A stretch of DNA of 57,570 bases from a bacterium (GTDB taxonomy: Bacteria > Patescibacteriota > Minisyncoccia > JAHIHE01 > DAOWLE01): the NCBI GenBank assembly GCA_030643545.1, contig DAOWLE010000022.1:1-57570 (forward strand), read 5' to 3'. Position numbers and translations under genes: made by a program. How positions within the stretch are numbered: the stretch's first letter is position 1; each line of letters opens with the position of its first letter. Of this stretch, positions 1 to 57,570 are shown piece by piece. The notes beneath the pieces were generated by a model. That model had not been told where the DNA came from. It made no database searches and saw only the letters and a list, made by a program, of their open reading frames with translations.

Positions 1-117
1 ATTTCTTTATTTTAAACAATTTCTATTGTTATTATAATCTGAAATTAAGTATTTGTCAATAACAAATGGCTATGTTAAACTAAAATTGAAAATATATTAA
101 TAATGTTAAAATGATTT

Positions 118-567
118 ATGAATATCTTCAACCGCCGGGCAAATTATGATTATGAAATTTTGGAAAAATTTGAGGGCGGTTTGGTATTGAAAGGATACGA
201 AGTAAAAGCGATTAAGACCGGAAAAGCGAGTTTGAAAGGCGCTTATGTTGTTGTTCAAAATAATGAGGTGTTTTTGATAAACGCCCATATCAGTCCCTAT
301 CAAAAAGCGAATACGCCTGATAATTACCAGCCGGACCAAACCAGAAAAATTCTTCTTCATAAAAGCGAAATAAAATCACTTATTGGCAAAACAAGACAAA
401 AGGGCTTGACATTAGTGCCAATAAAAATGTATACTAAAAAAGGACGAATAAAATTGCAATTCGGGCTTGGCAAAGGTAAAAGGAAATTTGACAAAAGAGA
501 AGCAGTAGCCAAAAAAGAAGCGAAAAGAAGGATAGAAAGAGCGATGCGAGAAAAAAGTGATTTATGA
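118..567 (+). CDS. smpB: SsrA-binding protein SmpB
   Basis: SmpB binds the tRNA-like domain of tmRNA and brings it to stalled ribosomes for trans-translation. The 149-residue length and the order of blocks fit the family: an N-terminal beta-barrel with the YEILEKFEGGLVLKGYEVKAI stretch split over residues 11-31, the INAHISPY block near residue 54, the GRIKLQFGLGKGK block near residue 108, and a basic C-terminal tail ending RRIERAMREK that enters the decoding site. The tmRNA gene lies about 450 bases downstream on the same strand. No SD is visible before the ATG, as for most core genes here. Confidence 0.97.
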   Translation: MNIFNRRANYDYEILEKFEGGLVLKGYEVKAIKTGKASLKGAYVVVQNNEVFLINAHISPYQKANTPDNYQPDQTRKILLHKSEIKSLIGKTRQKGLTLVPIKMYTKKGRIKLQFGLGKGKRKFDKREAVAKKEAKRRIERAMREKSDL

Positions 568-654
568 TTTACGAATTAAGATTTACGATTTAAAAATTTT
601 ATATTTGTTCTTTTAAAATCAAATTTTTGCTGTTTGGAAAAAGGAGGTGTGAAA

Positions 655-909
655 ATGTATGATAAAACAATAAAAGAATTAGAAAAACGATTTAAGAAAA
701 AATTTCCAGGATTAAAACCGAATAGAAGAATAGACAAAAGATATCTACCTGAACATTTGCTTTTTATGTTGTCTCAAATTAAAGAATTTGATGACCAATT
801 AAAAGCGTCAAGGTGGATAGGTTGGGTTCAAGCATTAGCAACGAATCTTTATGGGATTATAACCGACGAAGAGAATGATGAACTTATAAGAGAAGATGTT
901 GAAAAATAA
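655..909 (+). CDS. Small unknown protein with strong SD
   Basis: I do not recognise this 84-residue protein. An upstream in-frame TTG at 634 exists, but the ATG at 655 follows a textbook SD (AAGGAGGTG, 641-649) at normal spacing, so I use it. The product is charged and mostly helical in look: a lysine-rich N-terminus (KELEKRFKKKF), a central tryptophan-containing helix (ASRWIGWVQALATNLYG) and an acidic end. It sits between smpB and tmRNA. The strong SD sets it apart from its core neighbours and puts it in the same class as the other SD-led accessory genes of this window. No function is proposed. Confidence 0.75.
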   Translation: MYDKTIKELEKRFKKKFPGLKPNRRIDKRYLPEHLLFMLSQIKEFDDQLKASRWIGWVQALATNLYGIITDEENDELIREDVEK

Positions 910-1016
910 AATCTATTTCTTCTCTCTTTTTTCTAAACAACAATATAAAGTTAAAATTAGTTTTACATTTTGAATTGTCATTTTTCATTTTGATATTTGA
1001 ATTTTGATTTTTATAC

Positions 1017-1410
1017 GGGGATGCTTGGCATCGATAGGAGTTCATTTTAAAAATTGCGGATCGAGGATGTCGATATCTCGTTAAACTTTCGGCAAAAATA
1101 TAAGTGCAAACTTATTTACAAAAGCAAAAGACGCTATCGCTTCGGCGTTTAGCGTTCCTAGCTATGTAACGGTTGCCGCTTAATCGCAGCAATCCATCTA
1201 ATCTTCTGACTCCTGATGGGAAGAATTGGGTGCCAATTTATCAGGATAGATAATTCAGATGTTCTGGCGAATTATCAAAACAAAACAGAACTAAAATTAT
1301 AAAGTTTTTGCCTAATTTATACTTTGTAATTTAAAATAATAATTGGGCTATATTCGTAGAAAATTTTTAGAAAAACTCACTACACGGGAGTTCGATTCTC
1401 CCCATCTCCA
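1017..1410 (+). ncRNA. ssrA: Transfer-messenger RNA (tmRNA)
   Basis: The tRNA-like ends pair: GGGGATG at 1017-1023 with CATCTCC at 1403-1409 (one G-U pair), followed by A at 1410. The T arm is clear (GGGAG 1386-1390, loop TTCGATT, CTCCC 1398-1402). The tag reading frame resumes at GCA 1106 and ends with TAA 1181-1183, giving a 25-residue tag that starts ANLFTKAKD and ends SYVTVAA. The Val-Ala-Ala end is a usual protease-recognition end, but the tag is much longer than the about 10 residues of E. coli. The CCA end is not fully encoded (ACC follows). It works with SmpB encoded upstream. Confidence 0.95.
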
Positions 1411-1469
1411 CCCCGTTCCAAATTTCACAAAGTTGTTTGTTACAATTAAATTTAATAAGCAAAATTACT

Positions 1470-2033
1470 ATTAGAAAATATTTTAAGAAAAAATTTAAAA
1501 AAAGATTAAGAACTAACGAGTGGATTAGAATTCCTCAAGTTCAGCTTATTGATGAAACTGGAAAAGATTTGGGCGTGCTTGATACTAATGAAGCGCGAAA
1601 AATAGCTCTTGAGAAAGAGCTTGATCTTGTTGAAGTTGACCCGACAAAAAATCCGTCAATCTGCAAGATTATGGATTTTGGAAAGCATCTTTATAAAGTT
1701 GCAAAACAGGAACGGATTCATAAAGCGCGCCAAAAAAAAACCGAGACAAAAGGAGTTAGATTTTCTTTGCGGACTTTTTCCAATGACTTGAATTTCAAAG
1801 CAAAGCAAGCGTATAAATTTTTAAAACAAGGGCATAAAGTCAAGATCGAAGTTATTTTAAAAGGACGGGAAAAAGCCCACCGCGATTTAGCCAAAGAAAA
1901 AATTGAAGAATTTTTAAAAATTATTTCTGATTTTAATGAACAAGAAGGAGAAAAATTTAAAATAATTACTGAGCAAGAAGCGAAAAGATCTCCTTTGGGG
2001 CTAATAATGATTATAGCAAGCAAACTTAATTAA
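1470..2033 (+). CDS. infC: Translation initiation factor IF-3
   Basis: IF-3 binds the 30S subunit, keeps subunits apart and checks the start codon. The protein has the N-terminal domain (LRTNEWIRIPQVQLID, then LGVLDTNEARKIALEKELDLVEVDP), the lysine-rich linker, and the C-terminal domain with the VKIEVILKGREKAH block. There is no ATG at the proper N-terminus. The open frame runs back to a TTG at 1437, but family length favours the ATT at 1470 or 1464, in keeping with the AUU start through which infC of other bacteria is autoregulated. I chose 1470; this is inference. It is followed by rpmI and rplT in the classical order. Confidence 0.93.
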   Translation: MRKYFKKKFKKRLRTNEWIRIPQVQLIDETGKDLGVLDTNEARKIALEKELDLVEVDPTKNPSICKIMDFGKHLYKVAKQERIHKARQKKTETKGVRFSLRTFSNDLNFKAKQAYKFLKQGHKVKIEVILKGREKAHRDLAKEKIEEFLKIISDFNEQEGEKFKIITEQEAKRSPLGLIMIIASKLN

Positions 2034-2077
2034 ATATGATCAGCGATTTAACTCGCGATCAATTGGAAAATTGTTTT

Positions 2078-2272
2078 ATGAAAATGAAAACTAAAAAATC
2101 AATTGCTAAAAGGTTTAAGATAACTTCTAAAAAGAAAATTATGCACCGATCCGCGGGGCAGGATCATTTTAATTCTTCAGATAAAGGAAAAGTCACCCGA
2201 AGCAAACGCAAAGGAAAAACAATTTCCAAAGCGAATCAAAAAAGTGTTAGAAGAGCAATGCCGTATAGTTAA
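2078..2272 (+). CDS. rpmI: Large ribosomal subunit protein bL35
   Basis: This small basic ribosomal protein has the L35 pattern: MKTKKSIAKRFKIT at the N-terminus, the HRSAGQDHFNSSDKGKV stretch in place of the usual GKR/HLL block, and a K/R-rich end. An in-frame ATG exists at 2036, directly after the infC stop, but it would add 14 residues not found in L35. The ATG at 2078 gives 64 residues, the usual size. It lies between infC and rplT, the standard three-gene order. Confidence 0.92.
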   Translation: MKMKTKKSIAKRFKITSKKKIMHRSAGQDHFNSSDKGKVTRSKRKGKTISKANQKSVRRAMPYS

Positions 2273-2277
2273 TTTAA

Positions 2278-2412
2278 AATGTAAATATCAAAGATTAAAA
2301 TGACAGAGCAAAATGTTAAAATGAAATAAATTAAAAACTATTTTAACATTAGCTAATTTTGAATTTTACATTGTCATTTTACATTTTGATTTTTGAATTT
2401 TGAATTTTTACT
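2278..2412 (+). repeat. Degenerate A/T word array before rplT
   Basis: The gap between rpmI and rplT is filled with imperfectly repeated words such as TTTTGAATTTT, TTTTACATTTTG and their complements (AAAATGAAA, TTAAAATG). The left and right halves are partly complementary, so the RNA could fold into a long weak hairpin before rplT. Similar text occurs at 950-1012, 42765-42895, 49165-49215 and 53810-53938. Confidence 0.5.
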
Positions 2413-2760
2413 ATGACAAGAATAAAACGCGGAATAATTGCAAAAAAGCGGCGCAACAAGGTAATCAAAAAAGCCAAGGGTTTTTTGGGGCGGCGAAGCA
2501 AGAAATTTAGAGCGGCAAAAGAAGCGCTGATGAAAGCGGGAACTTACGCTTACCGCGATCGGCGGACGAAAAAAAGAAGTTTTCGCCGGCTTTGGCAAAT
2601 TAGAATTAACGCCGCTGTTCGGGCTGAAGATTTGACTTACAGCAAATTTATCGCCGGATTAAAAAAAGCCAATATTGAAATTGACCGGAAAATATTGGCT
2701 GACTTGGCATTAAATAATTCGGAAATATTTAAAAAAATTGTTGAAGTTTGCAAGAAATAA
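2413..2760 (+). CDS. rplT: Large ribosomal subunit protein bL20
   Basis: bL20 is needed early in 50S assembly and binds 23S rRNA. The 115 residues match the family throughout: the very basic N-terminus ([24 protein letters not shown]), the [18 protein letters not shown] block, and the globular C-terminal part with [12 protein letters not shown] and the [23 protein letters not shown] block. It closes the infC-rpmI-rplT group. No SD precedes the ATG, only an A/T-rich repetitive leader of 135 bases. Confidence 0.97.
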
Positions 2761-2763
2761 AAA

Positions 2764-2798
2764 TTATCTTAAGGTCATAGATTGTAACCTTAAGATAA
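2764..2798. terminator. Inverted repeat after rplT
   Basis: TTATCTTAAGGT and ACCTTAAGATAA flank an 11-base loop just after the rplT stop. The following bases are A-rich, so the U-run would form on the minus-strand transcript; it may help end the convergent minus-strand gene. Confidence 0.5.
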
Positions 2799-2848
2799 AA
2801 AACCAAAAGAAAAAATCGATTTTAGTTCTAAAAAATAAACTATAAAAA

Positions 2849-2878
2849 AGACGAGGATATATGTTCTCGTCTTCTTTT
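2849..2878. terminator. Bidirectional hairpin terminator
   Basis: GACGAG and CTCGTC enclose a 10-base loop (gatatatgtt). The plus strand continues TTCTTTTAATTT and the minus strand continues TTTTTTATAG, so it can end both rplT and the convergent gene at 2907-3194. Confidence 0.75.
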
Positions 2879-2906
2879 AATTTAAACGCTGAATCTTTTT
2901 AATAAA

Positions 2907-3194
2907 TTATTTTCCGCCATATCTTTCTATTAAAACTTTTATATCTTTATCACATTCTGTATATGCTTCCCATATTTCTAAAGGAATGCCAGACTTATTA
3001 AGTTTAGGAACAACTTCATCATAAATTTCCGGCCCTTCTTTTAATAATTCCCCGAGCACGCTCGCCGCGCCTGGATGACCAGCACTTCTTTTTTTAATAT
3101 CTTCTTTATATTTTTCTTCTTGATTATCCGCATCAGCAATTTTTTCTATATCTAAACCTTTCATTGCTCCTAAATTTTCTATTCCTATTTCCAT
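2907..3194 (-). CDS. Unknown 95-residue protein
   Basis: I do not recognise this protein. It is acidic and soluble-looking, with a KKRSAGHPGAASVLGELLKEGP stretch (residues 35-56) that looks like the best ordered part, and a C-terminal half rich in acidic and aromatic residues ending LIERYGGK. The minus-strand ATG at 3194 is preceded by an SD-like AAAGGA at 3203-3208. The gene stands alone between a bidirectional terminator and a non-coding gap, typical of the single SD-led genes in this window. No function is proposed. Confidence 0.7.
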   Translation of the reverse strand: MEIGIENLGAMKGLDIEKIADADNQEEKYKEDIKKRSAGHPGAASVLGELLKEGPEIYDEVVPKLNKSGIPLEIWEAYTECDKDIKVLIERYGGK

Positions 3195-3388
3195 AATATT
3201 GTCCTTTCTATTTTAAATTATGTTTTTATTATATTCGACCTCTGCTATTATAAAATACGCAAAATTTTTATAATGATATATAATAAATTCAATATGTAAA
3301 ATCATGCACTGGATTTCTTGAAAAGTGTCTCTGCTTAAGTTTATTTTACCATAATTGAAATTTTACGACAAATTCAGCGATTAAAAAA

Positions 3389-3772
3389 TTATTTGTCTTT
3401 CCATGATATCCAGCCGGCGATTATTATTCCCAAAGCGTCAATTCCAATATCAGAAATTTTTCCTTCGCGGGCTGAAATAAAAGTTTGGTGATATTCATCG
3501 GAAACCGCAAAAAGCGTTGCTAAAATAAATGACAAAGCAAGCGCTTTTTTAAATTTCAAATTTCGTTCTTCTATATTGTGAATAAGCAGAAAAGTTAAAA
3601 TAGCGTATTCAAAAATATGAGCGGTTTTGCGGAGAAAGAAATCCCAGAAATTGCCAAAGCCGGAAGCTAATCCGGGCTGATGGGAGAAAAAAAATATTAA
3701 ACCAACCCAAAGAAAAATCGGGATAAATGATTTAAAATCTGTAAAGATATTTTTTGAGATTGATTTTTTCAT
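3389..3772 (-). CDS. VanZ-like membrane protein
   Basis: This 127-residue protein has about four membrane helices and the conserved polar spots of the VanZ family: FSHQPG near residue 29, RKTAHIFEYAIL near residue 48, and SDEYHQTFISAREGKISDIGIDALG near the C-terminus. VanZ-family proteins are linked to low-level glycopeptide resistance in some species; the general role is unknown. It has no SD and belongs by style to the core set. Confidence 0.85.
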   Translation of the reverse strand: MKKSISKNIFTDFKSFIPIFLWVGLIFFFSHQPGLASGFGNFWDFFLRKTAHIFEYAILTFLLIHNIEERNLKFKKALALSFILATLFAVSDEYHQTFISAREGKISDIGIDALGIIIAGWISWKDK

Positions 3773-3802
3773 TTTTAAACTTTAATTCCTTCTATAGGAG
3801 CT

Positions 3803-3914
3803 TGATCCAGCCCCAAATTTTTAAAAAATTATCTGTTATGATTTATCTGTCCTAATTTAATTTTAACTATTCTTTTTCGCTATATTAACTTAAAATTTGG
3901 GGCTGGGGTTGACA
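3803..3914 (+). promoter_or_regulatory. Inverted-repeat promoter element, site D
   Basis: Perfect 14-base arms, CAGCCCCAAATTTT (3808-3821) and its complement (3892-3905), extend outward with G-U pairs into GGGGTTGA. The right arm leads straight into the -35 box TTGACA at 3909-3914. This is the first of four such elements; the others are at about 20876, 26005 and 27033. Confidence 0.7.
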
Positions 3915-3936
3915 AATTTTTATTTATGAGTATAAT
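3909..3936 (+). promoter_or_regulatory. Promoter TTGACA-16-TATAAT
   Basis: The -35 box is TTGACA (3909-3914) and the -10 box TATAAT (3931-3936), with 16 bases between. It reads into the small gene at 3971. Confidence 0.8.
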
Positions 3937-3970
3937 TAGAATTATAGGAATAGGAGGTGAATAAAGAAAA

Positions 3971-4147
3971 ATGGAGAAAAAAATACCAAAAAGCATGCCG
4001 ATAGTAAATAGAACACATAGCGCGTCAGACAGTGAGTTGCTGAATCAATATTCGACAACAAGCCATCCAGTGTTATTGTCCGTAGAAGAAATAGCTATGG
4101 ATAATAGACAAGAAACGGGAAATATCAAATCCCCCTGTTGGGATTAA
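3971..4147 (+). CDS. Unknown 58-residue protein in its own unit
   Basis: This small frame starts MEKKIPKSMP and ends NIKSPCWD. It has everything a real gene needs: consensus promoter at 3909-3936, a strong SD (AGGAGGTGA, about 3952-3960) 10 bases before the ATG, and a hairpin terminator at 4282-4326. The product is hydrophilic, rich in Ser/Thr/Asn, without membrane segment or recognised motif; the only cysteine is near the end. An antisense or RNA role for this transcript cannot be ruled out, because about 135 bases of non-coding RNA follow the stop. Confidence 0.65.
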   Translation: MEKKIPKSMPIVNRTHSASDSELLNQYSTTSHPVLLSVEEIAMDNRQETGNIKSPCWD

Positions 4148-4281
4148 AGCTAATTGTAAATTGTACAAATAGCCACAATTCTAACATTTTTCTTTTTCAT
4201 TTTTATTTCTCCATCATCAGCACATTTACACTCAACTTTTTAAAAGTTAAAAAACCAAAAAATTTCAAAATCACAAAATCC

Positions 4282-4326
4282 AAAGGAAAGAGAATTCAAC
4301 AAAAACTCTTTCCTTCTTTTTTTACT
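4282..4326 (+). terminator. Hairpin terminator of the 3971 gene
   Basis: GGAAAGAG and CTCTTTCC pair around an A-rich loop and are followed by TTCTTTTTTT. Confidence 0.85.
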
Positions 4327-4356
4327 TAAAAAATAAAATATGGTAAGATAAATCCA

Positions 4357-4384
4357 GAAGGCGACACGACCGCGTGTCGCCTTC
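4357..4384. repeat. GAAGGCGAC palindrome, copy 1
   Basis: GAAGGCGACACG and CGTGTCGCCTTC face each other around ACCG. Two close relatives are inside the O-antigen ligase gene (22652-22679, 22721-22747), so it is a dispersed palindromic repeat. Here it lies just before the dCTP deaminase start and carries a false GTG start at 4374. Confidence 0.7.
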
Positions 4385-4418
4385 AACAAAGAATAATGTG
4401 TCGTTTCTAATAAAAAAT

Positions 4419-5558
4419 ATGAATTTCACAAAAAAAAATGGCGCGGTTCCTTCGCAGAAAATTAAGGAAATGATTAAGGAAAATTATATTAAAAACGCGG
4501 ATGAAAAAAATGTTCAACCGGCGAGTTTGGATTTAACGATTAGCGAAGAAGCGTATCAAATGAAAGGAACTTTTCTTCCGCGGATTGGCGAAAAAATCCA
4601 AGATATTGTCAAAAACGGAGTTTCCTCCAAAGTTGATTTAGCGCAACCGCTTGAACAGAATAAAATTTACTGGATAAAACTTCAGGAAGAATTAAATTTA
4701 CCAAAAGGGATTTTCGCGCTTTCCAGCAATAAAAGTTCAACCGGAAGAATTAATATTCAGGCGCGGCTTCTGGCTGACGGAGTTCCGCGTTTTGACAGAG
4801 TCCATTCGCGTTATTGCGAAGATTCAAATTCTTATCGCGGATCTTTGTGGATTGAAATAATTCCCCGTTCTTTTCCGATAAAATTAACCGCCGGGGACAA
4901 GCTTAATCAGCTTCGTTTTTTTAATAATTGCTCTCATCTTTCAATTCGGGAATTAAAAAATACTTATTTGAAATACCAATTGCTTTTTGAAAAAGGCGGA
5001 AATTTTATCCAGGGTAAAGAAGTAAAAATCAGGGATGATGACGCCACTTTAATTTTATCTGTTGATTTGTCCAATTCCGGAAAAATAATCGGTTATAAAG
5101 CGATATCCTCTGATAAAATTCTGGAATTTCAAAAAATAGGATATTATAATTCTGAAGATTTCTTTGAACCGATTTTCGCGCCGAAAGACGACCATTTGAT
5201 TTTGAAAAAAAACGAGTTTTATCTTTTTTCCACCAAAGAATTTATCCGGGTTCCGCCTTGCCTTGCCGCAGAGATGATTGCTTATGATATTTCCAATGGC
5301 GAATTCAGAAGCCATTACGCAGGTTTCTTTGATCCGGGATTCGGCTATGGAAAAAACGGCGAAGTAAAAGGCACTCCGGCAGTTCTTGAAGTGAGAGCTT
5401 TTGACAATAATTTTATTTTAAGGGACAACCAGCCGATTTGCAAAATGATTTATGATAAATTAAGCAGCCAGCCGGATTTAATCTACGGCGAAAAAAATCT
5501 CGGATCCCATTACGCGTTTCAAAGAGGACCGAAATTAAGCAAGCATTTTAAAATTTGA
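4419..5558 (+). CDS. Two-domain dCTP deaminase
   Basis: This 379-residue protein belongs to the dUTPase/dCTP deaminase fold, in the long form with two tandem domains known from some bacteria (dCTP to dUTP and ammonia). Visible blocks are QPASLDLTISEEAY near the N-terminus, LPKGIFALSSNKSSTGRINI and GSLWIEIIP in domain 1, and in domain 2 AGFFDPGFGYG and GTPAVLEVRAFDN, which resemble the active-site and trimer-contact segments of DCD. The GTG at 4374 lies in a palindromic repeat, so I use the ATG at 4419. It would feed the dUTP/dUMP route to thymidylate. Confidence 0.85.
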   Translation: MNFTKKNGAVPSQKIKEMIKENYIKNADEKNVQPASLDLTISEEAYQMKGTFLPRIGEKIQDIVKNGVSSKVDLAQPLEQNKIYWIKLQEELNLPKGIFALSSNKSSTGRINIQARLLADGVPRFDRVHSRYCEDSNSYRGSLWIEIIPRSFPIKLTAGDKLNQLRFFNNCSHLSIRELKNTYLKYQLLFEKGGNFIQGKEVKIRDDDATLILSVDLSNSGKIIGYKAISSDKILEFQKIGYYNSEDFFEPIFAPKDDHLILKKNEFYLFSTKEFIRVPPCLAAEMIAYDISNGEFRSHYAGFFDPGFGYGKNGEVKGTPAVLEVRAFDNNFILRDNQPICKMIYDKLSSQPDLIYGEKNLGSHYAFQRGPKLSKHFKI

Positions 5559-5561
5559 AGG

Positions 5562-5635
5562 TGGGCCATCCTGGATTTGAACCAGGGACATCGACCTTAT
5601 AAGGATCGCGCTCTAACCGACTGAGCTAATGGCCC
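5562..5635 (-). tRNA. tRNA-Ile(UAU)
   Basis: On the minus strand all arms form: acceptor GGGCCAT/ATGGCCC, D arm GCTC/GAGC, anticodon stem CGATC/GGTCG, T arm CCTGG/CCAGG with loop TTCAAAT. The anticodon loop is CTTATAA, so the anticodon is UAU, which reads AUA. Most bacteria read AUA with a CAU tRNA modified to lysidine instead. CCA is not fully encoded. Confidence 0.93.
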
Positions 5636-5733
5636 TTAAATTAAGATTATCTTTTTTAAATAAAAATGTCAATTTTTCAATTGGCATTTTTGATTGATAA
5701 ATATTTGATTTTTTGCTAAAATAAAAGTATATG

Positions 5734-6723
5734 TTATTCTTTCTTGGCGAAAATTTGCCAAATATTTAACGAGCTGTTATTTGACGGCAATTCTCCGTTT
5801 AAAAATTCTTTTACTTCATTGATCGGAATAACAAAATTCACTAATTCTTCCTCTTCTTGGTTGGCTAAATATATTCCGACAACTTCACCCTTCAAATTTA
5901 TCAAAACCGAACCGCTGAATTCTTCGCCTAATTTTCTGTCAATTTTTATTAAAGTGCTTGTTTTTTTCTCTTTGGATGTTTCGCCTTCTTTATTTTCGGA
6001 AATTTCTTCTATCTGATCAATCCGTGAAACCATAACGCTTGTTGTTTCCTCCCCGACTACGCCGAGTTTCTGCCCGACTTCCAGATTATCCGAATTGCCC
6101 AAAAGAATTACCGGTAAATTAGACGCTTCTATCTTAAAGAGAGCAAGCCCCAAAAGAGATTCTTTTTCAATTAATTTTCCTTGAAATGTTTCATCGCTTT
6201 GTGTTTTAATTGTTAAAGATTTCCCTTTTTCTTTATTTTTGGAAATTTCGTTTTCAACAGATGAAATAATTTTTTGTTCAGTTAGAATAATGCCGTCGCT
6301 GCTGAAAATAAATCCCGGCGATTTGGCTGTTTCAGAAATTACCGCGACTTTTGCCGGCAAGATTTTTTTAATCGCCTGAAGCAGTATTTCCTCTTCAGAC
6401 ATTTTTATTTCTTTTGTCTGGTTGATAATTGTCGTTCCGTTGCTCGTTTTTTTCAAAAATTCATAGCGGCTCAATGACGGATGATTAGACAAATAAGGAA
6501 ATAAAAAACGGTCAGCCAAAATTCCGCCAAGCCCGCCGATGATTAAAATAAAAAATCCGATAAAAAACAATCGGACAATTTTATAAAATCGTTGCGGGCG
6601 ATAAGGTTTTGGAAATGTTTCTAATGGCTCCGTCTGATTCTCGCTTTTCTTAAAAAAATCTTCAGCTGTTCTTGAAGCCGTTTTCTGCCGAGCTTTAATA
6701 GATTTTATTTTAATATTTTTCAT
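5734..6723 (-). CDS. Membrane-anchored trypsin-like protein, probably inactive
   Basis: A basic N-terminal tail, one membrane helix (about residues 50-75, FFIGFFILIIGGLGGIL) and an outer domain of trypsin/DegP type. The usual blocks are present but changed: GSGFIISSDGYILTNNHV reads PGFIFSSDGIILTEQKII, so the catalytic His is missing; DLAVLKI reads GLALFKI, so the Asp is missing; GNSGGPL reads EFSGSVL, which keeps a Ser. It is probably a binding or regulatory pseudoprotease. There is no PDZ domain. An ATG at 6744 would add 7 residues; both starts are possible. Confidence 0.75.
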   Translation of the reverse strand: MKNIKIKSIKARQKTASRTAEDFFKKSENQTEPLETFPKPYRPQRFYKIVRLFFIGFFILIIGGLGGILADRFLFPYLSNHPSLSRYEFLKKTSNGTTIINQTKEIKMSEEEILLQAIKKILPAKVAVISETAKSPGFIFSSDGIILTEQKIISSVENEISKNKEKGKSLTIKTQSDETFQGKLIEKESLLGLALFKIEASNLPVILLGNSDNLEVGQKLGVVGEETTSVMVSRIDQIEEISENKEGETSKEKKTSTLIKIDRKLGEEFSGSVLINLKGEVVGIYLANQEEEELVNFVIPINEVKEFLNGELPSNNSSLNIWQIFAKKE

Positions 6724-6793
6724 AGATAGAATATTATAAAACAATCTTCTATTAAAATAATAACATAAAATTTAATTTTCAACAAATATAATT

Positions 6794-7711
6794 ATGTCCG
6801 CAATTAATTCTCTCATCATTAATTACCTTGAATATCTTGAAATTGAGAAAAATCGCTCTAAGAAAACGATTGAAAACTATGATCGTTATTTGAAAAGATT
6901 TATTAACTGGTCAAAAATTGAAAAACCGGATAAGATTAATCTGGAGGCGATTCGCAAATACAGAATTTTTCTTAATCGTTTTCAAAACGAAAAAAAAGAA
7001 ACGTTAAAAAAAAATACCCAGAATTATCACTTAATCGCCTTAAGAAGTTTTTTAAAATATCTTGCCAAGCGGGATATTAAAACTTTAGCCGCGGAAAAAA
7101 TAGAATTAGGAAAAACATCTGTCCGCCAGGTTGAATTTTTGGAACCCGACGAATTAAACCGTCTTTTGGAAGTGTCAAACAAAGGAAATCTAATCGGTTT
7201 AAGAGACAGAGCGATTTTGGAATTATTTTTTTCAACTGGTTTGCGCGTTTCAGAACTTTCTAAATTAAACCGAAAAGATATTAATTTGAAAAAGGATGAG
7301 TTCACCGTACGGGGGAAAGGGGATAAATTAAGAATAGTTTTCGTTTCTGAGCAGGCAAAATCCGCGCTCAAAAATTATTTAAGCGAAAGAACTGATTTAG
7401 ATAAAACATTATTTATTAGAATTGATAGAGCGCAAAAAAATAAAAATGACCAAGAATCTTTCCGTTTAACTCCCCGAAGTATTCAGAGAATTGTTAAAAA
7501 ATACGCGCTTGCCGCCGGGATTACCAAGAAAGTTACTCCGCATACAATCCGCCACAGTTATGCCACCGATCTTTTAGCCGCCGGAGCCGACATTCGTTCG
7601 GTCCAGACAATGCTGGGGCACAGCAGCATCACCACCACGCAAATTTACACTCATATTACTGACAAAAAATTAAAGGAAACTTATAAAAGCTATCACGGTA
7701 AATCAAAATAA
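6794..7711 (+). CDS. Tyrosine recombinase, XerC/XerD type
   Basis: Site-specific recombinase, 305 residues, the usual Xer size. It has a SAM-like N-terminal core-binding domain and a catalytic domain with all active residues: R151 (STGLRVSEL), K175 (RGKGDK), H250 and R253 (TPHTIRHSYATDLL), H276 (MLGHSS) and the nucleophile Y285 (TQIYTHI). As the only Xer seen here and lying among housekeeping genes, it probably resolves chromosome dimers; nothing around it looks like an integrated element. Confidence 0.93.
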   Translation: MSAINSLIINYLEYLEIEKNRSKKTIENYDRYLKRFINWSKIEKPDKINLEAIRKYRIFLNRFQNEKKETLKKNTQNYHLIALRSFLKYLAKRDIKTLAAEKIELGKTSVRQVEFLEPDELNRLLEVSNKGNLIGLRDRAILELFFSTGLRVSELSKLNRKDINLKKDEFTVRGKGDKLRIVFVSEQAKSALKNYLSERTDLDKTLFIRIDRAQKNKNDQESFRLTPRSIQRIVKKYALAAGITKKVTPHTIRHSYATDLLAAGADIRSVQTMLGHSSITTTQIYTHITDKKLKETYKSYHGKSK

Positions 7712-7734
7712 TTTTTATTTTTAAATTTAATATT

Positions 7735-8451
7735 ATGTATCTTTCTATCGTCATTCCCGCTTATAACGAAGAAAAGCGGATCGGCAAAACAATTTTTGCA
7801 ATAAATGAATATTTACAAAAGCAAAATTATCCTTATGAAATAATCGTTTCTGACGACGGTTCAAAAGACAATACAGTTGAATTGGTAAAAAAATTAGGAG
7901 AAAAAATAGAAAATTTAAGAGTAATTGACAATAAGGAAAATCACGGAAAAGGATATGTTGTCCGCCAGGGAATTATGGAAGCAAAAGGAGAATATCGCTT
8001 GTTTATGGACGCTGACAACGCGACGACTGTAAATCAGGTTGAAAACTTGCTGCCATTTTTTAAAGACAGTTATGATGTTGTAATCGGCGATCGCGATTTA
8101 AAAGAAAGCGAGATTAAAAAACATCAATCGCGTTTTAAAGAAACTCTGGGAAATATGGCAAATGTTTTAATTCAAATTCTGGCAGTGCCGGGAATTAAAG
8201 ACACCCAATGCGGGTTTAAATGTTTTTCAAAAAAATTCGTGGAAAACATTTTTCCAAAATTAAAAGTGGACCGCTGGGGTTTTGATATTGAAATTTTGGC
8301 TTTAGCGAGAAAATTCGGATATAAAATAAAAACCGTTCCGGTTGTCTGGATAAACGACGAAGAAAGTAAAGTTTCTATGAGCGGATATATTAATACTCTT
8401 AAAGAATTGTTTCAGATAAAGTGGAATTTAATAAGCGGAAAATATAAATAA
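7735..8451 (+). CDS. Family 2 glycosyltransferase (dolichyl-phosphate type)
   Basis: A 238-residue GT2 enzyme of the polyprenyl-phosphate sugar synthase type. It begins with LSIVIPAYNEEKRIGKTI, has the nucleotide-binding SDDGSKDNT and the metal-binding DADNATT (DxD-like), and later the DTQCGFKCFSK block that is typical of dolichyl/undecaprenyl-phosphate hexosyltransferases. No membrane helix follows, so it is a soluble or peripheral enzyme that would charge a lipid carrier for surface glycan building. It lies between xer and ruvC. Confidence 0.88.
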   Translation: MYLSIVIPAYNEEKRIGKTIFAINEYLQKQNYPYEIIVSDDGSKDNTVELVKKLGEKIENLRVIDNKENHGKGYVVRQGIMEAKGEYRLFMDADNATTVNQVENLLPFFKDSYDVVIGDRDLKESEIKKHQSRFKETLGNMANVLIQILAVPGIKDTQCGFKCFSKKFVENIFPKLKVDRWGFDIEILALARKFGYKIKTVPVVWINDEESKVSMSGYINTLKELFQIKWNLISGKYK

Positions 8452-8465
8452 TAACAAATTCATTT

Positions 8466-8978
8466 ATGATAATTTTAGGAATTGATCCGGGAACTGCTAC
8501 AATCGGATACGGAGTTATTACGGCAGGCGGCAAACGGCAGGCGGCAAACGGCAAATTACAAAAAGAAGATTTGGAATTAATTGATTATGGGTGTATTATT
8601 ACTAAGCCGGATTCAAGCACGTCTGAACGGCTTTTAATTTTAAATAAAGAATTGAAAAAAATAATTGAAAAATTCAAGCCGGATCTGATGGCTGTGGAAG
8701 ATATTTTCTTTTTTAAAAATTTGAAAACAGCGATTAAAGTCGCCCAGGCGCGGGGAGTAATTTTATTAACCGGAGAAGAGGCAAAACTGCGGATTTTTGA
8801 ATACACCCCTTTGCAAATAAAACAGGCGATTGTCAGTTATGGCCGGGCTGATAAAAGGCAGGTTCAGGAAATGGTTAAAATTTTATTAAGATTAAAAGAA
8901 ATTCCAAAATCCGACGACGCCGCCGATGCTTTAGCTGCGGCAATCTGCTGCGGACATTCAGTCGGAAATGGGTTTTAA
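8466..8978 (+). CDS. ruvC: Holliday junction resolvase RuvC
   Basis: RuvC cuts Holliday junctions. The acidic active site is visible: D7 (GIDPGTATIGYG), E78 (LMAVEDIFF), and D151/D154 near the C-terminus (SDDAADALAAAICC). The 170-residue protein carries an extra stretch of about 12 residues after residue 20 (GGKRQAANGKLQ), encoded by a short tandem repeat of GGCAAACGGCAGGC-like units at 8525-8560. The extra stretch falls in a loop between the first strand and the LELIDYG strand, so the protein is probably still active. Confidence 0.94.
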   Translation: MIILGIDPGTATIGYGVITAGGKRQAANGKLQKEDLELIDYGCIITKPDSSTSERLLILNKELKKIIEKFKPDLMAVEDIFFFKNLKTAIKVAQARGVILLTGEEAKLRIFEYTPLQIKQAIVSYGRADKRQVQEMVKILLRLKEIPKSDDAADALAAAICCGHSVGNGF

Positions 8979-8996
8979 AAATTAAAAAATAAACTT

Positions 8997-10199
8997 ATGA
9001 AATTAAAAATATTATTTTTGCAAACTTTCCCTCTTTGGGGATGCGGCAGCGGAACTTATGTTCGCCATTTAACTAAAGAAATAGCAAAAGCCGGACATAA
9101 AGTTGCTATTATCTGCCCTGACAAACGAAAAGTCAAGGGAGTAAAATTATTTAATATTAAACTTCCTTTTTTTGTTGCTTTTACCGGACATCCCGAACAT
9201 AAAGAATGCAAGCTCTATCATAAAATTTCCAATAAAGAAATTGCTATTATTTATCAAACATTTTTAAAGTCAGTTATTGAAATAGTTGAAGAATTCAAGC
9301 CGGATATTATTCATGTTCAGCATCTTTCTATTTTTAGCTGGGTGGCTAATTTTATTAAATCTATCTACAGAATAAATTATATTATCACTTCGCATGGAAC
9401 CGGACTTTACGCAGCTTCTTTAGACAAAAGATATATTCCCTTTACTTCCAGCGCTATTAAAAGAGCAAAAAAAATAACCGCGGTAAGTGGAGATACAAAA
9501 GGATGGATCACTGAAATATTCGGTAAAGAACATTTAAAAAAAATACGCATTATTCCCGGCGGCATTGATATCAAAAATTTTCCTTCTGAAAAAGAAACTA
9601 AAATTATTAATAAAAAATATAATTTAGATAATAAAAAAATTGTTTTATTCTCCGGTAAATTGACTCGTTTAAAAGGAGTAGAATATCTTATTAAGGCATC
9701 CTCTAAAATCAAAGGGGATGTTTATATTATCGGCGGTGGTTCTGAATTAGATAGATTAAAAAAAATGACAAAAGATTTAAAATTAAAAAATGTCCATTTT
9801 CTGGGATATATGGGTGAGCAAGAATCTAAAAAGTTAAGAGATTTTTATTATCGGGCTGATGTTTTTGTCGCGCCGTCTGTCTGGGACGAACCGTTAGGAT
9901 TAGTAATTTTAGAAGCGATGATTTGTAAAACTCCGGTAGTGGTAACTCGAAAAGGAGGAATTCCTTTAGCGGTTAAAGATGGTTATAATGGACTTTTTGT
10001 TCGTCCGCGAAATAGCAACCAAATCGCCGAAGCAGTTAACAAACTTTTAGACGATGAAAAATTGCGAAAAAAAATGGGTGAAAACGCGCGAAAGACAGTT
10101 AAAGAAAAATTTAGCTGGAAAAAAATCAGTAAAAAATTTGAATATCTTTATAGTAAATATGCTAATAACGGAAGCAAAAAAAATAATCAAAAAAAATAA
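8997..10199 (+). CDS. GT4 family glycosyltransferase
   Basis: A 400-residue retaining glycosyltransferase with two Rossmann domains. The N-terminal glycine-rich loop reads GCGSGTYVRHLTKEIAKAGHKV; the C-terminal domain has VLFSGKLTRLKGVEYLI and the sugar-nucleotide binding EPLGLVILEAMICKTPVV with the paired glutamates. It opens the sugar cluster but is more distant from the other three GT4 proteins than they are from each other. The donor and acceptor cannot be read from the sequence. Confidence 0.9.
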   Translation: MKLKILFLQTFPLWGCGSGTYVRHLTKEIAKAGHKVAIICPDKRKVKGVKLFNIKLPFFVAFTGHPEHKECKLYHKISNKEIAIIYQTFLKSVIEIVEEFKPDIIHVQHLSIFSWVANFIKSIYRINYIITSHGTGLYAASLDKRYIPFTSSAIKRAKKITAVSGDTKGWITEIFGKEHLKKIRIIPGGIDIKNFPSEKETKIINKKYNLDNKKIVLFSGKLTRLKGVEYLIKASSKIKGDVYIIGGGSELDRLKKMTKDLKLKNVHFLGYMGEQESKKLRDFYYRADVFVAPSVWDEPLGLVILEAMICKTPVVVTRKGGIPLAVKDGYNGLFVRPRNSNQIAEAVNKLLDDEKLRKKMGENARKTVKEKFSWKKISKKFEYLYSKYANNGSKKNNQKK

Positions 10200-10234
10200 G
10201 CGAACATGGTAAGCAAGTTCGCTTAAAAATTTTT
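10198..10234. terminator. Bidirectional terminator between convergent genes
   Basis: AAGCGAAC (10198-10205) pairs with GTTCGCTT (10217-10224), followed by AAAAATTTTT. It can serve both the GT4 gene and the convergent GDPD gene. Confidence 0.75.
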
Positions 10235-11009
10235 AAAGATAGATTGCGGGATCGTTCACAATTATTCCGTCAGCACCAAGTTTCATTAGCTTTTCAAATT
10301 GCCCTTTTGATATTTCTCCGCCTTGAATTTCGTTCATTCTGCCGGCAGTAACGATGACTTTCTTTTTAGCGAGTTGCATTTTCTCTAGAATATAATTAGG
10401 ATCTATAATTTCATCAAAATCGTTTTGTAGCCAACCTTGCCAGACTCGGACATAATCTATAGCATTATTATCTGGTTTAATGTTTATTACATTCTCAATT
10501 GTTCCAAGCAACAAAGTGGTCATCCGACTTTGCAATTTTATGCACATCGCGTCTTCTGTGAAAGGAGTACCAAGTATTACCTGCTCTACGAGATTGAAAC
10601 TTCTCACTAAGCTTACTATTTTATCAAGCACTTCTTCGTTTTTCTGTTCTTTTTTGATATCAAGAACAACTTTTATTTCTTTTCCGCTTTCCGCTACCAA
10701 GTTTAAAACTTCTGGCAATGTTGGTATTCTGGCGACATCGCTTCTGCCGTGGACTGTTGCCGGCGCAAAAACAATTGAGCCGTCGTTTCTGTTTATCCCG
10801 AATTTTCTTACTGCTTCAATTGGATACTGGCTGATATGGTCTTGTCTTAATTTCTCGTGATGAGCGATCACTAATCCATTTTGGCACATTCGCACATCTA
10901 TTTCAAAGTTCAATCCCATCGCGACACAATACTGGATTCCCTCTATCGTATTCCCTATAAAGCATCCGCATCCTGCCCGATGGGCAAATATTCTATCTTT
11001 TATTTTCAA
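10233..11009 (-). CDS. Glycerophosphodiester phosphodiesterase
   Basis: GDPD enzymes split glycerophosphodiesters into glycerol 3-phosphate and an alcohol. The TIM-barrel motifs are present: IFAHRAG near the start, then NTIEGI, FEIDVRMCQNG and the second His in IAHHE; near the C-terminus DGIIVNDP. The open frame reaches 11060, but the TTG at 11009 follows a strong SD (AGGAGGG, 11016-11022 on the minus strand), so I use it. Promoter at 11070-11098. By SD and promoter it belongs to the accessory layer, although it sits inside the sugar cluster. Confidence 0.88.
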   Translation of the reverse strand: MKIKDRIFAHRAGCGCFIGNTIEGIQYCVAMGLNFEIDVRMCQNGLVIAHHEKLRQDHISQYPIEAVRKFGINRNDGSIVFAPATVHGRSDVARIPTLPEVLNLVAESGKEIKVVLDIKKEQKNEEVLDKIVSLVRSFNLVEQVILGTPFTEDAMCIKLQSRMTTLLLGTIENVINIKPDNNAIDYVRVWQGWLQNDFDEIIDPNYILEKMQLAKKKVIVTAGRMNEIQGGEISKGQFEKLMKLGADGIIVNDPAIYL

Positions 11010-11069
11010 TTTTATCCCTCCTATAAAGGTGCATTTGCTATAATTGCTTAAAGCAATCATAACTAAAGA

Positions 11070-11098
11070 AGTATAGCAAAATTATAAAAATATGTCAA
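11070..11098 (-). promoter_or_regulatory. Promoter TTGACA-17-TATACT of the GDPD gene
   Basis: Minus strand: -35 TTGACA (11098-11093), 17-base spacer, -10 TATACT (11075-11070). The -35 box overlaps the first codons of the divergent gene that starts at 11092, so expression of the two genes may interfere. Confidence 0.8.
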
Positions 11099-12357
11099 TA
11101 GTCAGTGCTAAAATAGAAAAATTTGTCAAAGCATCAAAAAAAGTTTTTAATTTATGCCGCGTAGAAAATAAATTAGGAACTGCTTTTTTTGCTTCTGATC
11201 CAAATTTAAGATATCCATGGATTTACATCAGAGATTTTTCTTGTGTTATAAATGGATTTTCAGAATTAGGCGATTTTAAAACAACCAAAAAGTGCTGTGA
11301 ATTTTTATTAAATATTCAAGCTGAAGATGGGCAATGGTTTCAAAAATATGACGATTTAGGCAGGCGTAAAGATATTGAAAAAGAAAAATCAATTATTCAG
11401 GAAGACAATACTCCTTTGGCTCTTTGGGCAATACTTTCTTATATTTATGAATCAGGCGATGAAAAATTTAAAAATGAAAATAAAAAGAAAATAGAAAAAT
11501 CATTGTTTTGGATAGAAACTTGTCATCAAAAAAGCTTGGAAAAATTAGGATTAGTTTATTCTACGACATCTATCCATCAAACGCCCGGCTTTAATCAAGG
11601 TTATGAAATTTGGCATAATTCATTAGTAGTAAAAGTTTTTTCATTAGCCACTAAAATTTACAATAATAATCATTATAAAGAATTAGTTGATTACATAAAA
11701 AAGAACATTAGCGAAAAATTAATTGTTGATGATAGATTTATTAGAAAACTTGATGATAACAAAAAACCGGATTTGGCGCCGGATATAATTATAATCAGTC
11801 CGTCTCATTTTAATATTTTCGCCCGAGAAGATTTAATAAACAAAGAATTAAGTTTTTCTAAAACGATAAAAAATTCCTTAAAATATTTAGAAGAAAAATT
11901 ACCTGACAAAGAAATGGGCGGATTTTTCCGCTATCCTAACGAGATTACTAAAAAATGGCATTCTAAAGATAATTGGACAATCAATGATCCGTTAGTGCCT
12001 GGACCTTATTTTATAACTACTACTTTTATAATACAATCATATTGGCAGTTAAGAGAGAAAAATAAAGCGAATAAATTACTTGATTGGCTGTTGAACCAAG
12101 CTGTAAATGGGCAAATGGCAGAACATCTTACTTCCCGCAAAAGATTTTTTGCTTATCGCGGCAAAGAATGGAAATATATGCTAAAACACAAAAAAGACAA
12201 AAAATATTTAGAAGGAGTTAAGAAAAATTTTGATAATTTAGAGAAAGAAGCGAAAAAAAGCGATATTCTTCATTATGTTCTGCCTTTTCCTTGGGCGCAA
12301 ATGGAAGGATTAAAATGTTTAAAAGCAGGAAAATATATTAATAAATTTATTTTATAA
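11092..12357 (+). CDS. GH15-like glycosidase (glucoamylase/trehalase type)
   Basis: A 421-residue (alpha/alpha)6-barrel protein resembling glycoside hydrolase family 15. Typical pieces are YPWIYIRDFSCVINGF (residues 40-55), EDGQWFQKYDDLGRR, the IIQEDNTPLALWAI block where a catalytic Glu is expected, and a C-terminal ALWAI/LPFPWAQMEGLK pattern. It would split or transfer alpha-linked glucose. It is 3 bases from the next glycosyltransferase, so the cluster is probably one operon. Which glucoside it acts on is unknown. Confidence 0.75.
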   Translation: MSIVSAKIEKFVKASKKVFNLCRVENKLGTAFFASDPNLRYPWIYIRDFSCVINGFSELGDFKTTKKCCEFLLNIQAEDGQWFQKYDDLGRRKDIEKEKSIIQEDNTPLALWAILSYIYESGDEKFKNENKKKIEKSLFWIETCHQKSLEKLGLVYSTTSIHQTPGFNQGYEIWHNSLVVKVFSLATKIYNNNHYKELVDYIKKNISEKLIVDDRFIRKLDDNKKPDLAPDIIIISPSHFNIFAREDLINKELSFSKTIKNSLKYLEEKLPDKEMGGFFRYPNEITKKWHSKDNWTINDPLVPGPYFITTTFIIQSYWQLREKNKANKLLDWLLNQAVNGQMAEHLTSRKRFFAYRGKEWKYMLKHKKDKKYLEGVKKNFDNLEKEAKKSDILHYVLPFPWAQMEGLKCLKAGKYINKFIL

Positions 12358-12359
12358 TT

Positions 12360-13433
12360 ATGAAAAACAAAACAAAATTAAAAATCGCTGTTGTTGCTCC
12401 GCCGTTTACTGTTGTGCCTCCAAAAGGGCAGGGAGGAACTGAAAGAATTATTTATCAAATGATAGAAGAATTTAAAAAAAGAAAACATAGCGTAACGCTT
12501 TTTGGCGCCGGCAAATGCAAAACTTCGGCAAAATTTGTCCAAGTTTTTAAAAAAACAATCAGCGAAAGAAAAATTGACACCACTTACATAGAGGCGTCAA
12601 GAAATCTTCGATTGGAAACCGTTTATATCGCCAGTGTGATGGAAGAAATTCTAAAAAGAGAAAAAGATTTTGACATTGTTTTCAACCATATGCGGGGCGG
12701 GTATCTTTTTTTACCTTTGAGCAAATTTTTGAAAATTCCAGTAGTTAGCATTCTTCACTTGCCGATTTTTGAAGAATTGGGAAAACTTTTTTTACATTAT
12801 AAAAATCCGAATATTATTACTATTTCAAACAACCAGAGAAAACCAGCGCCAAAAGTAAATTATTTAGCCACTGTTTATAACGGAGTTGATTTAAATGAAT
12901 TTGAATTTTGCGACAAGCCAAAAGATTATTTTTTATTTGTCAGCGCAATCGGCGAACATAAAAATCCAAAAGAAGCGATTTTGGCGGCAAAGCGGACAAA
13001 TTCAAAATTAATTTTAGCCGGCGGAAAAAAACGAGAACCGTATTTTTCAAAAGAAATAAAACCATTGATTGACGGAAAGCAAATTAAATATGTTGGAGAA
13101 GTATCAGGGAAAAAGAGGATTGATTTATACAAAAATGCCAAAGCGCTTTTATTTCCTATAAAATGGCCAGAACCGTTTGGCTTAGTGATGATTGAAGCAA
13201 TGGCCTGCGGAACGCCGGTAATCGGATTTAAAAACGCTTCAGTGCCAGAAGTAGTAAAAAACGGAAAAACCGGTTTTATAGTTGATTCTTCAGTAAAAGG
13301 ATTAGTTCAAGGAATTAAAAAAATAAATTCAATTAACAGAAAGGATTGCCGAAAATTAGTTGAAGAAAAATTTTCTTTAGAAAAAATGATTGACGGATAC
13401 GAAAAAGTTTGTTTTAAAATATTAAAAAAATAA
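12360..13433 (+). CDS. GT4 glycosyltransferase, paralogue 1
   Basis: A 357-residue GT4 enzyme. The N-terminus carries PPKGQGGTERIIYQMIEEF (acceptor-side glycine loop), the middle YNGVDLNEF, and the donor site EPFGLVMIEAMACGTPVIGF. It is clearly related to the next two genes, with the same block order and the same ending style (RKDCRKLVEEKFSLEKM). The three make a tandem family in one operon with the glycosidases. Confidence 0.9.
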   Translation: MKNKTKLKIAVVAPPFTVVPPKGQGGTERIIYQMIEEFKKRKHSVTLFGAGKCKTSAKFVQVFKKTISERKIDTTYIEASRNLRLETVYIASVMEEILKREKDFDIVFNHMRGGYLFLPLSKFLKIPVVSILHLPIFEELGKLFLHYKNPNIITISNNQRKPAPKVNYLATVYNGVDLNEFEFCDKPKDYFLFVSAIGEHKNPKEAILAAKRTNSKLILAGGKKREPYFSKEIKPLIDGKQIKYVGEVSGKKRIDLYKNAKALLFPIKWPEPFGLVMIEAMACGTPVIGFKNASVPEVVKNGKTGFIVDSSVKGLVQGIKKINSINRKDCRKLVEEKFSLEKMIDGYEKVCFKILKK

Positions 13434-13450
13434 CATTAATTGTCCAAATT

Positions 13451-14530
13451 ATGAGAATAGCTCAAGTAGCTCCATTGTGGTTTTCGCTGCCTCCGAAAAA
13501 ATTCGGCGGAACAGAATTAGTTGCTTATAATTTAAGCGAAGGTTTAGTTAAACGAGGCCATCAGGTTACTGTTTTTGCTTCTGGCGATTCTAATGTTTCA
13601 GGCAAATTAATTTCTGCTTGGCCGAAACATTTAATTAAAGAAAAAATAAACGGCAAAGTAGTCCCATGGAATAACGCACATTTTCCCTTGCTAAATCTTT
13701 ACGAAGCTTTTTCTCGCGCTGATGAGTTTGACATTATTCATGTCCATGAAAATAGTTCTATCCTTTCTGGTTTTTTTGTTGATTTAGTTAGAACGCCAGT
13801 TATTACTACTTTGCACGATCCATTTATTGGACAGAAAAGCAAAGATAAGTGGGCTACTTTTAATAAATTTAAAAAACATAATTATATAAGCATTAGCAAT
13901 ACTCATAGAAAAAGCGCGTCATTAAAAATTAATTTTGTTGGCACAATTTATAACGGAATTGACTTAGAAAAATATAAATTTCAGGAAAGACCAAAGGGAG
14001 ATTATTTAGTTTGGCTTGGAAGATTTTATCCAAGTAAAGGTGTTTCTGAAGCTATAAAAGTAGCTAAAAAAAGCGGTAAAAAAATAATTTTAGCGGGAAT
14101 GATAGCCCAAAATAGTCCGTTGTCTTATAATTATTTTGAACAAAAAATTAAACCGCAATTTGAAAAAGGGAAAGTTGAATATGTGGGTGAAGTAAATTTA
14201 TCTCAAAAAAATAAATTGTTAAAAAACGCTTTTGCTTTTCTTAATCCTATTCAATGGGAAGAGCCGTTCGGTTTGGTAATGATTGAAGCAATGGCTTGCG
14301 GAACGCCGGTGATTGCATTTAATCGAGGAGCGGTGCCGGAAATTATAAAACACGGGAAAACCGGTTTTATCGTGAAAAATGAAAAAGAAATGATTAGCGC
14401 CGTTAAAAAAGTTGATAAAATTAAACGGCAAGATTGCCGCAAACATATTGAAAAAAAATTCTCCACAGAAAAAATGGTAATAGAATATGAAAAAATTTAT
14501 AAAAAATTAATTGAAAGGAAACAATTATGA
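13451..14530 (+). CDS. GT4 glycosyltransferase, paralogue 2
   Basis: A 359-residue GT4 enzyme with LPPKKFGGTELVAYNLSEGL at the N-terminus, YNGIDLEKY in the middle, WLGRFYPSKGVSEAI in the donor domain and EEPFGLVMIEAMACGTPVI for donor binding. The stop overlaps the next start (ATGA, 14527-14530), so the pair is translationally coupled. A patch of about 90 bases around the donor site is nearly identical to the same patch in the next gene. Confidence 0.9.
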   Translation: MRIAQVAPLWFSLPPKKFGGTELVAYNLSEGLVKRGHQVTVFASGDSNVSGKLISAWPKHLIKEKINGKVVPWNNAHFPLLNLYEAFSRADEFDIIHVHENSSILSGFFVDLVRTPVITTLHDPFIGQKSKDKWATFNKFKKHNYISISNTHRKSASLKINFVGTIYNGIDLEKYKFQERPKGDYLVWLGRFYPSKGVSEAIKVAKKSGKKIILAGMIAQNSPLSYNYFEQKIKPQFEKGKVEYVGEVNLSQKNKLLKNAFAFLNPIQWEEPFGLVMIEAMACGTPVIAFNRGAVPEIIKHGKTGFIVKNEKEMISAVKKVDKIKRQDCRKHIEKKFSTEKMVIEYEKIYKKLIERKQL

Positions 14531-15672
14531 AAAAGAAGAAATTAAAAATTGCTATGTTTTGCACTAATAAAATATCAACTCCGTTAAAAGGGAAAACGAT
14601 ATATGCTCCAGTAATGGTAACCAATCAATTAGTAGAAGGGATGATAAAAAAAGGGCACGATGTTACTCTTTTTGCCACTAAAGGTTCAAAAACAAAAGCT
14701 CGTCTTATTCATTGTGGATTAAATCCATTGGAATCGAAAAAAGTTTTGTTTAATTTGTTTGAAAAAGAAAAGGTTGAAACAGATCGTTTTTTTGAAAAAG
14801 TTTTACATTCTTATGAAACAATCGCTATTTCAAAAATTTATCAAATGGCTCAAAAAGAAAAATTTGATGTTATTCATATTCATCCATCAGATCGCGCCTT
14901 GCCTTTAGCTCCTCTTGTTTCAACACCTACAATTTTTACTCTGCATGATCCTATTGCTCCTTGGAGAAAATTTATTTATTCAGCTTATAAAAATATTCCT
15001 CAGATTTATTATGTTTCAATAAGTGACATACAAAGAAAACCATTGAAAAATTTGAATTATATTAACACTATTTATAACGGACTTGATTTAGAAAAATATC
15101 CTTTCAACGAAAAACCTAAAGAATCATTTATTTGCGCCGGAAGAATTACACAAGAAAAGGGAATTCATACTGCCATACAAGGAGCTAAAAAAGCTAAGGT
15201 TAAACTTTCTATTATCGGGTTTGCAAAAAAAGAAGAAGATTATTGGCAAAAAAAGATTAAGCCATATCTTGATAAAAATATAAAATACAAAGGAATGGTT
15301 CCTCTATCAGAAGTTTTTGAATTTTATCAAAATTCCAAAGCATTGCTTTTCCCTATCCAATGGGAAGAGCCATTCGGCTTGGTAATGATTGAAGCAATGG
15401 CCTGCGGTACGCCGGTGATTGCATTTAATCGAGGAGCGGTGCCGGAAGTGGTAAAAGATGGAAAAACAGGATTTATTATTCCTCAATTTGATAAAAATAA
15501 AAAGGTCAATATTAAAGGATTGGTTGAGGCAATAAAAAAGATAGATCAAATAGATAGAAAAGAATGCCGTAAACATGTTGAAGAAAATTTCACTATTAAA
15601 AAAATGGTTGATGGATATGAAGATGCTTATTATAAAGTAATTAAAGATTGGAGGATAAAAAATGGAAAATAA
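14527..15672 (+). CDS. GT4 glycosyltransferase, paralogue 3
   Basis: A 381-residue GT4 enzyme. The N-terminal loop differs from the GGTE form of its neighbours (here STPLKGKTIYAPVMVTNQL), which suggests a different acceptor. The donor half is standard: YNGLDLEKY, FICAGRITQEKGIHTAI, EEPFGLVMIEAMACGTPVI. Its end overlaps the next gene by 11 bases. All three paralogues share a CRKH/CRKL cysteine near the C-terminus. Confidence 0.9.
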   Translation: MKKKKLKIAMFCTNKISTPLKGKTIYAPVMVTNQLVEGMIKKGHDVTLFATKGSKTKARLIHCGLNPLESKKVLFNLFEKEKVETDRFFEKVLHSYETIAISKIYQMAQKEKFDVIHIHPSDRALPLAPLVSTPTIFTLHDPIAPWRKFIYSAYKNIPQIYYVSISDIQRKPLKNLNYINTIYNGLDLEKYPFNEKPKESFICAGRITQEKGIHTAIQGAKKAKVKLSIIGFAKKEEDYWQKKIKPYLDKNIKYKGMVPLSEVFEFYQNSKALLFPIQWEEPFGLVMIEAMACGTPVIAFNRGAVPEVVKDGKTGFIIPQFDKNKKVNIKGLVEAIKKIDQIDRKECRKHVEENFTIKKMVDGYEDAYYKVIKDWRIKNGK

Positions 15673-16777
15673 TTTTGAAAAATATTCTTTTTTTAATATT
15701 GAAGCAATAGAAGATAAAAAAAGCAATATAAAAGAAAAGTTAAAAAATATTTCTGAAGATTTATCAGAAAAAAAACTTATTCCTATCAAACTTTTTCAAA
15801 AAAACAATATTATTGATTTAACTATTAAAAAAAAACATAAAACAATTTTTAAAGGTCCTTTTATTGTTTTGGAAGTAAAAAAAACAGACAAAAATGGAAA
15901 AATTAAAAAGTTTTTATACAAAGGTCAGATTAAAGACAATGTTCCGTTCAGAGATATAAGGAAAGAAGAAATAATGTATAGAGATATTTTGCCGGAGATT
16001 TATAAAAATCTTCCAGAAAATATTAAAAGAAAAGTCGTTTTTCCAAAATTGATTGAAGGTGTAAGTCCAAAAACAAAAATAAAATCAATTGTTAGAGAAA
16101 AAATAGAAGGCGTGATTTGCGGAACTCACGATGCGACTAAAAAAAATATCTGGGATAAAAAAGATATAGAAGCAATTTGTTATCTTATAAAAGAATTTCA
16201 GAAGTTAAATCCAGCAAAAATAAAAAAGGGTTTTCCGGAACTTTTAGAAAGAAATTTTATTGAGTTTTATAAAAATAATTTTGAAAAATACGCTGAACCG
16301 GTAAAAAATTTACTAAGTGAAAAATATGTAGAAAAAATGAAAAAACTCCTTCAAAAAGATGAAAAGGTTATTTCAAAACAATCGCCCGTTCTGCTTTCTG
16401 AAGATATATTTTGTTTTAATATTTTTAAAACATCCGAAGAAAAACTTGGATTTATTGATTGGGAAAGGCCTCATATCGGAAAAGATATAAGCGCGGATTA
16501 CGGAAAACTTATTTCAAGATTATGGACAAATCCTGAATTACAAGAAGAAGCTATTAAAATTACTTTAAAAATAAATAAAGAAAATCCACAGTTTAAAGAT
16601 ATGTTAAGAGCAAGTTTAGTATTTTTGGAAGGAGGATATTCTTTTCATTATTACTTTAAAAAATTAGATAGTAATAATCCGCAAGAAAAAAGGGAGGCGG
16701 AAAAAGCCGTAAAAGTTTTCAAAAAACTTTTTAAAGATATTTTAGATAATAAAGGAATATGGCAGGAAAAAAATTAA
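15662..16777 (+). CDS. Kinase-like protein (APH/maltokinase-like fold?)
   Basis: A 371-residue protein that I place only loosely. Residues about 110-290 look like a phosphotransferase of the aminoglycoside/choline/maltokinase type: KFLYKGQI could be the nucleotide-binding Lys strand, then IVREKIEGVICG, a VLLSEDIFCFNIF segment in the place of the HxDxxxxN catalytic loop, and LGFIDWERPHIGKDISADYGKL in the place of the metal-binding DxE/DFG-like segment with the following helix. The catalytic His is not seen. Overlapping genes upstream and downstream place it in the sugar operon, which fits a sugar kinase. Confidence 0.5.
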   Translation: MENNFEKYSFFNIEAIEDKKSNIKEKLKNISEDLSEKKLIPIKLFQKNNIIDLTIKKKHKTIFKGPFIVLEVKKTDKNGKIKKFLYKGQIKDNVPFRDIRKEEIMYRDILPEIYKNLPENIKRKVVFPKLIEGVSPKTKIKSIVREKIEGVICGTHDATKKNIWDKKDIEAICYLIKEFQKLNPAKIKKGFPELLERNFIEFYKNNFEKYAEPVKNLLSEKYVEKMKKLLQKDEKVISKQSPVLLSEDIFCFNIFKTSEEKLGFIDWERPHIGKDISADYGKLISRLWTNPELQEEAIKITLKINKENPQFKDMLRASLVFLEGGYSFHYYFKKLDSNNPQEKREAEKAVKVFKKLFKDILDNKGIWQEKN

Positions 16778-18636
16778 TAAAAAATAATAATCAAATCTCG
16801 AAAAATCTCTGGATTGCCGGAGGATATTATGTTGATTTTGATGAGATGAGCCAATTCAGAATTATCGGGCCAAATAATCATCTTTATTGCGGCTTAATTG
16901 ATATTCCGCGCCATAAGATAAAAATAGAAAGTATTAAGGATAAAAATAATATTTTAGAAATAAAAGGATATTTTCTCGGAAAAAATATTAATCTATATTA
17001 TCCGGCGATGGATGATATCAGAACTGTAAGAAATTTAACAAAAAATGCCTGTTCTTTTCTTGAAATCAGAAATCAGCATTTTAATCAAATGATTCCTAAG
17101 AAAATTCAATTTAAAGATACAAAAAACAGTTCATCAATTACTTTCAAACGGTCGTATGAAGAAAATTTATATTATCAAACAACTTTCAATTTTCCAAAAA
17201 ATATTCTGGTTGAAAAAATAAAAAAGCCGTTTAAGGGATTTAAAATTTCCGCAAAAACAGAAAATAAAATTAAATTTATTATTTTAGCGGAAACAAATGA
17301 TTTGCGCCAAAAAGAATTCAAGGATTTTTTTCTTTCAGGCACAAATTTTTTTGATTTTAAAAAATTTGGCAAGCATTCAAAAGCAGTAAAAAAAATTTGG
17401 CAGAGAACAGAAAAAGAAATTATTCATCTTATCAACTGGGGTAAAACTTCCGGCGATAATTTTGGAACAATTTTTCCCCGCGACTGGATGGAATCAGCGG
17501 ATTTAGGAATTCATGATTTGCGTCCGGAAATTATCAGTTATATGTATGAAGCGTCTTTAAAAAATGTCAATCAAAAAGGTGAGAGCTGGCATGAAGATGT
17601 TGTTGGAGAATATAAATATGAGCATGAAATTTCCGGCAAGGATATTTTAGACCGCCATATGATTGATATTGAACCGCATTATATTATCGGATTGAAAAAT
17701 TTGCCAAGCGATTTTTTAGTTGATAAAAAAAATAAAGAAAAGATGAAAAAAACGGCTGAATATTTAGTCAGGCAAGCGAGAAAAAATGATTTTATTATTT
17801 TTAAAAAACTTCCTAAAAATATTCAGAAAAAAGGCCAAAAATATTATTTTAGCGGCAATTGGCGGGATAGTGGCTGGGCGTTTAAAAAAATCAGCCAAGT
17901 AATCGCTCCTTTTGATGTAAATTGCGTTTTTTATCCGGAAGCGTTAAAAACATTAAAAAAATTCCAGAAAAAATTAGGTTTAAAAATAAAAGACATAAAT
18001 AAATTAATAAAAAAATGGGAAGGCAAAAAGAAATATTATTCTTTTAAAAATTCAGACGGAAAATCAGCTTACGCTTTAGCTGTTTACGGAATAGAAAATA
18101 AAAAAGGAAAAATAGAATATAAAAAAATGAAAGTTAATCATTTAGACGAATCATATCTTTTCACTTACAATGACGGAACACAAACAGATATAAAAAGTTT
18201 TTGCCAGCGTCTTTTAGATTCAAATTATTTTTATACGCCTTCCGGTCCAACGCTTATATCTAAAAATAATAAATACGGCTACACTTCTAACGAGTATCAC
18301 GGATTAGTTGTCTGGACAAAACAAACCGCTTTTGTTATTTTAGGATTAAGCAAATATTTAAAAAAAGCTATTGTTGAAGAATGGCCGAAAGATTTACAAA
18401 AATTAATTAAAAAAACGATTTTGACTATTTCTGAAGATACAATAAAAACTTTCGATTATTTAGATTATATTCCAGAAGTCCATTGGGACGACAACGGAAC
18501 TCCTTTGCTTTATTCTGATCAGCCGAATATGAAAATGTCCGTAAGCGAAGTCCAACTTTGGTCGGCTGTTGGCGCAAGAAGAATTATCAGAAAATATTAC
18601 GAATTGTTAACTGATCCAAAATATAAAAAAATATGA
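16759..18636 (+). CDS. Glycogen-debranching/GH15-like glycosidase
   Basis: A 625-residue protein with an N-terminal beta-rich domain (about residues 1-200) and an (alpha/alpha)6 toroid. Marks of the amylo-alpha-1,6-glucosidase/GH15 group are NFGTIFPRDWMESADLGIHDL (an R-D-W/E-S pattern), GESWHEDVVGEYKYEHE, DIEPHYIIGLKNL, GNWRDSGWAFK and, near the end, SNEYHGLVVWTKQTAFVILGL. It starts inside the preceding gene (overlap 19 bases) and overlaps the ROK kinase gene by 4 bases. It would remove glucose from an alpha-glucan made or taken up by this cluster. Confidence 0.8.
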   Translation: MAGKKLIKNNNQISKNLWIAGGYYVDFDEMSQFRIIGPNNHLYCGLIDIPRHKIKIESIKDKNNILEIKGYFLGKNINLYYPAMDDIRTVRNLTKNACSFLEIRNQHFNQMIPKKIQFKDTKNSSSITFKRSYEENLYYQTTFNFPKNILVEKIKKPFKGFKISAKTENKIKFIILAETNDLRQKEFKDFFLSGTNFFDFKKFGKHSKAVKKIWQRTEKEIIHLINWGKTSGDNFGTIFPRDWMESADLGIHDLRPEIISYMYEASLKNVNQKGESWHEDVVGEYKYEHEISGKDILDRHMIDIEPHYIIGLKNLPSDFLVDKKNKEKMKKTAEYLVRQARKNDFIIFKKLPKNIQKKGQKYYFSGNWRDSGWAFKKISQVIAPFDVNCVFYPEALKTLKKFQKKLGLKIKDINKLIKKWEGKKKYYSFKNSDGKSAYALAVYGIENKKGKIEYKKMKVNHLDESYLFTYNDGTQTDIKSFCQRLLDSNYFYTPSGPTLISKNNKYGYTSNEYHGLVVWTKQTAFVILGLSKYLKKAIVEEWPKDLQKLIKKTILTISEDTIKTFDYLDYIPEVHWDDNGTPLLYSDQPNMKMSVSEVQLWSAVGARRIIRKYYELLTDPKYKKI

Positions 18637-19622
18637 AACAAAATAAATCCATAATTGCTTTTGATATTGGCGCGAGTAAAATTGCCTACGGCGTTGCCGG
18701 CCTTCCGCTCTTGCCTGCCAGCAGGCAAGGTTCGGCTTCCAGTTTTCAACATTTCAATAAAATTAAAACTCCGAAGAGCAAAAAAGAAATTATTGAAAAA
18801 ATTATTGAAATTGTCGCACCCCTCCTTGATCCTCCCCTTGCGAATAAGGGGAGGAAGAATGCTTATGGGAAAATTATCGGCGTTGGAATTGGAATGGCCG
18901 GGCAAATGGATTTTAAAAAAGGGAAAGTTTTGTCTTCTTTGGTTGCGGATGGATGGAAAAATGTTCCTTTAAAAAATATTTTAGAGAAAAGATTGAAAAT
19001 TCCGGTTACGCTTGATAATGACGCTCATTGTTTTGTTTTGGGCGAAGTAAAATTCGGCGTGGCGAAAAATTATCAGCATATTGTTGGGCTAACCTTGGGA
19101 ACTGCTATTGGAGGCGGGATTATTATTGACGGCAAACTTTACCACGGAATGAATAACACTACTGGTGAATTTACTTATACTGTTGTTAATACAAATAAAG
19201 ATTTAGAAGTTCTTATTAAAGGAGCAAAAGACACTTGCAAAAAAACTGGTTGTTATCATTTAGGAGAGTGGGCGGCTGGCAAAGGAATGGAAAGATTATA
19301 TAAAAAATTGACCAGCAAGAATTTGGCCGCTTTTGAAATAAAAAAAAGAGCGCTCAAAGGAGAAAAAGCGGCTCTTAAAATAATTAATTTATCAGCTGAA
19401 TCCTTGGGGTGTGAAATAGCGAATATTATTAATTTTTTAAATCCGGAAATTATTGTCATCGGCGGCGGATTGAGCAAAATGGATATTCTTTGGAAACCGA
19501 TGATTCAGGAAGCAAAAAAAAGAGTTTTCTTCGCTCCTTTGAAAAAAACAAAAATAGTCCGTTCGCAATTATTAGAAAAAGCAAACCTTCTCGGCGCGGC
19601 AAGTTTGGTTTTAAAATCTTAA
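18633..19622 (+). CDS. ROK family sugar kinase
   Basis: A 329-residue ROK protein, probably a glucokinase that phosphorylates the glucose freed by the two glycosidases. It has the ATP-binding FDIGASKIAYGV, the VTLDNDAHCFVLGE block with the catalytic Asp, GLTLGTAIGGGIIIDGKLYHG and VIGGGLSKMD. The usual zinc-site GEIGH reads GEFTYT, so that His is missing, while TCKKTGCYHLGEWAAG keeps two Cys. Two short repeats are inserted in frame, one coding GLPLLPASRQGSAS near residue 24 and one coding PLLDPPLANKGRK near residue 68. Confidence 0.9.
   Translation: MKQNKSIIAFDIGASKIAYGVAGLPLLPASRQGSASSFQHFNKIKTPKSKKEIIEKIIEIVAPLLDPPLANKGRKNAYGKIIGVGIGMAGQMDFKKGKVLSSLVADGWKNVPLKNILEKRLKIPVTLDNDAHCFVLGEVKFGVAKNYQHIVGLTLGTAIGGGIIIDGKLYHGMNNTTGEFTYTVVNTNKDLEVLIKGAKDTCKKTGCYHLGEWAAGKGMERLYKKLTSKNLAAFEIKKRALKGEKAALKIINLSAESLGCEIANIINFLNPEIIVIGGGLSKMDILWKPMIQEAKKRVFFAPLKKTKIVRSQLLEKANLLGAASLVLKS
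18711..18735. repeat. In-frame palindromic repeat in the ROK gene
   Basis: CTTGCCTGC and GCAGGCAAG face each other, adding residues near position 26 of a ROK kinase where the family has a short loop. Confidence 0.6.
18819..18856. repeat. In-frame CCCCTCC repeat in the ROK gene
   Basis: CCTCCCCTT and AAGGGGAGG form a hairpin in frame. It belongs with the CCCCCT/AGGGGG repeats at 22145-22190, 22619-22647 and 38919-38951. Confidence 0.6.
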
Positions 19623-19652
19623 TATAGTAATACTATTTTAAAATCAACTGCT

Positions 19653-19731
19653 GTCATTCCCGCGCAGGAGAGAATCCACTATTAAAATAAGTGTTACTAT
19701 AAACATAGATTCCTGCCTCCGCAGGAATGAC
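19653..19731. repeat. GTCATTCC terminal-inverted repeat
   Basis: GTCATTCCCGCG at the left and CGCAGGAATGAC at the right enclose a TTAAAATAA-containing centre. Related copies are at 37573-37640 and 48377-48504, with partial ones in the O-antigen ligase gene. Confidence 0.75.
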
Positions 19732-19748
19732 AGATTGAGAAAATTATC

Positions 19749-19794
19749 AAAACAAATAATCTCCTTACCGATCGGTAAGGAGATTATTTGTTTT
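19749..19794. promoter_or_regulatory. 46-base perfect palindrome, possible operator
   Basis: The sequence is symmetrical around GATC at 19770-19773, with core CTTACCGATCGGTAAG. It ends six bases before the -35 box of the NikR-like operon. The core occurs again at 20840-20855, upstream of the next operon. It may be the operator of the NikR-like protein; it could also act as a bidirectional terminator because TTTT follows on both strands. Confidence 0.6.
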
Positions 19795-19799
19795 CGGAC

Positions 19800-19828
19800 T
19801 TGACATTTTTTCGGACTTATGATAATCT
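19800..19828 (+). promoter_or_regulatory. Promoter TTGACA-17-TAATCT
   Basis: -35 TTGACA at 19800-19805 and -10 TAATCT at 19823-19828. The same box pair drives the minus-strand gene at 25453-25902. Confidence 0.8.
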
Positions 19829-20053
19829 ATAAAAACAAAATACAAAAAATAATTAAATGAAATTCAATTATTCCCCTCTTGCTGTGTCCCGTTTTTTTCG
19901 GGAAGAGGGATTAGGAGTGGATTTGCTCTTTTAAAATTAAATGAAGAATCTCTATGATTATTTGTTTTTTTTGAAACGAATGATTACAAGGATTCTTCAT
20001 AAAAGGAGGTAAAAAGAATCTCAAAAAAGGAGAATAAAAAGAAGTGACAAAAA

Positions 20054-20287
20054 ATGGTAGAAGAAAGTTTAGTAGATTTAACAGAAGCGAAAATATTGCG
20101 CGATGAGCATAATTTCAGAAAAGCAATGGAAACCACAGACAAGATTGAAAAAGATTTGGAAAAGAAATGGGAATTAGGGGACATAGAAGAATTTCTATAT
20201 CTTCTGGAAATATTGAGAATAGAAAATTTTAGAATATCTGTTTTGTTTAAAATGTTAATTGAAAAGAAAGCAAAAAGAGGTGAATAA
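20054..20287 (+). CDS. Unknown 77-residue helical protein
   Basis: I do not recognise this protein. It is highly charged and probably a helical bundle (EAKILRDEHNFRKAMETTDKIEKDLEKKWELGDIEEF), with leucine/isoleucine heptad-like spacing in the second half, so it may form a coiled coil. SD-like AAAGGAGAA lies about 23 bases before the ATG. Its end holds the SD of the next gene (AGAGGTGAA, 4 bases between stop and ATG), so the two are coupled and may work together. Confidence 0.65.
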   Translation: MVEESLVDLTEAKILRDEHNFRKAMETTDKIEKDLEKKWELGDIEEFLYLLEILRIENFRISVLFKMLIEKKAKRGE

Positions 20288-20291
20288 AACA

Positions 20292-20744
20292 ATGAAAGCA
20301 TTAGAAGAAAAAACGGGAAAGAAAGTAGAAAGCGAGGATTCTGAATTGGCTCGGATAGGGGTATCACTGCCATCTAATCTGTTGAATAAGTTTGAGAAGA
20401 TAATTAGAGGGCGAGGATATTCATCAAGGTCTGAAGGGATAAGAGATGCGATTAGAGCATATATAATAGAACATGAGTGGATGGAGCGCGAATCCGGAGA
20501 AAAGATAGGAGTTATAGCCTATACCTACGACCATAGTCAAAGAGAATTACGGAGGAAACTGGAGGAAACAGAGAATGATTTCAAAGATATTATAGAAACA
20601 TCCAGCAGAGCTTTAGTAGATGATAAAACTGATTTCGCGACAGTGACAGTAAAGGGCGATGCCAAACAGATAAAAGAATTAGCAGAAAGAATAATGAGTC
20701 AAAGAGGAGTAAAGTATTTGAAATTAACGATAACTCGCATCTGA
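20292..20744 (+). CDS. NikR-like ribbon-helix-helix regulator without nickel ligands
   Basis: A 150-residue protein with a ribbon-helix-helix DNA-binding domain (residues about 18-60, ARIGVSLPSNLLNKFEKII then RGYSSRSEGIRDAIRAYI) and a C-terminal ACT-type domain as in NikR (IGVIAYTYDHSQRELRRKL to KGDAKQIKELAERIMSQRGVKYLKLT). Aligned on the KGD and QRGV blocks, the three E. coli nickel ligands of the ACT domain (two His and the Cys) are replaced by Arg, Leu and Asp, so it probably does not sense nickel. The ATG at 20292 follows the SD; an upstream ATG at 20259 overlaps the previous gene. It may bind the nearby 16-base palindrome. Confidence 0.85.
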   Translation: MKALEEKTGKKVESEDSELARIGVSLPSNLLNKFEKIIRGRGYSSRSEGIRDAIRAYIIEHEWMERESGEKIGVIAYTYDHSQRELRRKLEETENDFKDIIETSSRALVDDKTDFATVTVKGDAKQIKELAERIMSQRGVKYLKLTITRI

Positions 20745-20767
20745 AAAGAACAAAAAACTAAAAACTT

Positions 20768-20809
20768 AAGGGGAATAAATTCATTTTGAATGTCCCCTCT
20801 TTTTTTTGC
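20768..20809 (+). terminator. Hairpin terminator after the NikR-like gene
   Basis: AGGGGA and TCCCCT pair with a long loop that itself contains ATTCATTTTGAAT, followed by CTTTTTTTT. Confidence 0.85.
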
Positions 20810-20839
20810 TTAAATTTTAAAACAAAAACTTCTCCTTTA

Positions 20840-20855
20840 CTTACCGATCGGTAAG
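20840..20855. promoter_or_regulatory. Second copy of the CTTACCGATCGGTAAG palindrome
   Basis: The 16-base core and the right flank GAGAT are the same as in the palindrome at 19749-19794. It lies about 135 bases upstream of the -35 box of the 21097-21720 operon. Confidence 0.65.
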
Positions 20856-20875
20856 GAGATTTAGTAATTGAGAAT

Positions 20876-20996
20876 TGACCCCGCCCTAACTCCAAAGCAC
20901 AACTTTCATTTAAAAATAACCAAAAGGCGAAGCCGCCTTGCGGCTCTGTCATTCTATCATAAAAAATATTGTGAAAGAATTAGGGCGGGGTTGACA
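20876..20996 (+). promoter_or_regulatory. Inverted-repeat promoter element, site A
   Basis: Arms ACCCCGCCCTAA (20878-20889) and its exact complement (20980-20991) enclose about 90 bases. Inside are two mutually exclusive hairpins: AAGGCG/CGCCTT (20924-20939) and AGCCGC/GCGGCT (20931-20945). The right arm ends in the -35 box. The inner hairpin block is nearly identical in site B. Confidence 0.75.
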
Positions 20997-21019
20997 AATA
21001 TTTAAATACTTGATAAAGT
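20991..21019 (+). promoter_or_regulatory. Promoter TTGACA-17-TAAAGT
   Basis: -35 TTGACA at 20991-20996, -10 TAAAGT at 21014-21019. It reads into the 21097-21720 pair. Confidence 0.7.
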
Positions 21020-21096
21020 TTGATTGATGGTAAAAAAAAAGAAGCCATCCAATAGAAACAAAAAAAATAATATTAAAAAATAAGAGGGTATGAAAG

Positions 21097-21300
21097 ATGG
21101 ATATAAAACCAATAAGAAAAATTTTGAAAGAACAAAGGAGAAAAGCAATATATGAAGGAGAGCGGCAAGAACTTTTACAATATGGTATAAATATTTTCTG
21201 TGAGCCGGATGGAAGAATTCATGGCGAAGATAACGAAGAGGGTAAAACTTTTGAAGGAATTGATGCAGTATTAGAAGAAATAAAAGCAAGGAGTGGGTAA
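21097..21300 (+). CDS. Unknown 67-residue protein
   Basis: I do not recognise this protein. The N-terminal half is basic and helical (IRKILKEQRRKAIYEGERQELLQYG); the second half is acidic (EPDGRIHGEDNEEGKTFEG). The leader of about 75 bases contains a GATGG/CCATC hairpin around an A-run. A weak SD (AGAGGG) lies 10 bases before the ATG. It is 18 bases upstream of a Nudix gene and shares its promoter. Confidence 0.65.
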   Translation: MDIKPIRKILKEQRRKAIYEGERQELLQYGINIFCEPDGRIHGEDNEEGKTFEGIDAVLEEIKARSG

Positions 21301-21318
21301 AAAAAGAGATGATGTGAA

Positions 21319-21720
21319 ATGAAAAAAGAAAAAATAGTAGCAATCGGTATCGTTGAAAAAGGAGGAAAGATATTATTAATCCGTCGTGTAATTCAAGAAG
21401 GAGATCTTCAATGGTGTTTTCCTGGTGGAGAAATAGAAACGAAAGATGGCACAGAACAAGAAGCAATAATTAGGGAAGTCAAGGAAGAAACAAATATTAA
21501 TTGTTTGCCAGTTAGCAAATTAGGAGAAAGAATACATCCCGATACAGAAAAAACCTTAACCTATTGGAGATGCACTTACAAAGACGGCAAACACGCTATA
21601 CAAGATCCAAAAGAAATAGCTGATATTTTATGGGCTTCACCTTCAGAAGTATTTAAATTGATCACTACTGATATTTTCCCGCCCGTTAAACTCCTCTTGG
21701 AAGAAATCTTAGCGAAATAA
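21319..21720 (+). CDS. Nudix hydrolase (SD-led operon)
   Basis: A 133-residue Nudix protein that would cleave nucleoside diphosphates linked to another group. The Nudix box is complete: GGEIETKDGTEQEAIIREVKEET (residues about 36-58), with one extra residue before the REVKEE helix. It begins with the usual strand (KIVAIGIVEKGGKILLIRR). It is the second gene of the unit driven from site A. The sequence does not show the substrate; house-cleaning of damaged nucleotides is a common role. Confidence 0.9.
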   Translation: MKKEKIVAIGIVEKGGKILLIRRVIQEGDLQWCFPGGEIETKDGTEQEAIIREVKEETNINCLPVSKLGERIHPDTEKTLTYWRCTYKDGKHAIQDPKEIADILWASPSEVFKLITTDIFPPVKLLLEEILAK

Positions 21721-21746
21721 ATCAAAACTCAAAATCATTTAAAACT

Positions 21747-21798
21747 AAAGGAGTTTAAGAAATCAACGATTTCTAATTATGCTCCTTCTTTTTTTATC
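21747..21798 (+). terminator. Hairpin terminator after the Nudix gene
   Basis: AAAGGAG and CTCCTT form the outer stem and AGAAATC/GATTTCT an inner stem, followed by CTTTTTTT. Confidence 0.85.
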
Positions 21799-21804
21799 TA
21801 AATT

Positions 21805-23493
21805 TCAACAAGTTTTATTTATCCTACAACTTGCCAATAAAAGCCCGGCAATAAGCCAAAAAGTTAGTTGTCCTTGCTGAATTGTCCAGAAATAATGGTC
21901 AAAAAAGCCAATAAATAAAAATCCTAAGAAAATTACTGAAATAAATCCAGTACATAAATTTATGTGCTGGGTAAAAATTGTTTCACGTGAAACAATTTGA
22001 TTTCTTCCCTTTAAATAAGCCATTTTTAGTATTTTAAAAATGAAAAAGATAAATAAAATCAATCCAATTATGCCAATTTCCGCGGCAATTAATAAATAAA
22101 AATTATGAACCGGCTGGTATTGCCAGGATTCTAAAGAAGACCCCTGTTTCTCCCCCTTGATAAGGAGGAGATTAAGAGGGGGTATTTTTTCCTTATTAAA
22201 GGGGAAAAAATTATCATAATTTAAAACAAAATTTCCCATTCCTACGCCCAAAAATGGGCTTTTTTTAATCATTTCAAAAGAAAAGGAATTAAATAAAAAA
22301 CGATCGCTGATTGCTTGATCATTTTTATTTAATTCAAATCGCGTGGAAATTTGTGGGGAAAGTATAATTGAAAAACAAGAAATAATAAGAATTATAATTA
22401 TCAAAGAAGTGAATTTTCGTTTAAATAAAGCAAAAATTGGAATTGTTTCATGTGAAACATTTTTATAATAAAGAAAAATAAAGCAAAAAAGAGAAAATAG
22501 GCCAGCCAACCACGCGGTTCTTGAAAAAGTAAGAATAAAAGCCAAAAATTGTATGCTAATTAAAGCAATTAAAAGCAAAAATTGCCAATTTTGTTTTAAA
22601 AATTGTTTAAATAAAGAAATCCCCCTAACCCCCTTTAAAAAGGGGGAAACAGAAGGCGACATTCCGGAATGTCGCCTTCGGAAAATTGTCATTCCCAATT
22701 TGATTGGAAATCCAGAATCTGAAGGCGATACGACGTCGTGTCGCCTTTTTATGTAAAAAAACAAAAAATAAAAACTAATAAATAAACTCATCAACAAAAA
22801 TCCGGCTAAAACATTTGGGTGTGGAAAAGTTCCATAAACGCGGATGATTTTTTCTCCATCAACGACAATTTTTGCCACTCCAGCTAAATCAGGGGATAAA
22901 ATCGGTTCTCCAAGCCATTTTAAACCTAAATTACTTTGTTTATAATATTGTGCGACACTAATTATTGCCTGTGTAAAACCTGTGGATAAGATGAGAATAA
23001 AGCAGAAATAAAGCTTTTTTAAGCTGTTAATAAGTTTTCCAGCAAGGATAAATAGTAAAACAAATTCAAATAATTTTAAAACTTGATAAGTCCCCACTAT
23101 ATTGTTTTTCGCTGAAAATATGCTTAAAACAGCGCAAATTAGGAAAAAGAATAGAATATAATAAATAATGTTTTGTTTTAGAGACATTTTTAAAGATTGT
23201 GCCGACAGAAAAATCCTCCTTAAAATTGTCATTCTCAACCTGCCTACCGGACAGACAGGTTTGATTGGGAATCCAGATTTTTTTACCTGTCTTAAAATCC
23301 AAAAAAATAAAGCTAAAATAAAAAAAATATCCGATAAATAAAGGAAAAAAGTTGTATAATGGACAAAAGCGCCGGTAAAATAAGAATCTTTTGACAAAAA
23401 TACCAATTTAGTTCCCAGTGGAATGGATAAAATAAAAAAATAGAAAAAAGTTAAGTCAAGATTATTTGAGATTTTTTTAAAAATTGATCGCAT
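21805..23493 (-). CDS. O-antigen ligase/polymerase-like membrane protein
   Basis: A 562-residue polytopic membrane protein of the Wzy/WaaL type, with about ten to twelve helices and a large outer loop that holds the PHPNVLAGFLLMSLF motif (residues about 225-240) and, further on, SPFLGVGMGNFVLNY and YQPVHNFYLLIAAEIGIIGL, which are the family landmarks. It would polymerise or ligate surface glycans, in line with the glycosyltransferases here. Four dispersed repeats are inserted in frame (about 22145-22190, 22619-22700, 22721-22747 and 23205-23290), adding stretches such as SGFPIKLGMTIFRR in cytoplasmic or outer loops. It has no SD. Confidence 0.85.
   Translation of the reverse strand: MRSIFKKISNNLDLTFFYFFILSIPLGTKLVFLSKDSYFTGAFVHYTTFFLYLSDIFFILALFFWILRQVKKSGFPIKPVCPVGRLRMTILRRIFLSAQSLKMSLKQNIIYYILFFFLICAVLSIFSAKNNIVGTYQVLKLFEFVLLFILAGKLINSLKKLYFCFILILSTGFTQAIISVAQYYKQSNLGLKWLGEPILSPDLAGVAKIVVDGEKIIRVYGTFPHPNVLAGFLLMSLFISFYFLFFYIKRRHDVVSPSDSGFPIKLGMTIFRRRHSGMSPSVSPFLKGVRGISLFKQFLKQNWQFLLLIALISIQFLAFILTFSRTAWLAGLFSLFCFIFLYYKNVSHETIPIFALFKRKFTSLIIIILIISCFSIILSPQISTRFELNKNDQAISDRFLFNSFSFEMIKKSPFLGVGMGNFVLNYDNFFPFNKEKIPPLNLLLIKGEKQGSSLESWQYQPVHNFYLLIAAEIGIIGLILFIFFIFKILKMAYLKGRNQIVSRETIFTQHINLCTGFISVIFLGFLFIGFFDHYFWTIQQGQLTFWLIAGLLLASCRINKTC
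22145..22190. repeat. In-frame CCCCCT/AGGGGG repeat in the O-antigen ligase gene
   Basis: TCTCCCCCTTGATAAGG faces GATTAAGAGGGGG. On the coding strand it adds residues IPPLNLLLIKGEKQG to the protein. Confidence 0.6.
22619..22700. repeat. Compound in-frame repeat in the O-antigen ligase gene
   Basis: CCCCCTAACCCCC/AAGGGGG (22619-22647), then a perfect 28-base GAAGGCGACATTCC palindrome (22652-22679), then GTCATTCCCAATTTGATTGG (22688-22707). Three repeat families seen elsewhere in the window are joined here and all are read in frame. Confidence 0.7.
22721..22747. repeat. GAAGGCGA palindrome, copy 3
   Basis: GAAGGCGATACGAC faces GTCGTGTCGCCTTT; it is the third copy of the family at 4357-4384 and 22652-22679. 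Confidence 0.65.
23205..23290. repeat. In-frame GTCATTC/CCTGCC repeat
   Basis: GTCATTCTCAACCTGCCTACC faces GACAGACAGGTTTGATTGGG. It codes the SGFPIKPVCPVGRLRMTI insertion of the ligase, which parallels the SGFPIKLGMTI insertion coded further on. Confidence 0.6.
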
Positions 23494-23551
23494 ATTTTGA
23501 TAATTTTAATCTACACACTTTTATTATACTCAAAAAATCAGTTTTTTGCCA

Positions 23552-23588
23552 GAAAAAAAAGAACCAAGATGTATTTTACAACTTGGCT
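23552..23588 (-). terminator. Terminator of the radical SAM-upp operon
   Basis: On the minus strand AGCCAAG pairs with CTTGGTT (loop of 13), followed by CTTTTTTTT. Confidence 0.8.
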
Positions 23589-23624
23589 TTTAATTTGATT
23601 TATTTTTTTTCAAATCGATTTCTT

Positions 23625-24293
23625 TCAAATCGATCCGAATGCTCTATCTCCAGCATCGCCTAATCCAGGAACAATATAGCCATCACTATTCAATACGGGA
23701 TCAATTGAAACTGTGACGATAATAGTATCTGGATACGCTTTTCTAATTTTATCTATGCCAATTTTTGTTGAAATTATAGACAGAAGAATTATTTTTTTCG
23801 GTTTTTGCTTTCCTTCTGTTATATATTTCATAATTTCTAAAAGCGTACTTCCGGTCGCAAGCATTGGATCAGCGATTATTACTACGTCTTCGTCTGTAAT
23901 CTCTGGGAATTTGGCATAATTAATTTCAATATCAAAAGAATCGTTCTTCATTCCTTTTTCTTCTTTTCTTCTGGCGCTAATTACTCCTTGTTTTGCGTGC
24001 GGAAATGCTTTAAGAAGTCCTTCAACAAAAGGAGACGCTGCTCTTAAAACATTGATTATCACTATTTTCTCTTTATCAACAACAGCAACTCCCATACATT
24101 TACCTAATGGTGTTTCAATTTCTATTTCTTCTGTATTTAAAAGCTCCATCGATTCATATCCACCAATTCGCCCCATTTTGACAACGCTTTTTCTAAAACC
24201 AACCTGTTGAGTTTTTTTATCCCTTATCGTTGTTAATGCATCGCGCGCGACAACACTTCCAATAATCCATACCTTTTCTTCTACTTCTTTCAT
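23625..24293 (-). CDS. upp: Uracil phosphoribosyltransferase
   Basis: UPRT makes UMP from uracil and PRPP. The 222-residue protein has the PRPP loop VVIIADPMLATGSTLLEIM and the uracil-binding C-terminal YIVPGLGDAGDRAFGS, both diagnostic. The ATG overlaps the stop of the radical SAM gene (ATGA, 24290-24293), so the pair is coupled. Together with pyrE and pyrF at 39-41 kb it gives the genome two ways to UMP. Codons are AGA/ATA-rich as in the other SD-led genes. A terminator follows. Confidence 0.95.
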   Translation of the reverse strand: MKEVEEKVWIIGSVVARDALTTIRDKKTQQVGFRKSVVKMGRIGGYESMELLNTEEIEIETPLGKCMGVAVVDKEKIVIINVLRAASPFVEGLLKAFPHAKQGVISARRKEEKGMKNDSFDIEINYAKFPEITDEDVVIIADPMLATGSTLLEIMKYITEGKQKPKKIILLSIISTKIGIDKIRKAYPDTIIVTVSIDPVLNSDGYIVPGLGDAGDRAFGSI

Positions 24294-25291
24294 TCTCTAT
24301 CCTCCTTATAAAAATATCCAAATTCCCCGCCCTTTTTTAGATTCTCTTCGGCAGTTAGAAAACAACTCCAGTAACATCCAGGACAATCTGTTTCTTCTCT
24401 CTCTTTTTTCCAATCTTTTTTGAATTCTTCAAATCTTTCTTTGTTCATTTCAAGTATATTGTATTTCTTGGATACTTCTCCTCTAATATCATTGCAAAGC
24501 ATAAAAACTCCATCTGCGTCAATCCGCAATTGCGCGAGTTCACTGCATCTCCAGTTGCTGCGTATCCCGTATTTTGACATATTTACAAGGTAGGAATCAG
24601 GCATCGCTATTTTGCAACCTTCGTGTTTCATTTGCAATAATTTTATCACGACATTATTGATTTCCGGTCTATCTGCGTCTGTAAGTCTAAATTCGTCAGA
24701 AACATTCGCTCTAAATTCCCAATCATTTCCTTTTCCGCAAACAACAGGACATAAATTAACCCATATGCCATTGTCTGATAATGCTTTTACAATTTCAGGT
24801 ATGTCTTGCAGATTTTTCTTGGAAATAACTACGTTCGCGCCAAGAAGTTTTATTCCTCCTCGTTTAAACTCCATAAGTTTCTTAAACCCGGCTTGCGATT
24901 TTGCGCTCCCGTCTTCATCTAAAGCTTTTACATCGCCGACACTATCAACACTAGCAAAATATCCCTGAATTCCAGCGCTTATCAAACTTTCTGTTTTATC
25001 ATCGCCGAACATAGAATTAGACAAAACAGCGTATTTTATTGAAGTTTCCTTATTTATAAATCTGATTAAATCTTCAAAACCTTCTATAATAGTCGGTTCG
25101 CCGCCTAAAATTTTTACTGTTTTTATTCCTATTTTTTCTAAGTTCATAAACGCTTTTTCCCATTCATTGATACTCAATTCTTTTTTAAGCTGTTTTTTAA
25201 CAAGGTTACAGTACCCACAGTGTAAATTACATCCTCTCGTCAAAAAAATCTGGCATTCTGTAATTTTTTTTCCTATTTTTCCTTTTCCCAT
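24290..25291 (-). CDS. Radical SAM protein upstream of upp
   Basis: A 333-residue radical SAM enzyme. The 4Fe-4S motif CNLHCGYC (CxxxCxxC type) is at residues about 20-27 after FLTRG, and the SAM-binding LGGEPTI block follows at about 61-67. The C-terminal part has extra cysteines (WRCSELAQL, VFMLCND, CPGCYWSC), as in SPASM/twitch proteins with an extra cluster. SD AAGGGGTGAG precedes the ATG. Coupling with upp suggests a nucleobase- or RNA-related reaction, but the substrate cannot be read from the sequence; peptide or tRNA modification are alternatives. Confidence 0.85.
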   Translation of the reverse strand: MGKGKIGKKITECQIFLTRGCNLHCGYCNLVKKQLKKELSINEWEKAFMNLEKIGIKTVKILGGEPTIIEGFEDLIRFINKETSIKYAVLSNSMFGDDKTESLISAGIQGYFASVDSVGDVKALDEDGSAKSQAGFKKLMEFKRGGIKLLGANVVISKKNLQDIPEIVKALSDNGIWVNLCPVVCGKGNDWEFRANVSDEFRLTDADRPEINNVVIKLLQMKHEGCKIAMPDSYLVNMSKYGIRSNWRCSELAQLRIDADGVFMLCNDIRGEVSKKYNILEMNKERFEEFKKDWKKEREETDCPGCYWSCFLTAEENLKKGGEFGYFYKEDRE

Positions 25292-25359
25292 TTTTTCTCA
25301 CCCCTTTTTTCCTAAATTGTTTAATGTGCCGTCTTTGAAAATAACGTATCTTTAAAATC

Positions 25360-25388
25360 AACCTACCATAAATTAAAAATTCTGTCAA
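25360..25388 (-). promoter_or_regulatory. Possible promoter of the radical SAM-upp operon
   Basis: Minus strand: TTGACA at 25388-25383, 17 bases, then TAGGTT at 25365-25360. The -10 box is weak. The -35 box begins in the T-run of the upstream terminator. Confidence 0.45.
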
Positions 25389-25414
25389 AAAAAGAAGCCA
25401 TCCGAAAATGACTT
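25387..25414 (-). terminator. Terminator of the 25453-25902 gene
   Basis: Minus strand: AAGTCA pairs with TGGCTT (one G-U) around TTTTCGGA, followed by CTTTTTTT. An A/T-only hairpin with a T-run lies just upstream (about 25435-25460). Confidence 0.65.
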
Positions 25415-25452
25415 TTTACTTTATTTGTTTTGAAAAAAAAATAAAATCCCTT

Positions 25453-25902
25453 TTATTTTTTCTTTATAACATCAAACTCCTTCATTATCTCTTTTCTTTT
25501 TGCGACTTTTTTTTCTAGACTGTTATTTGACAAATTTATCTTTCCTTGCAACCACTGTAACTGAGGCAAATGTTTTTCTAATGCAATTGACAAAGCCGCT
25601 ATTGCCGTTGCTTTTCTGTTTTTATCTGACTTATTTAACTTTATTTCCCCCTCTTTTTCTCGCCTTTCAAATTCATTCCCTATATCAATGGCTACTCTTT
25701 TAATATTGTCTTTTGGATCAAATCTTTCCAAGATACCAGAAATATTGTTTCTCATTATTATTTCATCTACCAGTTCTTCCATTGTTTTCGCGTTTCTTTT
25801 TGCCACTTTCCCTGTTTCTTCTTGTTGTGAATATCTTAATAACTCCTTACATTTCATCTTTGCAATATTGGATATCTCAATTAACTTTTTTTCTTCTCCC
25901 AT
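25453..25902 (-). CDS. Unknown helical protein, possibly one cyclin fold
   Basis: I cannot assign this 149-residue all-helical protein with certainty. Its second half (about residues 68-145) resembles the last cyclin repeat of the TFIIB-like protein at 27263-28201: AIDIGNEF against ALEIAGKI, ATAIAALSIAL against TAGAIYIAAAL, and ISLS-like NNSLEKKVAKRKEIMKEFDV against VSIPTIFDRSKEISKQLGI. This is a by-eye match and inference only. Its promoter (TTGACA-17-TAATCT) is divergent from that of the PCNA-like gene. A G-run 14 bases before the ATG may act as a weak SD. Confidence 0.6.
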   Translation of the reverse strand: MGEEKKLIEISNIAKMKCKELLRYSQQEETGKVAKRNAKTMEELVDEIIMRNNISGILERFDPKDNIKRVAIDIGNEFERREKEGEIKLNKSDKNRKATAIAALSIALEKHLPQLQWLQGKINLSNNSLEKKVAKRKEIMKEFDVIKKK

Positions 25903-25950
25903 TTTTTTTAATTCTACCCCCCCTAATTATTAGCGTTCATCTTTAAAGTT

Positions 25951-25979
25951 AGATTACCGCAAAATAAAAAAAATGTCAA
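25951..25979 (-). promoter_or_regulatory. Promoter TTGACA-17-TAATCT (minus strand)
   Basis: -35 TTGACA at 25979-25974 and -10 TAATCT at 25956-25951; the same boxes and spacing as the promoter at 19800-19828. Confidence 0.8.
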
Positions 25980-26003
25980 CTTTGTTTTGTATTTTTTTAA
26001 AAA

Positions 26004-26124
26004 TTGACCCCGTTCCAATCCTAAAGCATAACTTTCGTTTAAGATAAACAAAAGGCGAAGCCGCCTTACGGCTCTATAATTCTATTACAATAAATCTTGC
26101 GATAGAATTGGAATGGGGTTGACA
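26004..26124 (+). promoter_or_regulatory. Inverted-repeat promoter element, site B
   Basis: Arms ACCCCGTTCCAAT (26007-26019) and ATTGGAATGGGGT (26107-26119) differ by one G-T pair. Inside are the AAGGCG/CGCCTT hairpin block shared with site A and a second pair AATTCTAT/ATAGAATT. The right arm ends in the -35 box. The rest of the 25903-26235 gap holds the divergent promoter and the leader. Confidence 0.75.
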
Positions 26125-26147
26125 AAATCCGCTTGCCTTGTTATAAA
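26119..26147 (+). promoter_or_regulatory. Promoter TTGACA-17-TATAAA of the PCNA-like gene
   Basis: -35 TTGACA at 26119-26124, -10 TATAAA at 26142-26147. The boxes, most of the spacer and the following leader are nearly the same as those of the TFIIB-like gene. Confidence 0.8.
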
Positions 26148-26235
26148 TACAATACCTGACAATAATTTATGATGGGTGATGATTTCAGCACCTTGAAAAT
26201 TAGAAGGAGGAATAAAAAAGGGAGGTAAATAAAAA
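26148..26235 (+). promoter_or_regulatory. Leader shared with the TFIIB-like gene, copy 1
   Basis: It contains ACAATACCTGACAATAATTTA, a small stem GGTG/CACC, CCTTGAAAATTAGAAGGAGG and then a second SD, AAAGGGAGGTAAA, 10 bases before the ATG. Copy 2 is at 27169-27262 with only scattered changes. Confidence 0.7.
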
Positions 26236-26976
26236 ATGGATATTGTAGATGCATTAAGATTTGTTAAAAGAATTAGCGTAGGTCGATCTTGGATAGAAGA
26301 AAACAGAGGTAAATTATATCTTTTAGGGATAGACCCAAAAAATGTTCTTGCTTATAATATTAAAATAGACAGTGAATGTATTGAAAAAGAAACAAGCAAG
26401 AAAATTCATGGAAAATTAAATTTTTCTGGAGCAAATGTTTTTTGGGACAAGACGATTCCAAGAGAAAAAGCGTCATCAGTGATAATCAGACCGAAAGAAA
26501 TTATTATTATATGGAATAATAACGGATTGAAAGCAGAAAAAACAATTTATATAATGCCAGATAAACAACCCGGGATAAATAAAAAAAATATAGGGAAAAT
26601 AAAAAGGATGCTGCCTAAACCAGTAAAAACAACCATTGATATAAAGAAACTTAAAAAGATACTAAGATTTATAAATCAAAACTGGAAAGTAAGAATAGAA
26701 GGAAAAGAAAATATCTGCAACATTGTTTTCCAAGAAGTTTTCTCGCGCTGGGATTATATAGAAAATGACCGCATAGAAATAGAAAAAGATACGATAAAAC
26801 TAATATGTCAAACTGGCGATATAAACGGAAAAATTAGTATAAAATATACATATCTACAAAAAATAGCGCCGCTGTTATCGGATCCTTTGCGTTTAGCGAT
26901 AAAAACAGAGATGCCACTATACATAGCGACAAAAACAGGAGCAGAATTTTTAATAGCACCTCTTTATAACTTTTAA
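26236..26976 (+). CDS. PCNA-like sliding clamp protein
   Basis: The 246-residue length and block order match archaeal PCNA. Near the N-terminus, WIEENRGKLYLLGIDPKNVLAYNIKI (residues 19-44) corresponds to the PCNA stretch with the AMDPSRV motif; the last 44 residues (YLQKIAPLLSDPLRLAIKT, MPLYIATKTGAEFLIAPLYNF) match the C-terminal YLxxxxKA, MPLxLEY and FLLAPR blocks. The middle is divergent. It would form a ring on DNA or be a clamp-derived protein. The host also has dnaN. A strong SD, promoter and terminator make it a single-gene unit, next to the TFIIB-like gene. Assignment by eye; a fold search would decide. Confidence 0.65.
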   Translation: MDIVDALRFVKRISVGRSWIEENRGKLYLLGIDPKNVLAYNIKIDSECIEKETSKKIHGKLNFSGANVFWDKTIPREKASSVIIRPKEIIIIWNNNGLKAEKTIYIMPDKQPGINKKNIGKIKRMLPKPVKTTIDIKKLKKILRFINQNWKVRIEGKENICNIVFQEVFSRWDYIENDRIEIEKDTIKLICQTGDINGKISIKYTYLQKIAPLLSDPLRLAIKTEMPLYIATKTGAEFLIAPLYNF

Positions 26977-27006
26977 GGACTATATTTAAATAGTCCTCTT
27001 TTTTTA
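26974..27006 (+). terminator. Hairpin terminator of the PCNA-like gene
   Basis: AAGGACTAT pairs with ATAGTCCT around TTTAA, followed by CTTTTTTT. Confidence 0.85.
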
Positions 27007-27031
27007 TTCAAATTAAAACAAAAATAAAAGA

Positions 27032-27145
27032 TTGACCCCGTTCCTAATTTCATAAGACGGTATAATACAAAAAAAGGGCCCAGAGCAACTTCGAATAGTT
27101 GGATTGTAACAGACGGTATTGCGAAATTAGGAAACGGGATTGACA
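27032..27145 (+). promoter_or_regulatory. Inverted-repeat promoter element, site C
   Basis: Arms CCCCGTTCCTAATTTC (27036-27051) and GAAATTAGGAAACGGG (27123-27138) pair with a single bulge. The inside is different from A and B: GGGCCC, CAACT/AGTTG and a repeated AGACGGTAT. The right arm runs into the -35 box. Confidence 0.75.
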
Positions 27146-27168
27146 AAATCTGCCTGTCTTGCTATAAA
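27140..27168 (+). promoter_or_regulatory. Promoter TTGACA-17-TATAAA of the TFIIB-like gene
   Basis: -35 TTGACA at 27140-27145, -10 TATAAA at 27163-27168. Confidence 0.8.
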
Positions 27169-27262
27169 TACAATATCTGACAATAATTTAATGATAGGTG
27201 ATTGTAATTTAGCACCTTGAAAATTAGAAGGAGGGAAAACAAAAAAGGGAGGTAAAAAAATA
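27169..27262 (+). promoter_or_regulatory. Leader shared with the PCNA-like gene, copy 2
   Basis: Same order as copy 1: ACAATATCTGACAATAATTTA, GGTG/CACC stem, CCTTGAAAATTAGAAGGAGG, then AAAGGGAGGTAAA before the ATG. Confidence 0.7.
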
Positions 27263-28201
27263 ATGGATAAAAAGAGAATGGGCAGAAAGACAACAGAAAA
27301 GACAGAAAGAGAATATCCCAGAAAATGTCTAGAATGCGGTTCTAAAAATATAGTAACTGGAAATGGAGAAACTTATTGCGCTGACTGCGGATTAGTAATA
27401 ATAGAGAACATTATAGATCTTGGTTCTGAATGGAGCGCGTATGATTCTGAACAAGCAACAAAAAGAATAAGAGTAGGCCCGCCGATGACTTATAGAATAA
27501 ATGATAAAGGATTAAAAGTTCCTATTGAGAAATTTTTAAAAGGAAAAGAAGGACATGCAGGAATAAATACAACAAAGGAACAAAGCTTTATTTTTGCGCT
27601 TTCTCAAATAGAACGAATGTCAAGCGCGCTTAGATTGCCAGAAAATATTAGAGAAGCCGCATCATTATTATACAGAAAAGCAATGCGTAAAAAGTTAATT
27701 AAGGGACGAAGCATAGAAGCCATAACTTCGGCAATTCTTTATATTGTTTGCAGACAATATGGAATACCTCGAACACTTGAAGAGATAAAACAAGTATCAT
27801 GGGAGAATAAAGAGAAAAAAATATATAAAGCTGTAAATCTTCTCTTACGAAAACTTGAACTAAAAATTCCGCCTGCTTCTCCTGTGGACTTTGTACCTCG
27901 CTTTTGTTCTCTACTTGAGTTAAATAAAGAAACAGAGTCAATAGCGTTAGAAATAGCAGGAAAAATAGAATTAAACAATAATGGACAATTACCAACAGGA
28001 GTGACAGCCGGAGCTATTTATATCGCGGCAGCATTAAATGATGATGAGTATCGCGCAAAAAAAGAAATAGCTGAAATCACAGGCGTATCTATTCCTACAA
28101 TCTTTGATAGATCCAAGGAAATATCAAAACAATTAGGCATAGATATGCCTGAAACTAAAAATAGAAAAAGAAGGACAAAAAACTCCTTCTCTTTTTTTTA
28201 A
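27263..28201 (+). CDS. Archaeal-type transcription factor B (TFIIB homologue)
   Basis: A full-length TFB of 312 residues. The zinc ribbon has Cys 22, 25, 39 and 42 (CLECGSK, YCADCGLV). Next come the B-reader/linker words LGSEWSAYD (53-61) and RVGPPMTYRINDKGL (70-84), which closely follow the archaeal TFB consensus. Two cyclin repeats follow: about 105-200 (ALSQIERM, LPENIREAASLLYRKA, GRSIEAITSAILYIVCR) and 205-292, with the helix-turn-helix KKEIAEITGVSIPTI that in archaea reads the BRE. In archaea and eukaryotes TFB recruits RNA polymerase to TATA promoters. Its job beside sigma factors in a bacterium is unknown. It has its own promoter, strong SD and terminator. Confidence 0.92.
   Translation: MDKKRMGRKTTEKTEREYPRKCLECGSKNIVTGNGETYCADCGLVIIENIIDLGSEWSAYDSEQATKRIRVGPPMTYRINDKGLKVPIEKFLKGKEGHAGINTTKEQSFIFALSQIERMSSALRLPENIREAASLLYRKAMRKKLIKGRSIEAITSAILYIVCRQYGIPRTLEEIKQVSWENKEKKIYKAVNLLLRKLELKIPPASPVDFVPRFCSLLELNKETESIALEIAGKIELNNNGQLPTGVTAGAIYIAAALNDDEYRAKKEIAEITGVSIPTIFDRSKEISKQLGIDMPETKNRKRRTKNSFSFF
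28168..28201 (+). terminator. Terminator inside the end of the TFIIB-like gene
   Basis: AGAAGGA and TCCTTCT pair around CAAAAAAC, followed by CTTTTTTTT. The hairpin codes the last residues (RTKNSFSFF) and includes the stop codon region. Confidence 0.8.
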
Positions 28202-28242
28202 TTAGAATAAAAAAAAAGACCTCATTTAGAATAATTTATTTT

Positions 28243-28740
28243 TTATCCCATCGTCCTCCTAAAACTCTCTTTCAAATTAGAAACAATATCAAAGTTTTTT
28301 AATTCTTTTGGATCAATCCATTTATATTCCAAATGCTCCCAGTCCAATTTTATCTCGCATTTGTTTTTTAATTTACATAAAACAGGAACAATAATCCAAG
28401 TTTTATTTATTTCAGAATCTATAAATTTATACGATTCCCTGATTTGAATTGATAAAATATTTTCTTTGCTGATTTTTGTCTCTTCCTGAATTTCTTCCAA
28501 CGCTTTTTCCTGAATCGGCTTTACTTCATCAAGATAACCGGCAACCACATTCCATTTTCCCTGATAAGTCCGAACCTTATCGCTTCTTTTCAACAAAAGA
28601 ATTTCGTTTTTGTATTTTATAAAAACAATTATCACTGGCGCGATGTTTGAATTTGAATAATCAATCCTGCCGTCAGAAAACTTCGGCAATTTTTCCGAAA
28701 AATTTTTGATGGTATTTAAAATTTTTTGTTCTGAATTCAT
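28243..28740 (-). CDS. Nudix hydrolase
   Basis: A 165-residue Nudix protein with the box spread over GYLDEVKPIQEKALEEIQEETKI (the first Gly and the EEIQEE helix are in place). It starts with a helical stretch before the IAPVIIVFIKYKNEILLLKR strand. An upstream ATG at 28779 lies inside the neighbouring gene, so I chose 28740. The gene overlaps or abuts the nucleotidyltransferase gene upstream and has no SD, so it is core-like. The substrate is unknown. Confidence 0.85.
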   Translation of the reverse strand: MNSEQKILNTIKNFSEKLPKFSDGRIDYSNSNIAPVIIVFIKYKNEILLLKRSDKVRTYQGKWNVVAGYLDEVKPIQEKALEEIQEETKISKENILSIQIRESYKFIDSEINKTWIIVPVLCKLKNKCEIKLDWEHLEYKWIDPKELKNFDIVSNLKESFRRTMG

Positions 28741-28757
28741 AATATTAAAAATTATCT

Positions 28758-29771
28758 TCACCGGCAGAAGCAAAACCAAACTATTAAAAGCAATAAAATC
28801 GTTCTCAAGAGAAAAAATATTTTTAAAATAATCCGATGTTTGTCAGCCCGCAAAATTGCGTACCAGTTCATCGCGTTGACAAACAAAAAAGACCGTAAGC
28901 AGAATTTTAATATTTTCCATCTGTTAAATTTTTTGGACTGCTCTTGCCAATTATATTTTAACTGAATCGCTTCTTTGGCAAAATTAAAATTGAATAATTT
29001 TTGATAACCAAAATTCAAAATCAAATCCATTTCCATCATTCCCCAGAAATTATGCTTATATCCGATTCCTTGCTTAATTTCTTTTTCAACTTCTTCAGTT
29101 GCTTTATTAATTCCTTTGCCAATCGGTTTATCTAAGAAAAATAAAATTGACTCAACAGAATAAATTGCCGCTTTGTCAGACATTTTTAAAGCGATTTTCG
29201 GAAAAAGCAAAGCGCCTAAAACAGAGCAAAAGGAAATATGATAAGGAATTAAAAGCGCTTTTGATTTTTCCCACCAGCTTGGCTTGATGTGAATAATTTT
29301 TCTAATGTCCCGTCCATACAAAATTTTCCCTTCATATTTCATTTTTTGGAAAAGCATTGCCTGTGAAGCAACTAATTTCGCTCCCAAAATTAAATCTCTT
29401 CTTTTTATTTTTCCATTCGTCCAATCAATATCTCCCGGCCCAAAAATTTCAAAAGGCACATAAAGTTTTGTTTTTTCAATTATTTTTTTAATTTTATCTT
29501 TTTTTCCTCCAATAGAACAGGACTCTTCAAATTTTGTCCCGTGTTTTGCGTCTAATTCCCAAAATATTTTATTTGAAAATTCTTTCGCGTTTTCAACCGC
29601 TTCTATTTTTTTCATCTGGATAATCAAGTCCACATCGCTTATTCCTTTCTTCCATTCGCCTCTTGCCGCGCTTCCAAAAAGAAGAATAAAATCCAAATCA
29701 TCGCTGAATTTTTCAGCCAACTTTTGGCAAAATTCTCTTAAAAAATTTTGAACTAATTGCTGGTTTTCCAT
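28758..29771 (-). CDS. Nucleotidyltransferase-domain membrane-associated protein
   Basis: A 337-residue protein with an N-terminal pol beta-type nucleotidyltransferase domain: the GS motif LLFGSAARGEW (residues 31-40) and the metal-binding DVDL (46-49). The middle part is helical and hydrophobic in places (SFCSVLGALLFPKIALKM), and the C-terminus ends in a very hydrophobic helix (FFLLRTILLLLIVWFCF), so it may be membrane-attached. Many such enzymes transfer AMP or modify small substrates; the target here is unknown. Confidence 0.8.
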   Translation of the reverse strand: MENQQLVQNFLREFCQKLAEKFSDDLDFILLFGSAARGEWKKGISDVDLIIQMKKIEAVENAKEFSNKIFWELDAKHGTKFEESCSIGGKKDKIKKIIEKTKLYVPFEIFGPGDIDWTNGKIKRRDLILGAKLVASQAMLFQKMKYEGKILYGRDIRKIIHIKPSWWEKSKALLIPYHISFCSVLGALLFPKIALKMSDKAAIYSVESILFFLDKPIGKGINKATEEVEKEIKQGIGYKHNFWGMMEMDLILNFGYQKLFNFNFAKEAIQLKYNWQEQSKKFNRWKILKFCLRSFLFVNAMNWYAILRADKHRIILKIFFLLRTILLLLIVWFCFCR

Positions 29772-29866
29772 AATAAATTATTTTAAATTTAAAAACACTT
29801 ATATTTTTATTTTATCAAACTTATGTCCTGTTGCCAATTAAAAAAAATAAAACTATAATATAGATA

Positions 29867-30646
29867 ATGGCAAAAATTATTACTCTAACTAATCAAAAAG
29901 GAGGCACTGGCAAAACAACCAGCGCCGTGAATTTAGCGGCTTATTTGGCAGCCAAAGGCAAGCTCGTTCTTTTGGTTGACCTTGATCCTCAGGCAAACGC
30001 CACCAGCGGAATCGGCTTCAATCCAAAAGAAGTTTCAAAAAGCTTGTATCATTTTATTTCAGAATTGGAAGATTTTCCAAAAATAATCAGGAAAACAAAA
30101 ATTTTCGGATTGGAAATTCTGCCGGCTAATCAGGACTTAGCCGGATCAACGATTGAATTGATAAATCAGGAAGAGCGCGAATTCAAGTTGAAATTTGCTT
30201 TGGAAAAGCTTGCGAATAATTATGATTATATTTTGATTGACTGTCCGCCAAGTTTGGGAATTCTGACTATTAACGGATTGGTGGCTGCTCAGGAAATAAT
30301 TATTCCGGTTCAATGCGAATATTACGCGCTTGAAGGATTGAGCCAGCTTTTGGAAACAATAAATTTAATCAAGGAAAATCTTGAGCCGAATTTAGAAATT
30401 ATGGGTGCGCTTTTGACAATGTATGATTCCCGCAACCAGCTTTCCCATCAGGTGGCAAAAGAAATTTACCGCCATTTTCCCGGCCGGGTTTTTGACGCGG
30501 TTATTCCGAGAAATGTAAGTTTGGCAGAATCCCCGAGCCATGGGCTTTCCATTCTTGAATATGATTCTTTTTCCAAAGGTGCCAAAGCATATCGGCAATT
30601 AGCAGAGGAAGTTATTGAATTAGAGAAAAAGCATCTTAACATATGA
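29867..30646 (+). CDS. parA: Chromosome partition ATPase ParA (Soj)
   Basis: A 259-residue ParA. The deviant Walker A motif KGGTGKTT is at residues 11-18, the Walker A' region LVDLDPQANATSG at 37-49, and Walker B DYILIDCPPSLGI at about 119-131. With ParB 26 bases downstream, and with dnaA and dnaN about 5 kb further on, it marks the origin-proximal part of the chromosome. ParA moves ParB-bound origin regions during segregation. Confidence 0.95.
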   Translation: MAKIITLTNQKGGTGKTTSAVNLAAYLAAKGKLVLLVDLDPQANATSGIGFNPKEVSKSLYHFISELEDFPKIIRKTKIFGLEILPANQDLAGSTIELINQEEREFKLKFALEKLANNYDYILIDCPPSLGILTINGLVAAQEIIIPVQCEYYALEGLSQLLETINLIKENLEPNLEIMGALLTMYDSRNQLSHQVAKEIYRHFPGRVFDAVIPRNVSLAESPSHGLSILEYDSFSKGAKAYRQLAEEVIELEKKHLNI

Positions 30647-30672
30647 ACATTTTAACATATTAACAAAATCTT

Positions 30673-31545
30673 ATGGCAAAAAATAGTTTGGGTAGGGGAT
30701 TATCTTCTTTGATTCCCAAAAAGCCCTTGCAAAAAACAAAAACAAATTTAGAAACTTCGGAAAATGAAGAAAAAAATGGAATCGCTTTTATTAATGTTGA
30801 AAAAATTATTCCTAATCCTCATCAGCCGCGTCAGGATTTTAATCTGGAAAAAATTCAGGAACTATCCGACTCAATTAGAGAGCACGGGATTCTGGAGCCG
30901 CTGATTGTCAGTAAAAAAAATTCCCAATGGGAATTAATCGCCGGAGCGCGGCGGCTTGAAGCGGCAAAAAAAGCCGGACTCAAACAAGCGCCGGCGATTA
31001 TCCGCGAAGTTAATGATGAGCAAAAATTGGAAATAGCTTTGGTGGAAAATATCCAAAGGGACTCGCTTAATCCGATTGAAGAAGCGCGCGCTTATCAAAG
31101 TTTGTCCAAGCAGTTTAATTTAACGCAGGAAAAAATCAGCCAGAAAACCGGAAAAAGTAGGACGGTTATCGCCAATACTTTGAGATTATTAAGTTTGCCT
31201 TTGGAAATTCAGAAAGGATTGATTTCTGGAAAAATCAGCGAAGGCCACGGACGAGTGATTTTATCTCTTTCTTTTCCGGAAAAACAAAGGGCGCTCTATC
31301 AAGAAATCATCAGGTCAAATCTGACTGTCCGCCAAGCCGAAGAAAAAGCCAAAAAACTTTCCGACCCGTTTTTTATAAAAAGGATTAAAAAAATTGATCC
31401 GGATATTGAAGAAAAAGAAGAAGTCCTCTCGCAGTCGTTAGGAACAAAGGCATCCATCCAAAAATTCAGCAAAGGCGGAAAGATTGTAATTAGTTTTTAT
31501 TCAAGAGAAGAGTTGGAAAGTTTAATTAATAAAATTGCAAATTAA
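30673..31545 (+). CDS. parB: Chromosome partition protein ParB (Spo0J)
   Basis: A 290-residue ParB. The N-terminus LGRGLSSLIPKK is the ParA-stimulating segment, then IIPNPHQPRQDFNLEKIQEL and the CTP-binding GARRLEAAKKAGL and ENIQRDSLNPIEEA motifs, followed by the helix-turn-helix (LTQEKISQKTGKSRTVIANTL) that reads parS. No clear 16-base parS palindrome was noticed by eye in this window. Confidence 0.95.
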   Translation: MAKNSLGRGLSSLIPKKPLQKTKTNLETSENEEKNGIAFINVEKIIPNPHQPRQDFNLEKIQELSDSIREHGILEPLIVSKKNSQWELIAGARRLEAAKKAGLKQAPAIIREVNDEQKLEIALVENIQRDSLNPIEEARAYQSLSKQFNLTQEKISQKTGKSRTVIANTLRLLSLPLEIQKGLISGKISEGHGRVILSLSFPEKQRALYQEIIRSNLTVRQAEEKAKKLSDPFFIKRIKKIDPDIEEKEEVLSQSLGTKASIQKFSKGGKIVISFYSREELESLINKIAN

Positions 31546-31556
31546 ATTTATATAGT

Positions 31557-31590
31557 AGGGAGCGAAAATTTTCGTTCCCTGTATTTTTTA
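31557..31590 (+). terminator. Hairpin terminator before murJ
   Basis: GGGAGCGAAAA and TTTTCGTTCCC pair almost perfectly and are followed by TGTATTTTTT. It lies only a few bases before the murJ ATG, so it may also act as an attenuator. Confidence 0.75.
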
Positions 31591-31592
31591 TA

Positions 31593-33167
31593 ATGAAATT
31601 AAATTTTGAATCAAAAACAATAGCCTCCGGAGCAATTATTATTGCCTGCGCGACATTAGTCAGCAAAATTTTTGGCTTAATTCGTGAAAGAATTTTCGCC
31701 GGACAATTTGGCGCCGGCGATATAATGGACATTTATCAGGTTGCTTTTCGGGCGCCTGATTTTGTTTTTAATCTTTTGGTTCTGGGCGCGATTTCCGCCG
31801 GGTTTATTCCGGTTTTTACCGGATATTTAAAAAAGAAAAAAGAAGACCAGGAAATCTGGAATTTAGTGAACAATCTTTTGAATATTATGGTAGTCGGATT
31901 AATCGCTGTCTGCGCTTTTTTGGCAATCATCACTCCTTTTTTAATTCCTTTAATCGCTCCGGGTTTTTCCCAGGAAAAAATTCAGCTTGCGATCGGAATG
32001 ACCCGGATAATGTTTTTAAGCCCGATATTTTTGGGAATCAGCAGTATTTTCGGCGGCATACTAAACTCTTTCCGTAGATTTTTCATCTATTCTTTGGCGC
32101 CGATTTTTTATAATATTGGAATTATTATCGGCGTTTTATTTTTTTACCAATGGTGGGGAATTTACGGATTAGCGGCCGGAGTCGCTTTCGGAGCTTTTCT
32201 GCACTTGGCAATTCAAATTCCCGCGGCGTACCAATTAGGTTTTCGCTGGAAAAATATTTTTGATTTTTCTTCGCCGGGAATCCGCCAAATTGCCAGAATG
32301 ATGGTTCCGCGAACTCTTGCTCTGGCTATTTCCCAAATTAATCTTTTGGCAATTACCATAATCGCCTCAACTTTGGCCAGCGGAAGCATCGCTGTTTTTC
32401 ATTACGCCAACAATCTCCAATCGTTCCCATTGGGTATTGTCGGAATTTCTTTTTCAATCGCCGCTTTTCCGTTTTTGTCTTCCCGAGCCGCCGATAAAAA
32501 AACAAAAGAATTCGTTTTCGCGCTTTCTTCAACAATCAGGCAGATTCTTTTTTTAATTATTCCAGCAAGCGTTTTGATTTTTATTCTGCGCGCCCAGATT
32601 GTCCGTATAATTCTGGGAACTGGAAATTTTGACTGGACTGACACAAAACTGACTTTAAGCTGTTTGGGTATTTTTTCTTTTTCTCTTTTTGCTCAGGCCT
32701 TAATTCCTCTTTTTGCTCGCGCCTTTTTTGCTTATCAAGACGCGCGCACTCCGTTTTTTACCGGCATGGTAAGCGTTTCATTAAATATTATTTTAGCTTT
32801 ATCTTTTGTTTCACATCTGGGCATTGTCGGTTTGGTTCTGGCGTTTTCAATTTCAAGCATTTTTAATCTGATTTTGCTTTATTTATTTTTAAGGTTAAAA
32901 ATCGGATTTTTTGACGAAAAAAATATTTTTCAAATGATTCTTAAAATAATTCCTTCGTCTTTATTGGCCGGATTTTTTTCCTGGAAAACTTTATACCTAA
33001 TTGAACCGTTTTTAAACACCAGAACCGGTCTGGGAATTTTAATCCAAGCGCTTGTCGCTGGATTTGCCGGCATAGGAATCTATTTTATTTGCTGCTATCT
33101 TTTAAAAGTAAAAGAAATCTTTTCTTTGAAAAATTTGATTTTAAGATCGTTTGTAAATTTTAAATAA
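31593..33167 (+). CDS. murJ: Lipid II flippase MurJ
   Basis: A 524-residue polytopic protein (about 13-14 helices) of the MurJ/MviN family, which flips lipid II across the membrane for peptidoglycan synthesis. The N-terminal ATLVSKIFGLIRERIFAGQFGAGDIMDIYQVAFRAPDFVFNLL region is the family signature, with the conserved Arg residues at the cavity. It shows that the organism builds a peptidoglycan wall. It follows parAB after a hairpin. Confidence 0.95.
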   Translation: MKLNFESKTIASGAIIIACATLVSKIFGLIRERIFAGQFGAGDIMDIYQVAFRAPDFVFNLLVLGAISAGFIPVFTGYLKKKKEDQEIWNLVNNLLNIMVVGLIAVCAFLAIITPFLIPLIAPGFSQEKIQLAIGMTRIMFLSPIFLGISSIFGGILNSFRRFFIYSLAPIFYNIGIIIGVLFFYQWWGIYGLAAGVAFGAFLHLAIQIPAAYQLGFRWKNIFDFSSPGIRQIARMMVPRTLALAISQINLLAITIIASTLASGSIAVFHYANNLQSFPLGIVGISFSIAAFPFLSSRAADKKTKEFVFALSSTIRQILFLIIPASVLIFILRAQIVRIILGTGNFDWTDTKLTLSCLGIFSFSLFAQALIPLFARAFFAYQDARTPFFTGMVSVSLNIILALSFVSHLGIVGLVLAFSISSIFNLILLYLFLRLKIGFFDEKNIFQMILKIIPSSLLAGFFSWKTLYLIEPFLNTRTGLGILIQALVAGFAGIGIYFICCYLLKVKEIFSLKNLILRSFVNFK

Positions 33168-33173
33168 AAAAAT

Positions 33174-33842
33174 ATGAATATTAAATTAAATTATCTATTA
33201 ATTCCTCTCCTTGTTGTCTTATTGGCAGGAAATGTTTTGTTTTATTTTAAAATTGGTGAATTGGAAGAAGAAATTAAAAAAGTTGGCCAATATCAATATA
33301 AAAATCAATCATTGCCTGTTGAGAAAAACGAGAATCAAGATCAAAGCGACAATGTCATATACAAAACTTTTTCTTCCCCCAAAGCGAATTTTACTTTTGA
33401 ATATCCAAGTACGTGGGCGTATGATGAAAAAGAATATGAAAGGGAAGTTAACAATACAACGATTTGGGGGTTTTATCCAAACTTGGAAGATAATTATAGA
33501 AATAGACCGCCTTATCTTGAGGTTAGTTCTCCAGCCTATGAAGTGGTGGATTTTTGCTCAGGTGGACCTGATACAGCGAAGGGAGATCCTTACGGTTTTA
33601 CTATCTCTGTTTTTCCAACGAATGATCCCAAAACTTTTGTTACTTATGAACAATGCGGCGCAGACGGAGGAAACGGAGATGGTGGTTATATTTATTGGCA
33701 AAAAGGTAAATATTTTGCAAATGCCACAGATATAGGTATAGATAATATTTACAAAGTCAATATTATGATATGTCACGGTTCAGATGAATTAAAAGGAAAA
33801 AAAGTCGCCCAACGTATAGCCAAAAGCATAAAAATAAAATAG
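33174..33842 (+). CDS. Membrane-anchored extracytoplasmic protein, PsbP-like domain
   Basis: A 222-residue protein with one N-terminal membrane helix (residues 8-24, LLIPLLVVLLAGNVLFY), a short coiled coil (IGELEEEIKKV) and an outer domain that begins FSSPKANFTFEYPSTWAYDEKEY, a start shared by many PsbP/lipoprotein-like domains in CPR genomes. The domain has three cysteines that could form disulphides. Role unknown. It is 7 bases from murJ and ends at a bidirectional terminator. Confidence 0.7.
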   Translation: MNIKLNYLLIPLLVVLLAGNVLFYFKIGELEEEIKKVGQYQYKNQSLPVEKNENQDQSDNVIYKTFSSPKANFTFEYPSTWAYDEKEYEREVNNTTIWGFYPNLEDNYRNRPPYLEVSSPAYEVVDFCSGGPDTAKGDPYGFTISVFPTNDPKTFVTYEQCGADGGNGDGGYIYWQKGKYFANATDIGIDNIYKVNIMICHGSDELKGKKVAQRIAKSIKIK

Positions 33843-33856
33843 AATTATTTATTAAT

Positions 33857-33898
33857 TAAAAAAAGCCGAGAATAAAAAAATAAATCTCGGCTTTTAAT
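33857..33898. terminator. Bidirectional terminator
   Basis: AAAAGCCGAGA pairs with TCTCGGCTTTT around an A/T loop, between convergent genes. Confidence 0.85.
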
Positions 33899-33921
33899 TT
33901 TGGTTATTCTTAAATTTTAAT

Positions 33922-35001
33922 TTAAAGTTTCAAAGCTTCAACCATTTGTTTAATCAAAGCAACAGCAACCGGCGGGGCAAGCAAACTGTAAGAAGGAACT
34001 CCATTATCATCCGGAATTTCCCATGACTTTTCAATGATTTTTACTTTTTTCTCATTTTTCTCCCATTGATAAACATACTCCGGAGTAATTTCATAATCAT
34101 CAACATAATTATTCGCTTCTTCAACCGAAACCGAATTTTTTAAAAGAATTTTCGGAATGCCGTAAAGCGAAAACGCCTGTTTGATTAATTTTTCATCCAA
34201 AGCCAGACGGTCTTTAATTGTTTCTATCCCCAATTCGTCGCCTTCTTTTGAAACCATCCGCGCTTCCTGACATTTTGGATTTTCACAGATGAGATAAAAC
34301 TTTTTTTCATTTGCGTCATATTCAATTTTTTGCGTAGGAAATAATTTTAAATTTCTCGGCGTGTGGCATTTCGGACAAATTCGACGGTATTTAATTCTCT
34401 CGTCAATCACCGTTTCCGGAACATCAATCAAAACAAAAACATCCGGATCCTCGCGGTAATTAATTAAATCGCGGAAAAACAAAGAATATGAAATCTGGTC
34501 CATTTCTCTTGGAAATCCGTCAATAAAAAGCGCTTTCTTGCCCATTCCATCTATTTCCCTTTTTGCTAAAAATAAAATAAATTCTGTTGGCAAAAGCGTT
34601 TTAGTGTCCCGGGAAAGCAAATTTTCCATTGCTTTTTCCGGAGAAATATAACCGCGGTAATTTTTTTTAAGAAATTTTGCCAGTTCTTCTTTTTTATCCG
34701 GGTTATCTATAATTTCCTGATGAACTTTTCTAACAACATCGCCGATAGAAATATGGGTTACCCTTTTTGGGTCAATAATTTCCTGAAATAATTTTGCGTA
34801 AGTTCCTTTGCCTGAATTTTTCTTGCCAAGGAGATAAGCGATAAAAGTATTTCCGGAATTTAAGTAATCTTTCAATTTTTGGATTTCTTTTCCAGCTTTT
34901 AAATTAAAATATTCCAATCGCTCTTCTGGATTGGATAAATTAAATTTTTTTTCTTGATTATCTGATTTGGTTTTGAAAATTGGAAAATTAATGTCTTTCA
35001 T
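33922..35001 (-). CDS. Adenylate kinase-like nucleoside monophosphate kinase
   Basis: A 359-residue protein, much longer than the usual 215-residue adenylate kinase. The P-loop is LLGKKNSGKGT (residues 58-67), the NMP-binding part has SIGDVVRK and ALFIDGFPREMDQ, and the lid holds a zinc-finger-like CPKCH...CENPKC. An N-terminal extension of about 45 residues and a C-terminal extension of about 70 residues are unassigned. It ends 6 bases upstream of a ComEC-like gene's stop region on the same strand. Probably makes ADP from AMP and ATP, with a changed regulation or specificity. Confidence 0.85.
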   Translation of the reverse strand: MKDINFPIFKTKSDNQEKKFNLSNPEERLEYFNLKAGKEIQKLKDYLNSGNTFIAYLLGKKNSGKGTYAKLFQEIIDPKRVTHISIGDVVRKVHQEIIDNPDKKEELAKFLKKNYRGYISPEKAMENLLSRDTKTLLPTEFILFLAKREIDGMGKKALFIDGFPREMDQISYSLFFRDLINYREDPDVFVLIDVPETVIDERIKYRRICPKCHTPRNLKLFPTQKIEYDANEKKFYLICENPKCQEARMVSKEGDELGIETIKDRLALDEKLIKQAFSLYGIPKILLKNSVSVEEANNYVDDYEITPEYVYQWEKNEKKVKIIEKSWEIPDDNGVPSYSLLAPPVAVALIKQMVEALKL

Positions 35002-35007
35002 AATTTT

Positions 35008-35874
35008 TTACTTTTCATTTTGAATTTTAAAGTCATTTTCTTTAAATATAATTTTAACATCCCCATCAATATCTGTACGATACACTTTTATTTTTTTCCT
35101 GTCAAGTTTTTCCAATACTTCTTTAGTCGGCATACCCCAACTATTTTTCCCAACGGAAATTATCGCTGTTTCCGGCGAAACTTCCTTTAGAAAATTTTCT
35201 GAAGTGGAATATTTGCTTCCGTGATGGGCAATTTTTAAAAAATCGCTTTGAAGATTAAAATTATTTTCAACTAACTTTCCTTCCGATTTTGAAGTAATAT
35301 CGCCTGTTAAAAGAACAGAATTTTTTCCAACAATAAATTTAGCGACAATAGAAGCATCGTTTTTATTCTCTACATTTTCTCCAGATAAATTTTCCAAAGG
35401 GTTGAGAATCCCCAAAAAAATATTATCGCCGATAAAAATTGTTTGCCCTGTTTGAGCAATCTCCACCTGTATTTTCTTTTCTTTAATTTCTTTTTGCCAT
35501 ATTTGACAAACTTCTGTTGAACATTCAATTCCGGTTGTTAAAATCTTATCTACTTTGTAGCGTTTAACAACTTCTATTAATCCGCTAATATGATCTTTAT
35601 CTGGATGAGTTAGAATAATCAACTCAATTTTTTTATCGTAAAACGGCAGAGTTTTACCTAATTTATCAACAACAGAATTATTTGGGCCGCCGTCAATTAA
35701 AATCTGCTGATTATTTTTTGCGTTTATTAAAATGGAATCGCCTTGCCCTATATCAAAGAAAATTATTTCCAATTTTTGGTTTTCAAGCGAAAAAACCGCT
35801 ATCCAGATTAAAATAACAATTAAAAATAAAATTCCTAAAACAATATAAGCAATTTTTTTCATTTGTGAATTCAT
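35008..35874 (-). CDS. ComEC/Rec2-like metallo-beta-lactamase protein
   Basis: A 288-residue protein with an N-terminal membrane helix (residues 9-29) and a metallo-beta-lactamase domain of the ComEC C-terminal type: FFDIGQGDSILI (39-50), THPDKDHISG (89-98), LLTGDI and KIAHHGSKYS. In ComEC this domain helps degrade one DNA strand during uptake; here it stands without the ComEC channel, so it may be a stand-alone secreted nuclease or phosphodiesterase. Confidence 0.85.
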   Translation of the reverse strand: MNSQMKKIAYIVLGILFLIVILIWIAVFSLENQKLEIIFFDIGQGDSILINAKNNQQILIDGGPNNSVVDKLGKTLPFYDKKIELIILTHPDKDHISGLIEVVKRYKVDKILTTGIECSTEVCQIWQKEIKEKKIQVEIAQTGQTIFIGDNIFLGILNPLENLSGENVENKNDASIVAKFIVGKNSVLLTGDITSKSEGKLVENNFNLQSDFLKIAHHGSKYSTSENFLKEVSPETAIISVGKNSWGMPTKEVLEKLDRKKIKVYRTDIDGDVKIIFKENDFKIQNEK

Positions 35875-35899
35875 ATTTTCATAATAACTGAAATTTCAT

Positions 35900-35919
35900 T
35901 TATTCACAATTCATCCACA
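35900..35919 (+). promoter_or_regulatory. Two DnaA boxes upstream of dnaA
   Basis: TTATTCACA (35900-35908) and TCATCCACA (35911-35919) each differ by one base from TTATCCACA. They lie just before the dnaA promoter, which fits autoregulation. Confidence 0.6.
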
Positions 35920-35924
35920 GGTTA

Positions 35925-35953
35925 TTGACAGCATCTTTTATTTAAGCTATTTT
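35925..35953 (+). promoter_or_regulatory. dnaA promoter TTGACA-17-TATTTT
   Basis: -35 TTGACA at 35925-35930, -10 TATTTT at 35948-35953. Confidence 0.65.
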
Positions 35954-36028
35954 AATATTAGGAATTGAATGTGTTATAATAATAATGCTTAAAGCTTTTT
36001 ATATTTTTAAAATTTTAAAATAAAAAAA

Positions 36029-37411
36029 ATGACCAATGAACAAATTTGGCAAACAGTTTTAGGAGAAGTTGAATTAACTGTTAGCAAAGCTAATTTCACA
36101 ACTTGGTTTAAAAGCACTTCTATTGCTAATCAACAGAATGAAGTGATGATTATTAATGTACCGAATGGATTTACTAAAGAATGGTTGGAAAATAAATATA
36201 ATAAATTTATTTTGAAGTCGCTTAAAAACATTATTCCTGAAATTAAAGAAATTAAATATATCATTGGAAAAATAACGGTAAACCAGCAGATAAGGCCGCA
36301 AATTTATTCTTTAGAAAAAGCAGAAGGAAACAAATTAGAATCTTATCCAGAAGAAATCCAAAAAAAAGATATTCCTCAAGAAAAAATGCAAATCAGTTTA
36401 AATCCGAAATACACTTTTGGATCTTTTGTCGTTGCTTCAAGCAATGAACTCGCCCAGGCAACCTGCGCCGCAATAACTAAAAAAATTGGAAAAATTTATA
36501 ATCCTCTTTTTATTTATGGAGGAGTCGGCTTAGGCAAAACACATCTTTTGCAGGCAACCGGCAATGAAATTTTAAAAAATTATCCGAATAAAAAAATAAA
36601 ATACACCACTTCGGAAAAATTTACAAACGAGCTTATCCAGGCAATTAAAAATCGCCGAATCGCGCATTTTAAAAATGACCACCGCAAAGTAGATGTTTTA
36701 ATTATTGATGATATCCAATTTTTAGCGGGAAAAGAAAAAACGCAAGAAGAATTTTTTCATACTTTTAATACACTCCATGAAGCAAATAAACAAATTATTA
36801 TTTCTTCCGACCGTCTGCCAAAAGCCATTCCTTCTTTAGAAGAACGGCTAATAAGCCGTTTTGAAGGAGGGATGATTGCTGATGTCGGCTATCCGGATTT
36901 TGAAACCAGAATGGCTATTCTTAAAAGTAAAATTAAAGAAATGGATTTTTATATTGATGATGACGCTTTAAAATATATCGCCACTCATATTCAAAAAAAT
37001 GTCAGAGAATTAGAAGGAGCTTTAAATAAATTAGCCGCTACCTGCCAATTTCAGCATCAGGAACCAAATCTCAAAACAACTGAAAAAATTTTGAAAGATA
37101 TTATTTCCAAAACCTTTAAAAAATCTCTTACTCCGCGGCAGATTATTAAAATTGTCGCGGAATTTTACGACATTACTGTTGAATCTTTAAAAAATAAAAG
37201 CCGTAAAAAAGAAATTGTCAGACCTCGGCAGATTTCAATGTTTTTAATGCGCAAAGAAATTAAAAGTTCTTATCCTGATATTGGAATGCATCTCGGCTCA
37301 AGGGATCATACAACCGCTATTCACGCTTTTGAAAAAATTAATAAAGAAATTGAAGATAATAAAAATCTTGAACAGGAAATTAATTTAATTAAAGAACGAT
37401 TGTATGTTTAA
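36029..37411 (+). CDS. dnaA: Replication initiator DnaA
   Basis: A 460-residue DnaA with all four domains: N-terminal DnaB-contact domain (residues 1-80), a short linker, the AAA+ domain from NPKYTFGSFVVASSNELA (Walker A GGVGLGKTH at about 164-172, Walker B VLIIDDIQF at about 224-232), and the DNA-binding domain with the signature SRDHTTAIHAFEKI near the end. It is flanked by DnaA boxes on both sides and followed by dnaN, the classical origin layout. Confidence 0.98.
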   Translation: MTNEQIWQTVLGEVELTVSKANFTTWFKSTSIANQQNEVMIINVPNGFTKEWLENKYNKFILKSLKNIIPEIKEIKYIIGKITVNQQIRPQIYSLEKAEGNKLESYPEEIQKKDIPQEKMQISLNPKYTFGSFVVASSNELAQATCAAITKKIGKIYNPLFIYGGVGLGKTHLLQATGNEILKNYPNKKIKYTTSEKFTNELIQAIKNRRIAHFKNDHRKVDVLIIDDIQFLAGKEKTQEEFFHTFNTLHEANKQIIISSDRLPKAIPSLEERLISRFEGGMIADVGYPDFETRMAILKSKIKEMDFYIDDDALKYIATHIQKNVRELEGALNKLAATCQFQHQEPNLKTTEKILKDIISKTFKKSLTPRQIIKIVAEFYDITVESLKNKSRKKEIVRPRQISMFLMRKEIKSSYPDIGMHLGSRDHTTAIHAFEKINKEIEDNKNLEQEINLIKERLYV

Positions 37412-37770
37412 GGTTGGGTGATATCCTGTTGATAAATTATTAACTTACAGTGGATAAATTTTAAAGTTTTTCTTAGTCAAAAATTTACTAATTTTTATTC
37501 ACAGATTATTAAAAAGTTATTCACAGATTTTCCAGTTAATTATAAATTGTATTGAAAATTTTTTCTTCTTTTGTCATTCCCGCGAAGGCGGGAATCCACT
37601 ATTAAAATAAACAAAATTCTTGCCTTTATAGAAATGATAATTTAATAAAAATTAAGAAATATTTTTATCCACATATCCACACTCTCTATAACTACTACTA
37701 TAATTTATATAAATAAAAAATTATAGTTATAGAGGTATGAAATATAAATTATAACTTTAATAAAAAAACT
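37412..37770. other. Probable origin of replication (dnaA-dnaN gap)
   Basis: This 359-base gap holds DnaA-box-like sites: AGTGGATAA 37449-37457, TTATTCACA 37495-37503 and 37517-37525, a perfect TTATCCACA 37665-37673 and ATATCCACA 37673-37681. An A/T-rich inverted repeat (CTCTATAACTA and TAGTTATAGAG arms, about 37683-37734) lies next to the last two boxes and could be the unwinding or bubile structure element. A GTCATTCC repeat sits in the middle (37573-37640). Confidence 0.75.
37573..37640. repeat. GTCATTCC repeat in the origin region
   Basis: GTCATTCCCGCGAAGGCGGG at the left and a decayed GAAATGATAA at the right; the central ATCCACTATTAAAATAA is shared with the copy at 19653-19731. Confidence 0.7.
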
Positions 37771-38877
37771 ATGAAACTTATTTGCACTCAGGAAAATTTA
37801 ATTAAAGCTTTGAATGTTGCCGAGAAAATTGTTGGCAGAAATGTCAATCTGCCGATTTTAAATAATATTTTATTGGAAACAGACGATGGGCAGTTAAAAC
37901 TTTCATCAACAAACTTAGAAATCGGCTTGAATTATTGGACAAGAGGAAAAATAGAAAAAGAAGGATCTTTAACTGTGCCGGCAAAAATTATTACCAATTT
38001 TGTGATGAACCTTCCAAAGAAAAATATAGAAATAGAAGTTAAAAATGAAACTTTAAATTTGAAATGCGAAAATTATCAGGCGAAAATTAAAGGCGTAAGC
38101 GCTCAAGAATTTCCTATAATTCCTAAAATAAAAGAAGAACCGTTAGTAATTTTACCAGCGGAAGAATTTAAAAATGCGGCGAACAGAGTAATTTCAAGCG
38201 TGGCTGTTTCAGAAACAAGGCCTGAAATTACCGGCGTTTTTATGAAAATTGAAAAAGATAATTTGACTTTAGCGGCAACTGACAGCTATCGGCTGGCTGA
38301 GAAAAAAATTAAACTGCAAAAACCCGTTCAGGAATCAATTTCAATGATTATTCCAAGAACAACAATAAATGAATTGATTTATATTATTGGTGAGAATCAA
38401 GGAGAATTAAAAATTTCCATTTCCCAGAATCAAATTTTATTTAACTTTAATAATATTAATTTAGTTTCACGCTTAATTGACGGACAATACCCAGATTATC
38501 AACAGATTATCCCCAACTCCTTTAAAATAAAGGCAATAATTAAAACAGCTGAATTAAAAAATGCGGTTAAAATCGCCGGATTTTTCACTAATGCGCAAGT
38601 AAGCGGGATTAAAATTAAATTAGATTTGCCAACAAATAAAATTAAAGTTAACGCGGAAACCGGCGAAGTCGGCGCGAGTAATTCTGAAGTGGAGGCAAAA
38701 ATTGAAGGCGATTCAGTAGAAGTTATTTTTAATTACAAATATATTTTAGACGCTTTAAATAATATGCTGACTGATCAGGTTATTTTAGAAATGAATGATT
38801 CGTCCAGTCCGGTATTATTAAAACCGGAAAATGTTAAAGATTATTTATATTTAATTATGCCGATAAAAACAGAATGA
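37771..38877 (+). CDS. dnaN: DNA polymerase III beta clamp
   Basis: A 368-residue bacterial sliding clamp with three similar domains. Marks are NLPILNNILLETDDGQLKLSSTNLEI in domain 1, RPEITGVFMKIEKDNLTLAATDSYRLAEK in domain 2, and the C-terminal PVLLKPENVKDYLYLIMPIKTE, close to the family ending LIMPMR. This is the normal replicative clamp; it shows that the PCNA-like gene at 26236 is an additional clamp-type protein. Confidence 0.97.
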   Translation: MKLICTQENLIKALNVAEKIVGRNVNLPILNNILLETDDGQLKLSSTNLEIGLNYWTRGKIEKEGSLTVPAKIITNFVMNLPKKNIEIEVKNETLNLKCENYQAKIKGVSAQEFPIIPKIKEEPLVILPAEEFKNAANRVISSVAVSETRPEITGVFMKIEKDNLTLAATDSYRLAEKKIKLQKPVQESISMIIPRTTINELIYIIGENQGELKISISQNQILFNFNNINLVSRLIDGQYPDYQQIIPNSFKIKAIIKTAELKNAVKIAGFFTNAQVSGIKIKLDLPTNKIKVNAETGEVGASNSEVEAKIEGDSVEVIFNYKYILDALNNMLTDQVILEMNDSSSPVLLKPENVKDYLYLIMPIKTE

Positions 38878-38918
38878 AAAGTCAAAAGTTTATAAAGTCA
38901 TAAAGTAGAAAGTTAATC

Positions 38919-38951
38919 TTCCTCCTTTTTAAAGGGGGGCTAAGGGGGATT
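38919..38951. repeat. CTCCTTTTTAAAGGGGGG repeat
   Basis: Hairpin of CCTCCTTT/AAAGGGGGG type followed by CTAAGGGGGATTT, directly before the dciA-like start. Confidence 0.6.
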
Positions 38952-38952
38952 T

Positions 38953-39246
38953 ATGTTAACTAAATTAAGTTCTTCAATAAGTTTTCAGGTAAATAGATTA
39001 GGTTTAGGCAAGGAAATTGAAGCGGCGCGAGTTTGCGCTTTTTGGGATAAAATTATTACGGAAAAATTTGATCAAACCGCTTCGGAAAAATCAAAAGCAA
39101 TCAGGTTTAAAGATAAAATTTTAACCGTGGCGGTTCTTTCTTCTGTCTGGGCGCAGGAATTTCAATACAACCAGCAGGATATTATTGAGAAAATTAATAA
39201 AAAATTTGGAAGAAATATTGTAGAAAGAATAAGGTTTGAGTGTTAA
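38953..39246 (+). CDS. DciA-like protein (DUF721)
   Basis: A 97-residue protein with the DUF721/DciA pattern: a helical start, AFWDKIITEKFDQTASEKSKAIRFKDKILTVAVLSSVWAQEFQYNQQDIIEKIN. DciA loads the replicative helicase in bacteria that lack DnaC/DnaI, which fits its place after dnaA-dnaN. A dispersed G-rich repeat (AAGGGGGGCTAAGGGGGA) lies right before its ATG and may serve as an accidental SD. Confidence 0.8.
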   Translation: MLTKLSSSISFQVNRLGLGKEIEAARVCAFWDKIITEKFDQTASEKSKAIRFKDKILTVAVLSSVWAQEFQYNQQDIIEKINKKFGRNIVERIRFEC

Positions 39247-39296
39247 TAATACGGAAGTTAAACTTCTGTAATTACAGAAGTTTAACTTCCGTATTA
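39247..39296. repeat. 50-base perfect palindrome
   Basis: All 25 base pairs match around the centre AATT (39270-39273). It starts directly after the dciA-like stop. In RNA it makes a very stable hairpin without a following T-run; in DNA it could be a cruciform or a large operator. Confidence 0.75.
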
Positions 39297-39331
39297 CTTC
39301 CGTATTGTTGTTCTTTGAAAAATATTTTTTA

Positions 39332-39412
39332 AAGGCGAAAAAATGGGCAGTAAAATTTCCTCCTTTACTATTCAACTTTTCGCCTTGAAAAAATCATAAG
39401 GCGAAAGAGATA
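39332..39412 (+). promoter_or_regulatory. Three-copy AAGGCGAAA switch-like leader of the pyr operon
   Basis: AAGGCGAAAA (about 39332), its complement TTTTCGCCTT (about 39367) and again AAGGCGAAAG (about 39389) occur in a row, so the middle copy can pair with either side. The loop of the first hairpin contains TTTCCTCCTTT, which is complementary to an SD. The layout resembles an attenuator or riboswitch-like leader. No clear promoter was found here. Confidence 0.5.
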
Positions 39413-39436
39413 TTGAAAAAAATTAGGAGAGTGAAT

Positions 39437-40186
39437 GTGGAAAAAATGGTAGAAAGTAAAATTATTGTGGCTTTAGATAGAATGGCTGAGAGTGATGCTT
39501 TTGAACTCGCAGAAAAACTAAAAGGAGAGGTCTGGGGATTTAAAGCAAACGATTTATTAGACAAAATGGGACCAAGAGAATGTATTTATGCTCTTAGAAA
39601 ATATGGTAAAGTAATGGCAGATCCAAAACTTTACGATATTCCTAACACGATGAAGAATAGAATCGAAGTGTATTTTGGAGGGGTGGAAGAGAAAGGCAAA
39701 ATAACAATTGAAGAAATGTATCAAGCAGACATAGTGACGGTAATGGCTTGTGTCGGAATAGACGCGCTAATAGGAGTAGCGGAAACAAAATCAGGGTTTA
39801 AAGTTCCTACCGATATAGCAGTAGTAACAGTATTAACTTCTTTTGATGAAGAAGAATGTAATATTAATCTCGGAGGACCAGTAAAAGCAAAAGTTTTACA
39901 GTATGCAAGAAACACAGTGCTTGCCGGTTGTGATGCAATTGTATGTTCAGCTCAAGAACTTTTATTCTTGAAAGAACATCCAGAACTTGATGGCTTGATA
40001 CGTATTACTCCGGGGATAAGGCCAAAAGGAACAAGCGCGGATGACCAGAAAAGGATAGACACACCAGGAGGAGCAGTGAAAAATGGAGCAGATCTATTAG
40101 TTATAGGTCGGGCAATAACTGAAAACGATGATCCATTAGCCGCGGTTTACGGAATCAACGCAAATATTAATAGTATAGATATGTAA
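39437..40186 (+). CDS. pyrF: Orotidine 5'-phosphate decarboxylase
   Basis: OMP decarboxylase makes UMP. The TIM-barrel marks are IIVALDRMAESDAFELAEKL with the first active Asp, the catalytic DPKLYDIPNT (D62, K64, D67 from the chosen start) and the phosphate-binding RITPGIRPKGTSADDQKR with the closing loop. The frame reaches a TTG at 39413; I use the GTG at 39437, 5 bases after AGGAGAG. An ATG at 39446 is also possible. It opens an operon with pyrE; both use AGA/ATA-rich codons. No other pyr genes are in the window. Confidence 0.93.
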   Translation: MEKMVESKIIVALDRMAESDAFELAEKLKGEVWGFKANDLLDKMGPRECIYALRKYGKVMADPKLYDIPNTMKNRIEVYFGGVEEKGKITIEEMYQADIVTVMACVGIDALIGVAETKSGFKVPTDIAVVTVLTSFDEEECNINLGGPVKAKVLQYARNTVLAGCDAIVCSAQELLFLKEHPELDGLIRITPGIRPKGTSADDQKRIDTPGGAVKNGADLLVIGRAITENDDPLAAVYGINANINSIDM

Positions 40187-40241
40187 AATTTTTCCTCGAG
40201 TGTTTTTTATATCCCGAGTTTGTGTGTTTTTGTAGGATGAA
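40187..40241 (+). repeat. Intergenic CTCGGG hairpin, copy 1
   Basis: CTCGAG and CCCGAG (one mismatch) with a T-rich loop, followed by TTTGTGTGTTTTTG. Copies 2 and 3 are nearly identical. Confidence 0.7.
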
Positions 40242-40264
40242 AATTAGGAAAGTGATAGAAAAAA

Positions 40265-40555
40265 ATGACAATAGTAAGTCCTGATGAATTAGAGAAGAAA
40301 TTAACGCCAGAAGAAGAGGAAAAATACAAGGAATTAGAAGAACAAATAAACGAAGATTTGCCGCAAGCAAGCGCTTATTCTTGTAAAGATCGGCTTTCTT
40401 GTTACAATGTAGATTTACACGAGATACCGTCGAGAAGAGTTCTGAGAAAAATTAACGAAGAAGCTAAAAAGGTAGGATGGGATAAAGTAACGCTTGAAGA
40501 TTCAAGTGAAGGGGATTATCTTAAGTTCTGGCCGAAAAAAGAGTTAGAAAGTTAA
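40265..40555 (+). CDS. Unknown 96-residue protein in the pyr operon
   Basis: I do not recognise this protein. It is acidic in the first part (DELEKKLTPEEEEKYKELEEQINEDL) and has two cysteines in the middle (SYSCKDRLSCYNVDL). A tryptophan-containing end (KVGWDKVTLEDSSEGDYLKFWPKKE) looks like a small folded beta element. It lies between pyrF and pyrE, each junction holding the same hairpin, so it may be a partner of these enzymes or a passenger. The SD is weak (AGGAAAGTGATAG). Confidence 0.65.
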   Translation: MTIVSPDELEKKLTPEEEEKYKELEEQINEDLPQASAYSCKDRLSCYNVDLHEIPSRRVLRKINEEAKKVGWDKVTLEDSSEGDYLKFWPKKELES

Positions 40556-40600
40556 ATTTTTCTCTCGGGTGGTTTTTTTATCCCGAGTTTATGTTTTTTG
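40556..40600 (+). repeat. Intergenic CTCGGG hairpin, copy 2
   Basis: CTCGGG (40564-40569) and CCCGAG (40582-40587) with the loop TGGTTTTTTTAT, followed by TTTATGTTTTTTG. It resembles an intrinsic terminator. Confidence 0.75.
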
Positions 40601-40628
40601 TAAGTAAAGAAAGTGAGAAAAAAAGAAA

Positions 40629-41264
40629 ATGAATGACAAAGCAGAAAAAGCGGCGCTGATTCTTTTAGAAACAGGAATAGTAAGTTTTGATACTGGAAAA
40701 GGTTTTAAATGGCAGTCAGGAATAATAGCTCCGATTTATTGCGACCACAGAAAACTGCTTTCTTCTCCGAAAGCAAGAAACAAAATAACAGATATTTTAG
40801 TGGGTACAATAAGACAAATTTGGCCGCAAGTAGAAATTATAGCTGGAGTTGAAACAGGAGGAATCCCTTGGGGGACTTTGATAGCTGACAGAATGGATTT
40901 GCCTTTGATATATGTCCGGAAAAAAAGAAAAGAACACGGAAAGCAAAAAAGAATAGAGGGTGAACCACTACAAGAAGAACAAAATATTGGAGTAATAGAA
41001 GATTTAGTAAGCACAGGAGAAAGTATCGATAACGCGATTACAGTTATTAAAGAAAGCGGAGCTAATGTCAAAGGATTTTCTATTTTTACCTACGAGTTAG
41101 AAGAATCTAAAAAAAGATTCAGCGAGGGAAAAATCAAAATATTTTCTTTGATTAACTTAAGCATTCTATTAGAAATAGCTGTCAGAAAGGGATTTCTAAA
41201 AGAAAATGAAGTGAGAATTATTGAGCAATGGAGAAACAATCCATGGGGATGGAAAAATAAATAG
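40629..41264 (+). CDS. pyrE: Orotate phosphoribosyltransferase
   Basis: OPRT joins orotate and PRPP to OMP, the substrate of PyrF in the same operon. The 211-residue protein has the N-terminal GIVSFDTGKGFKWQSGIIAPIYCDHRKL block, the catalytic-loop region RKKRKEHGKQKRIEG and the PRPP motif NIGVIEDLVSTGESIDNAI. The ATG at 40629 overlaps a second ATG in another frame. The pair pyrE-pyrF without the earlier steps suggests that orotate is taken up or supplied by a partner, but the other genes may lie elsewhere. Confidence 0.92.
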   Translation: MNDKAEKAALILLETGIVSFDTGKGFKWQSGIIAPIYCDHRKLLSSPKARNKITDILVGTIRQIWPQVEIIAGVETGGIPWGTLIADRMDLPLIYVRKKRKEHGKQKRIEGEPLQEEQNIGVIEDLVSTGESIDNAITVIKESGANVKGFSIFTYELEESKKRFSEGKIKIFSLINLSILLEIAVRKGFLKENEVRIIEQWRNNPWGWKNK

Positions 41265-41269
41265 TTCTT

Positions 41270-41318
41270 TAAAATTTTTCCTCGGGTGGTTTTTTTATCC
41301 CGAGTTTGTGTTTTTTTG
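41270..41318 (+). repeat. Intergenic CTCGGG hairpin, copy 3
   Basis: CTCGGG (41281-41286) and CCCGAG (41299-41304) with the loop TGGTTTTTTTAT, followed by TTTGTGTTTTTTT. The flanks (AAATTTTTC before, T-run after) match copy 2. Confidence 0.75.
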
Positions 41319-41346
41319 GAAATAAAAAAATAGGAGATGATAAGAA

Positions 41347-41988
41347 ATGAAAAAAAGTATAGGAGATATAAATAAGGCAATAAAAGAAATTACTGTCATA
41401 AGAGATGGATTGATGTTAAAAGTATCAGGGTTTAAAGTATTTGGGATTTTTGATTCCCATTATATTTTCCTTACAATCCATTTGTCTCAGGACAAGGGCG
41501 AAAAGATTCAAGTAGATAGTAAAAGGGTAGCGAAAGAAATGAAAGAATGTTTAATAACTCGTCGAGCGTCTACTATTTACAAAGAATCTTCAAGTGATGA
41601 AACTAATTATTACACTCATTATAAGTTTGTATTCGATGATGACGGTGGAGCGCAACTAATAATATTGGAAGGGGAAAAGTATCCTATAAGAGAAGATCTT
41701 CAGCCAAAGCCAACAAAAACTGAATTCTATATTAATAGCGCAGAAAGTATTGCGGTAATTGCTGTTGTTGAACAATTCTTGACATTACAAGAGAAATACT
41801 ATGCTAACAAAAATACAATTAGAACAAAAATAACGAAATATCTGAAAGAGCAGAAAAATGAAGACGATAAATTTATTGGTAGATTGACAAAAGAGTCAAA
41901 ATTAGATTCTACAGATATTTCATTGCTTTTCAAAGAGCAAAAGGAATCTTTTCCTTTATTTTTTGGAATTATGCATAATTCCAAGTGA
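41347..41988 (+). CDS. Unknown 213-residue protein in the pyr operon
   Basis: I do not recognise this protein. It looks soluble, with a beta-rich first part (ITVIRDGLMLKVSGFKVFGIFDSHYIFLTIHL) and a helical second part (SAESIAVIAVVEQFLTLQEKYYANKNTIRTKITKYLKEQ). There is an acidic DDDGG at about residues 97-101. No membrane helix or catalytic motif is evident. A good SD (AGGAGATGATAA) precedes the ATG. It is the largest unknown gene of the operon. Confidence 0.7.
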   Translation: MKKSIGDINKAIKEITVIRDGLMLKVSGFKVFGIFDSHYIFLTIHLSQDKGEKIQVDSKRVAKEMKECLITRRASTIYKESSSDETNYYTHYKFVFDDDGGAQLIILEGEKYPIREDLQPKPTKTEFYINSAESIAVIAVVEQFLTLQEKYYANKNTIRTKITKYLKEQKNEDDKFIGRLTKESKLDSTDISLLFKEQKESFPLFFGIMHNSK

Positions 41989-42025
41989 TAAAGTTTAAAA
42001 GATAAAAAAACAGAGCTGATAAAAA

Positions 42026-42145
42026 ATGGCAGAACTAACAGAACTTGATATTCAACTTCTTAGTAAAACAAAGGCAGAATACGAAAGAAGAATGAAAGAC
42101 CACGGAAAATTTCTTAAAGTCTGTTATCTCCATAGCCAACCATAA
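42026..42145 (+). CDS. Tiny protein, 39 residues
   Basis: A short frame coding MAELTELDIQLL at the start and ending VCYLHSQP. It is mostly one charged helix with a Cys near the end. It lies between two operon genes, in the same direction, with a GCTGATAAAAA stretch before the ATG like the other genes of this operon. Short length limits certainty. Confidence 0.45.
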   Translation: MAELTELDIQLLSKTKAEYERRMKDHGKFLKVCYLHSQP

Positions 42146-42160
42146 TAGAATAAAATTTTT

Positions 42161-42184
42161 TCGGGTTTTTGTTTTTTTGCCCGA
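42161..42184 (+). repeat. Intergenic CGGG hairpin, variant copy 4
   Basis: TCGGG and CCCGA around TTTTTGTTTTTTTG. It is a shortened relative of the three CTCGGG hairpins upstream. Confidence 0.6.
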
Positions 42185-42210
42185 TAAAAAATTTAGGAGA
42201 AATGATAGAA

Positions 42211-42345
42211 ATGACTGACGGAGAATTTGAGTGGATTTTTATTATAATAGCTGCGGTGCTTACAATAATTTACCTTGCGCGAGAATTTCGTACTTGGTGG
42301 AGAAAAATAAAGAGAGAAAGTAAGAATATTGCCAGCAAGAAATAG
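42211..42345 (+). CDS. Tiny single-helix membrane protein, 44 residues
   Basis: It starts MTDGEFEW and has one membrane helix (IFIIIAAVLTIIYLA), then a basic tail (REFRTWWRKIKRESK). The SD AGGAGAAATGATAG lies before the ATG. The positive tail after the helix puts the N-terminus outside. A similar start (MTDG) is found two genes on. Confidence 0.6.
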   Translation: MTDGEFEWIFIIIAAVLTIIYLAREFRTWWRKIKRESKNIASKK

Positions 42346-42374
42346 GAAAATAAAATTTAGGAGAGGTGATAAAA

Positions 42375-42476
42375 ATGAGCGAGAAGTTTTCGGCTTTTTC
42401 AATTGTGATATTGTTAGTAGCGGCTTATTTATATGAGCGATGGAAGAAAAAGAAAAGAAGTGAGAAAAATGACTGA
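42375..42476 (+). CDS. Tiny single-helix membrane protein, 33 residues
   Basis: It starts MSEKFSAFS, has a helix (IVILLVAAYLY) and a strongly basic tail (ERWKKKKRSEK). SD AGGAGAGGTGATAA is strong and 5-8 bases from the ATG. The stop overlaps the start of the next gene. Confidence 0.6.
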   Translation: MSEKFSAFSIVILLVAAYLYERWKKKKRSEKND

Positions 42477-42606
42477 TGGATACGAAGAAATGCTGATTAC
42501 AATTATAACGATAGCAGTAATTTGTCTTGCATCTGGAGGGGGAGATATTTACGCATGGTTATGCAGTGAATATAACAAGTGGAGGAACTTAAAAAATGAA
42601 GATTAA
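42469..42606 (+). CDS. Tiny membrane protein, 45 residues
   Basis: It starts MTDGYEEM, has a hydrophobic helix (LITIITIAVICLASGGG) and a tail with Trp and Cys (DIYAWLCSEYNKW). Its start overlaps the end of the preceding gene by 8 bases, so it is probably made by translational coupling. A terminator follows 20 bases later. Confidence 0.55.
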   Translation: MTDGYEEMLITIITIAVICLASGGGDIYAWLCSEYNKWRNLKNED

Positions 42607-42619
42607 AAACCAATGCACA

Positions 42620-42680
42620 ATGCCGATTTTTTGAGATCTTAAAAATAAATTAAGAAATCTCAAAGGTCGGTTTTTTTTAT
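42620..42680 (+). terminator. Terminator of the pyr operon
   Basis: CCGA...TGAGAT pairs with ATCTCA...TCGG in a long interrupted stem, followed by TTTTTTTT. Confidence 0.85.
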
Positions 42681-42720
42681 TCAGCACTAACTTAAGTTGA
42701 TGCTGGATTTATCTTATTTC

Positions 42721-42749
42721 TTGCTTTTATTGAGAAAATGGGATACAAT
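42721..42749 (+). promoter_or_regulatory. Promoter TTGCTT-17-TACAAT before aspS
   Basis: -35 TTGCTT at 42721-42726 and -10 TACAAT at 42744-42749. A hairpin with arms CAGCA/TGCTG and ACTTAAGT in the middle lies upstream (42682-42705). The leader to 42895 is A/T word-repeat text with a GC patch at about 42797-42833. Confidence 0.6.
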
Positions 42750-42895
42750 GGAAATAACAAAGAAACTAAAAACTGAAAATGAAAAACTAAAAACGACCCG
42801 CTCGCAACGCTTTCGCGTAGCGAATGTGGGAGAGGCAATTAAAAATTAAAAATTTTAGATTTTAAATTGTGGTTTTTCATTTTTCATTTACATTT

Positions 42896-44227
42896 ATGCA
42901 GCGGATACTATCCATTGAAACGCCAAAATTTATGAAAAAAAAGGTAAAACTTTCCGGCTGGGTTGATTCTCGGCGCGATCACGGAAAGATTATTTTTATT
43001 GACTTGCGGGATAGGTCGGGCTTGTGCCAAATTGTTTTTACTCCAAAGCACAAAGAGGTTTATCAAAAAGCGAACGAACTTCGTTCTGAATGGGTAATTT
43101 CAATAGTTGGAACAGTTAAAGAACGGCCGAAAGGAATGGAAAATCCAAAGATTCCTTTGGGCAAGATAGAAATTTCTGTTGAAGAATTAGAAATTTTATC
43201 TGAAGCCGAAACCCCGCCTTTTGAAATTTCTGAAGAAGAATCCGAAGAAGTGAGTTTGGAAAAAAGATTAAATTGGCGGTGGATTGATTTAAGAATGCCG
43301 GAAAAACAACTTATTTTCAAAGTTTGGACAATAATGGAGCAGGCATTTAGAAATTATTGGCTTGAAAATAAATATATTCAGATACATTCGCCGAAATTTA
43401 TGAACGCGGCAAGCGAGTCCGGCGCCGAACTTTTTGAAGTTTTATATTTTGACCGCAAAGCCTATCTTGCCCAGTCCCCGCAATTTTACAAACAAATGGC
43501 AATGGCCGCCGGATTTGAAAAAATATTTGAAATCGGTCCGGTTTTTCGCGCTGAGCCGTCTTTCACTCCGAGACACGCTACCGAATATATCGGTTATGAC
43601 GCGGAAATTTCTTTTATCAATTCATATCAGGATATTATTAAAGAAGAAGAAAAATTGCTCGTTGCTGTTCTTACGAAAATTAAAAATGAGTTTGGCGAGG
43701 AAATTTCAAAATTTTACAAACGGGATTTAGTTGTTCCTAAAATTCCTTTTCCTCAAATGACAATGGAAGAAGCAAAAGAAGTTTTAAAAAAAATGAATGT
43801 GCCGAGCAAAAAACCAGGCGACATCAGTCCGGAAGAAGAGAAAAAAATTTGCGAATTTATTAAAAAAGAAAAAGGACACGAATTTGTTTTTATAACCGAG
43901 TATCCGATTAATGAACGGCCGTTTTATCATATGCGGTCAGAAGAAAATCCTAAAATAACTGACGGCTTTGATCTTTTATGGAATGGAATAGAAATTACCA
44001 CCGGCTCACAGAGAGAGCACCGCTATGATATTTTGATTAAGCAAGCAAAAGAAAAAGGAATAAATATAAAATCAATTCAGCATTATTTTGATTTTTTCAA
44101 ATTCGGCTGTCCGCCTCACGGCGGATTAGGAATTGGTCCGGCGCGAATGATTATGAAAATTTTTAACCTTGATAATATTCGCGAAGCGACTTTTCTCCAT
44201 CGAGGGGTGAAAAGATTAACACCATAA
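42896..44227 (+). CDS. aspS: Aspartyl-tRNA synthetase, archaeal type
   Basis: A 443-residue class II synthetase. It has the OB-fold anticodon domain (VKLSGWVDSRRDHGKIIFIDLRDRSG), motif 2 (FRAEPSFTPRHATEYIGYDAE) and motif 3 (GGLGIGPARMIMKIFNLDNIREATFLHR). It lacks the large GAD insertion and has the end VKRLTP, so it is the archaeal/eukaryal type rather than the 590-residue bacterial type. With gatC 12 bases downstream, it is probably non-discriminating: it also charges tRNA-Asn with Asp, which GatCAB then amidates. Start ATG 42896; the longer frame begins in repeat text. Confidence 0.93.
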   Translation: MQRILSIETPKFMKKKVKLSGWVDSRRDHGKIIFIDLRDRSGLCQIVFTPKHKEVYQKANELRSEWVISIVGTVKERPKGMENPKIPLGKIEISVEELEILSEAETPPFEISEEESEEVSLEKRLNWRWIDLRMPEKQLIFKVWTIMEQAFRNYWLENKYIQIHSPKFMNAASESGAELFEVLYFDRKAYLAQSPQFYKQMAMAAGFEKIFEIGPVFRAEPSFTPRHATEYIGYDAEISFINSYQDIIKEEEKLLVAVLTKIKNEFGEEISKFYKRDLVVPKIPFPQMTMEEAKEVLKKMNVPSKKPGDISPEEEKKICEFIKKEKGHEFVFITEYPINERPFYHMRSEENPKITDGFDLLWNGIEITTGSQREHRYDILIKQAKEKGINIKSIQHYFDFFKFGCPPHGGLGIGPARMIMKIFNLDNIREATFLHRGVKRLTP

Positions 44228-44239
44228 TTTATAAATACT

Positions 44240-44545
44240 ATGCCTAAAATTGATAAAAAACAAGTTGAACATATTGCTAAATTATCCAGAATTAAATTAA
44301 GCGAAGAAGAAAAAGAGAAATTTTCAGGAGAACTTTCTCAGATTTTGGATTATTTTGAAACTTTGAAAAAAGTTGACACGGAAAATGTTTCGCCGATATC
44401 CCAAGTAACCGGGATTAAAAATGTTTTACGTGAAGACGAGGAAGAAAAAATAGAAAAAAAAGCGCGTGATAAAAGGCGAGAAAAAATTTTAAAAAATGTT
44501 CCAAAAAAAGAAGGAGAATATATTAAAGTTAAATCGATTCAATAA
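44240..44545 (+). CDS. gatC: Asp-tRNA(Asn)/Glu-tRNA(Gln) amidotransferase subunit C
   Basis: A 101-residue GatC: VEHIAKLSRIKLSEEEKEKFSGELSQILDYFETLKKVDTENVSP is the family signature, and VLREDEEE the following loop. GatC holds GatA and GatB together. It is placed directly after the archaeal-type aspS, a meaningful pairing for the two-step route to Asn-tRNA. gatA and gatB are not in the window. Confidence 0.93.
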   Translation: MPKIDKKQVEHIAKLSRIKLSEEEKEKFSGELSQILDYFETLKKVDTENVSPISQVTGIKNVLREDEEEKIEKKARDKRREKILKNVPKKEGEYIKVKSIQ

Positions 44546-44589
44546 GAGGTTTAACCTCTACAAATTCAGAGGTTAGACCTCATAATAAA

Positions 44590-45204
44590 ATGAAAAATAT
44601 AAAAAAACAAAAAGGATTTACTCTGATTGAAACTATTGTTTTAATTTTTGTTTTTTCTTTAGCAATGGGAGCGATTACTACTTTTATTTTTTACGCTTAT
44701 AGAATTTCAGATTATGATTTCCAGCAGTCCCAAGCGATTAGAAACGCCCGCAATGGAATTGAAACGATGGTTGAAGAAATCAGGGAAGCCCAATCCGGAG
44801 ATGACGGTTCTTATATTTTAGAAAAAGCCGATGATCAGGAATTTATTTTTTACAGCGATATTGATAAAGATAATCACACAGAAAGAGTCCGCTATTTTTT
44901 AGAAGATTCAGTTTTGAAAAAAGAGATAACTAAGCCAACTGGCTCTCCGCCTGTTTATACAGACACAGAAGATCCTATTATTCTTTCGTCTTATGTCTGC
45001 AATGACGATACTCCGATTTTTACTTATTATAACGGCGACTGGCCCGGTGATGAAGTTAATAATCCTTTGCCGACTCCGACACGGCTGATAGAAACAAAAT
45101 TAATGCATGTTTATTTAAAAATAAATGTTGATCCAAGCCGAGCTCCAGTTAATTTTGAGTTAGAATCAAACGCGCAAATAAGGAATTTAAAAGATAATCT
45201 TTGA
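44590..45204 (+). CDS. Prepilin-like protein (type IV pilin N-terminus)
   Basis: A 204-residue protein with a prepilin leader: KKQKGFTLIETIVLIFVFSLAMGAITTFIFYAY, where the leader peptidase would cut after the Gly and leave an N-terminal Phe with Glu at position 5. The rest resembles minor pilins of the PilW/PulJ kind. It overlaps the next gene. Two short GAGGT-type hairpins (44547-44585) lie before it. Type IV pili in CPR cells are linked to attachment and DNA uptake. Confidence 0.85.
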   Translation: MKNIKKQKGFTLIETIVLIFVFSLAMGAITTFIFYAYRISDYDFQQSQAIRNARNGIETMVEEIREAQSGDDGSYILEKADDQEFIFYSDIDKDNHTERVRYFLEDSVLKKEITKPTGSPPVYTDTEDPIILSSYVCNDDTPIFTYYNGDWPGDEVNNPLPTPTRLIETKLMHVYLKINVDPSRAPVNFELESNAQIRNLKDNL

Positions 45205-45230
45205 AAATTATAAATTTTTCAAAATCCAAA

Positions 45231-46748
45231 ATGAAAAATCAAAATCAAAAATTTAAAAAAGAATCAGGTTCAATATTAGTTTTGGTCATAGTTTTTGCCG
45301 CGGTTTTTACCACAATCGGAACCGGGCTTGTTGGAATGGTTTCCACCCAGCATAAATTGTCTTCCCAAAAAGTTGCTTCAAGGCAGGCGCTTCATATTGC
45401 CGAAGCCGGAATAAATTATTATCGCTGGCATTTAGCTCATGCTCCTGATGATTTTCAGGACGGAACCGGCGGATCCGGACCTTATATTCATGACTATAAA
45501 GATCCGGAAGGAACAGTGATTGGAAAATTTTCTTTAGAAATAACCGCTCCAAGCGGATGTGAATCAGCGATAAAAATCCAATCTACCGGATGGGCGTTAA
45601 GCCATCCGCAGACAAAACGAATAATACAAGTCAGATATGCGAAACAAGCTTTGGCAAAATACGCTTTTCTAACTAACGAGGATGTTTGGTTTGGCGATGA
45701 TGAAGGATTAAAAGGAGAATTTCATTCCAACGGCGGAATCAGAATGGACGGAACACAAAACTCAATAGCTCTCTCAGCAAAAGAAGATTATATCTGTCAA
45801 GGATGCCACGGCTGCTGCCCCCTTCCTTGTTCATGGAACGAAGGTTCAGGATGCTATTGTCCGATTGCCAATTGTAAAATAGATTGTCCGGATTTTGAGT
45901 GCCAAGATCCCTGCCATTGGGTGGAAGATGAAGGATGCGAATGTCCGGGAATTTGGGGAGAAGGCCATGGCGGACCAGACGGGCTTTGGCAGTTTTCAGT
46001 TCCGGTAATTGATTTTTTGAAAATCACCCAAAATTTAAAAACGCTTGAAACCGAAGCTCAAAGTTCTGGAATTTATTTAGGAAGTTCAGGATTGGGCTAT
46101 CATATTTATTTTAAAAATAACGGGACTTTTGATCTTTATCAGGTAACAAAAAAAAGGTCAAAAGTTTGGGGGTATAATGGCGAAAAATGGGTTCACCAAT
46201 CAAATGATATTCAAAATGAAACATTAATATTACCGCAAAATCGTCCTTTGCCTCCAAACTGCGCGCCGATTTTTGTCGCAGATGATGTTTGGGTTGACGG
46301 CGAAGTTAACGGCAGAGTTACTTTAGTGGCCGCTCGGCTTCCTGATTTTTCTCATAATAACGCAAAAATTATTATTAACGGCGATATAACTTATGCGAAT
46401 TCAAATTCTGTCTTGGGGCTGATCGGGCAAAAAGATATTTTAATCCCTTTTTATTCACCTAATGATTTAGTAATAGAAGCGGCAATGCTTGCCCAAAAAG
46501 GGCATGTTTTTCGTTATTATTATCCTTCATGGGAAAATCCTACTTATTATATTCGGGAAAATATTCACACTTTTGGTTCAATTATTACCAATACTGTTTG
46601 GACATTTAGCTGGACTGACGGAATAACAACCACTTCCGGCTACAGAAATACAGATATGAATTATGATTCTTCTTTAACTTTTAATCCTCCGCCATATTTT
46701 CCAACTGCCGGCGATTATCAATTTATTTCTTGGGAAGAAGTGGAATAA
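45231..46748 (+). CDS. PilX-like pilus assembly protein with Cys-rich insert
   Basis: A 505-residue protein with one N-terminal helix (SGSILVLVIVFAAVFTTIGTGLVGMV) and the ALHIAEAGINYYRW block of PilX-type minor pilins, followed by a large outer domain. Residues about 190-245 form a Cys-rich stretch with about 15 Cys (CQGCHGCCPLPC, CYCPIANCKIDC, CQDPCHWVEDEGCECPG). The remaining part is beta-rich and Tyr/Trp/Pro-rich. The frame can start at a TTG at 45201 overlapping the previous stop; the ATG at 45231 lies in repeat text. Probably surface exposed and made with the pilin before it. Confidence 0.75.
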   Translation: MKNQNQKFKKESGSILVLVIVFAAVFTTIGTGLVGMVSTQHKLSSQKVASRQALHIAEAGINYYRWHLAHAPDDFQDGTGGSGPYIHDYKDPEGTVIGKFSLEITAPSGCESAIKIQSTGWALSHPQTKRIIQVRYAKQALAKYAFLTNEDVWFGDDEGLKGEFHSNGGIRMDGTQNSIALSAKEDYICQGCHGCCPLPCSWNEGSGCYCPIANCKIDCPDFECQDPCHWVEDEGCECPGIWGEGHGGPDGLWQFSVPVIDFLKITQNLKTLETEAQSSGIYLGSSGLGYHIYFKNNGTFDLYQVTKKRSKVWGYNGEKWVHQSNDIQNETLILPQNRPLPPNCAPIFVADDVWVDGEVNGRVTLVAARLPDFSHNNAKIIINGDITYANSNSVLGLIGQKDILIPFYSPNDLVIEAAMLAQKGHVFRYYYPSWENPTYYIRENIHTFGSIITNTVWTFSWTDGITTTSGYRNTDMNYDSSLTFNPPPYFPTAGDYQFISWEEVE

Positions 46749-46786
46749 ATATTTTGGGTTCTTAACTCAGCTTGCCCGCCAACACT

Positions 46787-46811
46787 CCGCGCATAATTTA
46801 TGCGCGGAGCT
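46787..46811. repeat. Palindrome CTCCGCGCATA
   Basis: CTCCGCGCATA and TATGCGCGGAG face each other around ATT/AAT; it has no T-run, so it is a weak terminator candidate or a repeat unit. Confidence 0.55.
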
Positions 46812-46825
46812 ATTAAAAATTCAAA

Positions 46826-47254
46826 ATGCGAAAATGTCAATCTAAATTCAAAAAGAAACATTTATATACTTTGGCTATAGTTAGCGCTTTTATTGAAAGG
46901 AATAATAAATATCTTTTAATTTATGATCCAAGATTTAGTTGTTGGAGAATTCCGGGCGGTAAAGTAAATTTTGGAGAAAAAATTGAAAATGCACTTGCAA
47001 GAGAAATAAAAGAAGAATTAGGAGTGAAAATTATTATAGATAAATTTTTAGGTTTTGGACAAGATCAAATGATTTTTAAAAAGAAATTTCAAACATCAAG
47101 AGTTATCTTTTATTTTAAGTGTAAAATAAAATCTGATGAAATAAATCCTGACCAAAAAGAAATTTCAAAATATAGATGGCTATCTTTGCCTGAAATAAAA
47201 AAACATAGAAATTTAGAAGGAGCAATGAAAGATTATTTTAAAAGATTCTGTTAA
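46826..47254 (+). CDS. Nudix hydrolase
   Basis: A 142-residue Nudix protein with a perfect box: GGKVNFGEKIENALAREIKEELGV (residues about 44-67). The first strand is LAIVSAFIERNNKYLLIYDPR, and the RIPGG that precedes the box is typical. It is the third Nudix gene of the window and has no SD. It lies between the pilus genes and tRNA-Val. Confidence 0.9.
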   Translation: MRKCQSKFKKKHLYTLAIVSAFIERNNKYLLIYDPRFSCWRIPGGKVNFGEKIENALAREIKEELGVKIIIDKFLGFGQDQMIFKKKFQTSRVIFYFKCKIKSDEINPDQKEISKYRWLSLPEIKKHRNLEGAMKDYFKRFC

Positions 47255-47259
47255 AAATT

Positions 47260-47333
<74 letters not shown>

Positions 47334-47356
47334 CTTTTTAAAATTCCAAAATTTTA

Positions 47357-48310
47357 ATGACCAAAACTAATTTAAAAATTGAAAAAATAAAAGCCGGAGT
47401 TAGATTAGACAAATTTTTGGCGGAAAAGTTTCCACAGTATTCACGGCAGACAATCAAAAAAAATATTTCAGAAGGAAATATTTTAGTTAATAAAGAAAAA
47501 GTAAAGCCGAAATATATTTTAAAAGAAGACGATAAAATTTCAATTAAAATTTCTTTGCCGGAAAAAATAATTTTAAAACCTGATAGCTCTATCAAATTGA
47601 ATATCGTTTATAAAAATAAAGATGTAATTGTTATTGATAAACCGGCTGGAATGCTTGTCCATCCCGTTGAAAATTCTAAAATTAATCATAAAACTTTAGT
47701 GAATGCTTTATTAGCTTATTTTCCAAAAATAAAAAATGTCGGCGAGGATAAATTTCGTCCGGGAATTGTCCATCGTTTAGATAAAGAAACTTCAGGGCTT
47801 TTAATTGTCGCCAAGAATAATCAAGCATTTAATTATTTAAAAGAGCAGTTTCAAAAAAGAAAAATTGAAAAACATTATTTAGCGTTAGTTGCAGGAAAAT
47901 TAAAAAAAGAAAAAGGAGTAATTGAAAAACCAATTAGCCGTTCAAAAAAAACGCCGACAAAACAAATGATTGTTGAGAAAAATTTTACAGCGAAGAAAAT
48001 AAAGGAAGCAAAAACAGAATATAATGTTGTAAAAAGATTTGACGACTATACTTTAGTTAAAGCAATTCCGAAAACCGGGCGAATGCATCAAATCAGAATT
48101 CATTTTGCCAGCATAGGGCATCCAATTATCGGCGATAAAAAATATTCTTTTAAAAGGCAAAAAAAACTTTTAAAATTAGACCGCCACTTTCTCCACGCTG
48201 CCTACTTGAAATTTATTCTGCCTTGTGGTAGAATGATAGAACTGAAATCAAAGCTTCCAAAAGAGCTGGAAATAGCCCTAAAAACACTGGAAGATAGAAA
48301 GGATTTATGA
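47357..48310 (+). CDS. rluD: Pseudouridine synthase, RluD type
   Basis: A 317-residue RluA/RluD-family enzyme. It has an N-terminal S4 RNA-binding domain (VRLDKFLAEKFPQYSRQTIKKNISEGNILVN) and the catalytic motif HRLDKETSGLLIVAKN with the active Asp, followed by GRMHQIRIHFASIGHPIIGD. RluD modifies helix 69 of 23S rRNA in other bacteria; the exact target here is inferred. Confidence 0.92.
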   Translation: MTKTNLKIEKIKAGVRLDKFLAEKFPQYSRQTIKKNISEGNILVNKEKVKPKYILKEDDKISIKISLPEKIILKPDSSIKLNIVYKNKDVIVIDKPAGMLVHPVENSKINHKTLVNALLAYFPKIKNVGEDKFRPGIVHRLDKETSGLLIVAKNNQAFNYLKEQFQKRKIEKHYLALVAGKLKKEKGVIEKPISRSKKTPTKQMIVEKNFTAKKIKEAKTEYNVVKRFDDYTLVKAIPKTGRMHQIRIHFASIGHPIIGDKKYSFKRQKKLLKLDRHFLHAAYLKFILPCGRMIELKSKLPKELEIALKTLEDRKDL

Positions 48311-48376
48311 TTTAAGATTTACGATTTACGAATTTTTCCTTTGTTTTATTTTTTTGTTGTTATCGGCTAACTTATT

Positions 48377-48504
48377 GTCATTCCCGCCCCGTATCAGAGT
48401 ACGGGATAAACTCCGGCGGGAATCTCCGCCTACAGCGGATCAGCCGTAGGCTGACACTATTACAATAAATTATATTCGTAGATTCCCGTTTTCACGGGAA
48501 TGAC
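48377..48504. repeat. Long composite GTCATTCC repeat
   Basis: GTCATTCCCGCC at the left and GGGAATGAC at the right enclose inner hairpins CCCGT/ACGGG, CTCCGGCGGGAATCTCCGCC and CTACAGCGGATCAGCCGTAG. The TTACAATAAATTATA centre is shared in style with the other copies. Confidence 0.75.
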
Positions 48505-48536
48505 AGTTATTTGATAATTTAATAAATTTCAAGATT

Positions 48537-49061
48537 ATGAATCAATTAGACACTTTTACTAAATCGCAAATTGAAAAAGAACCGCCGTTGGTTAAGCCAG
48601 GGTGGGTTGTTAAAGTTTACCAAAAAATAAAAGAAGAAAGCGGCAAAGGAAAGAAAAAAAGCAAGAAATCCTCAGGCGAACGAATCCAGATTTTTGAAGG
48701 AACTGTTATTGCTGTAAAAGGCGGCAAAGGATTGAGCGCGACTTTTACTGTTCGCAAAGAATCTTACGGTGTTGGCGTTGAGCGCGTTTTCCCTTTGTAT
48801 TCTCCTCTGATTAAAAAAATTGAATTAGTCAAAAAAACAAAAGTCAGGCGGGCAAAACTTTATTATCTTCGCAAACTCACCGGCAAAAAACTTCGAGCAA
48901 GAGAAGTAATTGGCGGATTGAGTGGAAAAAATGGAAACAAGATTAAAAAAGAATCCGCCGACGCTTCTGCTGAAGCTATGGCGGACAAAGGAAAAAAGGA
49001 AGTGAAAGAAAAAGCAAAGAATGATGAAAAGAAAATTATTAAAGAAAAAGAGGAAAAGTAA
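48537..49061 (+). CDS. rplS: Large ribosomal subunit protein bL19
   Basis: A 174-residue L19, longer than the usual 115-120. The core is clear: [15 protein letters not shown], then [52 protein letters not shown] and [13 protein letters not shown]. There is a basic insertion [16 protein letters not shown] near residue 33 and a lysine-rich C-terminal tail of about 45 residues. The tail contains [11 protein letters not shown], coded by a short repeat (48955-48987) with TCCGCC/GGCGGA ends. Confidence 0.93.
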
Positions 49062-49076
49062 TTTTTCATTTGAAAC

Positions 49077-49159
49077 GCCCAGGTGGTGTAATTGGTAAAC
49101 ACGGCGGCTTGAGGAGCCGTGCCCTTTTGGGCGTGCGGGTTCGAGTCCCGCTCTGGGCA
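49077..49159 (+). tRNA. tRNA-Leu(GAG)
   Basis: Class II tRNA with acceptor GCCCAGG/TCTGGGC, anticodon loop TTGAGGA (anticodon GAG), long variable arm GCCC-TTTT-GGGC and T arm GCGGG/CCCGC. CCA is not encoded. Confidence 0.95.
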
Positions 49160-49286
49160 CTATTCGCTTCGCTTAAGATCAAAAATTAAAAATCAAAATG
49201 CAAAAATAATTTTTAAAACTGCCAAAGAACCTGTTAAAAACACTGGCTCGAACCATATTTTAATTTTGGGGAAAAGAAAATTTATT

Positions 49287-49787
49287 ATGCCAACTACTAT
49301 AAACAAAAAAGCGCTGATCGTTGTAGATGTCCAAAATTATTTTGTAAATGATTATACTAAAAGTATTCCTAATAAGATAGCTAATTTTATCCAAAGTAGT
49401 AAATTTGATCTTGTGCTGTTTACAAAATTTGTTAATTACAAAAATTCCAATTTTTTTAAACTTTTAAATTGGAGAAAGTGTTTGTGTCCGCCCGATACAG
49501 ATATCCATCCGGTTCTTGTAAAATTTATTAATGATAATAATTTATTTAAAAAAGCAAGTTATTCTATTTTTAAGTCCGATAAATTAGTAAAAAGTTTAAA
49601 AAAGAGTAATATCAATCAAATATTCTTATGTGGTATTGATATTGATGCTTGTGTTTTATCCTCGGCTTTTGAAGGATTTGACTTAGGATATCAGGTTCAT
49701 ATTCTAAAAGATTTATCTTTAAGCCACTCAGGTAAAAAATTGGATAGTGCAGCATTTGAAATAATTAATAAGAATTTAGAAAAATAG
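49287..49787 (+). CDS. Isochorismatase-like cysteine hydrolase
   Basis: A 166-residue protein of the cysteine hydrolase family (isochorismatase, nicotinamidase). It starts KKALIVVDVQNYF with the active Asp; the catalytic Cys is in LCGIDIDACVLSSAFEGFDLGY; a Lys of the triad is probably in FKKASYSIFKSDK. The frame runs back into tRNA-Leu (to 49119), so I use the ATG at 49287. The substrate could be nicotinamide or another amide; it is not readable. Confidence 0.85.
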   Translation: MPTTINKKALIVVDVQNYFVNDYTKSIPNKIANFIQSSKFDLVLFTKFVNYKNSNFFKLLNWRKCLCPPDTDIHPVLVKFINDNNLFKKASYSIFKSDKLVKSLKKSNINQIFLCGIDIDACVLSSAFEGFDLGYQVHILKDLSLSHSGKKLDSAAFEIINKNLEK

Positions 49788-49807
49788 TAATTTGCCGTTA
49801 GATTTAT

Positions 49808-49993
49808 GGACGGTTAGCTCAGTTGGTAGCGCGTCTCGTTTATTCACCCTGTTAGATGTAAAAGGGCAATTAGCTCAGGGGTAGAGCGACTCGTTTACAC
49901 CGAGTAGGTCGTAGGTTCAAATCCTACATTGCCCACAAATATATCTAACGGGGCAAGCCGAGAAGGCCGCGGGTTCGAATCCTACATTGCCCA
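49808..49993 (+). pseudogene. Split or broken tRNA carrying a nested tRNA-Val
   Basis: The 5' part (GGACGGT acceptor strand, D arm, then TCTCGTTTA of the anticodon arm) starts at 49808. The 3' part resumes at about 49958 with CCGAGAAGGCCGCGGGTTCGAATCC, which completes the TCTCG/CGAGA anticodon stem, but it then ends with the acceptor end of the nested tRNA (TACATTGCCCAC) rather than its own. Inverted arms CCCTGTTAGAT (49847-49857) and ATCTAACGGGG (49943-49953) flank the insert. It looks like a tRNA-Val(UAC) broken in its anticodon loop. Confidence 0.6.
49864..49935 (+). tRNA. tRNA-Val(UAC)
   Basis: Acceptor GGGCAAT/ATTGCCC, D arm GCTC/GAGC, anticodon stem ACTCG/CGAGT with loop TTTACAC (anticodon UAC), T arm GTAGG/CCTAC. 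It sits between the two halves of another tRNA. Confidence 0.93.
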
Positions 49994-50057
49994 CTCGTAA
50001 ACATTTATAAAATTATAAAATTTAAAAATAAAAAACGATTTAAAATCTAAAATTTAT

Positions 50058-50129
50058 TCTAGGGTAGCTCAGCGGTAGAGCAGGTGCCTGTTAAGCACTT
50101 GGTCGTGGGTTCGAATCCCTCCCCTAGAG
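50058..50129 (+). tRNA. tRNA-Asn(GUU)
   Basis: Acceptor TCTAGGG/CCCTAGA, D arm GCTC/GAGC, anticodon stem GGTGC/GCACT with loop CTGTTAA (anticodon GUU), T arm GTGGG/CCCTC with one mismatch. CCA is not encoded. It is the likely second substrate of the archaeal-type AspRS. Confidence 0.92.
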
Positions 50130-50164
50130 CATATTAAATAGGAAACTTTTTGTTTGGATAAGTT

Positions 50165-50190
50165 AGTTGCGCGCTAACCTTTTTAAAAAC
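50165..50190 (+). terminator. Weak hairpin after tRNA-Asn
   Basis: GTTAG and CTAAC pair around TTGCGCG and are followed by CTTTTT. Confidence 0.5.
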
Positions 50191-50254
50191 TTAATAAAGG
50201 AGAACAGTTTTGATAATTGATTTAATTTTTGATTAGAGATAGAAAAAAAGATAT

Positions 50255-51226
50255 ATGAATACAGTTATTGAAACAAAAAATTTAACTAAATACTATGGGA
50301 AGGATAGAGGAATTGAAAACCTCAATTTAGAAGTAAAAGAAGGGGAAATTTTTGGTTTTTTGGGTCCCAACGGCGCGGGGAAGACAACGACAATACGGCT
50401 TTTTTTGCGTCTTATAAATCCAACATCCGGAAAAGCGTTTATTTTTGGAAAGGATGTCAGCCAGCATTATGTTGATATTTTGCGCAATATTGGATATCTT
50501 TCCGGAGATTTGAATCTTTATGAAAAAATGTCTGGAAAAGAACTTTTAAATTTTTCTTCTTCGTTTTATAAAAAGAAAAACCTTTTTAAATTTAGGAAAG
50601 AGATTATAAAAAGATTAAAATGCAACCTTAACGCGCCGTTTAAAAAACTTTCCAAGGGTAATAAACAAAAGATAGGAGTTTTGTTAGCACTTTTTCACAA
50701 GCCGAAGTTATTAGTTTTAGACGAACCTACCGCAGGGCTTGATCCTTTAACTCAAAACGAACTTTATAAAATTTTGTTTGATTTGAAAAAAGAAGGAACA
50801 ACTGTTTTTCTTTCATCTCATAATCTTCCTGAGGTTGAAAAAGTTTGCGACAGAATAGGAATTATAAGAGAAGGAGAGCTTGTGGATGTGGAGACGATAG
50901 AGGAATTAAGGGCTCATCGAAAGAAAATAGCAGAGGTCCATTTTGAGGAGAGTTACAAGAAAGAAGATTTTTACAACCTTGAAGGTGCAGAAATTATAGA
51001 GGCAAGAGAAAATTTCCTACACCTTTATGTCAAAAGTTCTGCTATAAATTCGTTTTTAAAACTTTTGTCTGGTTATAAAATAAAAGATATTAATTTTTCC
51101 TATCCTGATTTGGAAAAGGTCTTTTTAAAGTATTATGAGAAACCTGCCTCTGCCCGAAATGCTATCGTTGCAGGCGGGCGCAATGCTTCCAGCATAGTTG
51201 AAGCAGGCGGGGAAAAAAATCAATGA
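50255..51226 (+). CDS. ABC transporter ATP-binding protein
   Basis: A 323-residue ABC ATPase of the export type with a C-terminal extension. Walker A is GPNGAGKTTT (residues about 37-46), the signature LSKGNKQKIG (a variant of LSGGQ), Walker B LLVLDEPTAGLDP, and the switch His in SSHNLPE. The permease gene follows with a 4-base overlap. The last 28 residues (KPASARNAIVAGGRNASSIVEAGGE) come from a short repeat in the DNA (51140-51212) and are not part of the family. Confidence 0.93.
   Translation: MNTVIETKNLTKYYGKDRGIENLNLEVKEGEIFGFLGPNGAGKTTTIRLFLRLINPTSGKAFIFGKDVSQHYVDILRNIGYLSGDLNLYEKMSGKELLNFSSSFYKKKNLFKFRKEIIKRLKCNLNAPFKKLSKGNKQKIGVLLALFHKPKLLVLDEPTAGLDPLTQNELYKILFDLKKEGTTVFLSSHNLPEVEKVCDRIGIIREGELVDVETIEELRAHRKKIAEVHFEESYKKEDFYNLEGAEIIEARENFLHLYVKSSAINSFLKLLSGYKIKDINFSYPDLEKVFLKYYEKPASARNAIVAGGRNASSIVEAGGEKNQ
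51140..51212. repeat. In-frame CCTGCC/GGCGGG repeat at the ABC ATPase end
   Basis: CCTGCCTCTGCCCGAAATGC faces GCATAGTTGAAGCAGGCGGG, with an inner GCAGGCGGGCGCAATGC. It codes the last about 25 residues before the overlapping permease start. Confidence 0.55.
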
Positions 51227-52032
51227 ACTTTTCTTTTTTTAAAAAAACAATCAAGGATTTTAAATGGAGCATTTTTTGGTATGGGCTGAGTGTTTTTCTG
51301 TACGGAGCTTTGATGGTCAGTTTTTTTCCTACGATGCGAGATATGGGCGAAGAGTTTGAAAAGTTAATGGAATCGTATCCTCCCGCTTTCCTTCAGGCTT
51401 TTGGAGTGGAGGATATAAGCAGCTTTAGCACTATTGAAGGGTTTTTATCGGTTGAATATCTTTCTTTTATCTGGGTTATTATTGTAGGAATTTTGCTTTT
51501 TACTCTGGGTGCGTCAATCGTTTCCGGAGAAATAGACAAAGGAACTTCTGAATTTTCGTTTACACTTCCTATAAAACGGCAAAAAATAGTTTTGGAAAAA
51601 TTCGCGGCGTCTTTTTTTATATCTTTGATTATAATTTTTATAACCTTAATCACTATTATAATCGGCGCTTATGTCGTCGGGGAAACTCCCCATTTTGAAG
51701 GATTCTTGGCTTTTTTTGCTGTTGCTTCGGCGCTATCTTTTTTCCTTTTGGCTTTTGCCACTTTTCTTTCTTCTTTTTCCAGCAGTAAAGGAAAAGTATA
51801 TGGCATTTGCGGAGGATTTTTTGCCCTTTCGTACGCCATTCATGTCCTTGTCGGAATAAGCGACAGAGCTTTGGATTTTTATTTCCTCTCGTTTTTTAAA
51901 TATTACGGCTCTCCGGGAGCTATTCTTACAAGCGGCAGCATTGACATTAGAAATATGGCAGTATTTTTAACGGCTGGCGCGATTTTTTTACTTCTCGGAC
52001 TTATGATTGCTGAAGGGAGAGATTTATTATAA
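51223..52032 (+). CDS. ABC transporter permease
   Basis: A 269-residue membrane protein with six helices, of the ABC-2 type. The blocks ASIVSGEIDKGTSEFSFTLPIKRQKIVLEKF are typical of ABC-2 permeases, where a cytoplasmic loop contacts the ATPase. It forms an exporter with the gene before it. The substrate is unknown; drug, lipid or peptide export is common. Confidence 0.9.
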   Translation: MNFSFFKKTIKDFKWSIFWYGLSVFLYGALMVSFFPTMRDMGEEFEKLMESYPPAFLQAFGVEDISSFSTIEGFLSVEYLSFIWVIIVGILLFTLGASIVSGEIDKGTSEFSFTLPIKRQKIVLEKFAASFFISLIIIFITLITIIIGAYVVGETPHFEGFLAFFAVASALSFFLLAFATFLSSFSSSKGKVYGICGGFFALSYAIHVLVGISDRALDFYFLSFFKYYGSPGAILTSGSIDIRNMAVFLTAGAIFLLLGLMIAEGRDLL

Positions 52033-52233
52033 TTTGTTTTGTAAGATTTAAGCTATACTCCTTCGCTTTTCTAATTCCGATTTTACAAATTTCTAAAATT
52101 CTATTTTTTGTCTAAAATTGAACTAAAATTTTACACACGGCTTCGGAGCATATACTTAATTAGATAAACAAGGTAGTATATAATAAAATTAGAGATGATG
52201 ATTAAAGAAACATAAAAGAATATTCAAATCAAA

Positions 52234-53001
52234 ATGACAAACGGATTCAAAACAAAAGAAATAAATTTGCCAAGCTTGGGAGAGCAGCTGAAAAAAGCCC
52301 GGGAAGAACAGGGGGTTTCTTTGGAACAAGCGAGCAAAGCGACAAAAATTCAAATAAAATATTTGGATTTTTTAGAAAACGGAGAGTATGAAAAATTACC
52401 GGCTGATATTTATGTAAAAAGTTTTTTAAAAAGTTATACATCCTTTTTAAAAATAAATTCAGAAGATGCTGAAGCGCTTTTTAAAAAGGAAAAAAATATA
52501 GGAGAGAAACTGAAAGGAATATTTTTTAAAAAGCCAAAAGCAGTTTCTGAAAATCTTTCTAACTCTTCTTGCATGAAATTCGGGACGAACTTTTATAAAA
52601 AAGGAAATAATAAAGAAGAAAAAAACAAATTTTCTTTTGATAAAATTCCCTTTTTTGCCATTACTCCTAAAGCTCTTATTTTTGGATTAAGTATTATAAT
52701 TATTGCCGCAATTTCAATTTATTTTTTTTACCAATTAAGTTTTTTAACCAAACCTCCTGAACTTATTATTGAATATCCAAGCGAGGATTTGATTGTTAAT
52801 GAAGAAAAAATTTTAATCAAAGGAAAAACGCAAATAAACGCTGAAGTTTCTATTAATGGCGGCGGAGTTTGGCTTGATGAAAATGGTGTTTTTAATCAGG
52901 AACTTTTTCTTCAGGAAGGAATTAATATTATAAAAATTATCGCGGTTAATAAATTCGGCAGAAAAAATGAAATAATCAGAAAAATTATTTATGAAAAATG
53001 A
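52234..53001 (+). CDS. HTH-membrane protein (RodZ-like)
   Basis: A 255-residue protein with an N-terminal helix-turn-helix (LGEQLKKAREEQGVSLEQASKATKIQIKYLDFLENGEYEKLPADIYVKSFLKSY, the RodZ/YmfM pattern), a cytoplasmic linker, one membrane helix (LIFGLSIIIIAAISIYFFY, about 150-168) and an outer domain with a beta-sandwich look (VSINGGGVWLDENGVFNQELFLQEGINIIKIIAVNKFGR). RodZ connects MreB to the wall machinery in other bacteria; here the outer domain resembles a Glucodextranase B/Ig-like repeat. Confidence 0.85.
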   Translation: MTNGFKTKEINLPSLGEQLKKAREEQGVSLEQASKATKIQIKYLDFLENGEYEKLPADIYVKSFLKSYTSFLKINSEDAEALFKKEKNIGEKLKGIFFKKPKAVSENLSNSSCMKFGTNFYKKGNNKEEKNKFSFDKIPFFAITPKALIFGLSIIIIAAISIYFFYQLSFLTKPPELIIEYPSEDLIVNEEKILIKGKTQINAEVSINGGGVWLDENGVFNQELFLQEGINIIKIIAVNKFGRKNEIIRKIIYEK

Positions 53002-53863
53002 TTTTCAAAAAATTTTCCCGGAAAGAAATCCTTGGTGCCACAAGGGACAATTCGGATATGTTTTAATTGTTGGCGGCGGCCGAGTTTATTCTGGCTCACC
53101 GATTTTTAATGCTGTTTCCGCTTTGAGATCCGGCGCTGATTTGACGATGATAATCACCAACCGCCGTGCCGCGGATATTGCGGCAAATTTCTCTCCGGAC
53201 ATTATCGCCCGCCCGCTTGATAGGGATTTAGACATAAAGCATACTGGAAAAATTATTTCTTTGTCAAAAAAATTTAATTCTTTAGTTATTGGCGGCGGAT
53301 TGCCAAGAGACAATAAAACTTATAAAGCAATAAAGGAGTTGATAAAAAAGATTGATTTGCCGATGGTTGTTGACGCTGAAGCGATTAGAGTTGTTGCTGA
53401 AGATAAAGAAATTTTGGAGAACAAAAAAGTTATTTTAACTCCTCATACTGAAGAATTCAGAATTTTGACTAATGAGAGCGTAGAGCGAAATATTAAAAAC
53501 AGAAAAGAAAAAGTTAAAAAATGGGCAAAAAAAATAGGAGCAATAATTTTGCTCAAAGGAAATGTTGATGTAATTTCTGACGGCGAAAAAGTTTTCTTAA
53601 ATGAAACTGGATCTCCTTTTATGACCAAAGGCGGATTTGGAGATACTTTGGCCGGAGTTTGCGGAGCAATACTTGCCAGAAAAATTGATTTATTGGAATC
53701 CGCCAGAGCGGCTGCGTTTATTAACGGCAAAGCCGGAGAAATGGCTGCGGAAATTTATAAAGAAGGATTAATGGCAAGCGATATTTTTAAATTTATACCA
53801 AAAGCGATAGAGCAAGTTAAAAGTGTAAAGTATAAAGTTGAAAGTCATAATCCAAAGTTTTAA
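52991..53863 (+). CDS. nnrD: ADP/ATP-dependent NAD(P)H-hydrate dehydratase
   Basis: A 290-residue carbohydrate-kinase-like repair enzyme that restores NAD(P)H from its hydrate. Marks are GQFGYVLIVGGGRVYSGSPIFNAVSALRSGADL, VIGGGLPRD, VVDAEAIR, LTPHTEEFRIL and FMTKGGFGDTLAGVCGAILA, the catalytic block. Several of these are closer in style to the stand-alone archaeal form. The epimerase domain is not fused. The end runs into A/T word-repeat text (SVKYKVESHNPKF), so the last residues are probably not native. Confidence 0.88.
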   Translation: MKNDFQKIFPERNPWCHKGQFGYVLIVGGGRVYSGSPIFNAVSALRSGADLTMIITNRRAADIAANFSPDIIARPLDRDLDIKHTGKIISLSKKFNSLVIGGGLPRDNKTYKAIKELIKKIDLPMVVDAEAIRVVAEDKEILENKKVILTPHTEEFRILTNESVERNIKNRKEKVKKWAKKIGAIILLKGNVDVISDGEKVFLNETGSPFMTKGGFGDTLAGVCGAILARKIDLLESARAAAFINGKAGEMAAEIYKEGLMASDIFKFIPKAIEQVKSVKYKVESHNPKF

Positions 53864-53938
53864 ATTATAAATTAATTTAAAAAACTTTAAATTTTTAATT
53901 TTAACTTTGTACTTTTTAACTTTAAACTTTTAACTTCT
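53810..53938. repeat. A/T word array between nnrD and glmS
   Basis: Words AAAGTGTAAAGTATAAAGTTGAAAG on the left and TTTGTACTTTTTAACTTTAAACTTTTAACTT on the right are roughly complementary, so it can fold as a long hairpin between the two convergent genes and may serve as a terminator. Each word is broken here for length: AAAGTGTAAAG, TATAAAGTTG, TTTTTAACTTT. Confidence 0.45.
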
Positions 53939-53939
53939 A

Positions 53940-55784
53940 TCATTCCACAGTTACCGATTTAGCAAGATTACGAGGTTTGTCAATATCGCAACCTAATTCA
54001 AGTCCCATATAAGCGGAGAAAAGATGCAAAGGAATAACAGATAAAATCGGCGTGAGCATTTCCAAAGTTTTTGGAATGTAAATTACATCATCGGCGATTT
54101 TTTTTATTTCTTCGTTTCCTTCAGTGGCAATAGCGATTATTTTTCCTTTTCGCGCTTTAGTTTCCTCAATCGCGTTAATCATTTTTTCGTAAACCGAATC
54201 TGAAGGAACAATGAAAAGCGAAGGAAGATTTTCGTCAATTAAAGCAATCGGTCCGTGTTTCATTTCGCCGCCGGGATAACTTTCAGCATGAATATAATAG
54301 GCGATTTCTTTTAATTTTATAGCTCCTTCTTCGGCAATTCCTAAATTATATTTTCTTCCAAGAAAGAAAAAGTTTTTAAATTTAGAATATTTTTTAGCCA
54401 AGTTTTTAATTTGTTGGTCTTGTTTTAAAATTTTCTCCGCCAAGTCCGGCAATTTTTGAAGTTCCTGCCCGATTCTTCGTCCGGTTATCAAAGACATTTC
54501 TCTTTGTCGTCCTAAATATATTGCCAAAAGCGCCAAAACAGTTAATTGTGAAATGAATGCTTTAGTTGAACCAACGGCAATTTCTGGACCGACATGATTA
54601 TAAACTCCGGCTTCGGTTTCTCTGGACTGGGTTGAACCGACAACATTAGTAATTCCCAAAGTCAAAGCGCCTTTTCTTTTTGCTTCCCTAAGAGCAGCCA
54701 AAGTATCTGCTGTTTCTCCAGATTGAGAAATGGCCAATACGGCTGTTTTTTTATCAATAATCGGTTTGCGATAACGAAATTCAGAACCCATATCAACTTC
54801 AACTGGAATGCCGGCGTATTCTTCAATCATATATTCACCGACTAAACCGGCATAACGAGCCGTGCCGCAAGCAACAATAATTAATCGGTTGATTTCTTTT
54901 AATTTTTCAGTTACACTTTCCAATCCGCCTAACTTTGCCAAGCCGTCTTCGGGAATCAAACGGCCTCTAATGCTATTTTTAATTGCTTCCGGCTCTTCAA
55001 AAATTTCTTTAAGCATAAAATGAGAAAATCCGCTTTTTTGAATTTGCTTAACATCCCATTCTGTTTCTTGCGAAATTTTTTCTTTTTCAATATTATCAAA
55101 ACCAACAACTTTAAATCCATCCTTTTTAATTATTGCCATTTCTTCGTCGTCAAGATAAATCACTTGTTTTGTATAGCCGATAATCGCCGAAGGATCTGAA
55201 GCGATAAAATATTCATCTTGTCCAAGTCCGATAATAAGCGGACTTCCTTTGCGGACAGCAATAATTTTATCAGGTTCGTCCCGGGCAATAATTGCCAAAC
55301 CGTAAGCGCCTTCAATTTTTTCCAACGCTTGTCTTACCGCTTTTTCTAAATTCTGCCCGTTTTTTTTAAAATATTTTTCAATTAAATGCGAAATCACTTC
55401 GGTGTCGGTATCAGATTTAAATTGATGCCCTTCTTTTTCAAGCTGTTCCTTTAAAATTTTATAATTTTCAATTATTCCATTATGAGCCACCCAAATATTT
55501 TCTTCGCAATCAGAATGAGGATGAGCGTTTTTTTTGCTTGGTTCTCCATGGGTTGCCCAGCGGGTATGGGAAATTCCAATTGATCCTTTAAGCGGATCAT
55601 TTTTTCTTAATTCTTTTTCTAAAAGATTTATTCTTCCGTTCACTTTGATGGAATTAATTTTATTGTTTTTATCAATCACAGCCAAGCCAGCCGAATCATA
55701 ACCTCGGTATTCTAACTTTTTCAGCGATTCCAATAAAACTGGAGCCGCTTCATTTTTTCCAATATAACCGGCAATGCCACACAT
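53940..55784 (-). CDS. glmS: Glutamine-fructose-6-phosphate aminotransferase
   Basis: GlmS makes glucosamine 6-phosphate, the entry to wall and surface amino sugars. The 614 residues hold an N-terminal glutaminase domain that starts MCGIAGYIGKNEAAPVLL (C2 is the nucleophile), YRGYDSAGLAV, the THTRWATHG-like SHTRWATHG, and two SIS domains (ISQSGETADTLAALREAK, ESYPGGEMKHGP). It ends with the typical DKPRNLAKSVTVE. It supports a peptidoglycan wall together with MurJ. Confidence 0.97.
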   Translation of the reverse strand: MCGIAGYIGKNEAAPVLLESLKKLEYRGYDSAGLAVIDKNNKINSIKVNGRINLLEKELRKNDPLKGSIGISHTRWATHGEPSKKNAHPHSDCEENIWVAHNGIIENYKILKEQLEKEGHQFKSDTDTEVISHLIEKYFKKNGQNLEKAVRQALEKIEGAYGLAIIARDEPDKIIAVRKGSPLIIGLGQDEYFIASDPSAIIGYTKQVIYLDDEEMAIIKKDGFKVVGFDNIEKEKISQETEWDVKQIQKSGFSHFMLKEIFEEPEAIKNSIRGRLIPEDGLAKLGGLESVTEKLKEINRLIIVACGTARYAGLVGEYMIEEYAGIPVEVDMGSEFRYRKPIIDKKTAVLAISQSGETADTLAALREAKRKGALTLGITNVVGSTQSRETEAGVYNHVGPEIAVGSTKAFISQLTVLALLAIYLGRQREMSLITGRRIGQELQKLPDLAEKILKQDQQIKNLAKKYSKFKNFFFLGRKYNLGIAEEGAIKLKEIAYYIHAESYPGGEMKHGPIALIDENLPSLFIVPSDSVYEKMINAIEETKARKGKIIAIATEGNEEIKKIADDVIYIPKTLEMLTPILSVIPLHLFSAYMGLELGCDIDKPRNLAKSVTVE

Positions 55785-55848
55785 AAAAATTTAAAATTTA
55801 AAAATGGAGATAAAAACTTTCAAACTAAATTAAAATTAATCAAAAATA

Positions 55849-56493
55849 TTAAGGTTTTTTAGACCAAAAATGAACAATTTGTTCGTTAAATATTTTTTTT
55901 GGATAGGGTTTTATTTTAATAATTTTAAATCCTACTTGTTCCAGAATTTTTTTCATTTCTTCATTTGTATAATAAGCATAAAAACGAGGATTTTCTCCAT
56001 AAGATTGTGGATTTTTTTCAATCTTTTCGCTTATTCCAATTTTGAAATTAAAAGAAAATATTCCTGAAGATTTAAGTACTCGCATCACCTCTTTTAATAC
56101 TTTAGCAAAATCTTTTTTTGATACATGATAAATACAACCATTTGCCCAAATTCCATCAAACAAATCATTAGAAAATTCAAGATTTCTCATATCCATTTGA
56201 TGAAACTTACATTGTGTAAAAAGATTTTGCGCTTCTTTAAGCATACCTTCTGAAAAATCTATTCCTATCGCCGAGCATCCTTTTTGTTGAAAAAAATATG
56301 TATCTTTTCCATTGCCGCAACCTATGTCCAGAACTTTAGGTTTTGAAATTTTAATCATTAACAAAAATTTATTTAACAATTTTTTTTCAAATTCTCCAAC
56401 CCACGAATCCGAAATGAGTTTATTAATTTTAGATGAATAATCTGAAGATATTTTATTGTATGTTTCTTTTGTTTGTTGAGTAATGCCGTGCAT
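55849..56493 (-). CDS. Class I SAM-dependent methyltransferase
   Basis: A 214-residue methyltransferase of the small-molecule type. The SAM-binding motif I is VLDIGCGNGKDTYFF (residues about 55-69); then SAIGIDFSEGMLKEA, FHQMDMRNLEF and DGIWANGCIYHV follow in order. It lies between leuS and glmS with 13 bases to the first. Substrate unknown. Confidence 0.88.
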   Translation of the reverse strand: MHGITQQTKETYNKISSDYSSKINKLISDSWVGEFEKKLLNKFLLMIKISKPKVLDIGCGNGKDTYFFQQKGCSAIGIDFSEGMLKEAQNLFTQCKFHQMDMRNLEFSNDLFDGIWANGCIYHVSKKDFAKVLKEVMRVLKSSGIFSFNFKIGISEKIEKNPQSYGENPRFYAYYTNEEMKKILEQVGFKIIKIKPYPKKIFNEQIVHFWSKKP

Positions 56494-56506
56494 AATAAAA
56501 ATGAAT

Positions 56507-57570
56507 TTAAATTACAATATTTAAAAGTTTTCCTTTAACAAAAATAACTTTTTTAACTTTCTTTCCTTTTATCCATTTTATCACTTTTTTCCGTGATAAG
56601 GCAATTTCTTTTGCCTCCTGTTCTGAAATTTCCGCGTCAACTTCAATTTGGTCGCGGACTTTTCCGTTGATTTGAATAATTAAATTTATCTTTTCTTCTT
56701 TGATTAATTCCGGATTATACTTTGGCCAAGGTTCCTCAAAAATAGATTTAAACTGTTTTGAATTTTGCTTGCCCGTCGAAGTCCCTTCAAGAACGAAGGC
56801 GGGTTTTTTGAGTTTTTGATAAAGCTCTTCAGCAATATGTGGAGCAAAAGGCGACAAAAGTTTAATAAACAATAAACAGTGAACAGCGAACAGCGGTTTT
56901 TGCTTTTCCATTTCGTTTAACAAAATCATCAGCTGGGCAATAGCTGTATTAAATTTAAAATTATCAATATCCTCTGTAACTTTTTTAATTGTTTGATGGA
57001 GTAATCTTTCGTATTGCGTATTTTCTGTTTTTTGTTTTCTGTTCTTTGTTTCTTGAAACAGTTTCCAAACTCTTTCCAAAAATCTTCTCATTCCCACTGA
57101 TCCATCTGTATTCCAAGAAATTGTCTGCTCAAAAGGACCCATAAACATTTCGTAAAGCCGCAAAGCGTCAGCGCCGAATTTTTCAACGACATCATCGGGA
57201 TTAATCACATTTCCAAACGACTTGCTCATTTTTCGTCCATCTTCAGCCAAAACCATTCCGTGCGAAGTCCGTTTTTGATACGGCTCATCTTGCGGAACAA
57301 CGCCGATATCAAAAAGAAATTTATGCCAAAATCTGGAATATAAAAGATGCAAAGTTGTATGCTCCATTCCACCGTTGTAAAAATCAACCGGCATCCAATA
57401 TTTTATTTTTTCAAAATCAGCCAATGCTTTGTCGTTTTGCGGATCAAGATAACGGAGAAAATACCAGGAAGATCCGGCCCAATTCGGCATTGTGTCGGTT
57501 TCTCTTTTTGCCGCGCTTCCGCACTTCGGACATTTCACATTAACCCGTTTTGAAATATTTGTCAATGGCG
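56507..57570 (-). CDS. leuS: Leucyl-tRNA synthetase, C-terminal part (cut by the window)
   Basis: The frame continues past the right edge. The visible 354 residues include a zinc-knuckle part (KCPKCGSAAKRETDTMPNWAGSSWYFLRYLDP), GGMEHTTLHLLYSRFWHKFL, the KMSKS loop (GRKMSKSFGNVINPDD) and the anticodon-binding domain with the C-terminal IQINGKVRDQIEVD. Three short foreign stretches are visible: NRKQKTENTQYE, LFAVHCLLFIKL and LEGTSTGKQNSKQF, each matching low-complexity or palindromic DNA (57018-57055, 56868-56895, 56770-56800), so repeats have been inserted in frame here too. Confidence 0.95.
   Translation of the reverse strand, partial: PLTNISKRVNVKCPKCGSAAKRETDTMPNWAGSSWYFLRYLDPQNDKALADFEKIKYWMPVDFYNGGMEHTTLHLLYSRFWHKFLFDIGVVPQDEPYQKRTSHGMVLAEDGRKMSKSFGNVINPDDVVEKFGADALRLYEMFMGPFEQTISWNTDGSVGMRRFLERVWKLFQETKNRKQKTENTQYERLLHQTIKKVTEDIDNFKFNTAIAQLMILLNEMEKQKPLFAVHCLLFIKLLSPFAPHIAEELYQKLKKPAFVLEGTSTGKQNSKQFKSIFEEPWPKYNPELIKEEKINLIIQINGKVRDQIEVDAEISEQEAKEIALSRKKVIKWIKGKKVKKVIFVKGKLLNIVI

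What the first reader, a model, noticed from the sequence alone, without database searches (positions are those of the whole stretch)
27263..28201. Complete archaeal TFB (TFIIB) homologue in a bacterial genome window
Seen: zinc ribbon Cys 22/25/39/42, the LGSEWSAYD and RVGPPMTYRINDKGL reader/linker words, and two cyclin repeats with the BRE-type helix-turn-helix; 312 residues, full length. Known: TFB recruits archaeal and eukaryotic RNA polymerases and is not part of normal bacterial initiation. Inference: either a captured archaeal gene used as a new regulator or an RNA-polymerase-binding factor from a mobile element. It has bacterial promoter, SD and terminator, so it is expressed by the host.
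Basis: partly seen in the sequence, partly recalled or inferred. Interest (0 to 1): 0.95.

Follow-up and report, generated by a model that had tools for sequence, protein, structure and literature searches.

The report
Archaeal transcription factor TFB in bacteria
A tiny parasitic-type bacterium carries, next to its chromosome's replication origin, a complete copy of the archaeal transcription starter TFB taken from an ANME-1-type archaeon although it has no TBP partner protein, and two dozen related bacteria carry such genes too, which suggests a borrowed regulator or a protein aimed at archaeal hosts.

Summary
ORF 27263-28201 (+) encodes a full-length TFB: a Cys4 zinc ribbon and two cyclin repeats (Pfam TFIIB E=3e-28), and its modelled core superposes on the Pyrococcus TFB-TBP-BRE complex at 1.7 Å. 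It is no contaminant. The gene lies 1.7 kb from parA-parB-murJ and 8 kb from dnaA-dnaN on a bacterial contig. The genome holds a second, ribbon-less copy beside trmD. Relatives sit at conserved slots in other Patescibacteria: thpR-murC in six genomes, and the dnaX...cysS-dnaB-recR block in about eight, one on a 661-kb contig. One order has 25/147 carriers, against 1/380 across the phylum. The tree places the window TFB among ANME-1 TFBs (61% identity) and another inside Nitrososphaerota; a single bacterial origin is rejected (AU p=7e-5). All seven carriers tested keep sigma70; none of 23 has TBP. dN/dS is 0.20-0.28. The window copy keeps the ribbon and the TBP-facing Gly-Arg but has lost both BRE-reading residues (V to P, R to F). 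The same class contains the known bacterial parasites of methanogenic archaea. My favoured but unproven reading is that these proteins act on the archaeal host's transcription (about 0.4). The main rival is an internal regulator (about 0.4). I found no report of bacterial TFB in the papers searched.

The parts
27140..27168 (+). sigma70-like promoter TTGACA-N17-TATAAA (11 of 12 matches)
   Evidence: suggestive only (6 such sites on the + strand of the window, 2.8 expected by chance)
27247..27252 (+). Shine-Dalgarno GGGAGG, 10 nt before the ATG
27263..28201 (+). TFB/TFIIB homologue, 312 aa
27326..27388 (+). Cys4 zinc ribbon (aa 22-42)
   Evidence: Pfam Zn_Ribbon_TF 6e-12; 4/4 Cys kept in 21/21 full-length bacterial TFBs
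27416..27538 (+). reader/linker segment (aa 52-92)
   Evidence: alignment with ANME-1 TFBs; last part of linker divergent, low model confidence
27572..27859 (+). first cyclin repeat (aa 104-199), with KGR loop (aa 147-149) facing TBP in TFIIB complexes
   Evidence: Pfam TFIIB; AF2 model; TBP-contact assignment is own knowledge
27875..28162 (+). second cyclin repeat (aa 205-300)
   Evidence: second Pfam TFIIB stretch; AF2 model
28058..28135 (+). BRE-type helix-turn-helix (aa 266-291) with V->P278 and R->F281
28169..28197 (+). intrinsic terminator overlapping the stop codon

Best explanation
Identity and origin (about 0.95): a real chromosomal TFB gene of a Paceibacteria/Minisyncoccia (Patescibacteria) bacterium, captured from the ANME-1 archaeal lineage, with bacterial expression signals and kept by selection. 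It belongs to a set of bacterial TFBs captured more than once from different archaea. Mechanism (inferred, about 0.4): the protein acts not on the bacterium's own sigma70 RNA polymerase but on the transcription machinery of an archaeal host or prey. It would be made in the bacterium, delivered to the attached archaeal cell, and compete with host TFB. The ribbon would dock on archaeal RNA polymerase and the first cyclin repeat on TBP. The window copy (ribbon kept, BRE-reading residues lost) would act as a decoy, or redirect polymerase to other promoters. The second copy on contig C18 (BRE helix kept, no ribbon) would occupy TBP-promoter complexes without recruiting polymerase. Shown: the gene, its context, phylogeny, selection among relatives, absence of TBP, and motif retention. 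Inferred: export, the host partner, and the competitive action.
For: The window TFB is inside the ANME-1 clade (96/99, and 100/100 in a second tree), with 55-61% identity to one ANME-1-type paralogue; other Halobacteriota drop to 49% or less. TBP is absent in 23/23 TFB-bearing bacterial genomes while sigma70 is present in 7/7 tested. Despite having no TBP, 19/21 full-length bacterial TFBs keep the invariant Gly-Arg of the TBP-facing loop, 18/21 the Arg equal to human R169, 21/21 all four ribbon Cys, and 14/21 the BRE Val/Arg pair; the best conserved keep 77-80 of about 84 archaeal invariants. Bacterial TFBs have several origins: one origin for all rejected, p-AU 7e-5; slot-A TFBs plus the Nitrososphaerota-like one, p 3e-4. 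dN/dS of 0.20-0.28 is like that of the adjacent housekeeping gene thpR. Carriers are concentrated in one order (25/147) against 5/384 in the class and 1/380 in the phylum; named members are Ca. Nealsonbacteria, from MAGs labelled CSMAG. Ca. Nealsonbacteria, Yanofskyibacteriaceae and Minisyncoccaceae of this class grow attached to methanogenic archaea, and host cells carrying the latter two show reduced activity (PMC10936435, PMC13293708). A T4SS-type VirB4/TraG ATPase is present in 11/12 carriers tested.
Against: No export signal is visible: the proteins begin almost directly with the ribbon. The T4SS ATPase is equally present in 6/6 genomes without TFB. No host is known for this bacterium, and an ANME-1 association is only inferred from gene origin. 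The gene lies beside housekeeping genes, not beside secretion genes. Interface conservation may partly reflect the fold rather than contact with TBP. Ribbon-less and decaying copies (L005, L100, L092) show that the gene is not always kept whole.
Confidence: 0.42

Rival explanations
1. Internal regulator: the captured TFB works inside the bacterium without TBP, either as a DNA-binding regulator through its cyclin/HTH core or as an accessory factor touching bacterial RNA polymerase through the ribbon and reader.
For: Long-term vertical keeping at conserved chromosomal slots (thpR-murC in six genomes; dnaX-GtrA-TFB-cysS-dnaB-recR in about eight); purifying selection; ribbon-less derivatives (L005, L100, L007, L096) that could only be DNA- or protein-binders; altered recognition helix in the window copy as expected for a new DNA target; base composition fully adjusted to the bacterium (GC3 21% against 46% in ANME-1 TFBs).
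Against: No TBP in any carrier, so the known way of placing TFB on DNA is missing. Archaeal-specific surfaces (ribbon, Gly-Arg loop) are kept in strongly diverged copies. The repeated capture from different archaea is unexplained.
Confidence: 0.4
2. Assembly chimera or archaeal contamination in the genome bin.
For: The genome is a 45-contig assembly with 2% estimated contamination. One 'bacterial' hit (L021, 'Desulfuromonadales') really is a mis-binned ANME-1 contig, near-identical to L020.
Against: TFB lies on a 57.6-kb contig with parA, parB, murJ, dnaA, dnaN and tmRNA. A second TFB in the same genome lies beside trmD, a KH protein and an RND pump. Same-slot relatives occur in independent assemblies on contigs of 135, 288, 330 and 661 kb. 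No TBP in the genome. The TFB's GC is that of the bacterium.
Confidence: 0.02
3. Recent, non-adaptive transfer in the course of decay, without function.
For: One relative is frame-broken (L092), one lacks its last residues (L015), and the window copy keeps only 58 of 83 archaeal invariants.
Against: dN/dS about 0.2-0.28 among bacteria; intact frames in about 20 lineages, some with tandem copies; conserved slots imply age; genomes of 0.5-1 Mb are under strong pressure to lose useless genes.
Confidence: 0.1
4. A gene of an archaeal virus or mobile element that entered the bacterium.
For: Archaeal viruses do carry TFBs (phrog_20431 E=7.5e-47; Halorubrum tailed virus 28%).
Against: Cellular ANME-1 TFBs are far closer (61%) than any viral one (24-28%); no relative in viral contigs; no phage or integrase neighbours recognised among the gene neighbours searched.
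Confidence: 0.06

Closest known systems
Archaeal TFB (cellular, ANME-1-type paralogue)
   Same: Zn ribbon, reader/linker words, two cyclin repeats, HTH; up to 61% identity over nearly full length; same fold at 1.7 A to Pyrococcus TFB core
   Different: Encoded in a bacterium without TBP; BRE-reading Val/Arg replaced by Pro/Phe; bacterial SD, promoter and base composition
Eukaryotic TFIIB (general factor of Pol II)
   Same: Same domain order; PDB E=1e-37; Foldseek to full-length TFIIB in PICs E~1e-14
   Different: About 32% identity; no eukaryotic-type partners in this cell
Archaeal-virus TFBs (phrog_20431, Halorubrum tailed virus, rod-shaped viruses)
   Same: TFB carried by a dependent genetic entity that must act on a host's transcription
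   Different: 24-28% identity only; here in a cellular bacterium, not a virus
Bacterial sigma70
   Same: Analogous step (promoter placement of RNA polymerase); separate sigma70 genes are present
   Different: No sequence match of this ORF to sigma domains

Membership tests
TFB/TFIIB protein family (sequence and fold) | N-terminal Cys4 zinc ribbon | tested here: met
   Pfam PF08271 E=6e-12, C22/C25/C39/C42
TFB/TFIIB protein family (sequence and fold) | two TFIIB-type cyclin repeats | tested here: met
   PF00382 E=2.9e-28, two stretches; AF2/Foldseek 1d3u rmsd 1.7
TFB/TFIIB protein family (sequence and fold) | branches inside the family with archaeal members | tested here: met
   inside ANME-1 TFB clade, 96/99 and 100/100
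Working archaeal-type general initiation factor (TBP/BRE-dependent TFB) | TBP partner in the same cell | tested here: not met
   PF00352 absent from the window genome and from 23/23 carriers; control archaea positive
Working archaeal-type general initiation factor (TBP/BRE-dependent TFB) | BRE-reading Val and Arg in recognition helix | tested here: not met
   P278/F281 in the window copy; V/R in 14/21 bacterial copies and in 54/56 archaeal rows
Working archaeal-type general initiation factor (TBP/BRE-dependent TFB) | Gly-Arg of the loop that faces TBP | tested here: met
   G148-R149 kept; 19/21 bacterial, 56/56 archaeal. Contact assignment is own knowledge
Working archaeal-type general initiation factor (TBP/BRE-dependent TFB) | recruits RNA polymerase to a promoter | not testable with these tools
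   needs in-vitro transcription
Secreted effector of an epibiont | export signal or shown transfer into the host | tested here: inconclusive
   no N-terminal signal seen by eye; T4SS-type ATPase present but not specific to carriers
Mobile-element gene | phage, plasmid or integrase surroundings or relatives | tested here: not met
   chromosomal neighbours; none in viral contigs; only distant archaeal-virus TFBs

The most novel reading that the evidence does not exclude
Ultra-small bacteria that live on archaea have repeatedly stolen the archaeal general transcription factor TFB and use altered or truncated versions of it to interfere with transcription inside their archaeal hosts: a cross-domain counterpart of host-transcription effectors.
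Probability: 0.38. Interest if true: 0.97.

Novelty: new variant of a known kind. Interest (0 to 1): 0.9.

Why it matters
TFB/TFIIB is regarded as a dividing mark between the archaeal/eukaryotic and the bacterial way of starting transcription. A bacterial lineage that acquired it more than once, keeps it under selection without TBP, and belongs to the bacterial class in which parasites of archaea are known opens two testable possibilities. One is that TFB can be wired into bacterial transcription. The other is that bacteria manipulate archaeal transcription from outside. It also gives a gene-based clue to which archaea (ANME-1, Nitrososphaerota) individual uncultured Patescibacteria live with.

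Tried and rejected
1) Genome-contig scan with the single protein found nothing; the alignment query found 27 loci. 2) Viral contigs: no relative. 3) T4SS ATPase as a discriminator: present in carriers and non-carriers alike. 4) L021 as a second bacterial phylum: rejected, a mis-binned ANME-1 contig near-identical to L020. 5) One origin of all bacterial TFBs: rejected by AU test. A single origin of the ANME-1-type group (window plus five) is not rejected (p=0.24), so I do not claim separate captures within it. 6) Position of very divergent slot-B copies (L086, L094, L085, L095) and ribbon-less copies (L005, L100) in the tree: not trusted, long branches. 7) Upstream neighbour 26236-26976 as a PCNA-like clamp: no sequence support, and the single-sequence fold failed. 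9) The literature library held nothing on TFIIB in Patescibacteria; subscription papers are mostly missing from it.

Full report
1. What is there. The ORF at 27263-28201 (+) is 312 codons, opens with ATG after an SD (GGGAGG, 27247-27252), and ends in a stem-loop plus T-run. A TTGACA-N17-TATAAA sequence lies 95 nt upstream; as a consensus match it is only suggestive. Pfam assigns TFIIB (2.9e-28, two repeats) and Zn_Ribbon_TF (6e-12). The closest solved structures are TFIIB and Pyrococcus TFB. An AlphaFold2 model from an alignment of 25 window and locus proteins is confident in nearly all of the cyclin core (pLDDT above 90) and weak in the linker. Foldseek places it on 1d3u chain B (TFB in the TFB/TBP/BRE-TATA complex) at 1.7 A over 198 columns, TMt 0.88, and on full-length TFIIB of pre-initiation complexes.

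2. It is on a bacterial chromosome. The contig carries tmRNA, several tRNAs, parA (29867), parB (30673), murJ (31593), dnaA (36029) and dnaN (37771); TFB is 1.7 kb from parA and 8 kb from dnaA. The genome is 845 kb in 45 contigs, 95% complete, 2% contaminated. It has a second TFB-family gene on contig C18 (6610-7221, 203 aa, both cyclin repeats, no ribbon) beside trmD, a KH-domain protein, an RND pump and a MurE-like ligase, named from their sequences. TBP is absent and sigma70 is present.

3. It is not alone. In the class, 5 of 384 genomes have a TFIIB-family gene; in an even draw over the phylum, only the window's own genome of 380. In the order of a Ca. Nealsonbacteria genome (G385 = L018), 25 of 147 do (23 above the family's cut-off), several with tandem or multiple copies and some with a third cyclin repeat. 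Named records are Ca. Nealsonbacteria CSMAG_2115 and CSMAG_2411, bacterium CSMAG_2101 and Patescibacteria UBA6532. Two chromosomal slots recur. Slot A is next to thpR and murC (L015, L017, L018, L082, L084 and the broken copy in L092). Slot B is between a GtrA-like gene plus dnaX on one side and cysS, a glycosyltransferase, dnaB and recR on the other (G395, G402 with two copies, G430 with two, G442, G450 on a 661-kb contig, G503; related arrangements in G419 and G422). The gene names in these slots were read from the sequences by eye, not by profile search. The nucleotidyltransferase beside the window's TFB also lies a few kb from TFB in L082 and L092, and the NUDIX gene in L092, so the window's locus is probably a rearranged slot A. 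Conserved slots in independent assemblies exclude chimeras and contamination.

4. Where it came from. In 295 genomes of the ANME-1 genome's phylum, the window TFB best matches one TFB paralogue at 55-61% identity, including in ANME-1 GoMg2 itself (G879, 59%); genomes outside this group drop to 49% or less. The donor-side genomes other than G879 are unnamed here; I call them ANME-1-type because their copies group with G879's. Two trees place the window and the slot-A TFBs among these sequences (96/99; 100/100) and the UBA6532 TFB inside Nitrososphaerota (100/100; 100/99). One origin of all bacterial TFBs is rejected (p-AU 6.7e-5), as is uniting slot A with the UBA6532 copy (2.6e-4). One origin of the window plus five slot-A copies is not rejected (p=0.24). 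The window gene has fully taken on bacterial composition (GC3 21% against 46% in ANME-1 TFBs), while most slot-A copies are intermediate.

5. It is under selection, with altered parts. Pairwise dN/dS of slot-A TFBs is 0.20-0.28, like the neighbouring thpR (0.21-0.42) and higher than in ANME-1 (about 0.1); comparisons with the window copy itself are near saturation. Of 84 columns nearly invariant in archaea, L082 keeps 80/83, L018 77/84, the UBA6532 copy 77/84, and the window 58/83. Among 21 full-length bacterial copies, all keep the four ribbon Cys, 19 the Gly-Arg of the TBP-facing loop, 18 the Arg equal to human R169, and 14 the Val/Arg pair that reads BRE. In the window copy that pair is Pro278/Phe281. 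Which residues touch TBP and BRE is taken from my knowledge of the TFIIB literature, not tested here.

6. How it may work. Shown: an intact TFB, of a kind under selection, in bacteria that have sigma70 (7/7 tested) and no TBP (23/23). Inference A (about 0.4): it acts on an archaeal host. Reasons: archaeal partner-binding features persist where the partner is missing; the genes were captured from different archaea; carriers cluster in the class whose members parasitise methanogens (Nealsonbacteria and Yanofskyibacteriaceae on Methanothrix, Minisyncoccaceae on Methanospirillum, with lowered host activity reported for the latter two; PMC10936435, PMC13293708). The window genome's two copies have complementary losses (ribbon without BRE reading; BRE helix without ribbon), as one would expect of decoys. 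Inference B (about 0.4): an internal regulator, favoured by stable chromosomal slots, ribbon-less derivatives and the changed recognition helix. The remainder is decay or viral origin. No export signal was recognised, and the T4SS ATPase is common to carriers and non-carriers, so the choice between A and B is open.

7. Known or new. As a protein it belongs to the TFB/TFIIB family by sequence, fold and tree. As a working archaeal-type initiation factor it fails two tested features (TBP in the cell, BRE residues). The library searched holds no report of TFB in Patescibacteria; that is not proof of novelty, since most subscription papers are not in it.

Noticed in passing
window 26236-26976 (+): 246-aa protein just upstream of TFB with no Pfam or PDB match; length and words such as 'LYLLGIDPKNVLAYNIKI' and a C-terminal 'EFLIAPLYNF' remind me of a PCNA-type sliding clamp. 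Only a reading by eye; single-sequence AF2 failed.
   Followed up: partly
G000 contig C18 (L005 6610-7221): Second TFB-family protein of the same genome: two cyclin repeats, canonical BRE helix, no zinc ribbon.
   Followed up: yes
L005 2971-6489: RND-type efflux protein with two inserted calcium-binding-repeat-like stretches (DDDQDGLPN..., DSDEDGLNLGEE...), unusual for the family.
   Followed up: no
L085 8121-10802 (G430), L089, L088: Bacterial TFBs of about 420-440 aa, apparently with a third cyclin repeat, in slot B; two in tandem in G430.
   Followed up: partly
L007 1584-2216 and L096 6744-7385: Ribbon-less cyclin-repeat proteins in two Paceibacteria genomes (beside infB-rbfA in G009, between mreC- and PBP2-like genes in G384) that may be an older bacterial derivative of TFB.
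   Followed up: partly
L021 (MAXT01000093.1): Contig filed under 'Desulfuromonadales bacterium C00003107' is an ANME-1 contig (near-identical to L020): a mis-binned record.
   Followed up: yes
L092 8788-9330 (G461): Slot-A TFB broken by an internal deletion or frameshift: the gene can be lost.
   Followed up: partly
L015 5644-8317 (G299) and syntenic loci: AMMECR1-, Memo- and radical-SAM-like genes sit beside the slot-A TFB in several Nealsonbacteria; this trio is also typical of archaea.
   Followed up: no
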